A stretch of 64,000 nt of DNA, taken from assembly GCF_020037015.1 (NCBI RefSeq), contig NZ_JAIQDE010000003.1, positions 1-64,000 of the forward strand. The letters run 5' to 3'. The position numbers were made by a program, and so were the translations under genes. Positions 1-64,000 of this stretch are shown here, one piece after another. The notes under the pieces were generated by a model. The model saw nothing but the letters and a program-made list of their open reading frames with translations, was not told where the DNA came from and did no database searches. Origin of the DNA: Corallococcus sp. AS-1-6. Lineage in GTDB: Bacteria > Myxococcota > Myxococcia > Myxococcales > Myxococcaceae. Every line of letters begins with the position of its first letter. The first letter of the stretch is position 1.

Positions 1-1
1 C

Positions 2-61
2 CAGCAGCGCCGAGAGCGCGAACGACGGAAGCGTGAGGCTTCTCTCGGGAGCGGCGGCTAA
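2..61 (+). CDS. Possible 3' end of an upstream gene
   Basis: An open frame enters from the left edge and ends at a TAA at 59-61, giving a short Arg/Glu-rich tail that closes with Gly-Ser-Gly-Gly. It lies 33 bases before the next start codon on the same strand, a spacing usual for an operon. Too little is visible to name it, and an open frame of this size could arise by chance. Confidence 0.3.
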   Translation, partial: QQRRERERRKREASLGSGG

Positions 62-94
62 ACCGGAAGCGGATGCCGCGTACCCCGGAGCCTG

Positions 95-1474
95 GTGGCG
101 ACCGGGATGGGGGGGCTCGTCTGGCTCATGCCATTGGTCGTGGCGGCAGCCGAGGATGCCAGTCCAAAGCGGAGCACCGCCTATCTGTTGCCTGTGTCAA
201 TCAAGGCGACTTCCAGCGGCGACAGCATGTTCAAGGTGGGGGCGGGCACAATCTGGGCGGCCACTGAACAAGTCGATATGTCCGTGACGGGGACCTATGA
301 AGTCAGCACCACGAATGGGATTGCCACCTTCTGGGGCGCTGGCTCTGGCGAATCCGGCGATTCCCTGCCGTGGACCCTGGGCGTGACCGCGGCGGCCAGT
401 GGCATCAGCGATGCTGACGAGTTCATTGGCCCTGGCGACGAGCACCCGATTACGAGGGCCAAGGACAGCGCCTATGCCCACTGCAAGCAGATGTGCGGGG
501 TGTCCAGCACGCCGGATGTGAAGACGTTCTGCGAGAGCAGGATGACGTACCTCAAGGACCGGGCAGGCCAGGCGCTCTTCAGCGTGCCACCCGAGGCGTT
601 CTGTGGGGGGCAGCAGGAGATGGCTCGGGCAGCGGAACAGGAGCCGGACCTGGGGGTGAGCATCGAGAAGAAGCTGGAGGCCGCGAAGGCATGCGATGCG
701 CGGTGCGCCGATTATGGCCGTGAGGGGTGCACGCTCCCTGGCTGGCCCCTTGAGGATCCGGTGGGTTTTCCTACGGAGAACCTGTGTGCGGCCGGCAATC
801 GCATGTACCTGGAGGCCGAGAGTCCCTTCGTCCGACGGTTTCCGCCCTGGAACGCCCGGCTGGGCATGAAGGTCGGGAGGGCCTCGTTCAAATACCGGGA
901 GGCCCGCTCGCAGGGGGCGGGTGTCCTGCTCGAGCAGTCCAAGACGCCAGTCATCGGGAAGGCTGGCGCCGCCTTCTCGAGCATTCTTGCTCGCGGGCCG
1001 GTCTCCTTGACGCTGGAGGGGCTCGCCAACTACCGCTCGGAGTGGACGGCATCGAAGGAGAAGGTGAGCTGGTGCCGGCCCGAGGGCGATGTTCCCCTGG
1101 ACGACGACCCCTCCACGACGGTGCCGAGCGAGGTGTGCAATGAAGCGGTCTTCAAGGGACCCGCTCATTCAAACGGAGTCCAGCTCGCGGCCTTTATCGG
1201 CGGGGTCGATGAAGCCCGCGGGAACTGGCGACTGAGCGCCGGACCGGATCTGCTGATTGGGACTGGCGAGGAGCGGTTCCTTGGGCTGTTCAGGATCAAT
1301 GCCTACCTCTCGGTCGCGACGGCCTCGTCCGAGAACTACAAGGGCTTGATCCGGATCAGTCCCGCCATCGGGGTCCGGTCGCTGAAGGGGAAGGATGGTG
1401 AATTCGTGGCCTTCCTGGAGCTGGCGATCCTGGGACAGCGATTGCTGTTCTCGGACGAGTTCGATTCGCTCTGA
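95..1474 (+). CDS. Secreted or outer-membrane protein of unknown function
   Basis: The 459-residue product begins with a short hydrophobic segment ending in Ala-Ala-Ala-Glu, which looks like a Sec signal peptide. The start is GTG at 95 with GGAG four bases upstream; an in-frame ATG at 107 would still keep the signal. The middle part (about residues 125-250) is cysteine-rich, with paired Cys such as CKQMC and CDARC, suggesting disulfides outside the cytoplasm. The C-terminal 200 residues alternate hydrophobic and polar residues in strand-like stretches, as in an outer-membrane barrel or beta sandwich. I do not recognise the family. The gene converges on the aib operon and shares a hairpin with it. 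Exported location is a reasonable inference; the function is unknown. Confidence 0.7.
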   Translation: MATGMGGLVWLMPLVVAAAEDASPKRSTAYLLPVSIKATSSGDSMFKVGAGTIWAATEQVDMSVTGTYEVSTTNGIATFWGAGSGESGDSLPWTLGVTAAASGISDADEFIGPGDEHPITRAKDSAYAHCKQMCGVSSTPDVKTFCESRMTYLKDRAGQALFSVPPEAFCGGQQEMARAAEQEPDLGVSIEKKLEAAKACDARCADYGREGCTLPGWPLEDPVGFPTENLCAAGNRMYLEAESPFVRRFPPWNARLGMKVGRASFKYREARSQGAGVLLEQSKTPVIGKAGAAFSSILARGPVSLTLEGLANYRSEWTASKEKVSWCRPEGDVPLDDDPSTTVPSEVCNEAVFKGPAHSNGVQLAAFIGGVDEARGNWRLSAGPDLLIGTGEERFLGLFRINAYLSVATASSENYKGLIRISPAIGVRSLKGKDGEFVAFLELAILGQRLLFSDEFDSL

Positions 1475-1488
1475 CCCTGCGAACGCGA

Positions 1489-1525
1489 ACGGGCGATGCA
1501 CGCTCTTGAAGCGCGCATCGCCCGT
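1489..1525. terminator. Hairpin between convergent genes
   Basis: Perfect 11-bp arms (1489-1499, ACGGGCGATGC, and 1515-1525, its reverse complement) enclose a 15-base loop in which CGCT and AGCG can also pair. It sits between the stop of the secreted-protein gene and the stop of mvaS, so it can serve both strands. There is no U-tract, which is common in very GC-rich genomes. Confidence 0.6.
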
Positions 1526-1551
1526 AGGGACTGCCTGGAAGCCGTGGAGCC

Positions 1552-2802
1552 CTACGCCCCCGCGTACTTGCGGCGGAACTCGTGGATCTCCGCCAGCCGG
1601 AACGTGCCCGGCTCCGGGGCAATCGCCTCCGGCGCGTCGTAGGGCAGGTTCATCAGGCGCTCGTACTCCTCCACCGACACGCGCTCGCGCTTGGCCAGCA
1701 CCGTGTCCAGGTCCGCGCGGGCCATGCGCTCCGCGGCCTTCTCACCCACGACGCCGGAGTAGAACTCCGCGCAGGAGCCGCTGCCGTAGGACAAGAGGCC
1801 GATGCGCTGGCCCGCCAGCGCCGCGCCCTCCGCGTGCAACTGGCCCGCGAGCGCCAGGTACAGCGACGCCGTGTAGACGTTGCCCACCCGCGCGTTCAGC
1901 CCCAGCGACTTCGCCACCTGCGCGTCGTAGCTGGCCTGCGACTTCGCCGCCTCGTCGCGCGCCTCGGGCGTGGCCGGCCCGTTGCCCGAGTCCTCCAGGT
2001 CGCACAGCCGCACCTGCGCGTGCGCCTTGCGCGCCATCTTGCAGAAGGGCACGTGGTAGAGGATGCGCGCCAACTGCTCGCTGGGCAGCTTCGAGTCCCA
2101 GCGCACCAGCCCCTGCTCCATGGCGCGCTCGCGCCAGCCCCGGTACGCGCCGGCCATGGCGTCCAGGTAGCAGGTGATGGAGTAGTGCCCGTCCACCAGC
2201 GCCTCGCGCCGGCCCACTGGCCGCCAGAAGTCGTACACGTCCGCGGTGCTCACGCCGTTGAGCCCCACGTCCACCGCCAAGAGGTCCGGCGTCTCCGACA
2301 CCAGCAGCGCCACCGCGCCGCCGCCCTGCGTGGGCTCGCCCGCCGTCTTCAGGCCGTAGCGCGCGATGTCCGTGCACACCACCAGCGCGGAGCGGCCCGC
2401 CGCCGCGCCGGAGGCGATCCACTCCACCGCCGCCATCAGGCCCGCCGTGCCGCCGTAGCACGCGTGCTGCGAGTCGAACGTGCGCATGCCGCGCGGAAGC
2501 TTCAGCAACCCGTGCACGTGCGACGCGATGGGCTTGGAGTGGTCCACGCCCGTCTCCGTGCCCACCACCAGCATGCCCAGCTTGGAGGTGTCCACGCCCT
2601 GCTGCTGGATGAGGCGCGCGGCCGCCGTGGCCGCCAGCGACACGGAGTCCTCACCGGGGTCGTTGACCGCCATCTCCTTCGCGCCCAGGCCCGCGGTGAA
2701 CTTCGCCGGGTCCACGCCGCGCGCCCTCGCCAGGTCCTCGATGTCCACGTACCGCCGGGGGACCGCCACCGCCAGCGCTTCGATTCCAACCCGCTTCTTC
2801 AT
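1552..2802 (-). CDS. mvaS: Hydroxymethylglutaryl-CoA synthase, aib operon copy
   Basis: This 416-residue thiolase-fold enzyme condenses acetyl-CoA with acetoacetyl-CoA to give HMG-CoA in the cytoplasm. The family landmarks are present: catalytic Glu83 in GTETGVDHSKP, nucleophile Cys115 in HACYGGTAG, and His250 in YHVPFCKM, in the usual order and spacing. Length is normal for a bacterial HMG-CoA synthase. It is the last gene of a five-gene run in the order known from Myxococcus xanthus, where MvaS feeds the alternative isovaleryl-CoA route and can replace leucine breakdown as source of iso-branched starter. The gap to aibC is 41 bases. Regulation is expected through AibR upstream. I am confident in the family and in the pathway assignment, which rests on gene order. 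Confidence 0.95.
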   Translation of the reverse strand: MKKRVGIEALAVAVPRRYVDIEDLARARGVDPAKFTAGLGAKEMAVNDPGEDSVSLAATAAARLIQQQGVDTSKLGMLVVGTETGVDHSKPIASHVHGLLKLPRGMRTFDSQHACYGGTAGLMAAVEWIASGAAAGRSALVVCTDIARYGLKTAGEPTQGGGAVALLVSETPDLLAVDVGLNGVSTADVYDFWRPVGRREALVDGHYSITCYLDAMAGAYRGWRERAMEQGLVRWDSKLPSEQLARILYHVPFCKMARKAHAQVRLCDLEDSGNGPATPEARDEAAKSQASYDAQVAKSLGLNARVGNVYTASLYLALAGQLHAEGAALAGQRIGLLSYGSGSCAEFYSGVVGEKAAERMARADLDTVLAKRERVSVEEYERLMNLPYDAPEAIAPEPGTFRLAEIHEFRRKYAGA

Positions 2803-2843
2803 GGGGAACTCCTCAAGTCAAAAGGTCGCGAATCCAGTGGGCC

Positions 2844-3881
2844 TCACGCCGCGGGCGGCACCAGCACCAGCCGGCCCGCCACTTCCCGGTTCTCCAGGCG
2901 GAAGTGCGCGCGGCCCGCGTCCGCCAGCGCCACCTCTTCCGACACGAAGGGGCGGATGAGGCCCCGGGCCGTCAGCCGCAGCGACTCGTCCAGCTCCTCG
3001 CGTGTCGTCGCGTACGCGCCCAGGATCTCCAGCTCCTTCACGATGACCAGGCCCGGGTTGAGGTTCACCACCCCCGACTCCAGGTTGCCCACCACCACCA
3101 CGCGCCCACCGGGCGCCATGGCCTTGAGCGTCTGATCAAACGTGGCGCTGCCGACGATCTCCACCGCCACGTCCACACCCTGGCCCTGCGTGCGCTTGCG
3201 CGCCTCCGAACCGAAGTCCAGGCCGCGCGACACGATCACCTCGTCCGCGCCCGCCTCCTTGAGGGCCGCCACCTTCGCCTCGCCGGAGGTGATGGCGATG
3301 ACGCGCGCCCCGTCCACCTTGGCCAACTGCACGGCGGCCAGGCCCACGCCGCCGCTGGCGCCGGTGATGAGGACCGTCTCACCGGCCTTCACCTTGGCCC
3401 GCGTGCGCAGCGTGTGCACGGCGGTGCCCAGCGTGCAGCACACCGTGGCGGCCACCGCCCAGGGCAGGTCGGACGGCACGCGGCCCAGGCCCCGCACCGG
3501 GGCCACCATGAACTGCGCGTAGCCGCCCTGGAGCTCCTCGCCGAAGAAGCGGTTGTCCGTCTTGCACAGGCTGTTGCGGCCGGAGAGGCACAGCGCGCAC
3601 TCGCCGCAGGACATGCGCTGCAGCGTCGCCGCGCGGTCGCCCACCTTCCAGCCCACCGTGTCCGGGCCCACCTCCACCACCTCGCCCGCGGCCTCGTGGC
3701 CCAGGATGGCGGGCACGTGCGTGCGGGGCAGGTTGCCGCGGCGGTTGATGACGTCGTGGTAGCAGACGCCGCACGCGTGGACCTTCAGCAGCACCTCGCC
3801 CTTGCCCGGCCGGGGGACCGGCACGGTCTCCAGGCGCAGGTTCTCTGCACTGCCGAACTGGCGAAGAACGACGGCTTCCAT
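2844..3881 (-). CDS. aibC: Zinc-type medium-chain reductase AibC
   Basis: The 345-residue protein is a medium-chain dehydrogenase/reductase. N-terminal GroES-like part: catalytic zinc ligands Cys37 (with Cys40) in ACGVC and His62-Glu63 in GHEAAGEV; structural zinc lobe with Cys92, Cys95, Cys98 and Cys106. The Rossmann part carries a GASGGVGLAAVQLAK nucleotide loop near residue 165. In M. xanthus, AibC reduces 3,3-dimethylacrylyl-CoA to isovaleryl-CoA, the last step of the pathway; I transfer that role from the operon context. It lies 48 bases after aibB and 41 before mvaS. By sequence alone it could be any zinc alcohol dehydrogenase or crotonyl-CoA reductase-like enzyme. Confidence 0.92.
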   Translation of the reverse strand: MEAVVLRQFGSAENLRLETVPVPRPGKGEVLLKVHACGVCYHDVINRRGNLPRTHVPAILGHEAAGEVVEVGPDTVGWKVGDRAATLQRMSCGECALCLSGRNSLCKTDNRFFGEELQGGYAQFMVAPVRGLGRVPSDLPWAVAATVCCTLGTAVHTLRTRAKVKAGETVLITGASGGVGLAAVQLAKVDGARVIAITSGEAKVAALKEAGADEVIVSRGLDFGSEARKRTQGQGVDVAVEIVGSATFDQTLKAMAPGGRVVVVGNLESGVVNLNPGLVIVKELEILGAYATTREELDESLRLTARGLIRPFVSEEVALADAGRAHFRLENREVAGRLVLVPPAA

Positions 3882-3929
3882 GCGGTGCCTCTTTTCCGTG
3901 TGGCTTTGAAGGTGGGGGAGCAGTGCTTT

Positions 3930-4676
3930 TCAGCCGCCGACGAGCGCGTCGCGCAGGTTGCGGGGGTCCAGCGCGCGGATGGCCGACACCGTGCGCGCGT
4001 CCGGAAGCGGGGTGACGGGCAGGGCGTCCGGCACCGCGAACTCGAAGCCGGTCCGCTCGGCGATGCCGTCCACCGTGGCCCAGGGGTGACGCGACAACAG
4101 CCTCGCCCCACGAGGGCTGCCCAGCTCATACGTGCCCAGGTCGGAGATGAGCCGCACCGGACGGCTGGGGTCGCGCGTGGTGGCCACCTGGACCTGGGGG
4201 ACGAGGTTGCGCCGCGACTGCCGGGGCACCAGCAGCACCGGGTTCTTCACCCACTGACGCAAGGTCGCCGCGCCCGCCACGCCGGGGAACTTGGTGCGCG
4301 GCTTGTCCAGGCTGCCGGACGCCGTCATGTTGGTGCGGCCCGCCGGATCCACCTCCGCCGCGCCGAAGAAGACCGTGTCCACCCGGCCCCGCCGCGCGTG
4401 GTCGAACAGGTCCGCGATGCTCACCTCCGCGGAGCGCCCGTCCAGGTAGCGCAGGTCCTCGGACGACGGGTACAGCTCCGGCAGCGCCGGATCCAACGAG
4501 CCGACACACGCCAGGTACGTCAGCCCCGGCGCGTGCGTGGCCCGGGCCACCGCGATGGCCAGGATGACCAGCGGCGACGCCACGCCCGTGGCCACCACCG
4601 AGCCGTCCTCGATCTCCCGCGCCAGCAGCGACACCACCGTCTCCGCGGGCGTCGCGTCCACCGTCGTCGTCGTCAT
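3930..4676 (-). CDS. aibB: 3-methylglutaconyl-CoA decarboxylase subunit AibB
   Basis: This 248-residue protein has the fold signature of a class I CoA-transferase beta subunit. Classical transferases carry the catalytic Glu in an SENG-type motif; here the corresponding stretch reads YLACVGSLDP with Cys57 in its place. That agrees with published work on M. xanthus AibA/AibB, where the pair no longer transfers CoA but decarboxylates 3-methylglutaconyl-CoA to 3,3-dimethylacrylyl-CoA, using an active-site cysteine of AibB. The ATG overlaps the aibA stop by four bases (ATGA), so the two subunits are translationally coupled, as expected for a heteromer. Cytoplasmic. The assignment rests on gene order plus the missing Glu. 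Confidence 0.93.
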   Translation of the reverse strand: MTTTTVDATPAETVVSLLAREIEDGSVVATGVASPLVILAIAVARATHAPGLTYLACVGSLDPALPELYPSSEDLRYLDGRSAEVSIADLFDHARRGRVDTVFFGAAEVDPAGRTNMTASGSLDKPRTKFPGVAGAATLRQWVKNPVLLVPRQSRRNLVPQVQVATTRDPSRPVRLISDLGTYELGSPRGARLLSRHPWATVDGIAERTGFEFAVPDALPVTPLPDARTVSAIRALDPRNLRDALVGG

Positions 4677-5473
4677 GCCGCGCTCCGCGTCGCGCGCAGC
4701 GACATGAGGAAGCCCTTCGCGTCGCCCGCGTCCGCCGCGGCCAGGTAGGCCGCGAGCATCGCGTCGTCATGCGGGTACTGGCCCAGGCAGCCCGTGGGCA
4801 GCGCGCCGCCGGGGGCGAGCACCACGCGCTCCACCTGGAAGGCGGGAATGGTGACGCGCGACAGCCTGGGCACGCGCTCCTCCACCGTGGCGATGATCCG
4901 CTTCGCCGCGCCCGCGACGAGCAGGTCCGTGGTGGGGTCTTCAATCAGCAGGTTGCCCTTGTCGTCCGCGGCCCGGGCGTGGATGAGCGCCACGTCCGGG
5001 TAGTACGCGGGCTCCACCGGCACGCGGCGGCCGGTGAACGGGTCCTCCACCGTGCGCGGCGCGTCCACCTCCGCCAGCTCCGACACGTCCGCGTCCGGCG
5101 CGGGGATGAACGGCAGCCCCATGGACGCCGCGCGCAGCCGCTGCACCACGCGGTAGCCGTCGTGCTCGCGCCACTCAATCTCGCCCGCCTCGATGGCCCG
5201 CTTGAGGCAGGGCAGGGGACGCACGCGGTTCTCCAGCACCAGCGCGCCGAAGGGCAGCTCCACGCGCTTCAAGCACCCGCCCGCGACCAGGAACTCCGCC
5301 GGCAGCGGGTTGGGCAGGGAGATGAGCTGCAGGCCGCGCTTCTCCTGGGCCACCAGCTCCAGCACCAGCGCCATGGGCGCGCGGCCCAGCATGAACCCCC
5401 CGGCCGCGAGCGACGCGCCGTCCGGGATGGAGGCCACCGCCTCCGGCAGGGAACTCCAACGGGCGCGGTTCAC
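4673..5473 (-). CDS. aibA: 3-methylglutaconyl-CoA decarboxylase subunit AibA
   Basis: The 266-residue product resembles the alpha subunit of class I CoA-transferases: an N-terminal IPDGASLAAGGFML segment like the glycine-rich CoA-binding loop of that family, then a GLQLISLPNPLPAEFLVAGG stretch. With AibB it forms the heteromeric decarboxylase of the alternative isovaleryl-CoA pathway. Its start overlaps the stop of aibR by four bases and its stop overlaps the start of aibB by four bases, a layout that keeps regulator and both subunits on one message. No signal peptide or membrane segment. The alternative, a true CoA-transferase subunit, is disfavoured by the Cys-for-Glu change in the partner. 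Confidence 0.92.
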   Translation of the reverse strand: MNRARWSSLPEAVASIPDGASLAAGGFMLGRAPMALVLELVAQEKRGLQLISLPNPLPAEFLVAGGCLKRVELPFGALVLENRVRPLPCLKRAIEAGEIEWREHDGYRVVQRLRAASMGLPFIPAPDADVSELAEVDAPRTVEDPFTGRRVPVEPAYYPDVALIHARAADDKGNLLIEDPTTDLLVAGAAKRIIATVEERVPRLSRVTIPAFQVERVVLAPGGALPTGCLGQYPHDDAMLAAYLAAADAGDAKGFLMSLRATRSAA

Positions 5474-6165
5474 TGGGGCTCTCCTCCAGGACCGGAGCTG
5501 GAAGCGGCGCGCGGCACCATGCGCAGCGCGGGCGCGTCTTCACCGGAAGGGGCCGGGGCGCTCACGGCCGCCGCTCCGGAGGGAAAGAGCAGCTCCACCA
5601 TGCCGTCGGCGATCTGCTCCTCGGTGAGGCGCCCGTCCGGCTTGAACCACTTGTAGACCCAGAGGATCATCCCCAGGAACGAGAACGCCGCCACCGTGGG
5701 GTCCACCACGCCGCGCAGGCGGCCCAGGCGGTTGGCCTCCGCGAAGGCGTCCTCCAGGAAGCGCACGTAGCGCTTCTTGCGCCGGTCGATGTACTCGCGC
5801 GCTTCACCGGTGAGCGTGGCGTGCTCGTGGAGGATGATGATGACTTCCTTGCTGCGGCCGCTCGTCACCAGGTGGATGTTCTGCCGCATGCACTGGCGCA
5901 GCCGCTCCACCGGATCCGCCACGTCCTGGACGGGCGCGAGGACCTGCTCCTCGAACACGTCCATGCCGTAGTTCATGATGGCGAAGAGCAACTGCTCCTT
6001 GTTCTGGATGTGGTGGTAGAGCCCCGCCTTGGTCATCCGGCACGCGGCGGCGATCTCCTGCATCGACGTGCCCTCGTAGCCGCGCTCGCAGATGAGCCGC
6101 GCCGCCGTCTCCAGGATGGCCCGGTACCGCTCGCCCTCGTCCGGTTTGCGCCCCGTGGGTGTCAT
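5470..6165 (-). CDS. aibR: TetR-family repressor AibR
   Basis: The 231-residue protein has an N-terminal TetR helix-turn-helix (residues about 15-60, with TSMQEIAAACRMTKAGLYHH) and an all-helical ligand domain. The last 30 residues are Ala/Pro/Ser-rich and probably disordered. In M. xanthus, AibR represses the aib operon and releases DNA upon binding isovaleryl-CoA, giving feedback control. Here it is the first gene of the operon, and two near-perfect palindromes 46 and 70 bases upstream of its ATG fit a TetR operator. The start codon is ATG at 6165. Autoregulation follows from the layout. Confidence is high for the family and good for the AibR identity. Confidence 0.93.
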   Translation of the reverse strand: MTPTGRKPDEGERYRAILETAARLICERGYEGTSMQEIAAACRMTKAGLYHHIQNKEQLLFAIMNYGMDVFEEQVLAPVQDVADPVERLRQCMRQNIHLVTSGRSKEVIIILHEHATLTGEAREYIDRRKKRYVRFLEDAFAEANRLGRLRGVVDPTVAAFSFLGMILWVYKWFKPDGRLTEEQIADGMVELLFPSGAAAVSAPAPSGEDAPALRMVPRAASSSGPGGEPQ

Positions 6166-6211
6166 GCGTGCCTTCCCTTGCCGGCCTGCCTGCCGCTGCC
6201 GGGTTAAGTCG

Positions 6212-6229
6212 ACCTACCGACCGGTAGGT
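6212..6229. promoter_or_regulatory. AibR-type operator, copy 1
   Basis: ACCTACCGACCGGTAGGT has two 8-bp arms around a central AC; adding G and C at the ends extends the arms to 9 bp (6211-6230). It repeats exactly at 6236-6253, 24 bases away, so the two copies lie roughly on one DNA face. It sits between the candidate promoter and aibR. Confidence 0.85.
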
Positions 6230-6235
6230 CACTCC

Positions 6236-6253
6236 ACCTACCGACCGGTAGGT
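6236..6253. promoter_or_regulatory. AibR-type operator, copy 2
   Basis: This is the identical 18-base copy of the operator at 6212-6229. It overlaps the proposed -10 box of the aib promoter by four bases, so bound repressor would block RNA polymerase. Confidence 0.85.
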
Positions 6254-6278
6254 AGCACTCGGCGACGCGGTTCGTCAA
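6250..6278 (-). promoter_or_regulatory. Candidate sigma70-type promoter of the aib operon
   Basis: On the minus strand, TTGACG (6273-6278) lies 17 bases from CTACCT (6250-6255). The -35 box is good and the -10 box is weak. The -10 overlaps operator copy 2, which supports the pairing. Read from sequence only. Confidence 0.45.
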
Positions 6279-6364
6279 CGGGCAAGTACCGGAGGGCAGG
6301 TGGGATAAAAGCTATTGGAAACAAGGACTTGGACCCACCCAACGGGTTAGGTTGCGGGTCACCC

Positions 6365-8474
6365 ATGCGGTCCACGCTCCTGCCCATCCTCCTCTTGTGC
6401 GCCGCGCTGGCGAGCGTGGGGGTGGGGGTCTGGACGCTCGTGAAGCGCAGCCGGACGGCGCTGGTGGAGCAGTTCGCGGGGGACCGGCAGAAGCAGTTGG
6501 ACGAGGCGGTGGGCGGCGTCACGGACTCGCTGGAGGAGGTGGGCAAGAACCTGCGCTTCGCCGGGGAGCTGATGTCCCAGCCGGGGAGCCTGGCGGAGCA
6601 CCGGCGGGAGCTGCGCGCGCTGCTGGAGGCGGTGGGCCAGTACAAGGCCATCGCGGCATACGACGGCGACGGCGCGGAGCGGCTCCTGCTGTTGGACCGC
6701 AAGCCGGACCCGCAGTTGTCGCGTGAAGGGCTGGTGGCGGAGATGGCCGGCACGGCGCGCCGCGCGCTCCTGCGTCCGCCGGGGGACCTCACCACGTCGC
6801 CCATCCTGGACGCGGCCAACGGCGGCTGGCTGCGCATCCTGGCCACCGCGCTGCCCGCGACGGACGGCAAGCCCGAGGGCGCGGTGGCGGTGCTGGTGGA
6901 CACGGAGACGTTCTTCGCGCCGCTGCGCATCGTCACCTCGGACCTGGAGGCGCGGATGCTGCTCGTGGGCACGCACGGCCAGCCCACGCCCGCGAGCGAC
7001 CCGGCCCTGGCGGAGTGGTTCGCCCGCGTGGGCCAGAAGGACGCCGGGGTGCCGGGCTTCGCGTTCCTGGTGTCCCGGCTGAAGGCCGGCGCGCGCGGCA
7101 TGCTGCCCCTGTCCGAGCAGGAGGCGGAGCGGCTGGGGCTGGGGCGCGCGGAGGTGGTGGCCGTCTACACGCCCATCCGCATGCGCGGCGGCAGCCACTG
7201 GGCGGTGGCGACGCTGGTGTCCACCGCGGCGCTGCGCTCGCACGAGCAGTCGCTGGTGGTGCGGCTGTTGGGCGCGGGCGCGCTGGTGGCGTTCTTCCTG
7301 GTGACCTTCGCGGTGTACGTGGTGCTGGCGCGGCGCAGGGCGGTGGCGCTGACGGAGAGCCGCCGGCACGCGGCCCAGCTCGCCGCGCTCCATGACCGGA
7401 CGCGGAAGATCTTGGACCACCTGCCCACGGGCGTCCTCGCGCTGACGGAGGACGGGCGGATCAGCGCCGTCAACCAGGCCCTGCGCTCGCGCGTGCCCGG
7501 CAACGTGACGGGCGCGCCGCTGGCGTCCGCGTTCCCCGGGGCGCCCGCGCCGGTGGTGGAGCGGCTCTCCGCGCTGGTGGCGTCCGCGCGCAAGGAGGAC
7601 CGGCCGCTGAGCCTGCTGGGCGAACCGCTGGCGCTCTTCGGCGACGAGGGCACGTACAACCTGCACGCGGTGCCGCTGACCGCGGAGGACCCGAAGGAGG
7701 AGACGCGCGCGCTCCTGGTGGTGGAGGACCTGAGCGACGTGCGCGCGCTGGAGACGCAGTTGCTGCGCGCGGAGAAGCTGGCCACGGTGGGCGTGCTGGC
7801 GGCGGGCATCGCGCATGAGATCGGCACGCCGCTGGGCGTGGTGCGCGGCCGGGCGGAGTACGTGCAAAGCAAGCTGGGCGCCTCGCACCCCCAGGGGCCG
7901 GGGCTGGGCGTCATCGTCGAGCAGATCGACCGGGTGAGCCGCACGCTGCGCCAGTTGCTGGACTTCTCGCGCCTGCAGCCGGCGATGGTGCGGCCGGTGT
8001 CGCTGGGGCCGCTCGCCCGGAGCGTGCATGAGCTGTTGCGGGTGGAGGCGGAGCGGCGGCGGGTGAGCTTGAGCGTGGACGTGCCGGAGTCCGTGCCCGC
8101 GCTGGCGGCGGACGCGGATCAGCTCCAGCAGGTGCTGCTCAACCTCACGCTCAACGCGTGCGACGCGTGCAGCGAGGGCGGCGCGGTGGAGGTCTCGGCC
8201 TCCGCGCTGGCGGGCCCGGAGGAGGGCACGTGGGGCCTGGTCGCGCTCACCGTGCGCGACGACGGGTGCGGGATCCCGAAGGAGCGCCTCAACCAGGTGT
8301 TCGACCCGTTCTTCACGACGAAGAAGCGCGGGCAGGGCACGGGGCTGGGGCTGACGATGGTGGCCCACGTCGTGCGCAACCACGGCGGACGGGTGGAGCT
8401 GGAGAGCACGCCGGGGCAGGGCACCCGCGTCACCGTGCTGTGGCCGGTGGCCCGCGCCGTCCCAGAGGAACGAA

Positions 8475-8497
<23 letters not shown>
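6365..8497 (+). CDS. Membrane sensor histidine kinase with PAS domain
   Basis: The 710-residue protein has a membrane segment at about residues 4-20, a sensor region of roughly 280 residues, a second membrane segment (LLGAGALVAFFLVTFAVYVV) near residue 305, and a PAS-like domain starting at ILDHLPTGVLALTEDG. The transmitter domain follows: H-box His484 in GIAHEIGTPL, N-box LNLTLNACDAC, G1 box DDGCGIP, and FFTTKKRGQGTGLGL. The ATG at 6365 was chosen because it starts the first membrane helix; the frame is open further upstream but runs through the aib operator region. The gene overlaps the following response regulator by 23 bases, so the two form a pair. The large loop between the helices suggests sensing outside the cytoplasmic membrane. 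Ligand unknown. Confidence 0.93.
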
Positions 8498-9845
<1,348 letters not shown>

Positions 9846-9863
9846 GCGCGTCACGCCAGGGGG

Positions 9864-9901
9864 CGTGGCAATGCGCCACGGGGGGATGGCGGATTGCCAC
9901 G
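9864..9901. promoter_or_regulatory. Inverted repeat, possible enhancer site or terminator
   Basis: Two 15-bp arms (9864-9878 and 9887-9901) match except for one G-G pair, around an 8-base spacer CGGGGGGA. It begins 19 bases after the activator stop and ends 42 bases before the -24 box. Both an upstream activator sequence for the EBP and a terminator for the operon fit this position. Confidence 0.6.
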
Positions 9902-9943
9902 GTCCACGGGTGATCACTCGGTGGCCCCGGGGGACGGTGGTTC

Positions 9944-9959
9944 CGGCATGTCGCTTGCT
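9944..9959 (+). promoter_or_regulatory. Sigma54 (-24/-12) promoter
   Basis: CGGCATGTCGCTTGCT carries the invariant GG and GC with exact spacing and TTGC at -12; only two of the strongly conserved bases differ from TGGCAC-N5-TTGCW. Transcription would begin near 9970, just before the GTG at 9973, so the message would be nearly leaderless. Confidence 0.7.
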
Positions 9960-9972
9960 GTGACGTGGGGCC

Positions 9973-10338
9973 GTGGCGTCCCTGCGCACAACCCGGGCCC
10001 TGCTGCTCGGTGCGGATGAGTCCCTGGCGTCGCTGCTGGCGGACGTGCTGGGCGACCTGGGCATCGCCCTGTTCCTGGACGCGGGGGACGCGGCCCGGCC
10101 GGACCTGGTGCTGGCGCACGTGGAGCGTGGGGAGGCCATCCTCCCGGTGCTGACGCACGCGCGGGTCTGCGCCGCCGCCGCGCCCGTCGTCGTCCTGCTG
10201 CCCTTCGCGGACGAGCGCCTGGTGTCCCGCGCCCTGTGTCAGGGGGCCCGGGCATGTTTCGCGCTGGGCCGCCCGCTCGATGAGCTTCGCGCCCTCCTGC
10301 GCTCGCACTTCCCTTTGCTGGAGACCACCCATGGGTGA
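9973..10338 (+). CDS. Pseudo-receiver-like small protein
   Basis: The 121-residue protein follows the alternating strand-helix pattern of a CheY-type receiver (TRALLLGADESLASLLADVLG, then APVVVLLPF and a final amphipathic helix), but the acidic pair, phosphoacceptor Asp and conserved Lys are not where a receiver has them. It may therefore act without phosphorylation, as a binding module. The GTG start follows a sigma54-type promoter by only a few bases; there is no clear ribosome binding site, which fits a leaderless message. The stop overlaps the ATG of the next gene by eight bases, so the two are coupled. Receiver ancestry is a judgement by eye. Confidence 0.6.
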   Translation: MASLRTTRALLLGADESLASLLADVLGDLGIALFLDAGDAARPDLVLAHVERGEAILPVLTHARVCAAAAPVVVLLPFADERLVSRALCQGARACFALGRPLDELRALLRSHFPLLETTHG

Positions 10339-10831
10339 ACCGATGGCCGTCGTCACCGTGCTGCGCCCCGTTGTCCCCCTGCGTGAAGCGGAGCGCCGCC
10401 CGGTGGCTCCGGTGCCGGACGCCGGGGAGACCTCCCTCTTCCATGCGGGCCAGGTCCGCGTCACCGGCGAGCGGCTCGTCGTGGGCGGCCAGAGCTGGGC
10501 GCTGCGCGACGTGCTCCAGGTGGAGACCGCGCGCCGCACCCCGAAGGTGTGGCCCTACCTGCTCGCGGTGGGCCTGGCCGCGGCGCTGGGGCTGCCGCTG
10601 TTGTCCTGGCTGTCCGTGAGCGTGTCGGCGCTGAAGGGCGCGTACGAGGCGGGCCTGGGCCTCACCGCCCTGGGCCTCTTCGCGTCCATGGCCGCGCTGC
10701 TCGTGGTGGAGGACACCCACTACCTGGTGCTAGGGCTGCCGGGCGGCTCGCGCCGCGTCTTCGGCAGCCACGACGCCCAGCTCATCGCGCGGCTTGCGGG
10801 GACGGTGCGGGCCGCGTGTCCGCGGCGGTGA
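10331..10831 (+). CDS. DUF6232-like membrane protein
   Basis: This 166-residue protein starts at the ATG within the end of the pseudo-receiver gene. Its N-terminal half has the pattern [20 protein letters not shown] of small membrane proteins of the DUF6232 type (a beta domain ahead of two helices). It is followed by two membrane segments around residues 72-97 and 108-130 and a short cytoplasmic tail. Function in this family is not known. Its last 50 bases overlap the 3' end of the oppositely oriented oxidoreductase gene. Together with the preceding gene it forms the likely target operon of the kinase/activator pair. Confidence 0.7.
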
Positions 10832-11813
10832 GCTGCTCGCGCACCTGGGAGACGATCTCGAAGGAGCGCAGCCGCGCCGCGTGGTCGAAGATCTGCGCGG
10901 TCACCATCAGCTCGTCGGCCCCGGTCTGCTCCAGGAGCGACTGGAGGCCTTCGCGCACGCTGTCCGGCGAGCCCACCACGGTGCACGCCAGCATGTGCTC
11001 GATCTCCGCCAGCTCCATCTCGTTGAGCTGACCATCCAGGCTGTCCACCGGCGGCAGCAGCGGGCCCGGCCGGCCCCGGCGCAGGTTGAGGAAGGCCTGG
11101 AGCAGCGACGTGAAGAGGCGCTGCCCTTCTTTGTCCGTGTCCGCGGCGAAGACGTTGACGCCGATCATCGCGTACGGCTTCTGGAGCACGTCCGACGGGC
11201 GGAACTGCGTGCGGTACAGGTGCAGCGCGCTCATCATCTGCGCGGGCGCGAAGTGCGACGCGAACGCGAAGGGCAGCCCCAGGGCCGCGGCCAGTTGCGC
11301 GCTGAAGGTGCTGGAGCCCAGGAGCCACAGCGGCACGTGCAGGCCCGCGCCCGGCACCGCGCGCACGGCCTGTCCCGGCGTGGGGTCCTTGAAGTAGTTC
11401 TGCAGCTCCACCACGTCCTGCGGGAAGCTGTCCGCGCCCCCCAGCCCCCGGCGCAGCGCGGCGGAGGTGCGCTGATCCGTCCCCGGCGCCCGGCCCAGGC
11501 CCAGGTCGATGCGGCCGGGGTAGAGCGTCTCCAGGGTGCCGAACTGCTCCGCGATGATGAGCGGCGCGTGGTTGGGCAGCATCACGCCGCCCGCGCCCAC
11601 GCGGATCGTCTTCGTGCCCCCCGCCACGTACCCGATGACCACCGACGTGGCCGCGCTGGCGATGCCCGTCATGTTGTGGTGCTCGGCCAGCCAGAAGCGC
11701 TTGTAGCCCCACGCCTCCGCGTGGCGGGCCAGGTCCAGGCTGTTGCGGAGGGCGAGGCCGGCGTCGCCCCCGGAGATGACGGGGGACAGGTCGAGGACGG
11801 AGAAGGGGATCAT
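10782..11813 (-). CDS. LLM-class flavin-dependent oxidoreductase
   Basis: The 343-residue product matches the bacterial-luciferase-like monooxygenase fold. It begins [11 protein letters not shown], has the WLAEHHN motif near residue 42, then [19 protein letters not shown] and the [12 protein letters not shown] segment. Length is typical for single-chain members of the MsnO8-like subgroup, which use reduced FMN and oxygen on unknown substrates. No signal peptide. The ATG at 11813 is the only sensible start. It is transcribed alone, with an upstream palindrome at 11973-12003 separating it from the next minus-strand gene. The substrate cannot be predicted. Confidence 0.88.
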
Positions 11814-11972
11814 CGGGGGGACCCTCGCGCCACGGGGGGCGGAAAAGCCCTTCGATAGCCAGCGCCCCCGGGGTTTTCACGCCATTGACGCCCCCCAGGC
11901 CCCCCGGCCCGGCAGGCAGGGGCCATGCCACCCATCAGCCGGGCTTGTCGCCGGGGGCGGGGACCGCCGCCT

Positions 11973-12003
11973 GAAAACCTGTCCGACAGTCGGACAGGTT
12001 TTC
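11973..12003. terminator. 31-bp perfect palindrome
   Basis: Arms 11973-11987 and 11989-12003 are perfect reverse complements around a single A at 11988; the outer end is GAAAACC/GGTTTTC and the inner part is CTGTCCGAC. It starts 25 bases after the stop of the minus-strand GGDEF gene. On that strand the arm ends in TTTTC, so a rho-independent terminator is the likeliest role. A second 15-1-15 palindrome is at 48686-48716. Confidence 0.65.
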
Positions 12004-12027
12004 CGCCGGCCGCGCCCGGGGGCGGCT

Positions 12028-13827
12028 TCAATCGCGCGGAGGCGCCGGCTTGCGCTCCGACTTCGCCCGGACCAGCGCGGCGTGGGCGCGGGCGAGGGTG
12101 CCGTGCGGATCCTCTTCTCCCTGCACCGTCACGGCGATGGACACGCAGGCGGGCTGGGCGGGGACGTCGTGGAGCTGCTGGCGCGCGGCCTCCGCGACCA
12201 CGGCGTCCGCCCCGGGCATCGCGAGCAGGAGGGTGTCCCCCGTCCAGCGCACCCCGAAGCCCGGGGGAGGACAGAGCTCCTCCGCGCGCCGGGCCAGCTC
12301 CCGCAGCGCCGTGTCGCCCGCGTCGTAGCCGCGCGCGCGGTTGATGGCGCCCAGCTCCACCAGGTCCACCAGGAGCAGGCTGATGGGCAGGCCCTCCCGG
12401 CGGCAGCGGCCAATCTCCTTGGCCAGCCGCTCCTCGCCCAAGCGCCGGGTGTCCAGCCCGGTGAGCGCGTCCTGGCGCAGGAGCCGCTCGCGCTTGCCCT
12501 TCAGGTCCGCGCCGATGCCCAGGTCCATCAGCGACAGGAGCTGCGCGACGCCCCCGGGCACCAGGAAGGGCCGCGCCACCCAGCGCACCACGCGCGGCCG
12601 GGGCCGCTCCAGCGACAGCGTCAGGTGCAGCCCGCGCGAGCTCTCCGCCGCCAGGTCCAACTGCCGCAGCGTGCCGCCGGGGTCCGCGGTCAGGCTCGCG
12701 ATGTGCTGGCACAACGAATCGAAGGCCATGCCCGACAGCCGCTCCTCCGGCAGCCCCAGCAGCTCCGCCAGCGCCGCGTTGGCGGCGAAGGGCTTGCGGC
12801 CCGGCGCCACCACCAGCACCGGCGCCTCCAGGGCGCTCACCGCCTCGCGCACCAGCGCCAGCGCCGCCGCCTCGCTGAGCACCGGCTCCGCCGCGGCCTG
12901 GGGACGCGGCAGGGCGGGAGGAGGCCGTGCCCGCCCCGACGAGTGCTCCAGGTCCTCCGCCACGCGGCCCGCCAGCTCCCGCAGCGCCGCCAGGTCCTCC
13001 GGGCCCAGCATCAGCGGCCGCGTGTCGATGACGCACAGCGAGCCCAGCACGTCCCCGGTGGAGGTGATGAGCGGCGCGCCCGCGTAGCTGCCGACGATGC
13101 CGTCGCGCACCAGCGGGTTGTCCCAGAACACCGGGTGGCGCGTGGCGTCCGGCACCACCAGGGCCTCGCGGCCCTGCACCACGTGGTGGCAGAAGGCCCA
13201 GTCGCGCGGCGTGCCCCGGTCCTTGGCGAGCGCCGCGGGCAGCCCCACGTGCGCCTTGAACCACTGCTTGTCCCCCAGCACCAGCGTCAGCAGCGCGACG
13301 GGCACCCCGAAGGCCTGCGCCACCTCCGCCACCAGCTCCTGGAGCTCCTGCTCGGGCAGGTTCGGGTCCACCAGCCTCAGCGCGTCGATGCGCGCGAGCC
13401 GCCGCTTCTCCTCGTCCGCGTTGAGCTCCAGTTGGCCGTGGCCCGCGAGCTGTCCCGCGAGCGCGCGCCGCACGCCGTCGCGCATCGCCTCCGGCCCCGC
13501 GCGCCGGCTGAGCAGGGCGTGGATGCCCAGCGCGTCCTTGAGCTGCCACGCGCGCACGCGCAGCTCGTCGAACGCCGTCACCACCATCACGGCCGTGTCG
13601 CGCGCGTCCGAGCGGCCCCGCAGCCACGCCAGCAGCGCGAACCCGTCCACCCGGGGCAGCGCCAGGTCCGTCACCAGCAGCGTGGGCGCGCCGCGCTGGC
13701 GCACCAGCTCCTGGGCCTCCGCGCCATCGCGCGCCACCGCGCCCTCCAGCCCCTCTTGCTGCGTCAGCGCGAGCAGTCCCGCGGCACGATGGCGATCCGG
13801 TTCGGCGATGAGGGCGTAGCGAGGCAT
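12028..13827 (-). CDS. Receiver-GAF-PAS protein with degenerate GGDEF domain
   Basis: The 599-residue cytoplasmic protein has four parts. The N-terminal receiver has a phosphoacceptor Asp in LVTDLALPRVDG near residue 54. A GAF domain (about 160-290) contains GTPRDWAFCHHVV and GSLCVIDTRP. A PAS-like segment is at about 315-430. The last 170 residues follow the layout of a diguanylate cyclase (ALTGLDTRRLGEERL, ISLLLVDLVELGAINRARGYDAGDTAL). The catalytic GGDEF/GGEEF loop reads RWTGDT, so the key acidic residues are lost and cyclase activity is doubtful. It may bind GTP or act as a scaffold. It stands alone on the minus strand with a palindrome downstream. Confidence 0.87.
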   Translation of the reverse strand: MPRYALIAEPDRHRAAGLLALTQQEGLEGAVARDGAEAQELVRQRGAPTLLVTDLALPRVDGFALLAWLRGRSDARDTAVMVVTAFDELRVRAWQLKDALGIHALLSRRAGPEAMRDGVRRALAGQLAGHGQLELNADEEKRRLARIDALRLVDPNLPEQELQELVAEVAQAFGVPVALLTLVLGDKQWFKAHVGLPAALAKDRGTPRDWAFCHHVVQGREALVVPDATRHPVFWDNPLVRDGIVGSYAGAPLITSTGDVLGSLCVIDTRPLMLGPEDLAALRELAGRVAEDLEHSSGRARPPPALPRPQAAAEPVLSEAAALALVREAVSALEAPVLVVAPGRKPFAANAALAELLGLPEERLSGMAFDSLCQHIASLTADPGGTLRQLDLAAESSRGLHLTLSLERPRPRVVRWVARPFLVPGGVAQLLSLMDLGIGADLKGKRERLLRQDALTGLDTRRLGEERLAKEIGRCRREGLPISLLLVDLVELGAINRARGYDAGDTALRELARRAEELCPPPGFGVRWTGDTLLLAMPGADAVVAEAARQQLHDVPAQPACVSIAVTVQGEEDPHGTLARAHAALVRAKSERKPAPPRD

Positions 13828-13955
13828 GGCGGTCCGCTCATGCTGCCACGCGCATCGCCGTTGCGTACCCTGGCCCTTTGTCCAAGTGAGGGCCGCCCGT
13901 CCATGGGCCGACGGTGCGAGACACTAGGGGATTTCCACGACGGACAACGTCCGCG

Positions 13956-15428
13956 TCAGGACCGCGGGTCCCCCGGCAGCGGGCGTGACGCCCCGGAGGC
14001 CGCCGCGCCCGGGGCCGTACCCGCGTCATGTGCCTCGGAGGGCGGAGGGGCTGGCTCGCGAGGGAACCGGCCGAACAGGCGCTTGAGGGCGCCGCTCTGC
14101 CGCTGGAGGTCGTCGGTGCGCGCCACGGCCTCCGCCAGCGTCACGAGCACCACGCCCACCCCCGCGGGCAGGAGCGGCACGACCCAGCCCGGGTCCGCCA
14201 GGAGCCAGCCCACGAACACCGTGTGCGCGGCGACGAGCAGCGCGGCCTGGGCCACCACCGCGCCCAGGCTCCGCGCGCGGCCCCTGCGCCACAGCAGCAG
14301 GCCCAGCACCAGCGACGTCTCCACCAGGCCCACGAGCTCCGCGGGCCCGGTGGCTCGCAGCACCCGGCCGGTGCGCAGGTTGTCCATCGCGAAGGCGTGG
14401 ATCTCCACGCCCGGCACCGCGAGCTGGCCGGGCAGGGTGCTCTGTCCGTGCAGCCCCGTGGCGGTGACGCCCACGAACACCGTCTTCTCCCGGAGCGCCA
14501 GGTCCAGCCCCACGGAGGACGGCCCCGCGGCCAGCACGTCCGCCAGGCTCACGCGCGGCAGCCAGTCCGGCGCGGGCAGCCGCATCAGGGGCGCGCCGTC
14601 GTCGGTGGACGCCACGCGCAGCAGCGCCTCCGAACGCTCCGGCCACAGGCGCAGCGCCGTCGCCAGCGCGAGCGAGGGCCACGCCCTGCCCGCCACCCGC
14701 ACCGCGTAGGGATAGCGCCGGATGACGCCGTCCGCGTCCGGCAGCACGTTCAGCGTCCCGCTGCCCCAGGCCGCCAGCCGCAGCGGGGCCAGGTTCGTGG
14801 ACAGCCCCCGGGCGCCCAGCCGCAGCCGGTCCGCGTCCAGGGGCACCGGCGTCAGCGGATCTCCCGGCACGGGCACGCCGCCGGTGTCCTCCGCCAGCGC
14901 CATGCTGCCCAGGATGACGGTGCCCGCTCCGGAGAAGGCCTCCGTGAGCCGCGCGTCACCGTCCTGCGCGTACAGCCGGGCCTCCAGGTCCTGGGCCAGC
15001 GACGCGCCCGCGGGCGTGTCCGCGAGCCCCGACGCGCGCAGGCGCTCCAGCACGTCCTCGCCCAGGTCCAGCGCGTCGCGGGACTCCGGCGCGTCGAAGA
15101 GGACGTCCACCACCACCGCGTTGGGACGGTAGGCCGCCAGTGACTGGAAGGCCTTCGCCCAGGTGGCGCGCGACAGCGGCCAGCGCTCGCCCAGCGCCGC
15201 GAGCGCGCGGTCGTCCACCTCCACCAGCACCAGGTCCGCGGTGGGCGGCAGCGGCGGGAGGAGCCGGCTCACCGCGAAGTCATACAGGGCCCGCTCGCCC
15301 GGGCCCGGCGCGCCGCCCGTCACCGCCGTGCCCACCGCGAGCAGCAGGCCCACGCCCACGCCCAGCCACCGGGGCAGGGCGGGGGAGGACAGCCACGTGG
15401 ACCTGGGACCGCGAGCAGGCAGCGTCAT
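13956..15428 (-). CDS. CHASE2-domain membrane protein without output domain
   Basis: The 490-residue protein has a membrane helix at about residues 20-38, then a CHASE2 sensor domain of about 300 residues (landmarks YDFAVSRLLPP, VVVDVLFDAPE, VFVGVTATGLHG, VPGVEIHAFAMDNL), then three closely spaced membrane helices. It ends in a short cytoplasmic tail rich in Ala, Pro and Ser. CHASE2 proteins usually carry a kinase, cyclase or phosphatase after the helices; none is present here. The start lies one base after the stop of the FecR-like gene, so the pair is coupled, and both follow the giant surface protein. A role in sensing envelope state for that operon is inferred. Confidence 0.9.
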   Translation of the reverse strand: MTLPARGPRSTWLSSPALPRWLGVGVGLLLAVGTAVTGGAPGPGERALYDFAVSRLLPPLPPTADLVLVEVDDRALAALGERWPLSRATWAKAFQSLAAYRPNAVVVDVLFDAPESRDALDLGEDVLERLRASGLADTPAGASLAQDLEARLYAQDGDARLTEAFSGAGTVILGSMALAEDTGGVPVPGDPLTPVPLDADRLRLGARGLSTNLAPLRLAAWGSGTLNVLPDADGVIRRYPYAVRVAGRAWPSLALATALRLWPERSEALLRVASTDDGAPLMRLPAPDWLPRVSLADVLAAGPSSVGLDLALREKTVFVGVTATGLHGQSTLPGQLAVPGVEIHAFAMDNLRTGRVLRATGPAELVGLVETSLVLGLLLWRRGRARSLGAVVAQAALLVAAHTVFVGWLLADPGWVVPLLPAGVGVVLVTLAEAVARTDDLQRQSGALKRLFGRFPREPAPPPSEAHDAGTAPGAAASGASRPLPGDPRS

Positions 15429-15429
15429 C

Positions 15430-16604
15430 TCACCCGGCGACGTCGAAGCTGAAGATCTTCGACGGGTAGCCTACGAAGCCGTCGGCATCCACCGCCAGCA
15501 CCCGCCAGAACCACTTGCCCGCGCCCGGCGCCGCCGCGTCCACCGTGGGGTGGGCCGACTCCTGGACCTTCACGTCGCCCGCGAAGTCCGCCGTCGCCCC
15601 CAGCTCCACCCGGTACACCTTCGCGCCCGGCACGGCCTTCCACACGAGCGACGGCGCCTTCGGGTACGTGCCGCCCCGGGGCCGCTCCAGCACCGGCGCC
15701 GCCAGGAGCGCGCGGGGTGCTTCCGGCGCCTGGGCCGGCCGGGCCCGCGAACCGAAGCCCGCGTCCACGTCCACGGAGCCTGCCTCCGCGCCCAGGGCCA
15801 CCTTGCCCTCCAGCGTCTCCAGGCGGCTGGTGCCGTCCTCCTGCTGGGACACGCGGAAGCGCGTGCCGCGCACGCCCGCCACCGCGCCGCGCGTGCGCAC
15901 CTCGAAAGTGGAGCCCGCGCCGCCCGGCGCCGCCTGCGTCTCCACCGTGCCCTTCACCAGGTCCAAGAGCACCTTGCGCTGGCGCTCGGCGGTCAGCTCC
16001 AGCGTGCCCAGGCGCACGGCGCTCCGGGGGGACAGCAACAGGACGCTGCCGTCCGCCAGCCCCAGCTCCGCCCGGCCGGTGTCGTCCGTCGCCACGAGCT
16101 CGCCCGCGTACAGCGAGTCCCCCGCCAGCCTCGGCGTGGGCTGCCCCTCGCCGGTGCTCGCCGTCACCTGTCCGCTGGCCGTGCGCAGCCGGGCCACCGC
16201 GACCTGCGTGGGGCGCTCCACGTACGCGAGCTGCAGCCGGCCCGGCGTGTTGGCGTCGGCCGGGGGCGCCACGAAGGACACGCGCGTGCGGGGGACGCCC
16301 GCGCTCACCAGCACCTCCGCCGCGGCCTTCGCCACCGCCAGGCCCTGGCCGTCCAGCCGCTCCGCGTCCGGCAGCTTCGCGGCCACGGTGAGGCCCCGGA
16401 TGGCGGGGCGCGCCTTCACGGCCTGCGCCACCTCGCGCAGGCAGGCCTCCGTCCGGGGCCCCTTCGCCTCCAGGGGCTGGCCCGTCGTGAGCCGCCCGTT
16501 GTCGAACGTCAGCCCGCCGCAGGCGCTCTCCGCCTCCGCCGCGAGCCCCGCGACAGGCGAGGCCGACAGCAGCAGCGACAGCATCAGGGGGGCGCCCGCC
16601 TTCC

Positions 16605-16608
<4 letters not shown>
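15430..16608 (-). CDS. Secreted FecR-domain protein
   Basis: This 392-residue protein has a cleavable signal peptide ending AGLAAEAES. Residues about 25-140 resemble a small OmpA-like or TPR-free alpha/beta domain. Residues about 150-290 form a FecR-type beta domain, with GQVTASTGEGQPTPRLAGDSL, LADGSVLLLSPRSAVRLG, and TRGAVAGVRGTRFRV as the typical TP-x-A-V-x-G-V-R-G-T-x-F motif. The last 90 residues look like a fibronectin-type fold ending IFSFDVAG. In such stand-alone secreted proteins FecR acts as a structural or binding domain, not as an anti-sigma factor. The start is GTG, overlapping the TGA of the giant gene (GTGA), and the stop is one base from the CHASE2 gene. Confidence 0.88.
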
Positions 16609-25370
<8,762 letters not shown>

Positions 25371-25784
25371 GGAGCTCCGTCGGTCCGGCGGCGGGGGTGT
25401 GCGGGAACCCGCTCCCGCCGTATGTCCTGGCGCTCGTGCGGGCGGGTTCAGGTGCTGGGGGAGCACCGAATCGGCGGTGGGCGGCGGTGGGGGCACGAAG
25501 CAATGCAAAGCAAGGCCAGGGCCAGGGCTGCCGGACGAGCACGGCCGAATTCTTTCGAGTGTTTGGAATAGGTGACGCGCTCGCACGGAGCGAGTTGTCC
25601 AGCTTGCGGATCCACTTTCCAGAATCCGGATCCGCCCCCACGCGAGTCCCGGTGCGTCACTCCGGGGCGCGGAGCAATCGCGCGCACGCGTGTGGCGGTG
25701 TCATGGCAAGGGTGACCCGGACACCGAGTGGATCCGCGCGATGCGCTTGTCAGGGGGAGGAAGGGCTGGCGACCGCGCGTCCTG
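25371..25784. other. Upstream region of the giant gene
   Basis: This 414-base stretch separates the giant gene from the receiver gene. It holds the first copy of a 36-bp repeat (25595-25630) and otherwise no convincing coding frame or hairpin. It should contain the promoter of the three-gene surface operon, but no clear -35/-10 or -24/-12 box was recognised. Confidence 0.5.
25595..25630 (-). repeat. 36-bp intergenic repeat, copy A
   Basis: 34 of 36 bases match the element at 26263-26298. Read on the minus strand it begins with the imperfect palindrome TCCGGATTCTGGA, followed by AAAGTGGATCCGCAAGC. Both copies lie upstream of minus-strand genes. A transcription-factor site or dispersed repeat are the main options. 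Confidence 0.75.
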
Positions 25785-26180
25785 CTAGCGCGGAGCTTCC
25801 AGCAGATGCGAGACGTGCTCCGCCAGGTCCGGCAGCGGCTGGGGCTTGCTCAGCACCAGGTCCACGCCCAGCGCCTGCGCGCGCGTCCCCAGGTCCGGCG
25901 TCGCGAACGCCGTCAGCAGCACCATGCGCGTGGCGGGGGAGGACTCGCGCAGCCGCTTCGCGATGACGAGCCCTTCCTCGGACTGCGTCCCGCTCAGGCG
26001 CAGGTCGCTGATGACCAGGTCGTACCGGCCGCGCTTCACGCGCTCCAGGGCCTCGTCCAGGTCCGTGGCCGAGTCGACCTCGTATCCGGCGCTGGAGAAG
26101 AAGCGGCCCAGGACCCAGCACAGGACCGTTTCATCATCGACGATCAGCAGGTTCCGGGGCACACGAGGACGCATGAGCAA
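25785..26180 (-). CDS. Stand-alone response-regulator receiver
   Basis: The 131-residue protein is a single CheY-like domain: LLIVDDETV with the acidic pair, phosphoacceptor Asp in DLVISDLRLSG near residue 60, Thr in MVLLTAF, and Lys-Pro in LVLSKPQPLPD. No output domain is present, so it probably passes signals through protein contacts or a phosphorelay. The start may be ATG at 26180 or, two codons later, at 26174. A 36-bp repeat lies about 83 bases upstream. The next gene upstream encodes a second, more divergent receiver on the same strand, 149 bases away. Confidence 0.88.
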   Translation of the reverse strand: MLMRPRVPRNLLIVDDETVLCWVLGRFFSSAGYEVDSATDLDEALERVKRGRYDLVISDLRLSGTQSEEGLVIAKRLRESSPATRMVLLTAFATPDLGTRAQALGVDLVLSKPQPLPDLAEHVSHLLEAPR

Positions 26181-26262
26181 GGGAGAGGCCAGGGCCCCGG
26201 GAATAAATCGATGAAGTCGTTACAGCCACTTGGCCCGCCCGAAACCCGGACTCCGCGCGCGT

Positions 26263-26298
26263 TTGTCCAGCTTGCGGATCCATTTTCCGGAATCCGGA
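26263..26298 (-). repeat. 36-bp intergenic repeat, copy B
   Basis: This copy differs from copy A at two positions and contains the perfect 6-1-6 palindrome TCCGGATTCCGGA (minus strand). It lies 83 bases upstream of the receiver gene at 25785-26180. Confidence 0.75.
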
Positions 26299-26329
26299 CT
26301 GAAACAGACAAGGGCGGCAGCCCGGATTT

Positions 26330-26740
26330 TCAGCGCATGGGGATGGGCTGGGGCTGGTCCTCGTTGGCCGCGGCGGGGATGAGCGCGGACAGGTGGAGGA
26401 TGAGCACCGGCATCAACTGCGGCTTGGGCAGCAGCTTGGTGATGCCGCTCGCCCACGCCGAGTGCCGGACCTCGTCCAGGGGCAGCGCCGTCATCAGCAG
26501 GATGGGGAGGTGCGAGTCGTGCAGGCGCAGGTCGCGAGCGAACCGCAGCCCTTCCTCCATGCCGGGCCGGCCGAAGGGATGGTCGATGAGGACCGCGTCG
26601 AACAGGTTCGTGTCCAGCAGGCCTCGCGCCTGGGAATCCGTGCGAGCGGTGAGGACGGTGAAGCCCGCGGCCGTCAGGTGACGCGCCGTCGCCCCACGAA
26701 CCGGGGGCTTCGAATCGAGGAGGAGGATTTTACCGTGCAT
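26330..26740 (-). CDS. Divergent receiver-domain protein
   Basis: The 136-residue product starts MHGKILLLDSKPPV and has the receiver layout: ILLLDSK in place of the usual acidic pair, Asp in DAVLIDHPFGRPG as likely phosphoacceptor, ILLMTALPLDE and a Lys-Pro near the end (LLPKPQLMP). The first acidic site is reduced to one Asp, so magnesium binding may be weakened. The ATG at 26740 was preferred over an upstream in-frame start at 26794 because it begins directly at the first strand. It is divergent from the protease-like gene at 26901; the 160 bases between them hold an inverted repeat and a copy of the TCCGGATTCTGGA motif. Confidence 0.75.
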   Translation of the reverse strand: MHGKILLLDSKPPVRGATARHLTAAGFTVLTARTDSQARGLLDTNLFDAVLIDHPFGRPGMEEGLRFARDLRLHDSHLPILLMTALPLDEVRHSAWASGITKLLPKPQLMPVLILHLSALIPAAANEDQPQPIPMR

Positions 26741-26785
26741 GCACAACAACAGTGCAGCGGTTGTGCCACGCAGGGCGTCATCCTC

Positions 26786-26810
26786 CAATCCCAATCATTG
26801 CAAGGGATTG
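26786..26810. promoter_or_regulatory. Inverted repeat in a divergent intergenic region
   Basis: CAATCCC (26786-26792) and GGGATTG (26804-26810) flank 11 bases that include CAAT/ATTG. It lies between two divergent genes, where an operator would be expected. Short enough to be chance. Confidence 0.35.
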
Positions 26811-26862
26811 AGTGGAGGGAGGCGCTGTGGGGGACGGCCCCTTTCCAGTTCCTGGACCGGTC

Positions 26863-26875
26863 TCCGGATTCTGGA
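26863..26875 (+). promoter_or_regulatory. TCCGGATTCTGGA palindrome, copy C
   Basis: This 13-base 6-1-6 near-palindrome matches the core of the repeats at 25595-25630 and 26263-26298 but without the rest of the 36-bp unit. It lies 26 bases before the ATG of the protease-like gene, in the promoter zone. Confidence 0.5.
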
Positions 26876-26900
26876 CGGAAAAGCGCTACCCTGTCGCGGA

Positions 26901-28364
26901 ATGCCCGAGCCCGTGAAGGATGAAGCGCTGCACCTCCTGCTCGCGCGCGCGGATGACCGCCGGCCCGTGCTGGAGGACGGCCTCCCCGCGGACTCCACCC
27001 GGGATGCGCCCAGGCCCGCGCCGCTTCCCCGCCGCGCCGAGGGGATGACGCTGGAGCGCCCCGACGCGAACCCCAATGACCTGCCCGCGCAGCGCTGGGG
27101 TGTCATCGCGCCGCTGGGCGCGACGGGCGATGCCCTGCTTCGCGCCATCGAGCCGCTCCTCCAGCACCGCGAGCAGGAGCAGGGCGCGCCGGTGATGCGC
27201 TACCGCGTCCCTCCCGGCATGGACGCGGGCGCGGCGGTGCGCTGGAAGGAGACGGTGCACCGGGCCGAGGACGTCCCCGAGGAGGAGCGCCCCAGGTACC
27301 TGCTGTTGCTCGGGGACCTGCCCGACGTATCCATGGAGTTGCAGCACGTGCTCGCGCATGGCGCGTTCGTGGGGCGGCTTCACGTGGGGCTGCCCGACGG
27401 TGCACCGGACCTCGCGGGCTACACGTCCTATGCGGAGAAGGTGAGCGCGGCCGAGAGGCGGGGCGCGCCGCCGGAGGCCCCCGACATGCTCCTTTACACG
27501 GCGCGGGACGGGACGACGGCGACGAGCTCGGGCCACCAACTGCTGGTGGAGCCCTGCCGGCAGGTGATGGAGACGCGGTGGAAGCAGAAGCGGCCCGCGT
27601 TGAAGGTCCACGAGATTCCCTATGACTGGGCGGACCCCGACACGCTCCTGGAGGCCGCGGCCGGTGCGCGCTCGGCGGTGATGCTCACGGTGGCGCACGG
27701 GCTGGGGCGGCCCTCGAAGGGGTGGGCGTCTCCCCAGGAGCAGCGGGCGCTGCAGGGCGCGCTGACGCTGGGCGGAGGCCCGCCGCTCACGGGAGCGCTG
27801 CTGCGGGACACACCCTTCCTCCCTGGGGGCATGTGGTTCAGCGTGGCGTGCTTCGGCGCGGCGACCCCTCCGGACAGCGCGTTCCATGCATGGCTCGCGC
27901 AGCTCGCCGCGGCGGGCGGGTTCTCGGGGCGTCCTGACTCCGTGCTGCACAGCCTGCCCAGGGCAGGGGAGCGGCCCTTCGTGGCGGCGCTGCCCCAGGC
28001 CCTGCTGGCGAACCCGCGCGGCCCGCTGGGCATCATCGGCCACAGTGACCTCGCGTGGACGCTCGGGTTCCTGGACTCGGAGGACATGACGCGCGGCCGC
28101 GCGTCGCGTGTGCTCTCCGCGCTCCAGATTTTGTCCAATGGCAGCCGCGCGGGCGTCGCCCTGGACGCGTTGATGAGCGCGTACCGGGGAGTCAACGACG
28201 CGCTGCTGGCGGGCTACCGGGCGCGGCAGGACGCGCAGGTGTATGGCATTCCGGATCCGGTCGACCCGAAGCGACAGGGTTATCAGTGGATGCAGCGCAA
28301 TGACTTGCGCGGCTATGTGTTGCTTGGAGACCCCGCCGCGAGGCTTTCAGGGCAGCAGCCGTAG
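26901..28364 (+). CDS. Caspase-fold (CHAT/C25-like) protease-like protein
   Basis: The 487-residue product has no signal peptide. Its central part shows the strand pattern of caspase-fold peptidases: RYLLLLGDLPDV, SAVMLTVAHGLGR with a His at position 266, and MWFSVACFGAATP with a Cys at position 317. His-Gly and Cys-Phe-Gly after hydrophobic strands are the usual catalytic dyad context of clan CD. The C-terminal part contains LGIIGHSDLAW and ends YVLLGDPAARL, which recalls gingipain-like C25 and CHAT proteins. The ATG at 26901 was chosen because the upstream frame crosses the divergent promoter. The gene faces a CHAT/nSTAND locus and its last 18 bases overlap the WD40 gene. Peptidase activity and any target are inferred. 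Confidence 0.7.
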   Translation: MPEPVKDEALHLLLARADDRRPVLEDGLPADSTRDAPRPAPLPRRAEGMTLERPDANPNDLPAQRWGVIAPLGATGDALLRAIEPLLQHREQEQGAPVMRYRVPPGMDAGAAVRWKETVHRAEDVPEEERPRYLLLLGDLPDVSMELQHVLAHGAFVGRLHVGLPDGAPDLAGYTSYAEKVSAAERRGAPPEAPDMLLYTARDGTTATSSGHQLLVEPCRQVMETRWKQKRPALKVHEIPYDWADPDTLLEAAAGARSAVMLTVAHGLGRPSKGWASPQEQRALQGALTLGGGPPLTGALLRDTPFLPGGMWFSVACFGAATPPDSAFHAWLAQLAAAGGFSGRPDSVLHSLPRAGERPFVAALPQALLANPRGPLGIIGHSDLAWTLGFLDSEDMTRGRASRVLSALQILSNGSRAGVALDALMSAYRGVNDALLAGYRARQDAQVYGIPDPVDPKRQGYQWMQRNDLRGYVLLGDPAARLSGQQP

Positions 28365-31300
28365 CGCCGGGGGCGGCGTCACGCGCGGATCCCGTCCCTG
28401 GACCCGCTCACATTCCGCATAGGCGCTCCGTGCCTGCTCCTCGCTTTCGTCCAGGTAGCTGCGACGGACGTCCGGAGGAAGGCAGTCCTTGTTGACGGCC
28501 CGGAGCCGGCGCTGGAGCGCCGGAACGTCCAGGGGCCAGAGCTGCGCCTGTTCATCGAAGCAGACCGTCAGGACCTGCGGTCCGGTCGGATTGAACTCGG
28601 CGGAGGTGACTCCCCACTCACAGCCCTGGATCACCACGGGCAGTCCCGTTCCGTCCACCCTCCACACCCGCGCGGTCCTGTCGCTCGATGTCGTCACCAC
28701 CCAACGGCCATCCGGGCTGAAGCTGGCGGAGAGGACGTCCCCCCCATGCCCCTTGAGCACCACGGGAGTGCCCGTTCCGTCCGCCTTCCACACCCGCGCA
28801 CTCCTGTCCGCGGACGCTGTCACCACCCACTGGCCATCCCGGCTGAAGCGGGCGGAAGAGACGTCCCCCTCATGCCCCTTGAGCACCACGGGGGTGCCCG
28901 TTCCGTCCGCTTTCCACACCCGCGCGGTCGCGTCCGCGGACGCCGTCACCACCCACTGGCCATCGAGGCTGAACTCGGCCGAACGGATGTCCCCTCCATG
29001 GCCCACGAGCACCACGGGCGTGCCCGTCCCATCCGCCCTCAGCACCTTCAGGGTCCGGCCCGACGCGGTGACCACCCACTGACCGTCGCGGCTGAACCGG
29101 GCCAGGCGCGCCGGGTCGGACCCCAGTGCCCGCGATGTCCCGCTCCCGTCCGCCCTCCACACCCGGGGCACGCCTCCGTACTGGAGCGTGGTCAGCACCG
29201 ACTGACCCTCCGGACTGAACTCCGCCGAGGCGATGGGCTTGAGCAGCTCTCCCTTCAGCACCACCGGAGCGCCCGTTCCATCCGCTCGCCACACCCGCGC
29301 ATTCCCGTTCTCGGAGGTCGTCACCACCCAGCGGCCATCCGGGCTGAAGGCGGCCGACGAAACAGGGCCGTCGCGCCCGTCGAGCACGACAGGGGCTCCC
29401 GTCCCCTCCGTGCGCCAGACGCGCGCCGCTCCGTCGGCGCCCGCCGCGACGACGTGCTGTCCATCCGGGCTGAACGCCGCGGTCTGGATCCCGCCGGCCG
29501 TCCTGCCCGAGTCCTGGAACACAACGGGAAGCTCCGGCCCGCCTGCCTTCCAGACCCGGAGGGCGCCATCCGTGGACGCGGTGAGGATCCGCTGCCCGTC
29601 CGGGCTGAACCGCGCTTCCTCGACCGAGCCCTGGTGCCCCTTGAGCACCAGGGGCGCGCCTCTTCCATCCGCCCTCCGCACCCTCGCGGTCCTGTCCAGG
29701 GACGCGGTCACCACCCACTGGCCGTCCGGGCTGAACCCCGCGGACATGACGGGGTCCACATGCCCTCCGAGCACGACGGGCGTGCCCGTTCCATCCGCCT
29801 TCCACACCCGCGCCGTCTTGTCCGCCGAAGCCGTCACCACCCACAGGCCATCGGGGCTGAACGTGGCGGAGAACACGATCCCCTCATGTCCCTTGAGCAC
29901 CACGGGCGAGCCCTTCCCATCCGCCCGCCACACCCGCGCCGTCCTGTCCTCGGAAGCCGTCACCACCTATTGCCCATCCGGGCTGAACTCGGCCGAGGAG
30001 ACGGGCTTGGTGTGTCCCTTGAGCACGACGGGCGAGCCCTTCCCATCCGCCCGCCACACCCGCGCCGTCCCATCCCACGACGCGGTCACCACGCGCCGCC
30101 CGTCCGGACTGAAGCGCGCCGCCAGGACCGATGCCTCGTGCCCGGCGAGCCGTAGGGGCTCTCCGATTCCATCCGCCCGCCGCACCTGCGCGCTCATGTC
30201 CGCGGAAGCCGTCACCAGCCACTGGCCATCCGGACTGAAGGCCGCCGAGTGGACGGTGTCCTCGTACCCCCGGAGCACCCTGGGTTTGCCCGTCCCATCC
30301 GTCCGCCACACCCGGACGGTGGCGTCCTGGGACGCCGTGGCAACCCATTGCCCGTCCGGGCTGAACTCGATGGAGCTGATGAAGCCCAGATGGCCCTTCA
30401 GCGCCACGGGCGTGCCCGTCCCGTCCACGCGCCACACCCACGCCAGTCCCTCCGGCGAAGACGCCGCCACATGCTGGCCGTCCGGACTGAAGGCCGCGTG
30501 GTGCAGGGGGGCCGTTCCCTGGAACGTCACCTCCGGGAGGGGTTCCTTCAAGAAGTCATGCGCCAACTGCGTCCACCAGCGCGCCTGCTCGGGTTCGGGC
30601 ACTTCGAGCAGCAGCTTCGTGGCCATCGCGGTGTAGCCGCGGCCCTGCAGGTCGCGAGCCCCCGTCATCAACGCCAGTCCCCGCGCGTCTCGCGCCTGCT
30701 TGACGGCTTCCTGCTTCGCGCGCTCCGCGTCCTTCGTCGCCTGCTCCGCATGGCCCTGTTCCTTCAAGGCCCAGGCGAGCAGCAGGGTCATCAACACCGC
30801 CACGCCCGCCGCCACGGACGCCAGGACGATGAGCCTGCGCCGCTCGGCCGCTTCACGCCGGCGCTGTCGCTGCGCGGACTCCCGCTCGATGCGCTGCTGC
30901 TTGAGCTCGAAGACCTTGCGCGCGAGCCAGTCGTGTCCCAGCTCGAAGTACCGGCTGCCCTGGTGCTGCTCCGCGTGCAGCACCGCCGCCGCCTCCAGGT
31001 GTGTCAGCACCTCGTCCGCGTGCTCGGGTGGCAGCTCGGCGCGAGCCTCCTGCTCCGTCAGCAGGGTCCGGCTGCCGTCGCTCGCGATGAGGTGCTGCTC
31101 CAGCAACCGGCGCGCCGCCCGCTTCTTGTCGGAGCCGAGCGCGTCCAGCGTCGCCTCCAGGTAGCGGTGCACCATCGGCTCCGCGGCGACAGGCTCCACG
31201 GCCTGGCCCCGCGCCCGCTCGTCCCACAGCGCCCGGCAGACGATCTGCGCGAACGCGGCCTGCACCTCGGCGTCATCGTCCTGTTCGCCCTGGCCCGCCA

Positions 31301-32003
31301 TGCGCACCTGCCGCATCAGCGCGCGCACCTCCTGCTCGGACCAGGGCTGCGAGGGCAGGCCCTTCTCGGTGGCCAGCCGGCACGACACCTTCACCATCTC
31401 GCCCACGGTGAGCGGCCCCAGCCGGAAGCCCTGCTCCAGCAGCTCGCGCCGGCCCCGCACGCGGTCCCGGAAGCGCCCCAGGTAGTCCTCGCGCATCGCC
31501 AGCACGAGCTGCAGCCCGCGCACCGGCTTGCGCGCCAGCGCGTCCAGCCCCTTCAGCAGCGCGCCCGTGGCCTCGATGTCGCGCCCCGGCAGGAAGAGCT
31601 GCTCCAACTGGTCCAGGTAGATGAGGACCGGCCGGTCGGAGCGCTGCGACGCGAGCTCCAGCGCCGCGTCCAGCGCCTGCGCCGTCCCCGCCTGCTCCGG
31701 CGGCGGCCCCAGCTCCAGCTCCGCGTGCATCGTGCGCACGAGCCGCGCCAGCGGAGCCTCCCCCGCGAGCCACCCGTCGATGCGCACCGTGCGGAACTCG
31801 TGCGCCTCCTCCAGCAGCGGAATCACGCCGGCCTGCATCACCGACGACTTCCCCGCGCCGGACGGACCGAAGAGGGTGAGGCACGGGTGCGCGAGGATGC
31901 GGTTCACCAGCCGCTGGGTCACGGTCTCGCGGCCGAAGAAGCGCTCGCGGTCCGCCGCGCGGTAGGGCTGCGGACCGAGGAAGGGGTTCACCGGGCTGCT
32001 CAT
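28347..32003 (-). pseudogene. nSTAND ATPase with WD40 repeats, interrupted by an amber codon
   Basis: The frame from ATG 32003 would encode 1,218 residues but has one TAG at 29967-29969 (codon 679), exactly where the repeat motif DGQWVVTAS has Trp in other repeats. A single G-to-A change from TGG explains it, and reading is open on both sides in the same frame. Order: NPFLGPQPY...FFGRE and Walker A GPSGAGKSS (about 46-54), Walker B VLIYLDQLEQLF (about 133), helical region, one membrane helix (about 395-415), then 16 WD40-type repeats, five before and eleven after the stop. STAND ATPases act as oligomerising signal switches. The start overlaps the CHAT gene stop by four bases. It could be a true null allele, a read-through site or a sequence error. 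Confidence 0.88.
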
Positions 32004-34039
32004 CGCGAACCTCCCGGCGTCCCCGTGCCGAGGGACCCGGCCACGGCGTCCGCATCCGCCTGCACCACCTGGATGCCCGCGCCCGCGGGCAGGCCCCGGC
32101 CCGACCTCCACGACTCCGCCTCATGCACCCCGGGCTCCAGCAGCACCAGGCTCTTGCGAGGGAGCGGCCGGCGTCCGAACAGCCGCGACAGCAGCATGCG
32201 GTGGTGCCACGCCAGCAATGACAGTCCGACGAGCAGCGCGGGCCGGCTGTCCAGGGTCCCCAGGATGGCGTCCGCCAGGTCCGGCGGGAGGACGGACTCC
32301 AGGTCCCGCACGCCGTGCAGGTAGTCGTCCTCCGTGAGCAGGGGCGTTTCGAAGACGCGGTCCGGCAGGTAGCCCCGGTACAGCCTCACCAGCGCCACGT
32401 CGCGCGACGGATCGAAGTCCAGGGGCAGCGCGTCGAGCGGCTCCCAGCCCTGGCCCGGCAGGCGCCGCCGGATCAGCGCGGAGCCCTCGTCGGGCGACGA
32501 GGGCTGGATGACATACAGCGGCAGCTCCGGCCGGTGCCGCGCGAGCGCCTGTTCCAGCACGGGCATGCGCAGCAGCGTGATGTGCACGCCGGGCCCCAGC
32601 CGCCGCGCGAGCGCCTCCACCAGCGGCAGCGTGGGCGTCGCATCCCGGAACACCTCCTGGAAGTGCGAGTCCAGCGTCTTGGGGCCGAAGCGCAGCGTGA
32701 ACCGCTGCGCCAGCGCGCTCATCGGCAGGGCGTCCGGCACGGCCCACGGCGTGCCCCGCATCCGGCCGTGCAGGAGCTCCCGGAGGTCCTCGTCCGTGGT
32801 GCCTCCGTGGTCGCCCAGCACCAGGGAGAAGGGACGTGAGACCAGGTCCATCAACCCGCGCAGGGACGGATCCTCTCCGCGCACCGGTTCGGCCTGCACG
32901 GGGGCGCGGGGCGCGGGCTTCGCGCGAGCGGGGCGGAAGGAGAAGAGGGTGGTGTCACTGCCACGCAGGTACAGCACGGGGGAGAAGGCCTCGGCGCTCT
33001 CGCTGAACTCCGTCAGCACCGTGCTGCGCGCGTCGTGGAGGCAGCGGGCCACGTCGCCCCGGTGCCGGGTGTCCCCCACCAACGCGCGGTAGAAGGCCCG
33101 CGAGCACGCGCGCGCCACGTCTGTCTTCACCGGCCACAGGTGCGCCACCACCGCGTCCGCGCCGCCCTGCGCGAGCAGCTCCGCCGCGCTCGTCAGCGTC
33201 CCCGGTTGAGCGCCCTGACAGGCTTCGAGCACCACCAGTCGCAGGTCGCCCCGGAAGGCTCCCGCCAGCTCCTTCGCCAGCAGCTCCACGGGAAGCCCCG
33301 CGGACGCGCCGTCCGCGTCCGTGAGTTGCAGGACCGGGGCTCCCCGCGCGTCCACGCCGCCATGCCCGATGAAGTGCAGGATGTGCGGCGAGGGCTCCGA
33401 GCGGAGCCGGTCGATGACGTAGTCGCGCCGCGAGCGGGGCCCCACGAGCGGCTGCATCCACTCCAGCGCCCCGGAGTCGATGGCCGGCTGGAGCATGGCG
33501 CGCAGGCGGTCCGGTGCCTCTTCGTCCAGCGGCGAGACGACGAGCAGCCGCACGGCCCCGGTGACCTCGCGAGGAAGCCAGGGCTTCGTGGACTGCACCC
33601 CGCGCACGATGCACAGCTCCGGCGAGATGCCGAGGAAGTCGAGCGGCCCGGACTGTCCACAGAGCGCCTCCCAGGGAAGCGCCTGGAGCTCCCGGTCCCG
33701 AGGCAGGAGCCGCAGCAGCAGCGGCCTCTGGCTCCCGGTGTTGCGCGACACGCCGCGCAGCTCGAGCAGCACCTCCTGGAGCCCCTCGCGGAAGAGGGCG
33801 GAGTGCAGCGCCCGCGCCTGCTCGGGAGACTCCAGGGGCACCCCGCGCACGGCCGCGTCCCGCACCCACTCGCCAAAGCGGAGGAGGGCTTCGCGCGAGT
33901 GCCCCAACCTGTGGGGCGCGGGCTGTTGGCCGCCGCTGCCCCGCGCCGTGGCGCTGACCTCATCGCCCGCCAGCGCGAGGTCGACCTCCAGCCAGAATGC
34001 GGGCGCCGCTGTTCCGCTCGTGCTCATTTGACCCGACAT
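32000..34039 (-). CDS. CHAT-domain protease with SIR2-like C-terminal part
   Basis: The 679-residue protein has an N-terminal beta-rich domain (about 14-110). A CHAT caspase-like domain (about 115-350) follows, with the His-Cys dyad His226 in HFIGHGGVD and Cys274 in LEACQGAQPG, and ADAVVAHLWPVK downstream. The last 270 residues resemble SIR2-type domains at their end (LLVGLSLLAWHHRMLLSRLFG, then SLVLLEP). The expected Gly-Ala-Gly-Ala NAD loop is replaced by FSLVLGDHGGTT, so NAD hydrolysis is uncertain. Its stop overlaps the STAND gene start (ATGA), so protease and ATPase should be made together; CHAT proteins often act with STAND or WD40 partners in programmed cell death or defence. ATG at 34027 is a second possible start. 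Confidence 0.85.
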   Translation of the reverse strand: MSGQMSTSGTAAPAFWLEVDLALAGDEVSATARGSGGQQPAPHRLGHSREALLRFGEWVRDAAVRGVPLESPEQARALHSALFREGLQEVLLELRGVSRNTGSQRPLLLRLLPRDRELQALPWEALCGQSGPLDFLGISPELCIVRGVQSTKPWLPREVTGAVRLLVVSPLDEEAPDRLRAMLQPAIDSGALEWMQPLVGPRSRRDYVIDRLRSEPSPHILHFIGHGGVDARGAPVLQLTDADGASAGLPVELLAKELAGAFRGDLRLVVLEACQGAQPGTLTSAAELLAQGGADAVVAHLWPVKTDVARACSRAFYRALVGDTRHRGDVARCLHDARSTVLTEFSESAEAFSPVLYLRGSDTTLFSFRPARAKPAPRAPVQAEPVRGEDPSLRGLMDLVSRPFSLVLGDHGGTTDEDLRELLHGRMRGTPWAVPDALPMSALAQRFTLRFGPKTLDSHFQEVFRDATPTLPLVEALARRLGPGVHITLLRMPVLEQALARHRPELPLYVIQPSSPDEGSALIRRRLPGQGWEPLDALPLDFDPSRDVALVRLYRGYLPDRVFETPLLTEDDYLHGVRDLESVLPPDLADAILGTLDSRPALLVGLSLLAWHHRMLLSRLFGRRPLPRKSLVLLEPGVHEAESWRSGRGLPAGAGIQVVQADADAVAGSLGTGTPGGSR

Positions 34040-34069
34040 CCTGATTCCCTCGCTCCACGCATCTGGGCG

Positions 34070-34717
34070 CTACACCTGGGGCCTCCACCAGAGTCCCTTC
34101 AGTCCTGCCTGTTCACAGGCATGGCGGGCCTCCTCCGTGAAGCAGTAGAACGCCAGTTCGGGAACTGCGAACACAGGAGGAAAGCCTCCCGGCGGTGTCT
34201 TGAGCACGAGGGGCCGGGCTTTCTCCTTGCCCAGAAGTCCCGCGCCGGTTTGGTGGAAGGGCACGCCCTTGACGAGGGTCCGTTCCCGGTCGAGGCAGTC
34301 GGTTTCTTCCAGCAATTGGAGGATGACAAAGCCCTCGTTCTTCAGTGTGGGGTCTTGTACCGGGTACCAGGTCCGCTGCCGGGTGAACCGATCACGCACC
34401 AGGTGCTTGATGCGTTCCGCGTAGATGACCGTGGGGATGAGCCGGTGATGGAATGGCCCCACGGATTCGAGCACGCGCACCATGCGCCGGGAGATCAGCA
34501 GCAGCCCCCGGGGCGCGGTGAACAGGTGGTCGAGCCGAGCGGCGTTCTCCAGGTTGCCAACGAACTCGATGATCTCAGGAGCGCCGCGTTCCCTTTGGTA
34601 GTCGACGCCGGGCTTGTGGAACGTCACGGACTCGAAGCCGTCGAACTCAATGCTGACGGCGTCGAAGACATCTTCTTCCTCGATGTGCGAGATGTCGGCC
34701 GTCAGTGCGTACATCAT
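34070..34717 (-). CDS. Candidate immunity protein of the AHH toxin
   Basis: The 215-residue cytoplasmic-looking protein starts in a four-base overlap with the toxin stop (ATGA), the usual layout of toxin and cognate immunity genes. Its C-terminal YCFTEEARHACEQAGLKGLWW resembles the end of imm11-type immunity proteins often found beside AHH nucleases in myxobacteria; this is a judgement from memory of that family. It has no membrane segment, which fits protection against a nuclease acting in the cytoplasm. The region uses A and T more freely than its neighbours, as toxin/immunity loci often do. The next gene, encoding the CHAT protease, begins 30 bases later on the same strand. Confidence 0.65.
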   Translation of the reverse strand: MMYALTADISHIEEEDVFDAVSIEFDGFESVTFHKPGVDYQRERGAPEIIEFVGNLENAARLDHLFTAPRGLLLISRRMVRVLESVGPFHHRLIPTVIYAERIKHLVRDRFTRQRTWYPVQDPTLKNEGFVILQLLEETDCLDRERTLVKGVPFHQTGAGLLGKEKARPLVLKTPPGGFPPVFAVPELAFYCFTEEARHACEQAGLKGLWWRPQV

Positions 34718-36708
34718 GCCGTGCGTGAGTCCTCGTGGGCGGGGAGTTCCAGCAGCGCTAGCTTGACTCCTACGACGATGCCATCCTCGCGCAACTCCTT
34801 GAGGACGTCCACAGGGAGGTTGCCAGTCTCAATGGCCTCACGAAGGTTTAATTCGATCTCGAGAATCGCATCTTCGATTTCACGGGGCGTCAGGCTGGAG
34901 CCAGGCTTGCGCTTGCCCAAGGAGTCATCCAGCGCTTCCAGTGCATCATCGAGCAGCGTGGTGACGTAGCTGTTGTATTTGGGATGGCTGCCCAGGTGCA
35001 TGATCTTTCCCTGCGGATCCTTGCAAGGCATGTCGAGGATGTTCGTTCCTCGGTCGAGGGTGTAGCTTTCTAGCCGCTCCATGGCCTTGCGGATCATCGG
35101 ATGCTTCTGGGCGACCGCATCCGGAATCAGGTGGTGCATGGGATTGCCGCGAGCGATGCGTATCTCCGCTGCCTTCCGGGCTGCCTTGCCGTGGGTCTTC
35201 TCCACCCAGTCCAGGTAGTTCTTCCGGTAGCGGCTGAAAATGCTGATGCGGGGCGTCCCCTTGCCGATCTTGAGCACGACCAGTCCGTTCTCGGTGACTG
35301 TGAGCGCTCCGTACTCGTCGCTCAGGGCCTTCCCGTCCGGGCGACGAATGCGATAGGGCTGGGAGCCGTTGTTCATCTTCTCCAGGCGATAGCCGGCTGT
35401 CTCCAGCTCCTTCTTGAATGTGTTGAACGCGGGCGTTCCTTCCTTCGGAACCTTTCGTCCGACGAGTTCCTTGAGCTTGTCCCAGTTGGGAAGCGTCTCC
35501 AGGAGCCTTTCCCATTCGGCGTCACTGACCGTGCGCTCGGTCAGGGTGGGTTCGGTGTCCGGCCTGGAGGACGCGCCGTCCTTGACGGCCTTCGACATCA
35601 GGGGCCTGCCGGCTCCCCACGGATTGAAGGGCAGGGACACAGAATGAGAGGTGATCGAGCCCGGCTGGAATACAGGGACGCCGGCAAAGGCGCCGCCGGG
35701 ACCTTGCGCCGCCATCATGTAGAAGCGGGGTGGGTTGATTTTCACGGTTCTCGCCAGCTTGACCCCTCGTCCCAGGTTGGTCTTCGCGCCCATCGCCGCA
35801 AGCGCTGCTGCGGCGATGCTCATCAGCATCCGGAGGAAGGATTTGCTGGCCTCCTTGAGCCGCTCCGCGGAACCGTTGGCCTCCCAGGCCTGGGTGATCC
35901 ATGAACTGGCATGTTTCAGGGCCTCCACCCCTGCGTCGATGATTCCCTGAGCGCCAAACGCCGCCAGCCCCAGTTGGATGATCGCCGCAGCGAGTTGGCC
36001 GACCCCCGTGGGCGTCGCCGCGAGGACGGTGGAGAGCGCCTCCGCGGCGATGAACCCCGCGACGATGGCACTGATCTCCAACAGATTGTCCTTGATGGCC
36101 TGGGCGTACTGCCCGGTGACCTCTCCGAAGTGCTGTCCTGACTGGTCGACGGAGATGATCAGATCCTCCAGGTGCCGGGCAGCCTCGCGCGCCCGCGCAA
36201 GCGCGCCGCCGGTGATGGACCCGCTCGGCACTTCTTCTTGGAGGCGGTTGGCGTATGCGGTGCTGACAAGCCAGATGCGCTTCCCGGCGACAAGCTCCAC
36301 GCCGTTCTTGCCACGCCGGACGCCCATCCGGCCGCGCTCCTTGTTCACGTGAAGGATGACGTTTTCGTAGAATCGCAAATCGCGTCCCGGCGCAATGGCC
36401 TCCTTGTAGAGACGCGCTACGATAGGCTCCAGACGGTCTCCCGGCTTGACCTGATAGAGGGTCGCAGCGGGTTCCGGCGGATCGAGCGTGATGCGGAAGT
36501 CTTGTATCTGCCCACGCAAGAGATATCCCCCCACCAGGGTCGATACGTAATACCAGCCGGGCGCCTGGGAATGACCTTGGAGCACCGTCACCCGTGTGCC
36601 TGGCGGTAGCGGGGACGGTGTCAGGCAGGTCGAGCCCTTGACTCCCGCAGGAAGCGTTCGAAGATTGGCTCCTTCACTGTTGTCGATGAAGCCGAACCTG
36701 ATCGTCAC
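34714..36708 (-). CDS. Polymorphic toxin with SH3b, LysM and AHH nuclease domains
   Basis: The 664-residue protein begins with an SH3b-like domain (about 11-70) and a LysM-like stretch YQVKPGDRLEPIVARLYKE (about 85-125), both wall-binding. A hydrophobic region follows (about 180-260, IVAGFIAAEALSTVLAATP) that may form membrane helices. The C-terminal 150 residues hold a GNPMHHLIPDAV motif with His525-His526, then LGSHPKYNSYV, typical of AHH (HNH/endonuclease VII fold) nuclease toxins. The start is GTG at 36708, preceded by a strong GGGAGGGG; an upstream in-frame start at 36780 lacks one. No signal peptide is seen, so export by a dedicated system is likely. The gene directly precedes its immunity candidate. 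DNA or RNA cleavage in competitors is inferred. Confidence 0.85.
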   Translation of the reverse strand: MTIRFGFIDNSEGANLRTLPAGVKGSTCLTPSPLPPGTRVTVLQGHSQAPGWYYVSTLVGGYLLRGQIQDFRITLDPPEPAATLYQVKPGDRLEPIVARLYKEAIAPGRDLRFYENVILHVNKERGRMGVRRGKNGVELVAGKRIWLVSTAYANRLQEEVPSGSITGGALARAREAARHLEDLIISVDQSGQHFGEVTGQYAQAIKDNLLEISAIVAGFIAAEALSTVLAATPTGVGQLAAAIIQLGLAAFGAQGIIDAGVEALKHASSWITQAWEANGSAERLKEASKSFLRMLMSIAAAALAAMGAKTNLGRGVKLARTVKINPPRFYMMAAQGPGGAFAGVPVFQPGSITSHSVSLPFNPWGAGRPLMSKAVKDGASSRPDTEPTLTERTVSDAEWERLLETLPNWDKLKELVGRKVPKEGTPAFNTFKKELETAGYRLEKMNNGSQPYRIRRPDGKALSDEYGALTVTENGLVVLKIGKGTPRISIFSRYRKNYLDWVEKTHGKAARKAAEIRIARGNPMHHLIPDAVAQKHPMIRKAMERLESYTLDRGTNILDMPCKDPQGKIMHLGSHPKYNSYVTTLLDDALEALDDSLGKRKPGSSLTPREIEDAILEIELNLREAIETGNLPVDVLKELREDGIVVGVKLALLELPAHEDSRTA

Positions 36709-36962
36709 GGTCCCCTCCCGTCGAGCAGTCGGCGAAGGAGGGAATGACAGACACACCCGTGGTTCCCCAGCGGGCAACATCCCTTCATACGGGCCGTCGT
36801 GGCTCGGATTTGAGAGGATTCATGGCTCCGCACCTCAAGTGAAGGACCGTGCGGGTGGGTGACCCTTGCCGCGTTGGACCCGCCCTCAGCTTCGGTCTGA
36901 CGGGGGCCAGCAGGAGCCATGGGTGTGCACTCCGCGCCCGGCCACGGCTCCCGCAGAAGCGG

Positions 36963-36991
36963 TTGCGGAAAAAGCACGACCGTCCTATGAA
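36963..36991 (+). promoter_or_regulatory. Candidate promoter of the TetR/hydrolase pair
   Basis: TTGCGG (36963-36968) lies 17 bases from TATGAA (36986-36991). Transcription would begin around 36998, the ATG of the regulator, so a leaderless message is predicted. Confidence 0.45.
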
Positions 36992-36997
36992 GTGCCC

Positions 36998-37597
36998 ATG
37001 CGCAAGGGCGAGCTCACCCATCAGACCATCCTGGAGACGGCCGTCCGGCTGGCGAGCCGGGTGGGGCTGCAGGGACTGAGCATCGGGGGGCTGGCCGAGG
37101 AGCTGGGCCTCTCCAAGAGCGGCCTGTTCGCGCACTTCAAGTCCAAGACGGAGCTGCAGGTGCAGGTGCTGGAGGCGGCCACCGCCGTCTTCACCGAGCG
37201 CGTCGTCCGCCCGGCGCTGGGCAAGGCCCGCGGCGAGCCCCGCGTGCGGGCGCTCTTTGACGGCTGGCTCACCTGGGACCGGGACAAGCTGCTCGAGGGC
37301 GGCTGCATCTTCGTGGCGGCGGCGGCGGAGCTGGACGACGCGCCCGGGCCCGCGAGGGACACGCTGGTGCAGAGCCAGCGGGACTGGCTGGACTGCCTGG
37401 CCCAGGCCGCCCGCATCGCCGTGGCGGAAGGGCACTTCCGCGAGGCCCTGGACGTGGAGCAGTTCGCCCATGATCAGTACGCCGTGATGCTGGGCTTCCA
37501 CCACGCGAAGCGGTTGATGCGGGACCCCCAGGCCGAGGCGCGAGCCCGCCGGGCCTTCGACGCGCTCGTCGCCGCCGCCCACACCCCCACTTCCTGA
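36998..37597 (+). CDS. TetR-family regulator
   Basis: The 199-residue protein has a TetR helix-turn-helix at residues about 8-53 (QTILETAVRLASRVGLQG, then LAEELGLSKSGLFAHFKSK) and a helical C-terminal domain of the YbiH-like type, with GGCIFVAAAAELDD. No ribosome binding site precedes the ATG at 36998, in line with a leaderless start from the promoter at 36963-36991. It is followed after 37 bases by an alpha/beta hydrolase gene on the same strand, which it probably controls. The ligand is unknown; the C-terminal pocket is rich in Ala and Leu. Confidence 0.88.
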   Translation: MRKGELTHQTILETAVRLASRVGLQGLSIGGLAEELGLSKSGLFAHFKSKTELQVQVLEAATAVFTERVVRPALGKARGEPRVRALFDGWLTWDRDKLLEGGCIFVAAAAELDDAPGPARDTLVQSQRDWLDCLAQAARIAVAEGHFREALDVEQFAHDQYAVMLGFHHAKRLMRDPQAEARARRAFDALVAAAHTPTS

Positions 37598-37634
37598 CCT
37601 TGTCGTCGCCGTGTCCTTCGAGGAGGACCTCATC

Positions 37635-38603
37635 ATGGCTGAAAATAGCACGAACGTTCGGACGAAGATGGCGCTGTGGGGTGTGCGGGCGGCGGCGCGG
37701 AGCCTGGGGGCGGTGTCGCCCGGGCTGGCCACGGCGTGGGCGGAGCGGCTGTTCCTGACACCCCAGCGGCCGCGGCGCTCGCGCACGGCGGAGGCGGTGC
37801 TGGCGCGGGGCCAGCCCCGGGTGTTGAAGGTGGAGGGCGAGGAGGTGGCGGTGTGGAGCTGGGGCGAGGGGCCCCGGGTGCTGCTCGTGCACGGGTGGAG
37901 CGGCTACGGCGGGCAGCTCACGGCCTTCGTGCAGCCCCTGGTGGACGCGGGGTTCTCGGTGGTGACGTACGACGCGCCGGGGCACGGGGCGTCCTCCGGG
38001 CGCACCAGCTCGCTGCCGGAGCTGGCGGGGATGGTGGCGGCGGTGGGAGAGGCGACGGGCGGGCCCTACGCGGTGGTGGCGCACTCGTTCGGCGCGGCGG
38101 CCACGGCGGTGGCGCTGCGGGACGGGATGAAGGTGGAGCGCGCGGTCTTCCTCTCGCCGCCCGCGGATCCGCTGGCGGGCATCCGGGCCTTCGCGGACAC
38201 GGTGGGCCTGCCGGAGGCCCTGTGGCGGCGGATGGCGGCGCGAATCGAGGCGCGCTTCGACATGCGGCTGGCGGACCTGGCGCTGCCTGCCTTCGCGCCA
38301 GGGCTGGACGTGCCGCTGCGCATCTTCCACGACGTGGGGGACCGCGAGGTGCCGCTGGAAGCTGGCGAAGCGGTGGCGCGCGCGTGGCCGGGCGCGCAGC
38401 TCACGCGCACGGAAGGGCTGGGGCACTTCCGCATCCTCTATGCCCCGGAGGTGCTGTCGCCCGCGGTGGACTTCCTGGCGGAGGGAAGGCCGAGCAATGC
38501 CTGGCCCGGCCCCGAGCTGCTGGCGTCGGCGGCGTCCGCGCGAGGGACGCCGCCGCCTGGGGTGGGGCTCGCTGCTCGCGAGGTCAGCCCTCCGAGAGGG
38601 TGA
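37635..38603 (+). CDS. Alpha/beta hydrolase
   Basis: The 322-residue product has the alpha/beta-hydrolase fold: LLVHGWSGYGG oxyanion region near residue 82, DAPGHGASSG, and the nucleophile elbow VVAHSFGAAA with catalytic Ser. A later Asp (FHDVGDREVPLE) and His (GLGHFRILY) complete a triad. The ATG at 37635 has a strong GAGGAGG nine bases upstream; an in-frame GTG at 37611 lies before that site and is less likely. The gene follows the TetR regulator in what should be one operon. The last 50 residues beyond the final helix are Pro/Ala-rich. Its end overlaps the convergent gene by 20 bases. Substrate unknown. Confidence 0.88.
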   Translation: MAENSTNVRTKMALWGVRAAARSLGAVSPGLATAWAERLFLTPQRPRRSRTAEAVLARGQPRVLKVEGEEVAVWSWGEGPRVLLVHGWSGYGGQLTAFVQPLVDAGFSVVTYDAPGHGASSGRTSSLPELAGMVAAVGEATGGPYAVVAHSFGAAATAVALRDGMKVERAVFLSPPADPLAGIRAFADTVGLPEALWRRMAARIEARFDMRLADLALPAFAPGLDVPLRIFHDVGDREVPLEAGEAVARAWPGAQLTRTEGLGHFRILYAPEVLSPAVDFLAEGRPSNAWPGPELLASAASARGTPPPGVGLAAREVSPPRG

Positions 38604-40176
38604 GCGACCCGGGCATCTGTCCTCCGCCGTTGTCGAGCTGGAAGACGCTGAGCGCGACCACGCGGTTCGCCACCACGTCGGTGACGTTGTTGGTCTCCGG
38701 CGTCAGCAGCAGGGCCAGGGCCTCTTCAGGGGTCGCGGCGTTGGCGACATCCATCACCCAGGACTCCGGCGTGTTGCCCGCGTAGCCGGGGCGGCCCTGC
38801 TCGATGGCCGTCAGCCAGTCCCGTGCGAGCTGCTGGACCTGCTGCGCCTCCGCGTGGGTGAAGGACACGGACGCCGTGGAGCCGCTCCCCGTCGTGTTCG
38901 GGTAGACGTCCTGGAGCCCGTTCGCGGTCCCGGAGGCCAGGTCCGGCAGCGTGGCCGCATAGGTGTACGTGGACGGGTCCTCGGGGGCCTTCCAGTCACC
39001 GCTGACCGAGAAGGTGACGGGCCCCTTGGTGCCCGTGTACTGGAACTCCGTCGGGCCACCGGCGTCGTAGGTCGTGGCGACGTAGACGTTGCTGTCGAGC
39101 ACGGCCGCGCCCAGGTCGATGCCGAGGGTGACCTCGCGCGTGAGCGTGTCGGAGGCGATCTGCACCGTCGCCGCGTTGGATGTGCCGTGGGCCGGGTCGT
39201 TCTTCGGCAGCTCGCCCGTGGCGAGGAAGCGGTCGTAGGCCGCCTGTCCCGCCGACGTGGAGATGTCGAAGTCCACCTGCCGCGAGCTCAACCGCCCCTC
39301 CACGCGCCGCGTGTCCGTCGCGCCGAACGCGATGCCGAACACCCCCAGCTTCCCCTCGAGCGTGCGCGACACCGCCTCCGTGGGACCGACGGTGACCCGG
39401 ACGGTCTTGTCGTCCAGCCGGGTGACGGCGAGCGACATGCCGCTGGCCTTCTCGGTGCGCATCCCCCCGATGGCGCCGAAGATGCCGGCGATGTTCTTGA
39501 ACGCCACCTCCAGGCCCGTGCCCACGAAGGTCTCTCCGGTGAGCGTCACCGTCGCGCCCACCGGCAGGTTCTGGGGCAGGGACGGGTTGAGCTGCTGGGC
39601 GGCCTGCTCGGGCGAGGTGATGCCCGCCGCGGCCGCCGTCGGCAGCGTCACCTGGTAGCTGCCACGCACGCCCGCCTGGGCGGAGCCGGTGACGGTGACC
39701 TGCGTCGTTTCCGCCTGGAGCTCTCCCTTCACGCCGACCTCGGCGTCCACGCTGAAGGTCGTCATCGACGCGTCCCGGCTGAAGCCCGCCCCCAGCTCGG
39801 TGTACCCGGCGACCTTCATCGAGACGAGGCCCGCGTCCAGCTTCACCCCCGCCTCGAGGCTCGCGCTCCCGGAGATGCCGTTGGAGCCCAGCATCCCCGA
39901 GCCACTGGCGGAGAAGTCCCTGGAAGCGGTCGGCTTCGTCAGCATCGGCGTGACGGCGGGGGAGGGCGCGGAGTCCGGCACGTTCAGCGGGTTGCGCTTC
40001 GACGCCCCCGGCGTGCTCGCGCTGAAGCTGTCGGTGGGCGCGCCTCCCCAGGACGACGTGCCGCCTGGTGACGGCGGCGGACCGGCGGGGGCCTGCCGCG
40101 GTGCGCTCGCGGCTCCGCTGCTGGACGGCTTCACGGTGTTGATGAACGGCTGAAAGCTCCGGATCGGCCACTGCAT
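38584..40176 (-). CDS. Unknown Ser/Thr/Gly-rich protein
   Basis: The 530-residue protein begins MQWPIRSFQPFINTVK with no signal peptide. Residues 17-110 are Pro/Ser/Gly-rich and probably disordered. Residues about 110-480 alternate in beta-strand fashion with repeated GSGMLGSNG and SAQAGVRGSYQ patterns, and the last 50 residues are acidic and Leu/Ala-rich. I recognise no family; it resembles in style the cytoplasmic or surface proteins that myxobacteria encode next to lytic enzymes. Its ATG at 40176 has GGGGGAAG ten bases upstream, and that site lies next to a hairpin that could hide it. It is divergent from mtgA and overlaps the hydrolase gene end. No function proposed. Confidence 0.7.
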   Translation of the reverse strand: MQWPIRSFQPFINTVKPSSSGAASAPRQAPAGPPPSPGGTSSWGGAPTDSFSASTPGASKRNPLNVPDSAPSPAVTPMLTKPTASRDFSASGSGMLGSNGISGSASLEAGVKLDAGLVSMKVAGYTELGAGFSRDASMTTFSVDAEVGVKGELQAETTQVTVTGSAQAGVRGSYQVTLPTAAAAGITSPEQAAQQLNPSLPQNLPVGATVTLTGETFVGTGLEVAFKNIAGIFGAIGGMRTEKASGMSLAVTRLDDKTVRVTVGPTEAVSRTLEGKLGVFGIAFGATDTRRVEGRLSSRQVDFDISTSAGQAAYDRFLATGELPKNDPAHGTSNAATVQIASDTLTREVTLGIDLGAAVLDSNVYVATTYDAGGPTEFQYTGTKGPVTFSVSGDWKAPEDPSTYTYAATLPDLASGTANGLQDVYPNTTGSGSTASVSFTHAEAQQVQQLARDWLTAIEQGRPGYAGNTPESWVMDVANAATPEEALALLLTPETNNVTDVVANRVVALSVFQLDNGGGQMPGSLTLSEG

Positions 40177-40185
40177 GTGCACTTC

Positions 40186-40208
40186 CCCCTCTGAGTCAGA
40201 CAGAGGGG
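40186..40208 (-). promoter_or_regulatory. 5'-UTR hairpin touching a ribosome binding site
   Basis: On the minus-strand message CCCCTCTG (40201-40208) can pair with CAGAGGGG (40186-40193), and TCTGACTCAGA forms an inner palindrome. The 3' arm abuts the GGGGGAAG binding site of the gene starting at 40176, so the stem could control access of ribosomes. It could also be a protein-binding operator. Confidence 0.4.
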
Positions 40209-40341
40209 TTGTCGCGCGTAGCGCCGCAGCGGACGAATTAAGCCGGGTTAAATCCGCGTCCGGCCAAGGGGGCGCCGCCGGGGCCCGTCCCGGCCATCTT
40301 CTGGACAGCATGGGTTGATGGAGGCAGATGTAGGCGTAGCC

Positions 40342-41229
40342 ATGACATCCCGTCCGCCCTCTGTGCGCGCCTCCAACGTCCGGACGCAGAAGACGAAGCA
40401 GCCCTCCTCCGGTGCCCGGCGTGCCGCGGGGAAGCCGGGGAAGTCCTCCGTCCCGGCCTGGCGTCGCTGGGCGCTCTGCGGGTGGCTGATGCTCGCCCTC
40501 TGGTTTGGCGTGGAGGCCGCGCGGCTGCCCGACGTGGGCGCCCTGCGGACGCAGAACCCGCGCACCACCGCGCTGATGGAGCAGCGAGTCGAGGAGGCGC
40601 TGGAGACGGGCACGAAGCCTCGCGTGCGCCAGTCCTGGGTGTCGCTGGGCGCGGTGGCCCCGCACGCCGTGGACGCGGTGCTGATCTCCGAGGACGCGCG
40701 CTTCTACAAGCACGAGGGCGTGGACTGGACCGAGGTGGAGAACGCCTTCGAGCAGTCAGTGCGCGAGGCGCGCCTGGGGCGCGGCGCCTCCACCGTCACG
40801 CAGCAACTGGCGAAGAACCTCTACCTCTCCACGGACCGCAGCCTGCTGCGGAAGGGAAAGGAGTTCCTGCTCGCGCGCCAGTTGGAAACGCACCTGCCCA
40901 AGCAGCGCATCCTCGCGCTGTACCTGAACGTCGTGGAGTGGGGAGAGGGCGTCTACGGCATCGAGGCGGCGGCGCGGGAGCACTTCGGCGTCTCGGCCCG
41001 GGCGCTCAGCGTGGCGCAGGGCGCGATGCTCGCGGCCATGCTGCCCGCCCCGCGCCGCTGGCTGCCGGCGCAGCGGCCCGAGACCCTGCGCACCCGCGCG
41101 GGCGTCATCATCGGCAGGCTGGAGCGCGAGGGGCGCATCAGCGCGGCGCAGGCCCGCGAGGCCCAGGCCGAGCTCTCGCGCTTCTTCGCTGCGCCGCCCA
41201 CGTCCGGATGGGTGGCCGAGGCGAGCTGA
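40342..41229 (+). CDS. mtgA: Monofunctional peptidoglycan glycosyltransferase
   Basis: This GT51 enzyme (about 295 residues) polymerises lipid II into glycan strands at the outer face of the cytoplasmic membrane. A single membrane anchor (WALCGWLMLALWFGVEA) is near residue 40. The five GT51 motifs follow: EDARFYKHEGVDW with catalytic Glu, GASTVTQQLAKNLYL, KEFLLARQLE, KQRILALYLN, and GVYGIEAAAREHFG. There is no transpeptidase domain, so it is MtgA-type and not a class A PBP. The start at ATG 40342 is a choice; an in-frame ATG at 40318 would add eight residues. It converges on the polytopic protein gene with seven bases between stops. Confidence 0.93.
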   Translation: MTSRPPSVRASNVRTQKTKQPSSGARRAAGKPGKSSVPAWRRWALCGWLMLALWFGVEAARLPDVGALRTQNPRTTALMEQRVEEALETGTKPRVRQSWVSLGAVAPHAVDAVLISEDARFYKHEGVDWTEVENAFEQSVREARLGRGASTVTQQLAKNLYLSTDRSLLRKGKEFLLARQLETHLPKQRILALYLNVVEWGEGVYGIEAAAREHFGVSARALSVAQGAMLAAMLPAPRRWLPAQRPETLRTRAGVIIGRLEREGRISAAQAREAQAELSRFFAAPPTSGWVAEAS

Positions 41230-41236
41230 AGCCCCT

Positions 41237-42604
41237 TCACCGGTAGCGGGCGGGGAGGGCGCGAAGGAACTGCGCGTCCTTCCAATCCCAGACGCGCGAG
41301 GGATCCGCGTCCACGTTCGCCGGATAGGAGTTCCAGTTGTGGACGTCGTAGGAGATGGAGGCCCGCCAGTGGACGAACACGCTGAACACGGCCGTCACGA
41401 CGAGCGCGCCCGCGAGGACGCGGTGCCGTGAAGGGGCCTCCAGGATCGTCTGCACGGGGAAGGCGAGGAAGTACGCGAGGTACGGCAGCACGTCGGTGAA
41501 GAAGCGCGGGCCAATGGAGTGCCCGGCCCACCAGATGAAGAAGGACGAGATGGCCGCCCAGTGCAGGACCACGATGAGGGCGAAGGCGACCTCGTAGGGC
41601 TCCAGGCTCCGCTGGCGCCACCGCTGGACGAAGCCGACAACGCCCAGCACCAGGAACGGTGAGAAGGTGAAGAGGCCTCGCGAGGGGCTGACGAGGTTGG
41701 CGGCCAGGGCCATGAAGAACCGGCCGGCGAGCGGATCCAACGAGTGCCGGTAGTAGGGCGAGAACACCGAGCCGTAGACCGCCAGGTGGTACGCGCAGAA
41801 GGGAATCGCCACCAGCGCCGCACCCGCGAAGTAGGCGGGCAACTGGCGGCGGAAGCGCAGGGCCATGAACCCGGTGACCACCAGGACGGTCAATGAGTGC
41901 GTGGGCCGGCAGGCGTAGGCGGCCGCGACCCAGAAGCCCAGGAGCAACGCGGTGCGCCCGGTCTGCGCGGGCCGGGCCAGCAGCAGCATGACGCAGGCGA
42001 TGGTGAGGAGCCCGGGGCCGTGCTGCCAGAGCACCCGGCTCGCGGTGGAGAACGCCGTGGTGCCCAGCCCGAAGAGCAGCACGGTGACGAGCGCCGCTCC
42101 CGGAGACACCCGCCTGCGCAGGGTGACGAGCAGCACCGCCGCCGCGGCGACGACGTAGAACGAGGCGATGAGCTGCTCCGTGCGGGCGAAGGCGCTCAGG
42201 TCCACCCCGCCGGTCTGCCGGAACAGCGCACGCCACGCGAGCGCCTCGGCGCCGAACGTCCCCAGTCGGGGCAGCACCGGCTCCAGCAGGGAGATCAGCC
42301 CTTCCGCCGCGGCCAGGAACGGGAGCGCGGAGACCATCACGCCCGGCGGATACACGTAGTACGTGTGGCCGCCGGCCTCGTTGCGCGCATAGGCCGTCCC
42401 CGGGAAGAACGAGCGCCGGAACTCGTCCAGGTCGGTGTTCCCCTCGTGGAGGATGCTGGCCGCCGAGGGGATGGACCACAGCGAGTCCGTCTGCAACCGC
42501 GCGTCACTCGTGATGTAGATGCCGAACAAGGCCAGGCACATCAGCCCGAGCGCGAGCGGGGAGGCCGCGAAGCCACCGCGCGATGAGGAGGAAGGGGTCG
42601 ACAC
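41237..42604 (-). CDS. Polytopic membrane protein, GT-C glycosyltransferase-like
   Basis: The 455-residue protein has about ten membrane helices. A first long loop after helix 1 contains TDSLWSIPSAASILHEGNTDLDEF and TYYVYPPG, typical of membrane-embedded glycosyltransferases of the PMT/ArnT type, where an Asp-rich first loop carries the catalytic site. Other loops hold the WWAGHSIGPRFFTDVLPYLA pattern also seen in that group. A lipid-phosphate sugar donor and an envelope acceptor would be expected, but neither can be named. The ATG at 42604 gives a short Ser-rich cytoplasmic N-terminus. It is convergent with mtgA and is followed upstream by a VOC-type gene in the same direction. Confidence 0.75.
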   Translation of the reverse strand: MSTPSSSSRGGFAASPLALGLMCLALFGIYITSDARLQTDSLWSIPSAASILHEGNTDLDEFRRSFFPGTAYARNEAGGHTYYVYPPGVMVSALPFLAAAEGLISLLEPVLPRLGTFGAEALAWRALFRQTGGVDLSAFARTEQLIASFYVVAAAAVLLVTLRRRVSPGAALVTVLLFGLGTTAFSTASRVLWQHGPGLLTIACVMLLLARPAQTGRTALLLGFWVAAAYACRPTHSLTVLVVTGFMALRFRRQLPAYFAGAALVAIPFCAYHLAVYGSVFSPYYRHSLDPLAGRFFMALAANLVSPSRGLFTFSPFLVLGVVGFVQRWRQRSLEPYEVAFALIVVLHWAAISSFFIWWAGHSIGPRFFTDVLPYLAYFLAFPVQTILEAPSRHRVLAGALVVTAVFSVFVHWRASISYDVHNWNSYPANVDADPSRVWDWKDAQFLRALPARYR

Positions 42605-42644
42605 GAACGGATTTCTATCGAATCCGCCGGAAGAACCCCAAGCC

Positions 42645-43133
42645 TCAACCTCGGCGGGCCGCGTTGATCGCCGCGATGTCGATCTTCTTCATCCCCATCA
42701 TCGCGGCGAACACCCGCTTGCGCGCGGCCGGATCCGGATCACTCATGCCCTCCGACAGGGCAGTAGGGGTGATCTGCCACGAGATCCCCCACTTGTCCTT
42801 GCACCACCCGCACTGGCTCTCCTGCCCGCCGTTGCCGACGATGGCATTCCAGTAACGGTCCGTCTCCTCCTGGTCCTTCGTGCTCACCTGGAACGAGAAG
42901 GCTTCGCTGTGCTTGAAGGTGGGCCCGCCATTGAGGCCGATGCAGGGGAAGCCCAACACGGTGAAGTCCACCGTGAGGACATCCCCCTCCTTGCCGTCCG
43001 GGAAGTCGCCCGGTGCGTGGTGCTTGGCGCCGACGGAGCTGCCAGGGAACGTGCGGGCGTAGAACGCCGCCGCCTCTTCAGCGCTGTGTTCGTACCAGAG
43101 ACAGAGGACGGTCTTGTTCACGGGGGTCGTCAT
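42645..43133 (-). CDS. VOC-superfamily (PhnB-like) protein
   Basis: The 162-residue protein is a PhnB/UbiG-associated VOC domain. It begins TTPVNKTVLCLWYEHSAEEAAAFYARTFPGS, the typical first beta-alpha-beta unit, with MDEF-type strands GDVLTVDFTVLGFPCIGLNGGP and SFQVSTKDQEETDRYWNAIV. The C-terminus WGISWQITPTAL is characteristic of the DUF-type 3-demethylubiquinone-like group, usually of unknown role. Such proteins fold as paired beta-alpha-beta modules and may bind a metal. The start at 43133 was chosen; an in-frame ATG at 43154 would add seven residues into the divergent promoter zone. The EEP-fold gene starts 52 bases away on the other strand. Confidence 0.9.
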   Translation of the reverse strand: MTTPVNKTVLCLWYEHSAEEAAAFYARTFPGSSVGAKHHAPGDFPDGKEGDVLTVDFTVLGFPCIGLNGGPTFKHSEAFSFQVSTKDQEETDRYWNAIVGNGGQESQCGWCKDKWGISWQITPTALSEGMSDPDPAARKRVFAAMMGMKKIDIAAINAARRG

Positions 43134-43185
43134 GCCCGGGAGTCTAGGAAACATTTTCTCTCAATGGTCGAGAATTGGGGAAATC

Positions 43186-44094
43186 ATGCGAATGACTGCC
43201 CGATTCCAACGTCCCCTCCACGCCGGTTCCCCTGACCATGGCGTCCAGAAGGCCGAGGCGCGCCAGAAGCCGGCCGGTCACCTCCAGGGCGCCGCTGACG
43301 ACCGCTTCGACGCCGGGACCGCCCAGGCCCGCGCGACGGGCGGCAGCGACAGCAAGGGCAAGACCCCGTCCCAGCTCAAGGGCGCCACCTACAACGTCGA
43401 GCGCGACCGCAACCCCCAGGACGTGCGGAAGTGGCTGGGCGACTTCGCCAGGAAGAACAAGCTCGACTTCGTCCAGCTCCAGGAGATCAACGGCTACCAC
43501 AAGGCCCTGGAGAACATCCCCGGCTACCACCTGGTGACCTTCCCCGGCGCCAAGGACCACGGCGAGACGGGCGTCCTCGTCAAGGACAGCCTGCTCCAGG
43601 GGCACAAGACCTCCATCCAGGGAGAGGGCGGCGGCTGGACCACCGTGCGCGGCGGCCACGCACCGCCGCGGGCGGCCACCGCGGTCAAGCTCGCGGGCTG
43701 GCTTCAGGTCGTCTCGGCCCACCAGCCGCCCTCGGTCGACTGGAAGGGCGGGCAGATCGACGGGCCGAAGAACCGCGTGAGCACCTACAAGTCGCTCTCC
43801 GAGAAGCTGCTCGGCTTCGCGAAGCGGAAGATGGAGAAGAACCCCGACGAGGGCCTGCTCATCGGCGGCGACTGGAACGAGCCGGCGTCGACGAAGGGGA
43901 AGTGGTCCCCCAACTGGATCGCACGGCAGGCGGGCATGAAGACCCATGGCGGCGTGGAGAGCCACGGCCACGGGAAGATCGACTACGCCATGTCCTACGG
44001 GTGCAAGGTCACCAACGTGCGGGCCGGCCCGACCGGCGGCTCGGATCACAACATCGTCCTGTTCACCGTGAGCCGCCCGAAGGGGAAGGGCTGA
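43186..44094 (+). CDS. Endonuclease/exonuclease/phosphatase-fold protein
   Basis: The 302-residue product has an N-terminal tail of about 65 mostly charged residues with no signal peptide, then an EEP fold like exonuclease III and DNase I: KGATYNVERD, FVQLQEINGYHKAL with the metal-binding Glu, LLIGGDWNEPAS (the catalytic GDxN), and a final SDHNIVLF with the Asp-His pair. All four family signatures are therefore present, so the enzyme should cleave a phosphodiester or phosphate ester with Mg2+. The substrate (DNA, RNA or lipid) is open. Start ATG is 43186 with GGGGAAA just before; ATG at 43192 is equally possible. The 52-base divergent region is notably AT-rich and should hold both promoters. 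Confidence 0.88.
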   Translation: MRMTARFQRPLHAGSPDHGVQKAEARQKPAGHLQGAADDRFDAGTAQARATGGSDSKGKTPSQLKGATYNVERDRNPQDVRKWLGDFARKNKLDFVQLQEINGYHKALENIPGYHLVTFPGAKDHGETGVLVKDSLLQGHKTSIQGEGGGWTTVRGGHAPPRAATAVKLAGWLQVVSAHQPPSVDWKGGQIDGPKNRVSTYKSLSEKLLGFAKRKMEKNPDEGLLIGGDWNEPASTKGKWSPNWIARQAGMKTHGGVESHGHGKIDYAMSYGCKVTNVRAGPTGGSDHNIVLFTVSRPKGKG

Positions 44095-44249
44095 ACCGGT
44101 TTGGGCGCGTGGCCTGTGAACCTGGGCTGCTCTGATACACATTGGCTGGAAGAGACGTTCCGCGCGTCCACGAGCGCAATGACACACAGTGCGGGGCGCG
44201 GCACAGGGAGGGGTTGTCGGGTGAGCAGGCGGGCCTCTAGGCTCGCCGG

Positions 44250-44681
44250 ATGAACCGACTCCTGGCTGCGCTCGTCCTGCTTCCTTCGATGGCCTTCGGG
44301 CAGGTGCGTGTGGACATCGACGTGAAGCTGCCCGACATCGTCTTCTCGACTCCGCCGCCGCTCGTCGTCGTGCAGCCGGGCGTGCAGGTGGTGGAGGACT
44401 ACGACGAGGACCTCTACGTCGTGGACGATGCGTACTGGGTGCGCCGCGATGGGCGGTGGTACCGGGCGCGCGACTACCGCGGTGGCTGGGTGGTCGTGGA
44501 GGAGCGGCGGGTCCCCGTCACCGTCGTCAAGCTGCCTCCGGGCCGTTACAAGCGGTGGAAGCACGCGAAGAAGGGGAACGTGGTGCCCGCGTCGCACCAT
44601 GAACGGGGCCATGACCACGGGCACGGCCGCGGGCACGATGGCGACCACCACAAGGGCGGCAAGGGCAAGGGCAAGAAGTAG
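44250..44681 (+). CDS. Small secreted protein with His/Gly/Lys-rich tail
   Basis: The 143-residue protein starts with a clear signal peptide (LLAALVLLPSMAFG-QV). The mature part has aromatic-rich YVVDDAYWVRRDGRWYRARDYRGGWVVV, a pattern of small periplasmic proteins found in several delta-proteobacterial groups, and ends in a stretch of HERGHDHGHGRGHDGDHH and Lys-Gly repeats. The tail could bind divalent metals such as nickel, copper or zinc, though it may be only a solubility tail. It stands alone between an EEP-fold gene and an outer-membrane porin. No function is assigned. Confidence 0.75.
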   Translation: MNRLLAALVLLPSMAFGQVRVDIDVKLPDIVFSTPPPLVVVQPGVQVVEDYDEDLYVVDDAYWVRRDGRWYRARDYRGGWVVVEERRVPVTVVKLPPGRYKRWKHAKKGNVVPASHHERGHDHGHGRGHDGDHHKGGKGKGKK

Positions 44682-44793
44682 TCTGTCCCGGCCCTGGAAG
44701 CGCTGGCGCGCTTGACAGGGTCACTGACACGCGGGGAGGGTGCTCGCCCGACGCACCCTCCAACCCTGGCGCACCCCGCCTGAAAGGTCCCGC

Positions 44794-46086
44794 GTGTCCG
44801 CCTTCTCCGCCGCCCACCTCGCCACCCTGGGGATGCTGCTGCTCACCGCGCCCCCGGCCCGCGCCCAGGCGACCGAGCCCGAAAAGCCCCAGGAGCCCCC
44901 CAGCGTCCAGCTCTCCGAGGAGGGCTACGTCTTCTCCACCGCCGACAAGGCCTTCGTGCTGAAGATCCGCGGACAGCTCCAGGGGGACGGCCGCTTCTAC
45001 CTGGCGGACTCGGACCGGACCGGCACCAACACGTTCCTCATCCGGCGCCTGCGCCCCTTCCTGGACGGGACGCTGTTCGGCTTCGTGGACTTCCGCCTCA
45101 TGCCGGACTTCGGCGTCAACCAGCCGCTCATCCAGGACGCGTACATCGACCTGCGCCCCGTCGAGTGGCTCAAGCTGCGCGCCGGCCGCTTCAAGACGCC
45201 CTTCGGGCTGGAGCTGCTCCAGGCCAACACGGACGTCCCCTTCATCGAGCGCTCGCTCACCTTCGACCTGGTCCCCATCCGCGACGCGGGCCTGCAACTG
45301 CACGGCGACATCGCCGGAGGGCGGCTCGCCTATGCGTTCGCGGTGGTCAACGGCGATCCCGACGGCGCCAGCATCGACGTCAACACCGACGACAGCTTCG
45401 ACCTGGTGGCCCGCGTCTTCGCCCAGCCCTTCAAGGGCGACACCGGCTCCGCGCTCGAGGGCCTGGGCCTGGGCGTCGCCGTCTCCCGGGGCCTCCAGTT
45501 CGGCACGCCCTCCGCCACCGTCGCCAACACCGGCCTGGTGCCGCAGCGCAGCACCGGCCAGGAGATCATCTTCAGCTTCCTGAACAACGGCACCGTGGGC
45601 CCCACCGTCGTCGCGGACGGAGAGCACGTGCGTCTGTCGCCCCAGGGCTCCTTCTACTGGGGCCCGGTGGGCCTGCTCGCGGAGTACGTCCTGTCGTCCC
45701 AGGAGGTGCGGGTGGGGGACCAGCGCGCGCGCCTGCGCCACCACGCGTGGCAGGCGTATGCGTCGTATGTGCTGGGCGGGGACGCGTCCTTCACGGGCCC
45801 CAAGCCCCACCGCCCCTTCGACCCCAAGACGGGCAAGGGCGGCGCCCTGGAGATCTCCGTGCGCTACCAGGGCCTGGACATGGACGACGACGCGTTCCCC
45901 GTCTTCGCGGACCCCACCCGCTCCGTGAGCCAGGCCCGGGGCTTCGGCGTCGCCACGCTCTTCGCCCTCAACCGGCGCGTGCGCGTCGCGCTGAACTACC
46001 ACCGCACGGACTACGTGGGCGGGGCGCTGGACGGGGACCGGGAAGCAGAGAACGTCGTGCTGTCCCGGTTCCAGGTCGCGTTCTGA
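44794..46086 (+). CDS. OprP/OprO-type phosphate-selective porin
   Basis: The 430-residue outer-membrane protein has a signal peptide ending PPARAQA. The mature part begins with the barrel motif LKIRGQLQGDGRFY, then TFLIRRLRPFLDGTLFGFVDFRLMPDFG, KLRAGRFKTPFGLELLQ and VPFIERSLTFDLVP, all typical of the phosphate-selective porin O and P family (16-stranded trimers). It ends with Phe after strand-like ENVVLSRFQVAF, the usual C-terminal signature for barrel assembly. GTG at 44794 is chosen because GAAAGG lies eight bases upstream and the signal starts there; an upstream GTG at 44740 is possible. Anion uptake is inferred from the family; specificity is unproven. Confidence 0.9.
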   Translation: MSAFSAAHLATLGMLLLTAPPARAQATEPEKPQEPPSVQLSEEGYVFSTADKAFVLKIRGQLQGDGRFYLADSDRTGTNTFLIRRLRPFLDGTLFGFVDFRLMPDFGVNQPLIQDAYIDLRPVEWLKLRAGRFKTPFGLELLQANTDVPFIERSLTFDLVPIRDAGLQLHGDIAGGRLAYAFAVVNGDPDGASIDVNTDDSFDLVARVFAQPFKGDTGSALEGLGLGVAVSRGLQFGTPSATVANTGLVPQRSTGQEIIFSFLNNGTVGPTVVADGEHVRLSPQGSFYWGPVGLLAEYVLSSQEVRVGDQRARLRHHAWQAYASYVLGGDASFTGPKPHRPFDPKTGKGGALEISVRYQGLDMDDDAFPVFADPTRSVSQARGFGVATLFALNRRVRVALNYHRTDYVGGALDGDREAENVVLSRFQVAF

Positions 46087-46095
46087 GCCACGGGC

Positions 46096-46117
46096 GGGGG
46101 CTCCCTCGGGAGCCCCC
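46096..46117. terminator. Hairpin between convergent genes
   Basis: GGGGGCTCCC and GGGAGCCCCC flank a TC centre, giving a stable stem between the porin stop (46086) and the stop of the lipoprotein gene (46123). It can end transcription from both sides. Confidence 0.75.
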
Positions 46118-46122
46118 ACGCC

Positions 46123-48567
46123 TCAGGGCTCTTGTTGCGGTTGCAGCGTCCAGGTGAAGGTGGTGTCCGCGTAGGTGAACGTCGTGGACAGCTCGCCATT
46201 GGGCTTCGCCAGCGGCAGTAGCAGACCGTCATCCGTGAGGAGGATGTTCCCGGGGGCATCCTTCACCGGCCCCCGGCAGTCCGTGCCGCCGCTCAGGGCG
46301 ACATCCACCAGGCGTCCATCCCCGATCGCCGCCGTGTACGCGCGCGAGGCGTGCGACAGCCACGACTGGATGTCGGGGTCCGGTGACGTCAACTCGTTGA
46401 AGGGGTTCATCAACATCACCCCGCCCGAGGCGACCAGCGAGTACTTCGTGGGCCCGTGCGTGTACCGGCACTTGCCGGACGTGTAGTCGATGTCGAGCGT
46501 GAAGTCGCCCGAGGCCAGCATGATCAGGAAGGCCCCCAGCCGCTTCGTGTGCGGGAAGCTCGGGTGATCATAGTCCGCGCTCGAGAAGTCACCCAGCGCC
46601 TGGAACTCCAGGTTCGCGTCGATGATCTTCCCCGGCCCCGACCAGCCGCTCCCCTTCAGGACCGCGTTCGTGGTGCCCTTGTACTTCCAGCAGCCCAGGT
46701 TGCTGCGCTTGAGGTAGGGCTTCTTCGCCGCCTTCAGGCTCCCGCCGCCGCCGGGCTGGAACTTCGCGTTGCTGGTGATGATGATCAGGTCCTGGACCCG
46801 CTGCGCCTTCAGGTCGCGGCAGAAGCCCACGTACTCGTAGTTGCTCAAGTCCTCCTCGTGCCACGCCCCGCTCGCGTCGTTCCAGAGCGCGAGCACCTTC
46901 ACCGGCTCATTCGACTCGGTGACGTTCTTGAACCACCCGTTGTGGAAGAGCATGGAGCGCGTGTTCGGGTCGCTGAACGTGAAGTGCTCGTAGTGGTTGG
47001 ACAGGTTCTTCAGCTCGTCGTGGAGCTCTTCCTTGTGCTCGGGCGCGCCGCCCAGGTCGCCGTTGAGCGCGTGGGACTTCACCTTCTCCGTGAGCTGGTC
47101 CCACTTCGTGAAGGACTCCGCCTTGGCGTCGATGGGCGCCTGGTTCCAGAGCACCTTCGCGAACTCCGGCCAGACCTTCTCCAGCTTGCCGGGAACCGCG
47201 GAGTCCACCGCGGTGAGGCTGGAGGTCTCCGTGGTCAGCTTCTCCAGCGCCGCCACCACGAAGTTCGGGCCGTGCTTCTTCGCGATGTATTGGAAGAACA
47301 GGTAGGCGCCGTAGTCGCGCCCAGCCCCGCTGCCCGCTCCCGCGGAGGTGCAGTGGCCCGGAGAGCGGTCCTCCAGGGACAGGTCCGGGCTGCTCATGAA
47401 GCAGCCGGCGTAGTCGTGCTCGAGCTGCGGCTTCTGTCCATACACATGGTCGATGGCCCAGTTCGCGGTCGCGTCGCGGATCCATCCGTAGCTGGCCTGC
47501 GAGCCCTTCGTTTTGTAGGACCACTGGATGGCGTGCATCAGCTCGTGCGCCGCCGCGCCCTTGAGATCGTCACCGGTGAGCCCGTCCGACAGCAGGATGT
47601 AGGTGGCGGCCTGCGTGTTGTCCAAGCCCTCCGGGAGGGTCAAGCCCCGGCCGCCCATGTTGGGCGTCAGGTAGATGTCGAGCTGGGGGCTTCCTCCGTT
47701 GCAGGCGTAGGCCCCATCGGAGAGCGGCTCCTTGAGCCCCAGCGCCATCAGCTTCGGCCAGATCTCCTTTTCCATCGCCTCGTCGAGGAGGACGGCCTGC
47801 TCGCGCTGCCCCGGAACGGCGTACTTGTACCAGACCTTCACCTTCGAGAAGGACTTCGAAGGGGAGTCCCAGTGCTCGGAGCTGGGGCGGCAGGTGGGCC
47901 GCGCCATGCTGCGCAGCCGGGTGTCGGGCAGGGGCGCGTTGAGCCAGCTCCCCGGGTCATCCGGGCGCAGCATGTACATCCCGAGCGCCTCCTGCATCGG
48001 CGCGGAGAGCGCATCGAAGCGCGCGTGAAGCTCCTCGAGCGGGGTGGCGTCGAAGCCCGGCTCGACCCGGGCCTTGTACTGGAGGGGCAGCCGGGGATCG
48101 CCGAACGCGGCGTAGACCCGGTAGGCCAGCAGCTCCTCGTCGTTGATGAGGCCCGCCTCATGCGCGGACGTCAGGACCTCGTCGCTCGACGGGCGGGACG
48201 GGTCGTCCGGCATCACGACCACGGTCAGGGTCGTGCTCACCGAGCCCACCTTGGCGGTGATGACCGTGCCGCCGGGGGCCACGCCCGTGACCCGGCCCTG
48301 GGTCACCGTGGCGTACTCGGGCAGGTAGGAGGACCAGGTCACCTGGACGTCCCTGAGCGCGTGGCCGCTGTCGTCGAGCGCCTGGGCGGTCAGGGTCAGC
48401 GTTTCGCCCACCAGGAGCGTCGCTCCGTTCGGCGTGAGGGTGAGCGCGGCGACCTTGTCGTTGTCGGCGCCCTCTCCAGGCGTCGGATCCGGCTCGGTGG
48501 AACCACAGGCGAGAACGAACGTGAGCAGGCAGAGCGCGAGCCGGCGGGCTCCATGAAACACAGGCAT
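46123..48567 (-). CDS. Lipoprotein with BIG2-type domain and HExxH metalloprotease motif
   Basis: The 814-residue product has a lipoprotein signal (LTFVLAC, Cys at about 20). A bacterial Ig-like BIG2 domain follows (about 40-115; LTLTPNGATLLVGETLTLTAQALDDSG). At about 340-370 the sequence reads AAAHELMHAIQWSYKTKG, a zinc-binding HExxH; the following GWIRDATANWAIDHVYG is the place where gluzincin-like proteases have the third ligand as Glu in WxxEAxA, here an Asp. That change could weaken zinc binding. The remaining 450 residues are a large beta-rich part of unknown role. The ATG at 48567 was preferred over one at 48609 as it begins the signal. The gene is divergent from the lysozyme-like trio. 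Confidence 0.82.
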   Translation of the reverse strand: MPVFHGARRLALCLLTFVLACGSTEPDPTPGEGADNDKVAALTLTPNGATLLVGETLTLTAQALDDSGHALRDVQVTWSSYLPEYATVTQGRVTGVAPGGTVITAKVGSVSTTLTVVVMPDDPSRPSSDEVLTSAHEAGLINDEELLAYRVYAAFGDPRLPLQYKARVEPGFDATPLEELHARFDALSAPMQEALGMYMLRPDDPGSWLNAPLPDTRLRSMARPTCRPSSEHWDSPSKSFSKVKVWYKYAVPGQREQAVLLDEAMEKEIWPKLMALGLKEPLSDGAYACNGGSPQLDIYLTPNMGGRGLTLPEGLDNTQAATYILLSDGLTGDDLKGAAAHELMHAIQWSYKTKGSQASYGWIRDATANWAIDHVYGQKPQLEHDYAGCFMSSPDLSLEDRSPGHCTSAGAGSGAGRDYGAYLFFQYIAKKHGPNFVVAALEKLTTETSSLTAVDSAVPGKLEKVWPEFAKVLWNQAPIDAKAESFTKWDQLTEKVKSHALNGDLGGAPEHKEELHDELKNLSNHYEHFTFSDPNTRSMLFHNGWFKNVTESNEPVKVLALWNDASGAWHEEDLSNYEYVGFCRDLKAQRVQDLIIITSNAKFQPGGGGSLKAAKKPYLKRSNLGCWKYKGTTNAVLKGSGWSGPGKIIDANLEFQALGDFSSADYDHPSFPHTKRLGAFLIMLASGDFTLDIDYTSGKCRYTHGPTKYSLVASGGVMLMNPFNELTSPDPDIQSWLSHASRAYTAAIGDGRLVDVALSGGTDCRGPVKDAPGNILLTDDGLLLPLAKPNGELSTTFTYADTTFTWTLQPQQEP

Positions 48568-48685
48568 TTCCAGGCCTCGGGATGTCGAGCCGCGGGGTGC
48601 GGGCAACAACCCATCTTATCGGCCTGGCTCCAGGAGAAGTTTCTAAAAACATTCAAGCCGCGCCGATGACTGTCGTTGCCTGGGA

Positions 48686-48716
48686 GGCCACAGTTGCCTG
48701 ACAGGCAACTGTGGCC
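48686..48716. promoter_or_regulatory. 31-bp perfect palindrome in a divergent intergenic region
   Basis: Arms 48686-48700 and 48702-48716 are perfect reverse complements around one A; the outer part is GGCCACAG and the inner part TTGCCTG. No gene ends towards it, since both flanking genes point away, so a terminator is unlikely here and an operator or structured RNA is more plausible. It lies 118 bases from the lipoprotein gene start and 161 from the ATG at 48878. Confidence 0.7.
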
Positions 48717-48877
48717 CGTGCGGCAAACAAGCAGATCGTATCAATGGGGCGGGAGGTGAGTTCGGATCATGTTTGGAGCCGTGGTCCTGCCTGACCCAGA
48801 AGACCTGGCTGCGACAATGGCATATTGTTGGAGTGGTTCAGGACGTCTATTACGCTCGCTCAAGGAGCTTCTTGCGC

Positions 48878-49324
48878 ATGCCGGGCATCGCCGAGCAGAT
48901 CGAGTCCAGGCTCTCCTATAGCTGGCGTGACTGGGCCGTCACGCGGACGGAGCAGCGTGAAGTGGTTGCCCTGCTGCGCCGTGACAGCAGACTGTCCGCG
49001 ACGCTCACGGAGCTGAATCGGCGCGGGTCGATGAAGCTGTTGATTCGTCGGGTGGACGAGCCCGAATTACGCCGCGAAATGCTCGACATTCTGGCCGTCC
49101 ATGCGGATGCGTCGAATGCCGACATCATCCGCGGTGAATTGGCCGACCTTGATGTGCAGGTGGCCGGCGGACCTGGCGGAGCGGCCAGTTCAACCATCGC
49201 CGAGGAACTCTGGCAGGTTCGCTTCAATCTGATCCGGCTGGGGGTGCCCACCGTGGGTGGGTTGTTTTCTGACGTGCGATCCTGCCTCAATACCTTGCCA
49301 GTCTCAGCGCGAGCGACCGGGTGA
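48878..49324 (+). CDS. Helical accessory module of a lysozyme-like operon
   Basis: The 148-residue product begins MPGIAEQIESRLSYSWRDWAVT and is almost wholly alpha-helical by sequence, with a conserved-looking RTEQREVVALLRRDS unit. I have the impression that similar segments occur at the front of myxobacterial toxins, but I cannot name the family. The ATG at 48878 has AAGGAG ten bases upstream. The frame stays open upstream to a TTG at 48773 with no good binding site. Its stop overlaps the next start (GTGA), so the lysozyme-like protein depends on its translation. It may be a delivery or chaperone part separated from its effector. Confidence 0.6.
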   Translation: MPGIAEQIESRLSYSWRDWAVTRTEQREVVALLRRDSRLSATLTELNRRGSMKLLIRRVDEPELRREMLDILAVHADASNADIIRGELADLDVQVAGGPGGAASSTIAEELWQVRFNLIRLGVPTVGGLFSDVRSCLNTLPVSARATG

Positions 49325-49950
49325 GCCAGGCAGAACTGCTGCTCAGGCGCCCGATCACCACGGTCATGCCAGGTATCTGGGGCCCCCGGCCTCCCTCGCG
49401 CGCGGAGGTGCTCAAAGTCGCAGCGCGTCACCACGGTCACGAGCCAGCGCTGGTCGCTGCCTTCCTGCTGTCCGAGCAGCGCGACCAGTCAGGGTTGGAG
49501 GATGCCAAGGACTACGCTTCCGCGACCAGCCTGATGGCGCACAATGCCTCTCTGGGCCTGGGACAGGTCGTCGTCTCGACTGCTACACGTCACAAACTTC
49601 TGTCTGACGCGATCTCCAATGAGACGATGCGGAACTCCTCCCACGCCAAGACCGCGCGCCTGCTGATTGACGATGCCCTCAATATTTTCGCGGTCGCGAA
49701 GTACCTGCGCATCGTGGCCGACGAAGGAGCGCGGCGCGGCATTGGCAAGCTCCCGGTCACTCAATCAGCGTATCCGGGCATCGACATGAGCGCCTATGGG
49801 AGGCGCTTCGCGGCCTTGCCCGCCGACAACATCCGCGCACTCGGGTCCGAGTACACCAGCCGGGCCTGGGACGATGTTGTGTCCGTGGGATGGGGTGAGT
49901 TCGTCTTCGAAGCCTATCGCGACGTCAAGGCAGCGAGGGTTCTTCCATGA
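49321..49950 (+). CDS. Lysozyme/lytic transglycosylase-like protein, possible effector
   Basis: The 209-residue protein shows the signature of the lysozyme-like superfamily: VAAFLLSEQRDQSGLED with a candidate catalytic Glu52 in the place of the usual ES pair, followed by MAHNASLGLGQVVVSTA, which parallels the GAMGLMQ-x-P-x-TA motif of lytic transglycosylases. There is no signal peptide, so if it acts on peptidoglycan it must be delivered by a secretion system or a partner. It is translationally coupled on both sides (GTGA before, ATGA after), and the third gene encodes a lipoprotein, as expected of an immunity protein for a cell-wall toxin. Activity is predicted, not shown. Confidence 0.7.
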   Translation: MSQAELLLRRPITTVMPGIWGPRPPSRAEVLKVAARHHGHEPALVAAFLLSEQRDQSGLEDAKDYASATSLMAHNASLGLGQVVVSTATRHKLLSDAISNETMRNSSHAKTARLLIDDALNIFAVAKYLRIVADEGARRGIGKLPVTQSAYPGIDMSAYGRRFAALPADNIRALGSEYTSRAWDDVVSVGWGEFVFEAYRDVKAARVLP

Positions 49951-50453
49951 CGCTGGGAAGGCATTCCGCAACCCATCGTGTGGTGGGTGTCTTGGCTCTC
50001 CTCTCGCTGTGGATGCCCGGTTGCCGGGAAGAGGCTCCCCCCATGACCACTCTGCGCATTCATCCACCCGTGGCGGGGTATGAGCTCCGGCTTGCTCCCC
50101 AATACGAAGCCAAGACACGCGAGCGCGGCTGGGGCCTCACACAGGCTTCAGGGGCCCAGGAGACCCGCGAGCCGCTCCAGATTGCTGTCGACATCATCGC
50201 GAGCCCCGCCCCGGATGATGGAGCGACTGTGCGGGTGGGTGAACGGCGGTTGCGGCGCTCGGTGGAAACCTCCGAGGGCGGATCCAGCGGGGACGCCGTG
50301 ACCCTGACCTATGTCGAGGTTCTGGAGCCCGACTCCGTCCGCTACCAGCAGGTGCGCTTCTCCGACGGCCCGACCCCGCGTTTCGAGTTGGACGATTTGA
50401 TCCGCCGCCAGGGGCTCCTGGTGGTGAAGACCTCTCCAGGCCAGGCGCACTGA
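49947..50453 (+). CDS. Lipoprotein, candidate immunity protein
   Basis: The 168-residue product starts in a four-base overlap with the lysozyme-like gene. Its N-terminus VVGVLALLSLWMPGC is a lipoprotein signal with an unusual Pro at -2. The mature part is beta-rich, with repeated charged strands (QIAVDIIASPAPDDGATVRVG, LTYVEVLEPDSVRYQQVRF), and has no recognised domain. Placement behind a peptidoglycan-active protein and export to the periplasm match the pattern of lipoprotein immunity factors, which guard the producer's own wall. This is an inference from layout. It converges on the beta-lactamase gene. Confidence 0.65.
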   Translation: MTLGRHSATHRVVGVLALLSLWMPGCREEAPPMTTLRIHPPVAGYELRLAPQYEAKTRERGWGLTQASGAQETREPLQIAVDIIASPAPDDGATVRVGERRLRRSVETSEGGSSGDAVTLTYVEVLEPDSVRYQQVRFSDGPTPRFELDDLIRRQGLLVVKTSPGQAH

Positions 50454-50493
50454 AGAGTACGGGACTTGAGCCCGGGGCAGGGCGATGGCAGCC

Positions 50494-50521
50494 CCCAGGC
50501 AGGACGCGCTGTCAGCCTGGG
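50494..50521. terminator. Candidate hairpin between convergent genes
   Basis: CCCAGGC (50494-50500) and GCCTGGG (50515-50521) flank a 14-base loop, between the lipoprotein gene stop and the beta-lactamase stop. The stem is short, so confidence is limited. Confidence 0.4.
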
Positions 50522-50542
50522 CAGGGACCGCCTGCGCGTGTC

Positions 50543-52846
<2,304 letters not shown>

Positions 52847-52850
<4 letters not shown>

Positions 52851-54982
52851 GACACCTGTGACTGCGGAGTTGTGCCGGTGTCGCCGGCGGGGGAAAGGGC
52901 CGGCAGCAGGATGGTCACCTCCGCGCCTCCCTGGGGGTGATTGGACAAGCGGATGCGCCCCTGGTGTTCCTCCAGGATGCGCTGGACGATGGACAGCCCC
53001 AGCCCGGTCCCTCCTCGACGCTTGCTGAAGAAGGGCTCGAAGACGTGGGGCAGGTCCTCGCTCCTGAAGCCGGGCCCGCCGTCATGGACGGTGCAGCGTA
53101 CCCACGGGCGCCCCGCCTCCTCCACGGCCTCCGCGGTCACGTGAACGGTAGTGCCTTGGGGCGAGTGCTGCACGGCATTCTCCACCACGTTGCGGAAGAC
53201 ATGGAACAGGCGGCGCGCGTCCATGCGCACCGGAGGGAGCGCCTCCGCCACCTCGCGCGCGAGCTTCACGGCCGCCTTGTCGCTGGTGAGCGTGCAGGCG
53301 GACAGGGCGTCGGCGACCACCGCGCCCACCGCGCCGTCCGTCCACTCGCCCCGCGTGGGGCGGCCGTACTCGAATAGCTCCTGGGTCAGGTGCGTGAGCC
53401 GGCGCACCTCGCCGCGCAACACGTCCAGATACGGCTTCAACTCCGGCTGGGCGCCGTAGGTGGCCTCCACCGCGTCCACGACCGCGGAGATGGAGAAGAG
53501 GGGGTTGCGCACCTCGTGGGCCACGCCCGCGACGATGGCGCCCATGGCGGCCATCGTCTCACTGCGGCGCACGTGCGCCTGCAACTCCAGCAGCCGGGTG
53601 ACCTCCGTGGCCACCAGGATGATGCGAGCGTCCTCGCTCGCCTTCTCGTCCACCCAGGCGGCCGACAGCTCCCAGGTGCGGTGGGACTCTGGATCGTGCA
53701 CCTGCCGGCTGGTGCTGCCGTGCGTCGCGTGCAGCTCCTCCACCAGCGGTCCCGCGCTGGACCAGGGCGGCGCCCCGGCGGTCACGGAGAGCGGCTGGCC
53801 GGAGGGGTCCGCCTCCCGGAAGAGCACGCGGGCCGCGTCGTTGAGCCGGTGGATGATGCCCTCCGCGCTCAGCACCAGCAGCGGCGAGGACACCGCGTCG
53901 AAGGTGCGGCGCCACTCCGTCGCGGAGCGGCGGAAGCTGTCATTCAACCGCTGGCGAAGGTCGTCCGCGAGCCGCCGGTCGGTGACGTCCGTGACGACGC
54001 AGCCCAGGTGCACGCCGCCCCGGTCGTCCAGGCCGGAGGCCGCGGCGCGGCTGCGCACCCAGCGCACGCGCCCGTCCGCGCAGATGATGCGGTGTTCGAT
54101 CTCAACCTCGGTGCTAGGGGCCAGGGCCAGCGACTCGATGCACTCGCGGTAGCGCGTCCGGTCCTCCGGGTGGATCATCTCCGCCCACAGCGGCGAGGGT
54201 GTCCCCTCCGGGCCGCCGCCGGTGGTGAAGGCGCTGGCCGGATAGCCGGTGGTGCGCTCCACGACGGGCGTGCAGTAGAAGTCACGCAGCACGCCGTCCC
54301 GCAGCTTCCCACCCCACAGGTAGTCCGGCAGCGACCGCGTGAGCACGTCCAGGCGCCCCTCGTGCTCCTGGAGGGACGCCTCCGCGCGCATCCGCTCGGT
54401 GACCTCCGACAGGGACGCGATGACGCCCAGCACCGCGCCGCCCGAGCCGCGCACGCGCGAGTAGCTCCCGAACCAGAAGCGCGTCTCGCCGGGCGCGGCG
54501 GGCGTCTCCACCTGGAGGCTGAGGTCCTGCAGGGGCGCGTCCGACTCCAGCGCGCGGGCGAGCCGGGGCGCGAGCGCGGTGCCCAGCGCCGGCAGCACCT
54601 CCGCGACGTGGCGGCCCAGGTGCGCCTTCACCGGCAGGCCGTTCATCGCGGCGAGCGCGGCGTTGACGTGCACGTAGCGCAGGTCGCGGTCGTAGAACGC
54701 GAAGCCCACCGGCGTGATGTCCATCACCGCGTCGCGCAGCGCCCGCGCGTCATCCGCCTGCTGAAGCAGCCGTGCGCACTCGCGCTCGCTCCGGGCCAGC
54801 TCGCGGAGCGCGGCCGCCGCGCCCACCGCCGCAAGCGCGAACGCGCTCACCGCCAGCACGGCGACGCGGACACCCGGGGACTGGCTCCCGCTCCAGGCCC
54901 CGGCCAGGCCCATGATCACCGCGCACGCGGCGGCGCCGGCCAGGATCCGGAGGCGGTGATGGGGCGGGGAGGGTGTGAGCAT
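52847..54982 (-). CDS. Membrane-linked PAS sensor histidine kinase
   Basis: The 711-residue kinase has two N-terminal membrane helices (about 11-30 and 39-60) with almost no periplasmic loop, then three PAS domains (about 77-200, 215-340 and 350-470). The second is a PAS/PAC of the IHPEDR type with YCTPVVERTTGY. The HisKA domain has His489 in GVAHEVRNPLFS; the ATPase domain has ENAVQHSP, HDGGPGF and FFSKRRGGTGLGL. The short periplasmic part means that signals are probably sensed inside the cell by the PAS domains, for example redox or a small molecule. It overlaps the sigma54 activator by four bases. A 19-bp palindrome about 60 bases upstream may be an operator. Confidence 0.93.
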
Positions 54983-55040
54983 GGCGCGAGACGAGCGCGG
55001 CTCACTTTATGGTTCCTCGCATCGACTTGCATTGCCGCGC

Positions 55041-55059
55041 GACTGCGTCCAACGCAGTC
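55041..55059. promoter_or_regulatory. 19-bp palindrome upstream of the PAS kinase gene
   Basis: GACTGCGT (55041-55048) and ACGCAGTC (55052-55059) are perfect arms around CCA. It lies 59 bases before the kinase ATG at 54982, so it is well placed for an operator bound by a dimer. Confidence 0.5.
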
Positions 55060-55184
55060 ATTGGACGAAGGTCCAGGGAGACCCGTCACGGCTCTCCCTC
55101 TCGGTGAACGCGCTCGAACGCTGGGTGGGGCCGTATCGTGGAAACCCCTGATGCCGCGCGGCACGGCCGCTTCCGGCCAGGCGC

Positions 55185-55421
55185 TCACGCGATGATCTTC
55201 GGCGGCCCCGGATGGTCGGGGTCGTGCGCCGGCGGGTCCTGGATGCCCGGCTCCACCTCCGGGTCCTGCTGGGGCGGAGGCGGTTCCCGGCGCCGGGGCT
55301 CGCCGGGCGGTGGATCCTTCTCCGGCGTGGGCGGCCGGGGCGGCTCGATCTCAGGCGTGGGCTTCGGTTCCGGCTCCTTCACCGGCTTCGTGGGCGGGTT
55401 CGTCTGTGGATTCGTCGGCAT
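55185..55421 (-). CDS. Small Pro/Glu-rich protein
   Basis: The 78-residue open frame starting MPTNPQTNPPTKPV is almost entirely Pro, Glu, Lys and Arg in runs such as EPEPKPTPEIEPP, and ends PPKIIA. No fold or signal peptide is visible; the sequence is expected to be disordered. Its first 71 bases overlap the 3' end of the OsmC-like gene in a different frame. Such Pro-rich small proteins occur in myxobacteria, but a low-complexity frame in GC-rich DNA can also be spurious. Confidence 0.45.
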   Translation of the reverse strand: MPTNPQTNPPTKPVKEPEPKPTPEIEPPRPPTPEKDPPPGEPRRREPPPPQQDPEVEPGIQDPPAHDPDHPGPPKIIA

Positions 55422-55983
55422 GTCCTCCCACACTGCGCACGCCGCTCTCCCAGGGAACCACCGCGTCCGCTTCGCCGGAGGCGGCTGCGTGGTTTTCGAC
55501 AGGTGCGGTGGCGTCCTCGCGACGGGAGTGGGCCCAGACCTCCACCACCGGCTCGATGCGCGGGGTGAGCTGGAGCATGGAGCTGGGGAAGCACCGCGCC
55601 GGCAGCCGGGCGAAGACCTCGCGCGCGTCCTCCGCCTCCCTCAGGCTGGCCACGGCGACGTGCGGCCGGACGATGAGGTCCGTGAAGTGGGCGGCCTCTT
55701 CAGGGCTCCCGCTCACCAGCCGGGCCGTGGCGGAGCTCTGGTAGAAGAGCACGCCCACGCCTGCCTCCCGCGCCCCGTCCAGGAACGCGTGCAGCGTGCG
55801 CCCCTCCACCGCGCCCACGAGCAGCGCCTCCGGGTCCCACCGCCCGTCCTCGGGCCCGCCGTCCTGGCCGCACAGCGGGCGGCCAATCGGAACGGGGGGC
55901 GCACGGTCGCTCGTCAGCACCGCGCCCCGGTCTCCCTGCCAATAGAGGCGCGTTTCGTACTCGGTGATGGAAGCGGAGGTCAT
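55351..55983 (-). CDS. OsmC-like protein with altered active site
   Basis: The 210-residue protein starts MTSASITEYETRLYWQGDRG, the first strands of the OsmC fold, with WDPEALLVGAVEGRTLHAFLDGAREAG where OsmC/Ohr proteins have the long helix. The peroxidatic Cys of that helix is missing (AVEGRT in place of a Cys-containing turn); one Cys remains in LPARCFPSS. A standard hydroperoxide reductase role is therefore doubtful. The C-terminal 55 residues are acidic and low-complexity (GGHADESTDEPAHEAGEGAG) and overlap the Pro-rich frame. The start at 55983 was chosen because 56016 would only add a tail. The gene is divergent from the SRPBCC gene. Confidence 0.75.
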   Translation of the reverse strand: MTSASITEYETRLYWQGDRGAVLTSDRAPPVPIGRPLCGQDGGPEDGRWDPEALLVGAVEGRTLHAFLDGAREAGVGVLFYQSSATARLVSGSPEEAAHFTDLIVRPHVAVASLREAEDAREVFARLPARCFPSSMLQLTPRIEPVVEVWAHSRREDATAPVENHAAASGEADAVVPWESGVRSVGGHADESTDEPAHEAGEGAGTEAHA

Positions 55984-56417
55984 CGGGCATCTCCTCGGCA
56001 AGGGGGCATGCGCCATGCGCCTTCAACAGCCATGCCGGGACAATGCTTCACATCCCGCCAGCCCATGCCCTGGAGGGCGAGTCTCCCCAGGTGGGCCGGT
56101 GATCGCGGGGCCACACGCAGACTGACCCGGGATGCGGAGCGCTTACAACAGCCCTTTCGGACGATTCCGGCTCCGCTGCTCTTGCTCCACATCACGCGCC
56201 TCAATGCCTGACATGGGGGGCGGCATGAATGCGATGCGATGCGGTGGGGCAGCGGGTCCGTTGACTGTATGGCTTTACGAGGGCTTCCAGGGCCGCACGG
56301 CCTGAGGGGAGCGCGCTCCACTCATGGGGGCACGCGCTGCGCCCGGAGGCCCGCCGGTGGACGGTGGGGCTCCCTCCAGTCGCATGGCCGCCCCCGGGGT
56401 GAAGCCCCTTCTTGAGC
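55984..56417. other. Intergenic region without a recognised gene
   Basis: This 434-base stretch between the divergent OsmC-like and SRPBCC genes has no convincing coding frame. It contains short GATGC direct repeats near 56228-56241 and a possible TTGACT box at 56260, without a good -10 partner. Both promoters should be here. Confidence 0.4.
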
Positions 56418-56927
56418 ATGTCCATGCAAGATCGACGTGAGGCACTGATGGCCGAGGCGTATGCGAGTCAGCTCATCCAGGCACCCGCGGACGTGGTCTG
56501 GGACCGCGTGGGAGGCTTTGACAGCCTTCCCCGCTGGCACCCGGGCGTCGTCTCCAGCGAGCGGGTGACGCGTCCCGACTCCGGCCCCCTGCGCAGGCTC
56601 ACCACGCGCGATGGCGAGGTGTACCTGGAGGCGCGCCTGGCGTACGACCCGAACGCGCGCAGCTATGCGTACGAGATGGTGGAGGGCCCGCTGCCCGTGC
56701 GCGACTTCGTGGCGAAGCTTCGGGTGACGCCGGTGACGGCGACCGGGCAGACCTTCGTGGAGTGGCACGCGACCTTCAGGCTGGCCCCCGGGCACGAGGG
56801 CGAGGCGGCGGCGCTGGCCCAGTGGATCCGCGAGGAGTTCTTCGCGCGGGGCCTGCGGGGGCTGGCGCACACCTTCCTGCCGCCTCCGCCCCGGGTGCCG
56901 GCGCCGGAGCTGGAGTGGCGGCGCTGA
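56418..56927 (+). CDS. SRPBCC-fold (polyketide cyclase/START-like) protein
   Basis: The 169-residue protein has the START/SRPBCC signature: AEAYASQLIQAPADVVWDRVGGFDSLPRWHPGV, then RRLTTRDGEVYLEARLAYD, SYAYEMVEGPLPVRDFVAKLRV and TFVEWHATFRLAPG. Members form a deep hydrophobic pocket and bind lipids or aromatic ligands; enzyme activity is not implied. The C-terminus is Pro-rich (FLPPPPRVPAPEL). The ATG at 56418 is accepted; ATG at 56448 begins the domain more closely and is possible. It is convergent with the di-haem protein, with ten bases between their stops. Confidence 0.88.
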   Translation: MSMQDRREALMAEAYASQLIQAPADVVWDRVGGFDSLPRWHPGVVSSERVTRPDSGPLRRLTTRDGEVYLEARLAYDPNARSYAYEMVEGPLPVRDFVAKLRVTPVTATGQTFVEWHATFRLAPGHEGEAAALAQWIREEFFARGLRGLAHTFLPPPPRVPAPELEWRR

Positions 56928-56937
56928 GGGGCGGCGC

Positions 56938-58377
56938 TCACAGCCGCTGGAGGAAGCGCAGCAGGTCCCGCTTCTGCGCGGGGCCGAGCGACTCCGGCGG
57001 CCCGCCCGGGAACTCGGGCGGGTGCACCGGCGGCGCGCCCACGGAAGGGATGCCCGGGAGGATGAAGCGGCTGTAGGTGTCCACCGTCTCCGCGAGCGTG
57101 GCGTGGCTGTTGTCGTGGAAGTACGGCGCGGTGCGGGCAATGCCTCGCAGGGACGGCACGTCGAAGGCCTCGAACTCCGCGGGGTCGCCGCTGATCAGCG
57201 CGCGTCCGGGGTCGGTGGAGTACCACTGCGCGGCGAGCGCGGGGCCCACGATGGGCGCGCCGTTCTCATCCAGCGCGGGGTTGATGTCATCCGGATCGCC
57301 GCTCGCGGTGACCGGGATGGGGGGCAGGTCGGTGACGGCGTGCTGGCGCGTGCCGTCCGTGTAGAAGCGGAAGCGGTACTGGGGGAAGTCGACGGACGCG
57401 TTGTACTGGGGCACGACGCCGCGCTGGCCCAGGTAGGTCATGTAGGCGTACCCGGCGTTGAGGAACTCGCTGTGGGGGCGGGGGACGCGCACGGGTTCGG
57501 GCGGGCGGCCGGGCGTGACGGTGTACTGGATGTTGCCGTCGGGCTTGAGCGCGTAGAAGAGGGCGTCGTGCGTGGCGCGGTTCACGATGCGGTTGCGCGT
57601 GCGGTCGCCGTGGCAGGCCTCGCAGGCCAGGTTGTAGACGTCGCGGCCCCGCCGCTCGGAGGCGTCGAGCACGAGCAGGGCGTCCGGATCCGGGATGGCG
57701 CTCAGCGGCCAGCCGCGCTCCAGCAGCTCCGACACGAAGCGGGCGCGCGGGGAGCTGAACACGCCGCGCTCGAACGCGGCGATGCGCTGGAGCACGGCCG
57801 GCGCCACCGTGCCGCCCTCGCTGTGGCTGGTGACGGCGCTCTGGGCCTGGGTGACGAGGTCGGTTTCGCGGCCGTCGAACTGGAAGGGGCCGGAGAAGCC
57901 GGTGTCGGCGATGCTGGGCACGGCGCGCCAGACGGACACCTTGCGGTCCGGGGCGGTGATGACGTTCCCCTGCACGTCGATGACGTCCATGTTCGCGGGG
58001 AGCGGGAGCACCACGCGCACCAGGCCCTTCTTCAGGTGCTCGTAGGTGGGCACGGGGGCCGTGGGGTCATCCGCGTCGATGCGGTTGAACAGCGGATCCG
58101 CGGGGTTCCGGGCCCAGAGTTCCTCCACGTGCTCGGGCGTGAGGGTGGTGTCGTCCGCGAGCACGTGGCACGTCGCGCAGGAGCGCCCGTTGGTGCCGGG
58201 CAGGGCCTCCTGGAAGTGCCTCCTGCCGGCGGCGGCCTGGGCCACGGACGCCAGCTCCGCCTGGGACGTCGCGGGCTCGGCGGTGGCGTCCACGGAGGCC
58301 GCGGTGTCGGTGCAGCCCGCGAGCCCGGCGAGCGCGAAGGCGCCCAGGGTGCTCGCGATGAGTCGATGCCCTGCCAT
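56938..58377 (-). CDS. Di-haem cytochrome c peroxidase-like lipoprotein
   Basis: The 479-residue protein has a lipoprotein signal (ALAGLAGC) and two c-type haem motifs, CATCH near residue 67 and CEACH near residue 255. It also has VPSLRGIARTAPYFHDNSHATL, typical of the MauG/bacterial cytochrome c peroxidase group, where the His after the second haem domain and the loop Met/His ligands control redox state. Here the region between the haems carries FQFDGRETDLVTQAQSAVTS, also a group hallmark. A periplasmic electron-transfer or peroxide-reducing role is inferred; MauG-like oxidases are an alternative. The start at ATG 58377 has GGGAGGGG eight bases upstream. It faces the SRPBCC gene at its end. 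Confidence 0.85.
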   Translation of the reverse strand: MAGHRLIASTLGAFALAGLAGCTDTAASVDATAEPATSQAELASVAQAAAGRRHFQEALPGTNGRSCATCHVLADDTTLTPEHVEELWARNPADPLFNRIDADDPTAPVPTYEHLKKGLVRVVLPLPANMDVIDVQGNVITAPDRKVSVWRAVPSIADTGFSGPFQFDGRETDLVTQAQSAVTSHSEGGTVAPAVLQRIAAFERGVFSSPRARFVSELLERGWPLSAIPDPDALLVLDASERRGRDVYNLACEACHGDRTRNRIVNRATHDALFYALKPDGNIQYTVTPGRPPEPVRVPRPHSEFLNAGYAYMTYLGQRGVVPQYNASVDFPQYRFRFYTDGTRQHAVTDLPPIPVTASGDPDDINPALDENGAPIVGPALAAQWYSTDPGRALISGDPAEFEAFDVPSLRGIARTAPYFHDNSHATLAETVDTYSRFILPGIPSVGAPPVHPPEFPGGPPESLGPAQKRDLLRFLQRL

Positions 58378-58461
58378 GTGTTCCCCTCCCGGTTGCTGCG
58401 ATGGGAGGGGAACACCGCGCGCCCCGCTTCGTGTCACCGCGAAGGCGCGCGGGGGCAGACG

Positions 58462-58761
58462 TCAGTCCTTCGGGACCGGCCGCTCCTCGAATGCCTGCGG
58501 CTTGAACTCCCGGGCCAGGTGCTTGAGGACGTCCTCCCAGGCATTGAACGCGCGGAAGAAGACGCACGTCAGGCAGAAGACGAACGGGGTGCGCACGACA
58601 CCGCGGAGCAACATGAGCTGTGCGTGGGAGCTATCGGCGGGGATGTAGTCGGTCACCCGGAACGCGAGCCACAGGAGGCCCACGAACACCGGGGCGAGCA
58701 GGGTGGCGACGAACGCGTCAACGAGATGCGCTTGGAGACGTCGATCAGAAATGAAGGGCAT
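58462..58761 (-). CDS. Small two-helix membrane protein
   Basis: The 99-residue protein starts MPFISDRRLQAHLVDAFVAT and has two hydrophobic stretches, LLAPVFVGLLWLAF and MLLRGVVRTPFVFCLTCVFF, followed by an acidic/basic tail ending ERPVPKD. No known motif is seen. Hydrophobic and charged residues follow the normal order of an inner-membrane protein. An upstream in-frame start at 58908 would add about 50 residues, but the ATG at 58761 begins the typical short cytoplasmic N-terminus. It lies upstream of the di-haem gene on the same strand. Confidence 0.65.
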   Translation of the reverse strand: MPFISDRRLQAHLVDAFVATLLAPVFVGLLWLAFRVTDYIPADSSHAQLMLLRGVVRTPFVFCLTCVFFRAFNAWEDVLKHLAREFKPQAFEERPVPKD

Positions 58762-58850
58762 GCGGCTCGAACGCGAAGGAGGGGTGAAGGCAGGCACCGG
58801 GCGGCTCGACGGACCGCCCCGTGCGGATTGATTGACGAAGGGGAAGAAGC

Positions 58851-59803
58851 TCAGGACTTGCGGCGGCGGGCGCGCGCCATCAGGCCCGCGAGCAGCGCGC
58901 CGGCCCACATGGCCGGAGCGGGGGACGTGGCGCCGCAGCCCAGGCCGCCGCCGAGCAACTCGTCGTCGGGCGTGCCGCCAAGCACTCCGGAGTCGTCCGG
59001 AGTCTGGCCATTGCCGGTGCCAGGGTCCGGATCCGTGGTGCCCGGGTCCGTGGTGCCGCCGGTGCCCGCGTCCGTGCCGGCATCGGTGATGCCACCGTCA
59101 GTCCCCGTGCCGGTGCCGCCATCCGTGCCGGTGCCACCGCCCGTGCCGCCATCGGCCGGGGTCATCTCCCACGTGTAGCTCACCGCGACGCCGATGTTGC
59201 CGGCCGCGTCCACCGCGCGGACCTGGAGCGTGTGCGTCCCGGGCAGCAGGTCCTCCAGCGTGACGTTCGCCAGGCAGGCCTGGAACTCCATCCCGTCCAC
59301 GCTGCACTGGAACGTGGCTAGCGCCTCGGACGCGGCGAAGCCGAACGAGGCCACCGTCCCGGCCAGCACCGGCGGCGGCGACGTCACCAGCGTGACCACC
59401 GGCGCCACCGTGTCCACCGTCCAGGTGTGCACGGCCGGCGTCAGGTCCGGCAGACCGTTGGGCGCGATGGCCTGCACGGAGAACACGTGTTGTTCACCGT
59501 GTAGGTGCCCGCCAACTGCACCTGCGTGCGCGACCCGACGAGCGACTCCATGCGCTGGCCATCGCGGTAGAGCGTGAGCGGCGAGCGCTCGTGGTGCGCC
59601 GCCAGGGACAGGCGCAGCTCACCGGGCTCGCGCAGCCCGCCGGCCGCCGTGCCGAGCGCGGCGCGCGACGTGGGGTTGAGGCTCAGCCGCTCCAGGTCGA
59701 AGGCGGGGGCGGTGGAGGCGGCGGCGCTGGCCAGGGAGGGCAGCAGCGCCAGGGCGGACAACAGACGCAGGGGGTTGGGCAGGGGCATGGGGATTCGGCT
59801 CAT
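58851..59803 (-). pseudogene. Broken outer-membrane/MYXO-CTERM gene
   Basis: The N-terminal frame (ATG 59803) has a signal peptide and then LNPTSRAALGTAAGGL, LRLSLAAHHERSPLTLYRDGQRMESLVG, as in the first strands of OmpA-type outer-membrane barrels. It stops at 59441 after leaving sense near TYTVNN. Another frame takes over near 59486 with an Ig-like unit (VFSVQAIAPNG, HTWTVDT, TFQCSVDG, VRAVDAAGN), a Thr/Gly/Asp-rich linker and a MYXO-CTERM tail (GCGATSPAPAMW, hydrophobic helix, RARRRKS). The barrel middle is missing at the join, so an internal deletion with a frame change is the best reading. Whether the tail is expressed by itself is not known. Confidence 0.75.
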
Positions 59804-60189
59804 CTGGCTTTCGTGAGGTGGCGGACAGCAACGGCGCGACAGGGGACGAAAGCGGGACTGGCGAGTGGGGGATTTGTGAGGAGTTGATTTCGGGCTGTCG
59901 CGGTGAGGCGCGGACCCCGGGCAAAGCAAGCGCAATGCCGAGCCCGGCGCTGCTCCCCCATTCCCCGCAAATGGCATGAATTGCTGAGTTGTGTCTGGTT
60001 TCAGGGTGCTTGCTGTCCAACCTGACGGGGCGTCTTGTCTGGATTCAAGAACCAGATTCTGGAAACTGGACGGACGTCCCCGCCCGCCGGGACGCGCGCC
60101 CCGGGCGGCACCGCCTCCACGGGCCGTGCTGGCGCGATTGGTGCTTGGGTGCCTTCGCACTTTTTTCCGCGGGACCCCGGAGCAGACAC
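59804..60189 (+). other. Intergenic region with a copy of the TCCRGATTCYGGA motif
   Basis: This 386-base region has no convincing gene. It contains CCAGATTCTGGA at 60052-60063, the palindromic core CCAGA-T-TCTGG, followed by AACTGG. That lies 127 bases before the GTG of the next gene and matches the intergenic motif near 25.6, 26.3 and 26.9 kb. No clear promoter boxes were seen. Confidence 0.5.
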
Positions 60190-60468
60190 GTGATCCAGGA
60201 GCGCAAGCGAGGCCATGCCCTCTACGCACTCAACAGGGTGTTGGTGGTGGCCCGCTTCATGTCGTTGAAGGGGCATGACCCCCAGACGCTCGCGGCGGTG
60301 CTGGACGCGGCCGAGCGGCTCACCTGGTTGCTGGCCGCGCCCCAGGACGAGACGGCCCGCTACCGGCAGTGGCTCCAGGAGCTGTCCAGCCGTCACAGCC
60401 TGTGCCGAATCGTCCTCGAAAGGTTCGACTCGGACGTTCTGCCGCCGTCCTGGCTTGGAACGGTGTGA
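60190..60468 (+). CDS. Small unknown protein upstream of PPK2
   Basis: The 92-residue protein starts at GTG 60190 (MIQERKRGHALYAL) and is mostly helical, with VLVVARFMSLKG, LAAVLDAAERLTWLLAAPQDETARYRQWLQEL and a final FDSDVLPPSWLGTV. I know no family. The frame continues far upstream, but the extension crosses the conserved intergenic motif, so the GTG is preferred. The PPK2 gene starts 52 bases after its stop on the same strand, so the two may share an operon. Confidence 0.6.
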   Translation: MIQERKRGHALYALNRVLVVARFMSLKGHDPQTLAAVLDAAERLTWLLAAPQDETARYRQWLQELSSRHSLCRIVLERFDSDVLPPSWLGTV

Positions 60469-60520
60469 ATCCGCCTTCGCTCCAGGCACGCTGCCGCCCA
60501 TACCAGGAGCGAAGGGGACC

Positions 60521-61348
60521 ATGGACATCATCCGCAACGACAAGCAGGGCGCGAAGGTGAAGCTGGAGCGCATCCCCACGACGCCGCCGAAGAAGGCGGA
60601 CAAGGATGCGGCCAAGGCGGAATTCGACGCGCTGGGCGAGGAGCTGTTCGACCTGCAGGACCTGCTGTGGGGCGCGAAGATGAACTCCGTCCTCATCGTC
60701 CTGCAGGGGCGCGACACCGCAGGCAAGGACGGCACCATCAAGCACGTGGTGGGCAGCCTCAACCCACGCGGAGTGAGCGTCACCTCCTTCGGCGTGCCCA
60801 GCACGGAGGAGCGGGAGCACGACTTCCTCTGGCGCGTGCACCTCAAGGCCCCCCGGCAGGGCGAGTTCTCCATCTTCAACCGCTCCCACTACGAGGACGT
60901 GCTCGTGGCGCGGGTGAACCACCTGGTGCCGGAGCCGCTCTGGAGGTCGCGCTACCAGCACATCCGCGACTTCGAGACCCTGCTCTCCGAGCACGGCACC
61001 ATCGTCCTCAAGTTCTTCCTCCACATCAGCCAGGAGGAGCAGGAGCAGCGGCTGCTGGCGCGCGAGGAGGAGCCGCGCAAGGCGTGGAAGATCGCCGCGG
61101 GCGACTGGGAGGACCGCAAGCACTGGGCGGACTACACGCGCGCCTATGAGGACGTCTTCGCTCGCACGTCCACCCAGCGTGCGCCCTGGCACCTGGTGCC
61201 CTCGGACGCCAAGTGGTACCGCAACCTCGTGGTGGCCCGCGCCGTGGCGGAGGCCCTGCGTCCCCACCGTGACGCCTGGCAGGCCCGGCTGGACGAGGTG
61301 GGCAAGCAGAAGAAGGCGGAGCTCCGCGCCTGGCGCAAGAAGCGCTGA
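60521..61348 (+). CDS. ppk2: Polyphosphate kinase 2-family protein
   Basis: The 275-residue cytoplasmic enzyme matches the PPK2 family: Walker A GRDTAGKDGTIKHV at about residue 66, the RSHYEDVL region, an arginine-rich lid in RLLAREEEPRKAWK, and the closing SDAKWYRNLVVARAVAEAL. Such enzymes transfer phosphate between polyphosphate and nucleotides; class and preferred nucleotide cannot be fixed here. Length is typical for a single-domain member. The ATG at 60521 has GAAGGGG before it. A hairpin 38 bases after the stop is likely its terminator. The desaturase gene follows on the same strand but about 150 bases later. Confidence 0.92.
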   Translation: MDIIRNDKQGAKVKLERIPTTPPKKADKDAAKAEFDALGEELFDLQDLLWGAKMNSVLIVLQGRDTAGKDGTIKHVVGSLNPRGVSVTSFGVPSTEEREHDFLWRVHLKAPRQGEFSIFNRSHYEDVLVARVNHLVPEPLWRSRYQHIRDFETLLSEHGTIVLKFFLHISQEEQEQRLLAREEEPRKAWKIAAGDWEDRKHWADYTRAYEDVFARTSTQRAPWHLVPSDAKWYRNLVVARAVAEALRPHRDAWQARLDEVGKQKKAELRAWRKKR

Positions 61349-61385
61349 CGCACGGCCTCGCGCGTCATCCCCGCTGACGCGAGGG

Positions 61386-61406
61386 GCCCACGCCGCGCGC
61401 GTGGGC
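61386..61406 (+). terminator. Candidate terminator after ppk2
   Basis: GCCCACGC (61386-61393) and GCGTGGGC (61399-61406) pair around CGCGC. It is close after the ppk2 stop and has no U-tract. Confidence 0.5.
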
Positions 61407-61500
61407 TGCGCTGACCCGGCCATGACATGGGGATGGGACAACGCTCGCGGTCATCCGTCCCGGTGTGTCGCCGGGTGGTCACCGCTGGAGCCCTGTCCCC

Positions 61501-62508
61501 ATGGAACGAACCGCGTCGCCATCGAGCAAGGACCTCATTGCCCGCACGCGTCCCTTCGCGGCCCAGGACACCGCGCGCTCCCTCTGGGCGCTCGGCTCCA
61601 CCTACGCCGCGCTCGTGGGCGCGCTGGTGCTGGCGGCGGCCGCGCCCTGGTGGCCCCTGCGCGTCGTGGGCGGCCTCATTGAAGCGCTGGTGCTCATCCG
61701 CTGCTTCATCCTCTTCCACGACGCCATGCACGGGGCGCTCCTGCCGAAGTCCCGGTGGGCCAGGGCGCTCTTCCAGGTGCAGGGGCTGCTCACGCTCACG
61801 CCCGCGCGCATCTGGAACGACACGCACAACCATCACCACGCCAACACCGCGCGCATCGCGGCGGACTCGGCGGGCACCTTCGTCACCTGGACCACGGACC
61901 AGTGGCGCAAGGCCACCGGCGCGCAGCGCCTGGGCTACGTGGTGGAGCGCCACCCGGTGACGCAGGTGTTCGGTTACTTCACCGCGTTCCTCTACAGCCT
62001 GTGCCTCCAGCCGTTCGTGAAGAACCCGAAGCGCTACTGGACGTCCGGGCTCGCGCTGGGCGTGCACGTGGCCCTGTCCGCGGCCGTCTGGCACTTCTTC
62101 GGGCTGGGCGTCTACCTCACCGCCTTCGTGGGGCCGCTGTTCGCCGCGTACGCGCTGGGCACGTACCTGTTCTACGCGCAGCACAACTTCGACGACGTGG
62201 CCATCCTGCCGGAGGCGGCGTGGAACCACGCGGACGCGGCGCTGGAGGCCAGCAGCTACATGCGCTTCGGGCCGGTGATGGAGTGGTTCACGGGCAACAT
62301 CGGCTACCACCACGTGCACCACCTCAACCCGCGCATCCCGTTCTACCGGCTGCCGGAGGCGATGGCGTCCATCCCGGAGCTCCAGGGGCCGCACGTCACC
62401 ACGCTCACGCTGAAGGACATCGCCGGGTGCCTGCGGCTGAACCTGTGGGATCCGTCGCTGAAGCGGATGGTGCGCTACCGCGACGTGCAGGTGGCGCCGG
62501 GCGCCTGA
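61501..62508 (+). CDS. Membrane fatty acid desaturase
   Basis: The 335-residue protein carries the di-iron His boxes of membrane-bound desaturases: HDAMHG near residue 80, THNHHHAN near residue 112 and YHHVHHLNP near residue 265, with four to six membrane helices between them (YAALVGALVLAAAAPWW, FLYSLCLQPF and others). The enzyme inserts a double bond in acyl-lipid chains, using oxygen and electrons from a ferredoxin-type donor. Position of the double bond is not predictable. ATG 61501 starts MERTASPSSKDL; the frame runs further upstream without a better start. It converges on a ferritin-like gene through a long hairpin. Confidence 0.92.
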   Translation: MERTASPSSKDLIARTRPFAAQDTARSLWALGSTYAALVGALVLAAAAPWWPLRVVGGLIEALVLIRCFILFHDAMHGALLPKSRWARALFQVQGLLTLTPARIWNDTHNHHHANTARIAADSAGTFVTWTTDQWRKATGAQRLGYVVERHPVTQVFGYFTAFLYSLCLQPFVKNPKRYWTSGLALGVHVALSAAVWHFFGLGVYLTAFVGPLFAAYALGTYLFYAQHNFDDVAILPEAAWNHADAALEASSYMRFGPVMEWFTGNIGYHHVHHLNPRIPFYRLPEAMASIPELQGPHVTTLTLKDIAGCLRLNLWDPSLKRMVRYRDVQVAPGA

Positions 62509-62528
62509 AGAAGCACGGCGACGAACCT

Positions 62529-62576
62529 CGGCCCGGCGGGTCCGTTCGGGGCCCGCCCGAGGGACCCACCGGGCCG
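62529..62576. terminator. Long hairpin between convergent genes
   Basis: Arms 62529-62543 and 62562-62576 pair with one mismatch; within the loop TCGGG and CCCGA can also pair. It lies between the desaturase and ferritin-like gene stops, and fits a bidirectional terminator. Confidence 0.7.
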
Positions 62577-62581
62577 GGGTG

Positions 62582-63058
62582 TCAAGGCTTCAAGAGCGCG
62601 TGCAGGGCGTTGGCGTGCGCCTCCTCGTCGGCGAGGAGCTCCTCCAGGAGCCGCCGCGTGGTGGGGTCGCGCTCCGCGAAGTAGGGGATGAGGTCGCGGT
62701 ACGACGCGATGGCGACGCGCTCCGCCTCCAGGTTCTCGCGCAGCAGCTCCACCAGCGTCCGCCCCTCGTCGTCCCGGGTGTCACCGCTGGACATGAGTCC
62801 TCCAAGGTTGAAGTCCGGCCGGCCGCCCAGTTGCTGGATGCGCTCGGCCAGCCGGAGCGCGTGGTCCTGTTCGTCGCGAGCGTGCAGGCCGAACGCGGCC
62901 CTCATCGCGTCGTGACAGGCGCCTCCCGCCAGCAGGGCATGGCGCGTGTAGCGCCGCACACAGACCACCTTGGTCGCCAGCGCGGCGTTGAGCAGCGTGA
63001 TGCGGACCCCCAGGTCCCCCAGCTCGGTGTCGGACGGCTGCGACTGCATGTCGGCCAT
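62582..63058 (-). CDS. Ferritin-like protein
   Basis: The 158-residue protein begins MADMQSQPSDTELGD and has the helical spacing of a ferritin-like four-helix bundle, with ARDEQDHALRLAERIQQLGG containing a Glu-x-x-His pair, and LEAERVAIASYRDLI and EELLADEEAHANALHALL as later helices, also with ExxH. The layout is that of bacterioferritin or Dps relatives that use a di-iron centre. Iron storage or oxidant protection is inferred; haem ligand Met for bacterioferritin is not clear. Start ATG 63058 is preferred over one at 63049. It converges on the desaturase gene and is divergent from the helicase gene. Confidence 0.8.
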   Translation of the reverse strand: MADMQSQPSDTELGDLGVRITLLNAALATKVVCVRRYTRHALLAGGACHDAMRAAFGLHARDEQDHALRLAERIQQLGGRPDFNLGGLMSSGDTRDDEGRTLVELLRENLEAERVAIASYRDLIPYFAERDPTTRRLLEELLADEEAHANALHALLKP

Positions 63059-63269
63059 GGAAGTGCCCCCGGGCGGCTGCGTGTCCGGAAGCTGGGGGGC
63101 CCGGGCGGCGCCGTCCATCCCACCTGCCCCCGCGTGCCGGGAGCGCCGCGCCTGTCCGTCCCGCCCCCCGACGCCTGCCTCCACGCCGGGCGGCGGGCGG
63201 GGACGTTGTTCGCGAACATCCCTTGCGGCCTCCGGGGCGGAGCAGGGGGTTCGGGGTTAGTCTTCGCCA

Positions 63270-64000
63270 ATGAGCTCGAGCCCATCCAGCCGGCCGTCCG
63301 TCGTCGTGGCGGAGCTGGGGCCCACGAACACCGGGAAGACCTACCGCGCCATCGAACGGATGCTCGAGCACGACTCCGGCATCATCGGCCTGCCGCTCCG
63401 CCTGCTCGCCCGTGAGGTCTACGACCGGGTGACCGCGAAGGTGGGCGAGGGCCGGGTCGCGCTGATGACGGGCGAGGAGAAGCGCGTTCCGCCCCGGCCC
63501 GACTACTGGATCTGCACCGTGGAGGCGATGCCGACCGACCGGGAGGTGGACTTCCTCGCGGTGGATGAGATCCAGCTCGCCGCGCACCGGGAGCGCGGGC
63601 ACGTCTTCACGGACCGGCTGCTGCACGCGCGCGGGCGCAAGGAGACCTGGTTCCTGGGCGCGGACACCATGCGGCCCATGGTGCAGGCGCTGATTCCGCA
63701 TGCGTCCATGAAGCGCGCCACGCGCCTGTCGCAGTTGCGCTACGCCGGGCGCCGCTCGCTGAAGAGCCTGCCGCCGCGCTCGGCGGTGGTCGCGTTCTCC
63801 GCGGACCGCGTCTACGAGCTGGCGGAGTCGCTGCGCCGCCTGCGGGGCGGGGTGGCGGTGGTGCTGGGCGCGCTGTCGCCCCGGACGCGCAACGCGCAGG
63901 TGGCCATGTATCAATCCGGCGAGGTCCAATACCTCGTGGCCACGGATGCCATTGGCATGGGGTTGAACCTGGACCTCAACCACGTGGCCTTCGCGACGCT
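63270..64000 (+). CDS. SUV3-like RNA helicase, N-terminal part
   Basis: The frame runs to the right edge, giving 243 residues. It starts MSSSPSSRPSVVVAELGPTN, with Walker A GPTNTGKTYRAIERM and a Walker B-like VDEIQLAAHRERG. Later parts hold FLGADTMRP and VAVVLGALSPRTRNAQVAMYQSGEVQYLVATDAIGMGLNLD, which are motifs IV to VI of superfamily 2 helicases in the order of mitochondrial SUV3. Bacterial relatives of this RNA-degradation helicase occur in alpha- and delta-proteobacteria. The ATG at 63270 follows a 211-base gap from the ferritin-like gene. The C-terminal part is cut off by the window edge. Confidence 0.9.
   Translation, partial: MSSSPSSRPSVVVAELGPTNTGKTYRAIERMLEHDSGIIGLPLRLLAREVYDRVTAKVGEGRVALMTGEEKRVPPRPDYWICTVEAMPTDREVDFLAVDEIQLAAHRERGHVFTDRLLHARGRKETWFLGADTMRPMVQALIPHASMKRATRLSQLRYAGRRSLKSLPPRSAVVAFSADRVYELAESLRRLRGGVAVVLGALSPRTRNAQVAMYQSGEVQYLVATDAIGMGLNLDLNHVAFAT

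Follow-up and report, generated by a model that had tools for sequence, protein, structure and literature searches.

The window, a 64,000-nucleotide (nt) stretch of DNA from Corallococcus sp. AS-1-6, lies on contig C33 of a 9.5-Mb myxobacterial genome (here G000). Within it, a sensor histidine kinase gene and an activator gene are followed on the same strand by two small genes, with a compact candidate regulatory region in between:

6365–8497, plus strand: sensor histidine kinase gene (PAS_4, HisKA and HATPase_c domains; 710 amino acids (aa) from the ATG at 6365)
8475–9845, plus strand: NtrC-type activator gene (receiver, AAA+ domain with GAFTGA, Fis-type helix–turn–helix (HTH); 456 aa)
9864–9901, no strand: whole inverted repeat holding both dyads (arms 9864–9878 and 9887–9901, 15 bp; loop 8)
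9866–9878, plus strand: dyad 1, TGGCAATGCGCCA, putative binding site for an activator dimer (centred near −98)
9887–9899, plus strand: dyad 2, TGGCGGATTGCCA, putative binding site for an activator dimer (centred near −77; starts 21 bp after dyad 1 does)
9944–9959, plus strand: sigma-54 −24/−12 element, CGGCATGTCGCTTGCT, starting 57 bp downstream of the first base of dyad 2
9970–9972, plus strand: predicted leader, GCC, 3 nt (predicted +1 at 9970, from the sigma-54 spacing)
9973–10338, plus strand: pseudo-receiver gene (GTG start, 121 aa; His at the receiver Asp position)
10331–10831, plus strand: DUF6232 membrane protein gene (PF19744, E = 4.9e-17), overlapping the end of the pseudo-receiver gene

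The 3′ end of the kinase gene overlaps the 5′ end of the activator gene. Pfam assigns PF00072, PF00158 and PF02954 to the activator, which carries the full set of sequence marks of an NtrC-type response-regulator activator: the receiver Asp (residue 58), Walker A (GESGSGKE, 177) and Walker B (FLDE, 246) motifs, GAFTGA and a Fis-type HTH. An earlier note on this DNA had placed an activator gene with an intact GAFTGA loop directly before a promoter, and this holds, with GAFTGA at residue 224 (window 9144) and the stop codon at 9845. The gap from the activator gene to the next gene, on the same strand, is 127 nt. One RpoN gene was found in the genome (Sigma54_DBD match, E = 2.5e-64).

The two genes that follow, the putative targets, had been described from the letters alone as encoding a pseudo-receiver and a DUF6232-like protein. 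Pfam bears out the second description. For the first, no Pfam or NCBIfam family matches, and the call is upheld by profile alignment: an eight-member pseudo-receiver profile can be aligned across 113 columns to the receiver domains of the activators (probability 94.5%, E = 7.6e-8). The position of the phosphorylated Asp in functional receivers is occupied by another residue in all eight aligned proteins. A single-sequence structure model of the pseudo-receiver had a mean pLDDT of 43.5, too poor for use.

Other features of the window flank this locus. Minus-strand genes at 1552–6165 look like the aib isovaleryl operon, headed by a regulator (5470–6165) that matches the solved TetR regulator PDB 5k7f (E = 4.4e-109), which we take to be AibR of Myxococcus xanthus. 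Two perfect palindromes, ACCTACCGACCGGTAGGT (6212–6229 and 6236–6253), lie between the kinase gene and this divergent regulator; one is present at locus L046. A near-perfect palindrome, AAAACCTGTCCGACAGTCGGACAGGTTTT (11971–12005), between a luciferase-like gene and the next gene, is probably a terminator.

The earlier note had read the sequence behind the activator gene as one inverted repeat with 15-bp arms. The repeat is present, its arms pairing at 14 of 15 positions (one mismatch) around a loop of 8, but it is better read as two dimer sites, for each arm is itself a 13-bp dyad and the two dyads start 21 bp apart. Their centres, near −98 and −77, fall where activator sites are commonly found. 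In the window the inverted repeat is rare, though not unique: 15-bp-arm repeats with up to one mismatch and loops of 3–20 gave seven rows at five places, against 0, 1 and 1 in first-order Markov controls. Across the 9.5-Mb genome, paired TGGCN5GCCA dyads with a gap of 5–14 turn up in the window and at just one further place, which has a 27-bp spacing; the tandem site at 21-bp spacing is found in the window only. We rejected a large regulon on this count and on two others. Single dyads with up to two mismatches show no genome-wide enrichment (238 versus 326 in a reversed control), and the best additional match (G000:C44:270719) has neither a partner dyad nor a promoter within the flank inspected.

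Downstream of the dyads, GG (9945–9946) and GC (9957–9958) stand at the exact N10 spacing that had been noted for the 16-base element at 9944–9959. Compared with TGGCACGN4TTGCW, CGGCATGTCGCTTGCT has two mismatches and keeps 10 of the 12 fixed positions. By itself, such a match is no more than chance would give in this GC-rich window, where 76 matches with up to three mismatches were counted against 108.75 expected and nine of the matches listed have two mismatches; the verdict therefore needs relatives, and significance comes from conservation. The GG-N10-GC frame and the RpoN encoded in the genome, which are the sequence features expected of a sigma-54 promoter, together with the conservation described below, support the reading of 9944–9959 as a real, conserved sigma-54 promoter with predicted dependence on RpoN.

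A search for the activator family gave 45 matches in 35 of 59 genomes, the window included. Wider flanks were read for 41 of these loci (the window among them), and the remaining four (G029, G044:C135, G051 and G052) were read through short loci and pseudo-receiver loci. At the linked target gene, a GG-N10-GC element with up to three mismatches is present in 41 of the 45 relatives; in the other four, which are second-paralogue loci (L054–L057), the −12 GC reads GA. These four belong to genus g24, presumably Myxococcus, and have TTGA in place of TTGC with the rest of the element kept. The usual order past the activator stop codon is dyad, dyad, GGCAYG-N4-TTGCT and start codon.

We then scanned 51 loci (831,590 bases, both strands) for two dyads with at most one mismatch each, 20–23 bp apart, followed by a promoter 20–80 bp on. 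This strict scan returned 34 hits, 31 of them distinct (three loci are present twice), and none in reversed sequences or in ten shuffles. Twenty-five distinct hits are at target promoters and six lie before the kinase–activator operon. Though 20–80 bp was allowed, dyad 2 lies 55–58 bp from the promoter in 30 of the 31, the exception being L047, with 67 bp, one helical turn more. Strict dyads thus mark 25 of the 45 target promoters, 24 of them with a distance of 56–58 bp and one with 67; weaker dyads are found at the other 20. At L039–L041 and L045 the second dyad of the target promoter has two mismatches, and L204 has a looser one. The second-paralogue group (L048–L058, 11 loci) has a dyad variant of the GGCRWTNCGCAAC type, mostly at 22–23-bp spacing, and the most diverged loci (L067, L068, L190 and L191) keep the sigma-54 element and the start position with no recognisable dyads. 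With their conservation and phasing ahead of the promoter over 31 distinct hits, the dyads have the sequence character of an upstream activating sequence. The comparative data thereby support the proposal of the earlier note that an enhancer-placed repeat and a sigma-54 promoter are tied to the neighbouring activator.

The six hits before the kinase–activator operon, each with dyads and sigma-54 element, come from L037, L039–L041, L045 and L053, and L038 and L052 have looser versions of the site there. This candidate autoregulatory site of the relatives is absent from the window's genus. In Corallococcus sp. CA053C (L069), the activator is kept (93%) and the stretch behind it is rearranged, with no promoter element in the roughly 265 bases inspected there (1600–1900 of that locus). 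This locus is not among the 45, and the other 79 rows of its contig scan are distant activators that were not used.

The identity of the first target gene varies among the relatives. It encodes a pseudo-receiver in the window's genus, in the g24 genomes of L042–L044 and L046, and in L047, L067 and L068; an OmpA-domain lipoprotein in L037–L041, L045, L048–L053, L058 and L066 (PF00691; three were tested, with E = 3e-21 to 5e-23); and, judged by eye, a DUF6232-like protein in L191 and another exported-looking protein in L190. No element lies behind the activator in L034 and L059–L065, and another gene occupies that place in L035 and L036, where the dyads and promoter are found 740 bp downstream, directly before the pseudo-receiver gene. 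A search with the pseudo-receiver was positive in 13 of 13 genomes, which comprise G031, that of the window and 11 more, with dyads and promoter upstream of it in 11 of 11 further loci (L193–L203) and in L204. These loci form an out-of-sample set, as the activator end had earlier been seen without the element in ten of the eleven genomes; the exception is G044:C135, whose end was not read. Because the element stands upstream of the pseudo-receiver gene away from the activator, it belongs to the target gene and has moved with it, and because it stays with that gene where others have been inserted behind the activator, it is not the activator's terminator.

A terminator or hairpin of the kinase–activator operon, with a chance sigma-54 look-alike behind it, is accordingly a highly improbable account that we reject: the repeat does lie 18 bp past the activator stop codon and, as RNA, has a stable predicted fold (−37.6 kcal/mol, z = −4.45), but it has no T-run, a terminator scan is blank at 9864–9910, the element stands beside the target gene and apart from the activator in L035, L036 and L193–L204, dyad 1 falls within the last codons of the activator in L037–L041, L045, L047 and L066, and both the dyad–dyad and the dyad–promoter spacings are fixed.

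Myxobacteria have many NtrC-type activators, and the sigma-54 promoter might be real and yet be bound by one of the others, such as the 75% paralogue on G000:C54. The target of this paralogue has related dyads of the GGCRTTTCGCAAC type, and the HTH core is identical in the two activators. We nevertheless consider another activator improbable, given that activator and element stay linked, with strict dyads, in ten genera, that every paralogue clade carries a distinct dyad variant at the target belonging to it, and that the genome has a single exact tandem site with 21-bp spacing. The paralogous kinase–activator pair (75%; G000:C54:80173–81519, L049) and its relatives (L048–L058) have their own variant dyads, and in the L049 pair a sigma-54 promoter precedes a gene for an OmpA-type lipoprotein with its start codon at +4.

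The arrangement resembles characterized sigma-54 systems of M. xanthus. NmpR, an NtrC-like response regulator, uses tandem GCGCA-N5-TGCGC dyads spaced 14–15 nt, and as in the present family the tandem dyads lie upstream of a sigma-54 site and its own operon is among the targets (PMC11841059). The dyads differ, however, being TGGC-N5-GCCA here with 8–9 nt between them, and NmpR has several scattered targets, whereas the genome studied here has one exact tandem site (PMC11841059). No match to GCGCA-N5-TGCGC with up to two mismatches, the mark of the NmpR regulon, is found within 9860–9972. Nla28 is likewise a myxobacterial sigma-54 activator that acts on paired repeats; its 8-bp half-sites read CT(C/G)CG(C/G)AG and its regulon is thought to exceed 100 genes (PMC9765219). 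The Nla28 half-site sequence is absent from 9860–9972.

Taking the C of the −12 GC as −12 and placing +1 12 bases after it, the promoter spacing predicts a transcript that begins at 9970, about three bases before the GTG at 9973, as the earlier note had predicted. The comparative data support this start and indicate that it is not peculiar to the window: although the first genes differ, 30 of 41 related promoters have the start codon at +2 to +6 of the message predicted for them. No Shine–Dalgarno motif is found inside these predicted 1–5-nt leaders. Six promoters (L196, L198, L200, L202, L203 and L204) have leaders of 12–14 nt, all with such a motif, and five (L199, L194, L195, L197 and L201) received no call, having no start with a frame of at least 95 aa within 24 nt. 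L054–L057 were left out of the tally because their −12 reads GA; a weak promoter-like match at +542 in L065 was judged to be chance and also left out, its genome being counted through L201. In the activator tree (41 rows, midpoint root), the seven activators of leadered or uncalled targets (L059–L065) form one clade (100/100), and near-leaderless targets occur throughout the rest of the tree, including the deepest fork (L190/L191). With the leadered clade single and the near-leaderless state everywhere else on the tree, the simplest reading is that the predicted near-leaderless start is old and changed once.

A real promoter could still yield a message that is not leaderless in practice, either with its start elsewhere or with translation mainly from read-through of the activator operon. 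Activator and target are co-directional with no terminator found in the 127 nt between them, and 4 of the 30 near-leaderless genes have a Shine–Dalgarno-like motif immediately before the predicted +1. The motif is absent in the other 26, though, while the start codon in the OmpA group is fixed by lipoprotein signal peptides and the single longer-leader clade has the motif in 6 of 6 readable cases; we regard this alternative as unlikely. A nearly leaderless start from the activator-linked promoter is the reading that we prefer. The wider idea that sigma-54 promoters of the family are leaderless in general found no support: start offsets are broad across 96 genomes, and among the matches listed (from the 51 genomes with a match), which do not include every site (the window's own +4 GTG is missing), 5 of 38 clusters fall at +3/+4. 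Three unrelated strict sigma-54 sites in G000 have an ATG at +3/+4, before genes that by eye appear to encode a pilus-assembly-like protein (L149, G000:C1:268480), a lipoprotein (L150, G000:C81:129714) and an exported protein (L151, G000:C65:210332).

Leaderless mRNAs are well known. In Deinococcus–Thermus the −10 region of the promoter adjoins the open reading frame of leaderless genes; a core promoter element directly before the start codon is common to both cases, but theirs is a promoter of the −10 type and the one described here is a −24/−12 sigma-54 promoter under an activator (PMC12340547). In the proteobacterium Sinorhizobium meliloti, a single study mapped 171 leaderless starts and reported 112 sigma-54 motifs, two sets that its passages on them do not link; leaderless there means a start exactly at the AUG, whereas here the predicted start lies 1–5 nt before the start codon, which is GTG in some (PMC3616915). 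The main text of the NmpR paper has no occurrence of leaderless messages (PMC11841059), and our searches of the open-access literature turned up none that deals with leaderless sigma-54 messages in myxobacteria. A nearly leaderless start appears unusual for this promoter class. Enhancers, moreover, are usually described as tolerant of distance, and by comparison the fixed distance seen here is unusual. The type of switch is known; the predicted near-leaderless start and the rigid spacing are the features of a new variant.

Taken together, the locus is very probably a promoter through which a local two-component sigma-54 circuit controls its target genes, giving a nearly leaderless mRNA. In the proposed mechanism, a signal would lead the kinase (6365–8497) to phosphorylate the activator (8475–9845), which would then occupy both dyads, one dimer on each, along a single face of the DNA at the 21-bp spacing. 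The assembled activator ring would remodel RpoN-polymerase at 9944–9959 from a fixed short distance, and this fixed distance suggests direct contact between activator and polymerase rather than free looping. The transcript would begin near 9970 with a leader of about 3 nt, encode the pseudo-receiver and the DUF6232 membrane protein, and be translated by leaderless-type initiation. From the OmpA/Pal-type lipoprotein that comes first in relatives, and from the DUF6232 membrane protein that follows, we infer an envelope-linked role for the target operon. We found no paper in the open-access literature on DUF6232 or on M. xanthus MXAN_4261/4262, numbers that we derived from the aib numbering.

More speculatively, the near-zero leader could be a conserved design that adds a second, translational lock, so that only activator-driven transcripts are translated and read-through RNA stays silent. 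With the −12 element immediately ahead of the start codon, translation would be confined to the promoter-born transcript, and read-through RNA would bury a start codon without a Shine–Dalgarno motif behind a stable hairpin. The rigid distance of 56–58 bp, or one turn more, would let the ring touch the polymerase without variable looping. In line with this idea, the clade with a Shine–Dalgarno leader has its target kilobases from the activator; the target of L034/L193 is also kilobases away, however, and has stayed leaderless. We hold this design to be rather doubtful.

Whatever the role of the leader, the kinase–activator pair now has, across ten or more genera, candidates for its binding site, its promoter and its target operon. 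Should the 5′ ends be confirmed, the promoters would constitute a family-wide set of activator-controlled sigma-54 promoters with nearly leaderless mRNAs, and the clade that switched to a Shine–Dalgarno leader would provide a natural control. The system would thus offer a way to study how tight control by sigma-54 came to be joined to leaderless translation.

Follow-up and report, generated by a model that had tools for sequence, protein, structure and literature searches.

A private in-frame stop codon in a putative NLR-like receptor gene of Corallococcus sp. AS-1-6, and the evolution of its WD40 repeats

The locus and the predicted receptor

The stretch of DNA analysed here (hereafter the window) comprises 64,000 nucleotides of contig NZ_JAIQDE010000003.1 of the soil bacterium Corallococcus sp. 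AS-1-6. Its minus strand carries a gene, interrupted in this genome, whose product would consist of an nSTAND1 NTPase domain, a putative membrane helix, a series of WD40 repeats and a conserved tail of approximately 60 residues, in that order (Table 1). The NTPase domain contains the Walker A motif GPSGAGKSS, which is retained in all seven genomes that carry the gene, this one and six relatives within the genus. The gene thus pairs a STAND NTPase domain with P-loop with C-terminal superstructure-forming repeats, of which there are 16, modelled as two propellers. An initial annotation had proposed that the protein would have 16 repeats were it not interrupted; this was borne out, the same number being found at identical spacing in 7/7 genomes.

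Table 1. Coordinates of the nSTAND1-WD40 gene, its features and its neighbours within the window
Feature	Position	Strand	Details
Possible gingipain-like (C25) cysteine peptidase gene, convergent	26892..28364	plus	AHG and AC motifs; ~490 codons
nSTAND1-TM-WD40 gene, interrupted here	28347..32003	minus	about 1218 codons if uninterrupted
16 WD40 repeats	28506..30527	minus	two propellers in the orthologue-based model, blades 1-8 and 9-16
WD40 repeat 5, stop-bearing	29898..30023	minus	among the repeats homogenising within the gene, by repeat comparison
43-nt exact direct repeat, copy 2	29902..29944	minus	downstream of the stop; 126 nt (one unit) from copy 1
In-frame amber codon (TAG)	29967..29969	minus	within WD40 repeat 5; 679th codon of the nSTAND1-WD40 frame
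43-nt exact direct repeat, copy 1	30028..30070	minus	upstream of the stop
Hydrophobic segment, probable membrane helix	30765..30833	minus	residues 391-413; judged from translation alone
nSTAND1 NTPase domain (PF20703)	30855..31985	minus	residues 7-383; Pfam E 1.5e-36
CHAT (caspase-like) protease gene, intact	32000..34039	minus	motifs HFIGHGG and VVLEACQG

A structure model was built from the orthologue of one relative (G004) with the five others, and has a mean pLDDT of 82.6 and a pTM of 0.53. The first predicted propeller (model residues 9-342) matches eight-bladed WD40 structures at Z 40-46, and the second is made up of blades 9-16. Both propellers of the model can be aligned with full-length Apaf-1 and with the 14-blade Nostoc protein 2ymu, at a large rmsd, probably because the propellers are oriented differently to each other. 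Searches against NCBIfam returned only propeller matches below the cut-off, and PADLOC gave only a weak SAVED_CHAT match along with unrelated models.

Directly upstream lies the CHAT gene, which is 91-95% identical in the six relatives that carry orthologues of the nSTAND1-WD40 gene and retains the catalytic-type motifs HFIGHGG and VVLEAC in all seven genomes. In each of the seven, the ATG of the nSTAND1-WD40 gene overlaps the CHAT stop codon (ATGA) and is preceded by GGAGG. Of 16 Corallococcus genomes, seven carry both genes and nine carry neither. A sequence search of the PDB with the CHAT protein found no match.

On the opposite strand, the 3' tail of the convergent gene, which is conserved and whose AHG and AC motifs are of the caspase/gingipain type, overlaps the 3' end of the nSTAND1-WD40 gene. 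All six members of this second family that were tested match the C25 peptidase model, albeit weakly (E 0.0026 for the window copy and 5e-4 at best), and the window copy scores 17.5 bits, below the curated cut-off of 23; the structure prediction for its 490 residues was of low confidence (pLDDT 39). Relatives of the convergent gene, at 37-50% identity, occur elsewhere in the genus. One of these adjoins an intact WD40 frame of 1970 codons at a paralogous locus of the same genome (contig C54, about 267400-272700). Further features were noted on the minus strand of the window. Upstream of the CHAT gene, positions 34070-36780 hold an AHH-nuclease toxin-like gene followed by a small possible immunity gene, a pair which sits in a stretch of lower GC (0.62). 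Among the six relatives it is found beside the locus only in G004, and there the toxin gene matches in parts only. Positions 16605-25586 encode a surface-type protein of 2993 codons which, judging from its translation, contains numerous similar repeats of Ig-like type, repeats of calcium-binding type and a C-terminus resembling OmpA.

The amber codon and its origin

The initial annotation had reported a single TAG at 29967-29969 as the only break in a frame that is open for 678 codons ahead of it and for 539 beyond. Translation of the frame confirms each of these points: the minus strand from 29978 to 29958 reads GAT GGG CAA TAG GTG GTG ACG, the next codon is GCT, and the TAG is the sole internal stop of the frame, which starts at the ATG at 32003 and has its terminal stop at 28347. 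In a profile search, the TAG-spanning repeat scores 42.7 bits against a WD40 cut-off of 27, and the frame, when read through, can be aligned from end to end with six uninterrupted orthologues; on grounds of homology it is not a chance frame.

Among the relatives found in a second collection, those bearing species names include C. carmarthensis, C. llansteffanensis and C. sicarius. The six Corallococcus orthologues, of 1215-1220 amino acids, are 87-92% identical to the interrupted frame before the TAG site and 70-79% identical after it. As all six are whole, the stop is private to the genome of Corallococcus sp. AS-1-6, and the inactivating lesion is absent from its orthologues, as is looked for in a pseudogene. 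At the site itself, five of the six have TGG and one has CAG, and the flanking codons GGG CAA agree with three of the TGG genomes. On these grounds TGG is likely to have been the ancestral codon, as had been proposed from the other repeats. In three further myxobacterial WD40 genes (G011, G054 and G022), candidate in-frame stops proved to be the natural ends of the genes, so that no recurrence was found.

Three explanations had been put forward for the TAG: sequence error, read-through of the stop and a recent null mutation. With regard to the first, it is unlikely that the TAG is a consensus base-call error, or else a mutation that arose in culture, and that the gene is whole in the wild. Such an origin would suit a single isolated transition with no other decay, and for fungal WD40 repeats of very high identity, assembly from Illumina data is known to be unreliable and to fail (PMC12222747). 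However, the longest exact repeat in this gene is 43 nt, the closest repeat is only about 79-83% identical, and a search of the genome found no second copy approaching the gene. The repeats are thus too diverged for short-read collapse to be likely, and collapse or mis-assembly was rejected as the main cause. The 8-mer across the TAG is, moreover, unique within the window. Within the approximately 38 kb of the window that could be compared with three relatives (G004, G006 and G010), conserved genes are intact and only the nSTAND1-WD40 gene has an internal stop, the other flagged stops having been sorted by eye into shadow frames and frame ends. The suggestion of error stands in part: neither noise in the assembly at large nor collapse of repeats is a likely source, whereas a single miscalled base or a mutation in culture could account for the TAG.

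Programmed or suppressor-mediated read-through, giving some full-length protein, would be consistent with a frame that is open on both sides of the stop and a downstream part that has not decayed. We nevertheless consider it very improbable, and this part of the initial annotation is not upheld. A programmed stop would be expected to be conserved, yet it is present in 0/6 relatives. Of the 21 conserved genes considered in the window, four end in TAG, which is thus an ordinary stop here. No amber-suppressor tRNA with a CTA anticodon was found among 12 pattern hits checked with ARAGORN, a search that covers tRNAs fitting the pattern; the tRNAs among these hits were ordinary ones for Leu, Gln, Glu and Lys. 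There is accordingly no sign in the window or among these tRNAs that TAG is reassigned or suppressed.

The third explanation, a recent null mutation, is favoured by the private stop and the whole orthologues, and by the evolution of the sequence downstream. Private codon changes after the stop comprise 7 synonymous and 6 non-synonymous, compared with 75:43 on the other six branches (Fisher p 0.55), and there is no second lesion. As the changes do not differ from those on other branches and no further lesion has accumulated, the stop appears to be recent. Neutrality over the whole branch is disfavoured by a likelihood ratio of only 3, in a test of little power, and function may have been lost some way back along the branch, for example at its midpoint.

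The truncated product would hold four whole repeats and the beginning of the fifth. This differs in one detail from the initial annotation, which counted five remaining repeats. The stop falls at model residue 200, within blade 5 of the first propeller, and would remove most of that blade together with blades 6-16 and the conserved helical tail; with these gone, neither propeller could close and there would be no working sensor. A gene that is split or shortened and still working seems rather improbable. In such a case an nSTAND protein with four and a half blades might act without a sensor, or re-initiation at a GTG might yield a C-terminal part of 539 residues that reassembles with the first. 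A GTG does lie directly 3' of the TAG, the downstream part has no excess of amino-acid changes, and repetitive blades are described as yielding many fold topologies at varying copy number (Afanasieva et al. 2019, as cited in PMC9218822). Unlike the true start, however, this GTG has no GGAGG-type ribosome site before it, and each of the seven genomes has kept 16 repeats, which speaks for a requirement for the complete array.

Taken with the evidence above, a recent nonsense mutation has probably inactivated an NLR-like receptor gene in Corallococcus sp. AS-1-6. The whole protein, by analogy of architecture, would work like Apaf-1 or a fungal NLR: the two eight-bladed propellers may sense a ligand, upon which the nSTAND1 NTPase would switch and oligomerise at the membrane. 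The translationally coupled CHAT protease, whose gene co-occurs with that of the receptor and overlaps it, is the candidate effector that would be activated. The truncated product would presumably be inert. Against a simple null, truncated STAND proteins can be hyperactive, as is Apaf-1 without its WD40 part.

Repeat exchange and diversification

For repeats 5, 6, 13 and 14, the closest match is often another repeat of the same gene and not the orthologous repeat of another genome. In one orthologue (G002, L071), repeats 3 and 5 share an identical stretch of 126 nt, which is a recent exchange within that gene. Both observations indicate that repeats are exchanged within the gene, and the concerted evolution of WD40 repeats that marks the fungal HNWD genes is thus found here also. 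The stop lies in one of the exchanging repeats, repeat 5, and is flanked by the two copies of the 43-nt direct repeat; recombination there could in principle remove or replace the repeat. A search for long exact donor tracts immediately surrounding the amber codon found none.

In the het-d and het-e genes of fungi, strong positive selection acts on unit positions 7, 9, 25 and 27, which flank the conserved positions 8 and 26 (PMC1805685). The fungal positions come from a source independent of our data, and the variability profile of the bacterial repeats had been viewed before they were read. We take them to correspond to positions -6, -4, +12 and +14 relative to FSPDG in the repeats studied here, in a register set by the fungal consensus; the register agrees with a conserved V at -5 and a conserved D at +13. 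Across the window gene and its orthologues (L067-L072), dN/dS at these four positions is 1.38 as compared with 0.36-0.38 elsewhere. Among 111,930 sets of four positions, no more than 3 reach the score of the set homologous to the fungal one (rank p 2.7e-5). The signal persists when G002 is left out, when the exchanging repeats are left out, and when only the three closest genomes are used (p 6e-5 to 1.3e-4). It is absent from the paralogous C54 family of WD40 genes in the same genus (dN/dS 0.16 vs 0.30), in which only eight repeats could be anchored. By counting, then, the positions diversified in the fungal genes appear to be under diversifying selection here as well. However, this finding should be taken as a strong lead and not as a finished test of selection, as dN/dS was obtained by counting, outside any codon model, and such methods ignore recombination.

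It is tempting, if speculative, to propose that this gene encodes a bacterial recognition receptor, directed against phage or non-kin, whose two propellers are diversified by repeat exchange and by selection at the surface positions that vary in fungal allorecognition receptors. On this view the stop represents a null allele in a population in which such receptors are repeatedly switched off and regained, and an exchange of repeats, or recombination involving the 43-nt copies on either side of the stop, could bring about the regain. As matters stand this is a minority view among the possibilities we entertain.

Comparison with known systems

The stop fits a known pattern of disrupted STAND-WD40 propeller genes and is ordinary by itself. 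Bacterial WD40 propellers linked to STAND domains are disrupted by frameshifts and in-frame stops, which Dunin-Horkawicz et al. (2014; cited in PMC9218822) take as a sign of rapid turnover of immune genes. These WRAP-type genes share with the present gene a STAND NTPase with a C-terminal double WD40 propeller and coupling to another conflict gene. They differ in that the partner there is TIR-STAND, while here an nSTAND1 type is joined to a CHAT gene; furthermore, the repeats are less identical here, the number of blades is fixed at 16 across orthologues, and the stop is single and private.

A closer likeness in the mode of evolution is found in the het-d/het-e/NWD genes of fungi, which also combine a STAND NTPase with WD40 propellers, concerted repeats and variability at positions 7, 9, 25 and 27. 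Inactive het-d and het-e alleles are frequent in Podospora, and one member of the family bears, in a single strain, one stop at the start of the seventh WD40 repeat, other strains being apparently free of stops in that gene (PMC1805685; PMC12222747); null alleles and a lone stop within a WD40 repeat are thus known there. The fungal genes, however, encode a NACHT NTPase and a HET effector, in place of which there is nSTAND1 and a separate CHAT gene. Neither NACHT nor HET was among the best 25 Pfam matches listed, the main ones being to nSTAND1 and WD40, and repeat number varies in the fungal genes while it is constant in the seven genomes considered here. On these grounds the Corallococcus gene lies outside the fungal family, yet it seems to evolve in a similar manner, and the likeness observed is one of gene evolution.

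In the nSTAND1/CHAT conflict systems of multicellular bacteria (PMC8195603; PMC10907252) the same domains are joined to a rapidly diversified sensor. In those systems, lectin-like domains are diversified by diversity-generating retroelements, whereas here the sensor consists of WD40 repeats subject to homogenisation between repeats.

Apaf-1 likewise has a STAND NTPase followed by two WD40 propellers and a link to a caspase-type protease, and its structures 3shf and 3sfz match across both propellers of our model (Z about 31, 14 A rmsd). The propellers of Apaf-1 have 7 and 8 blades. Apaf-1 carries a CARD, where the Corallococcus protein would have a membrane segment and its protease as a neighbouring CHAT protein. 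The gene appears to be the bacterial equivalent of NLR-type recognition receptors, and the main interest of the locus lies with the receptor: in a multicellular bacterium, an Apaf-1-like protein is here paired with a protease of caspase-like type. The surface of its propellers appears to evolve at the same four positions as those of het-d and het-e, which the C54 paralogue of the same genus does not; if confirmed, this would mean that receptor diversification has evolved in parallel in bacteria and fungi, in a genus that can be cultured and so lends itself to testing.
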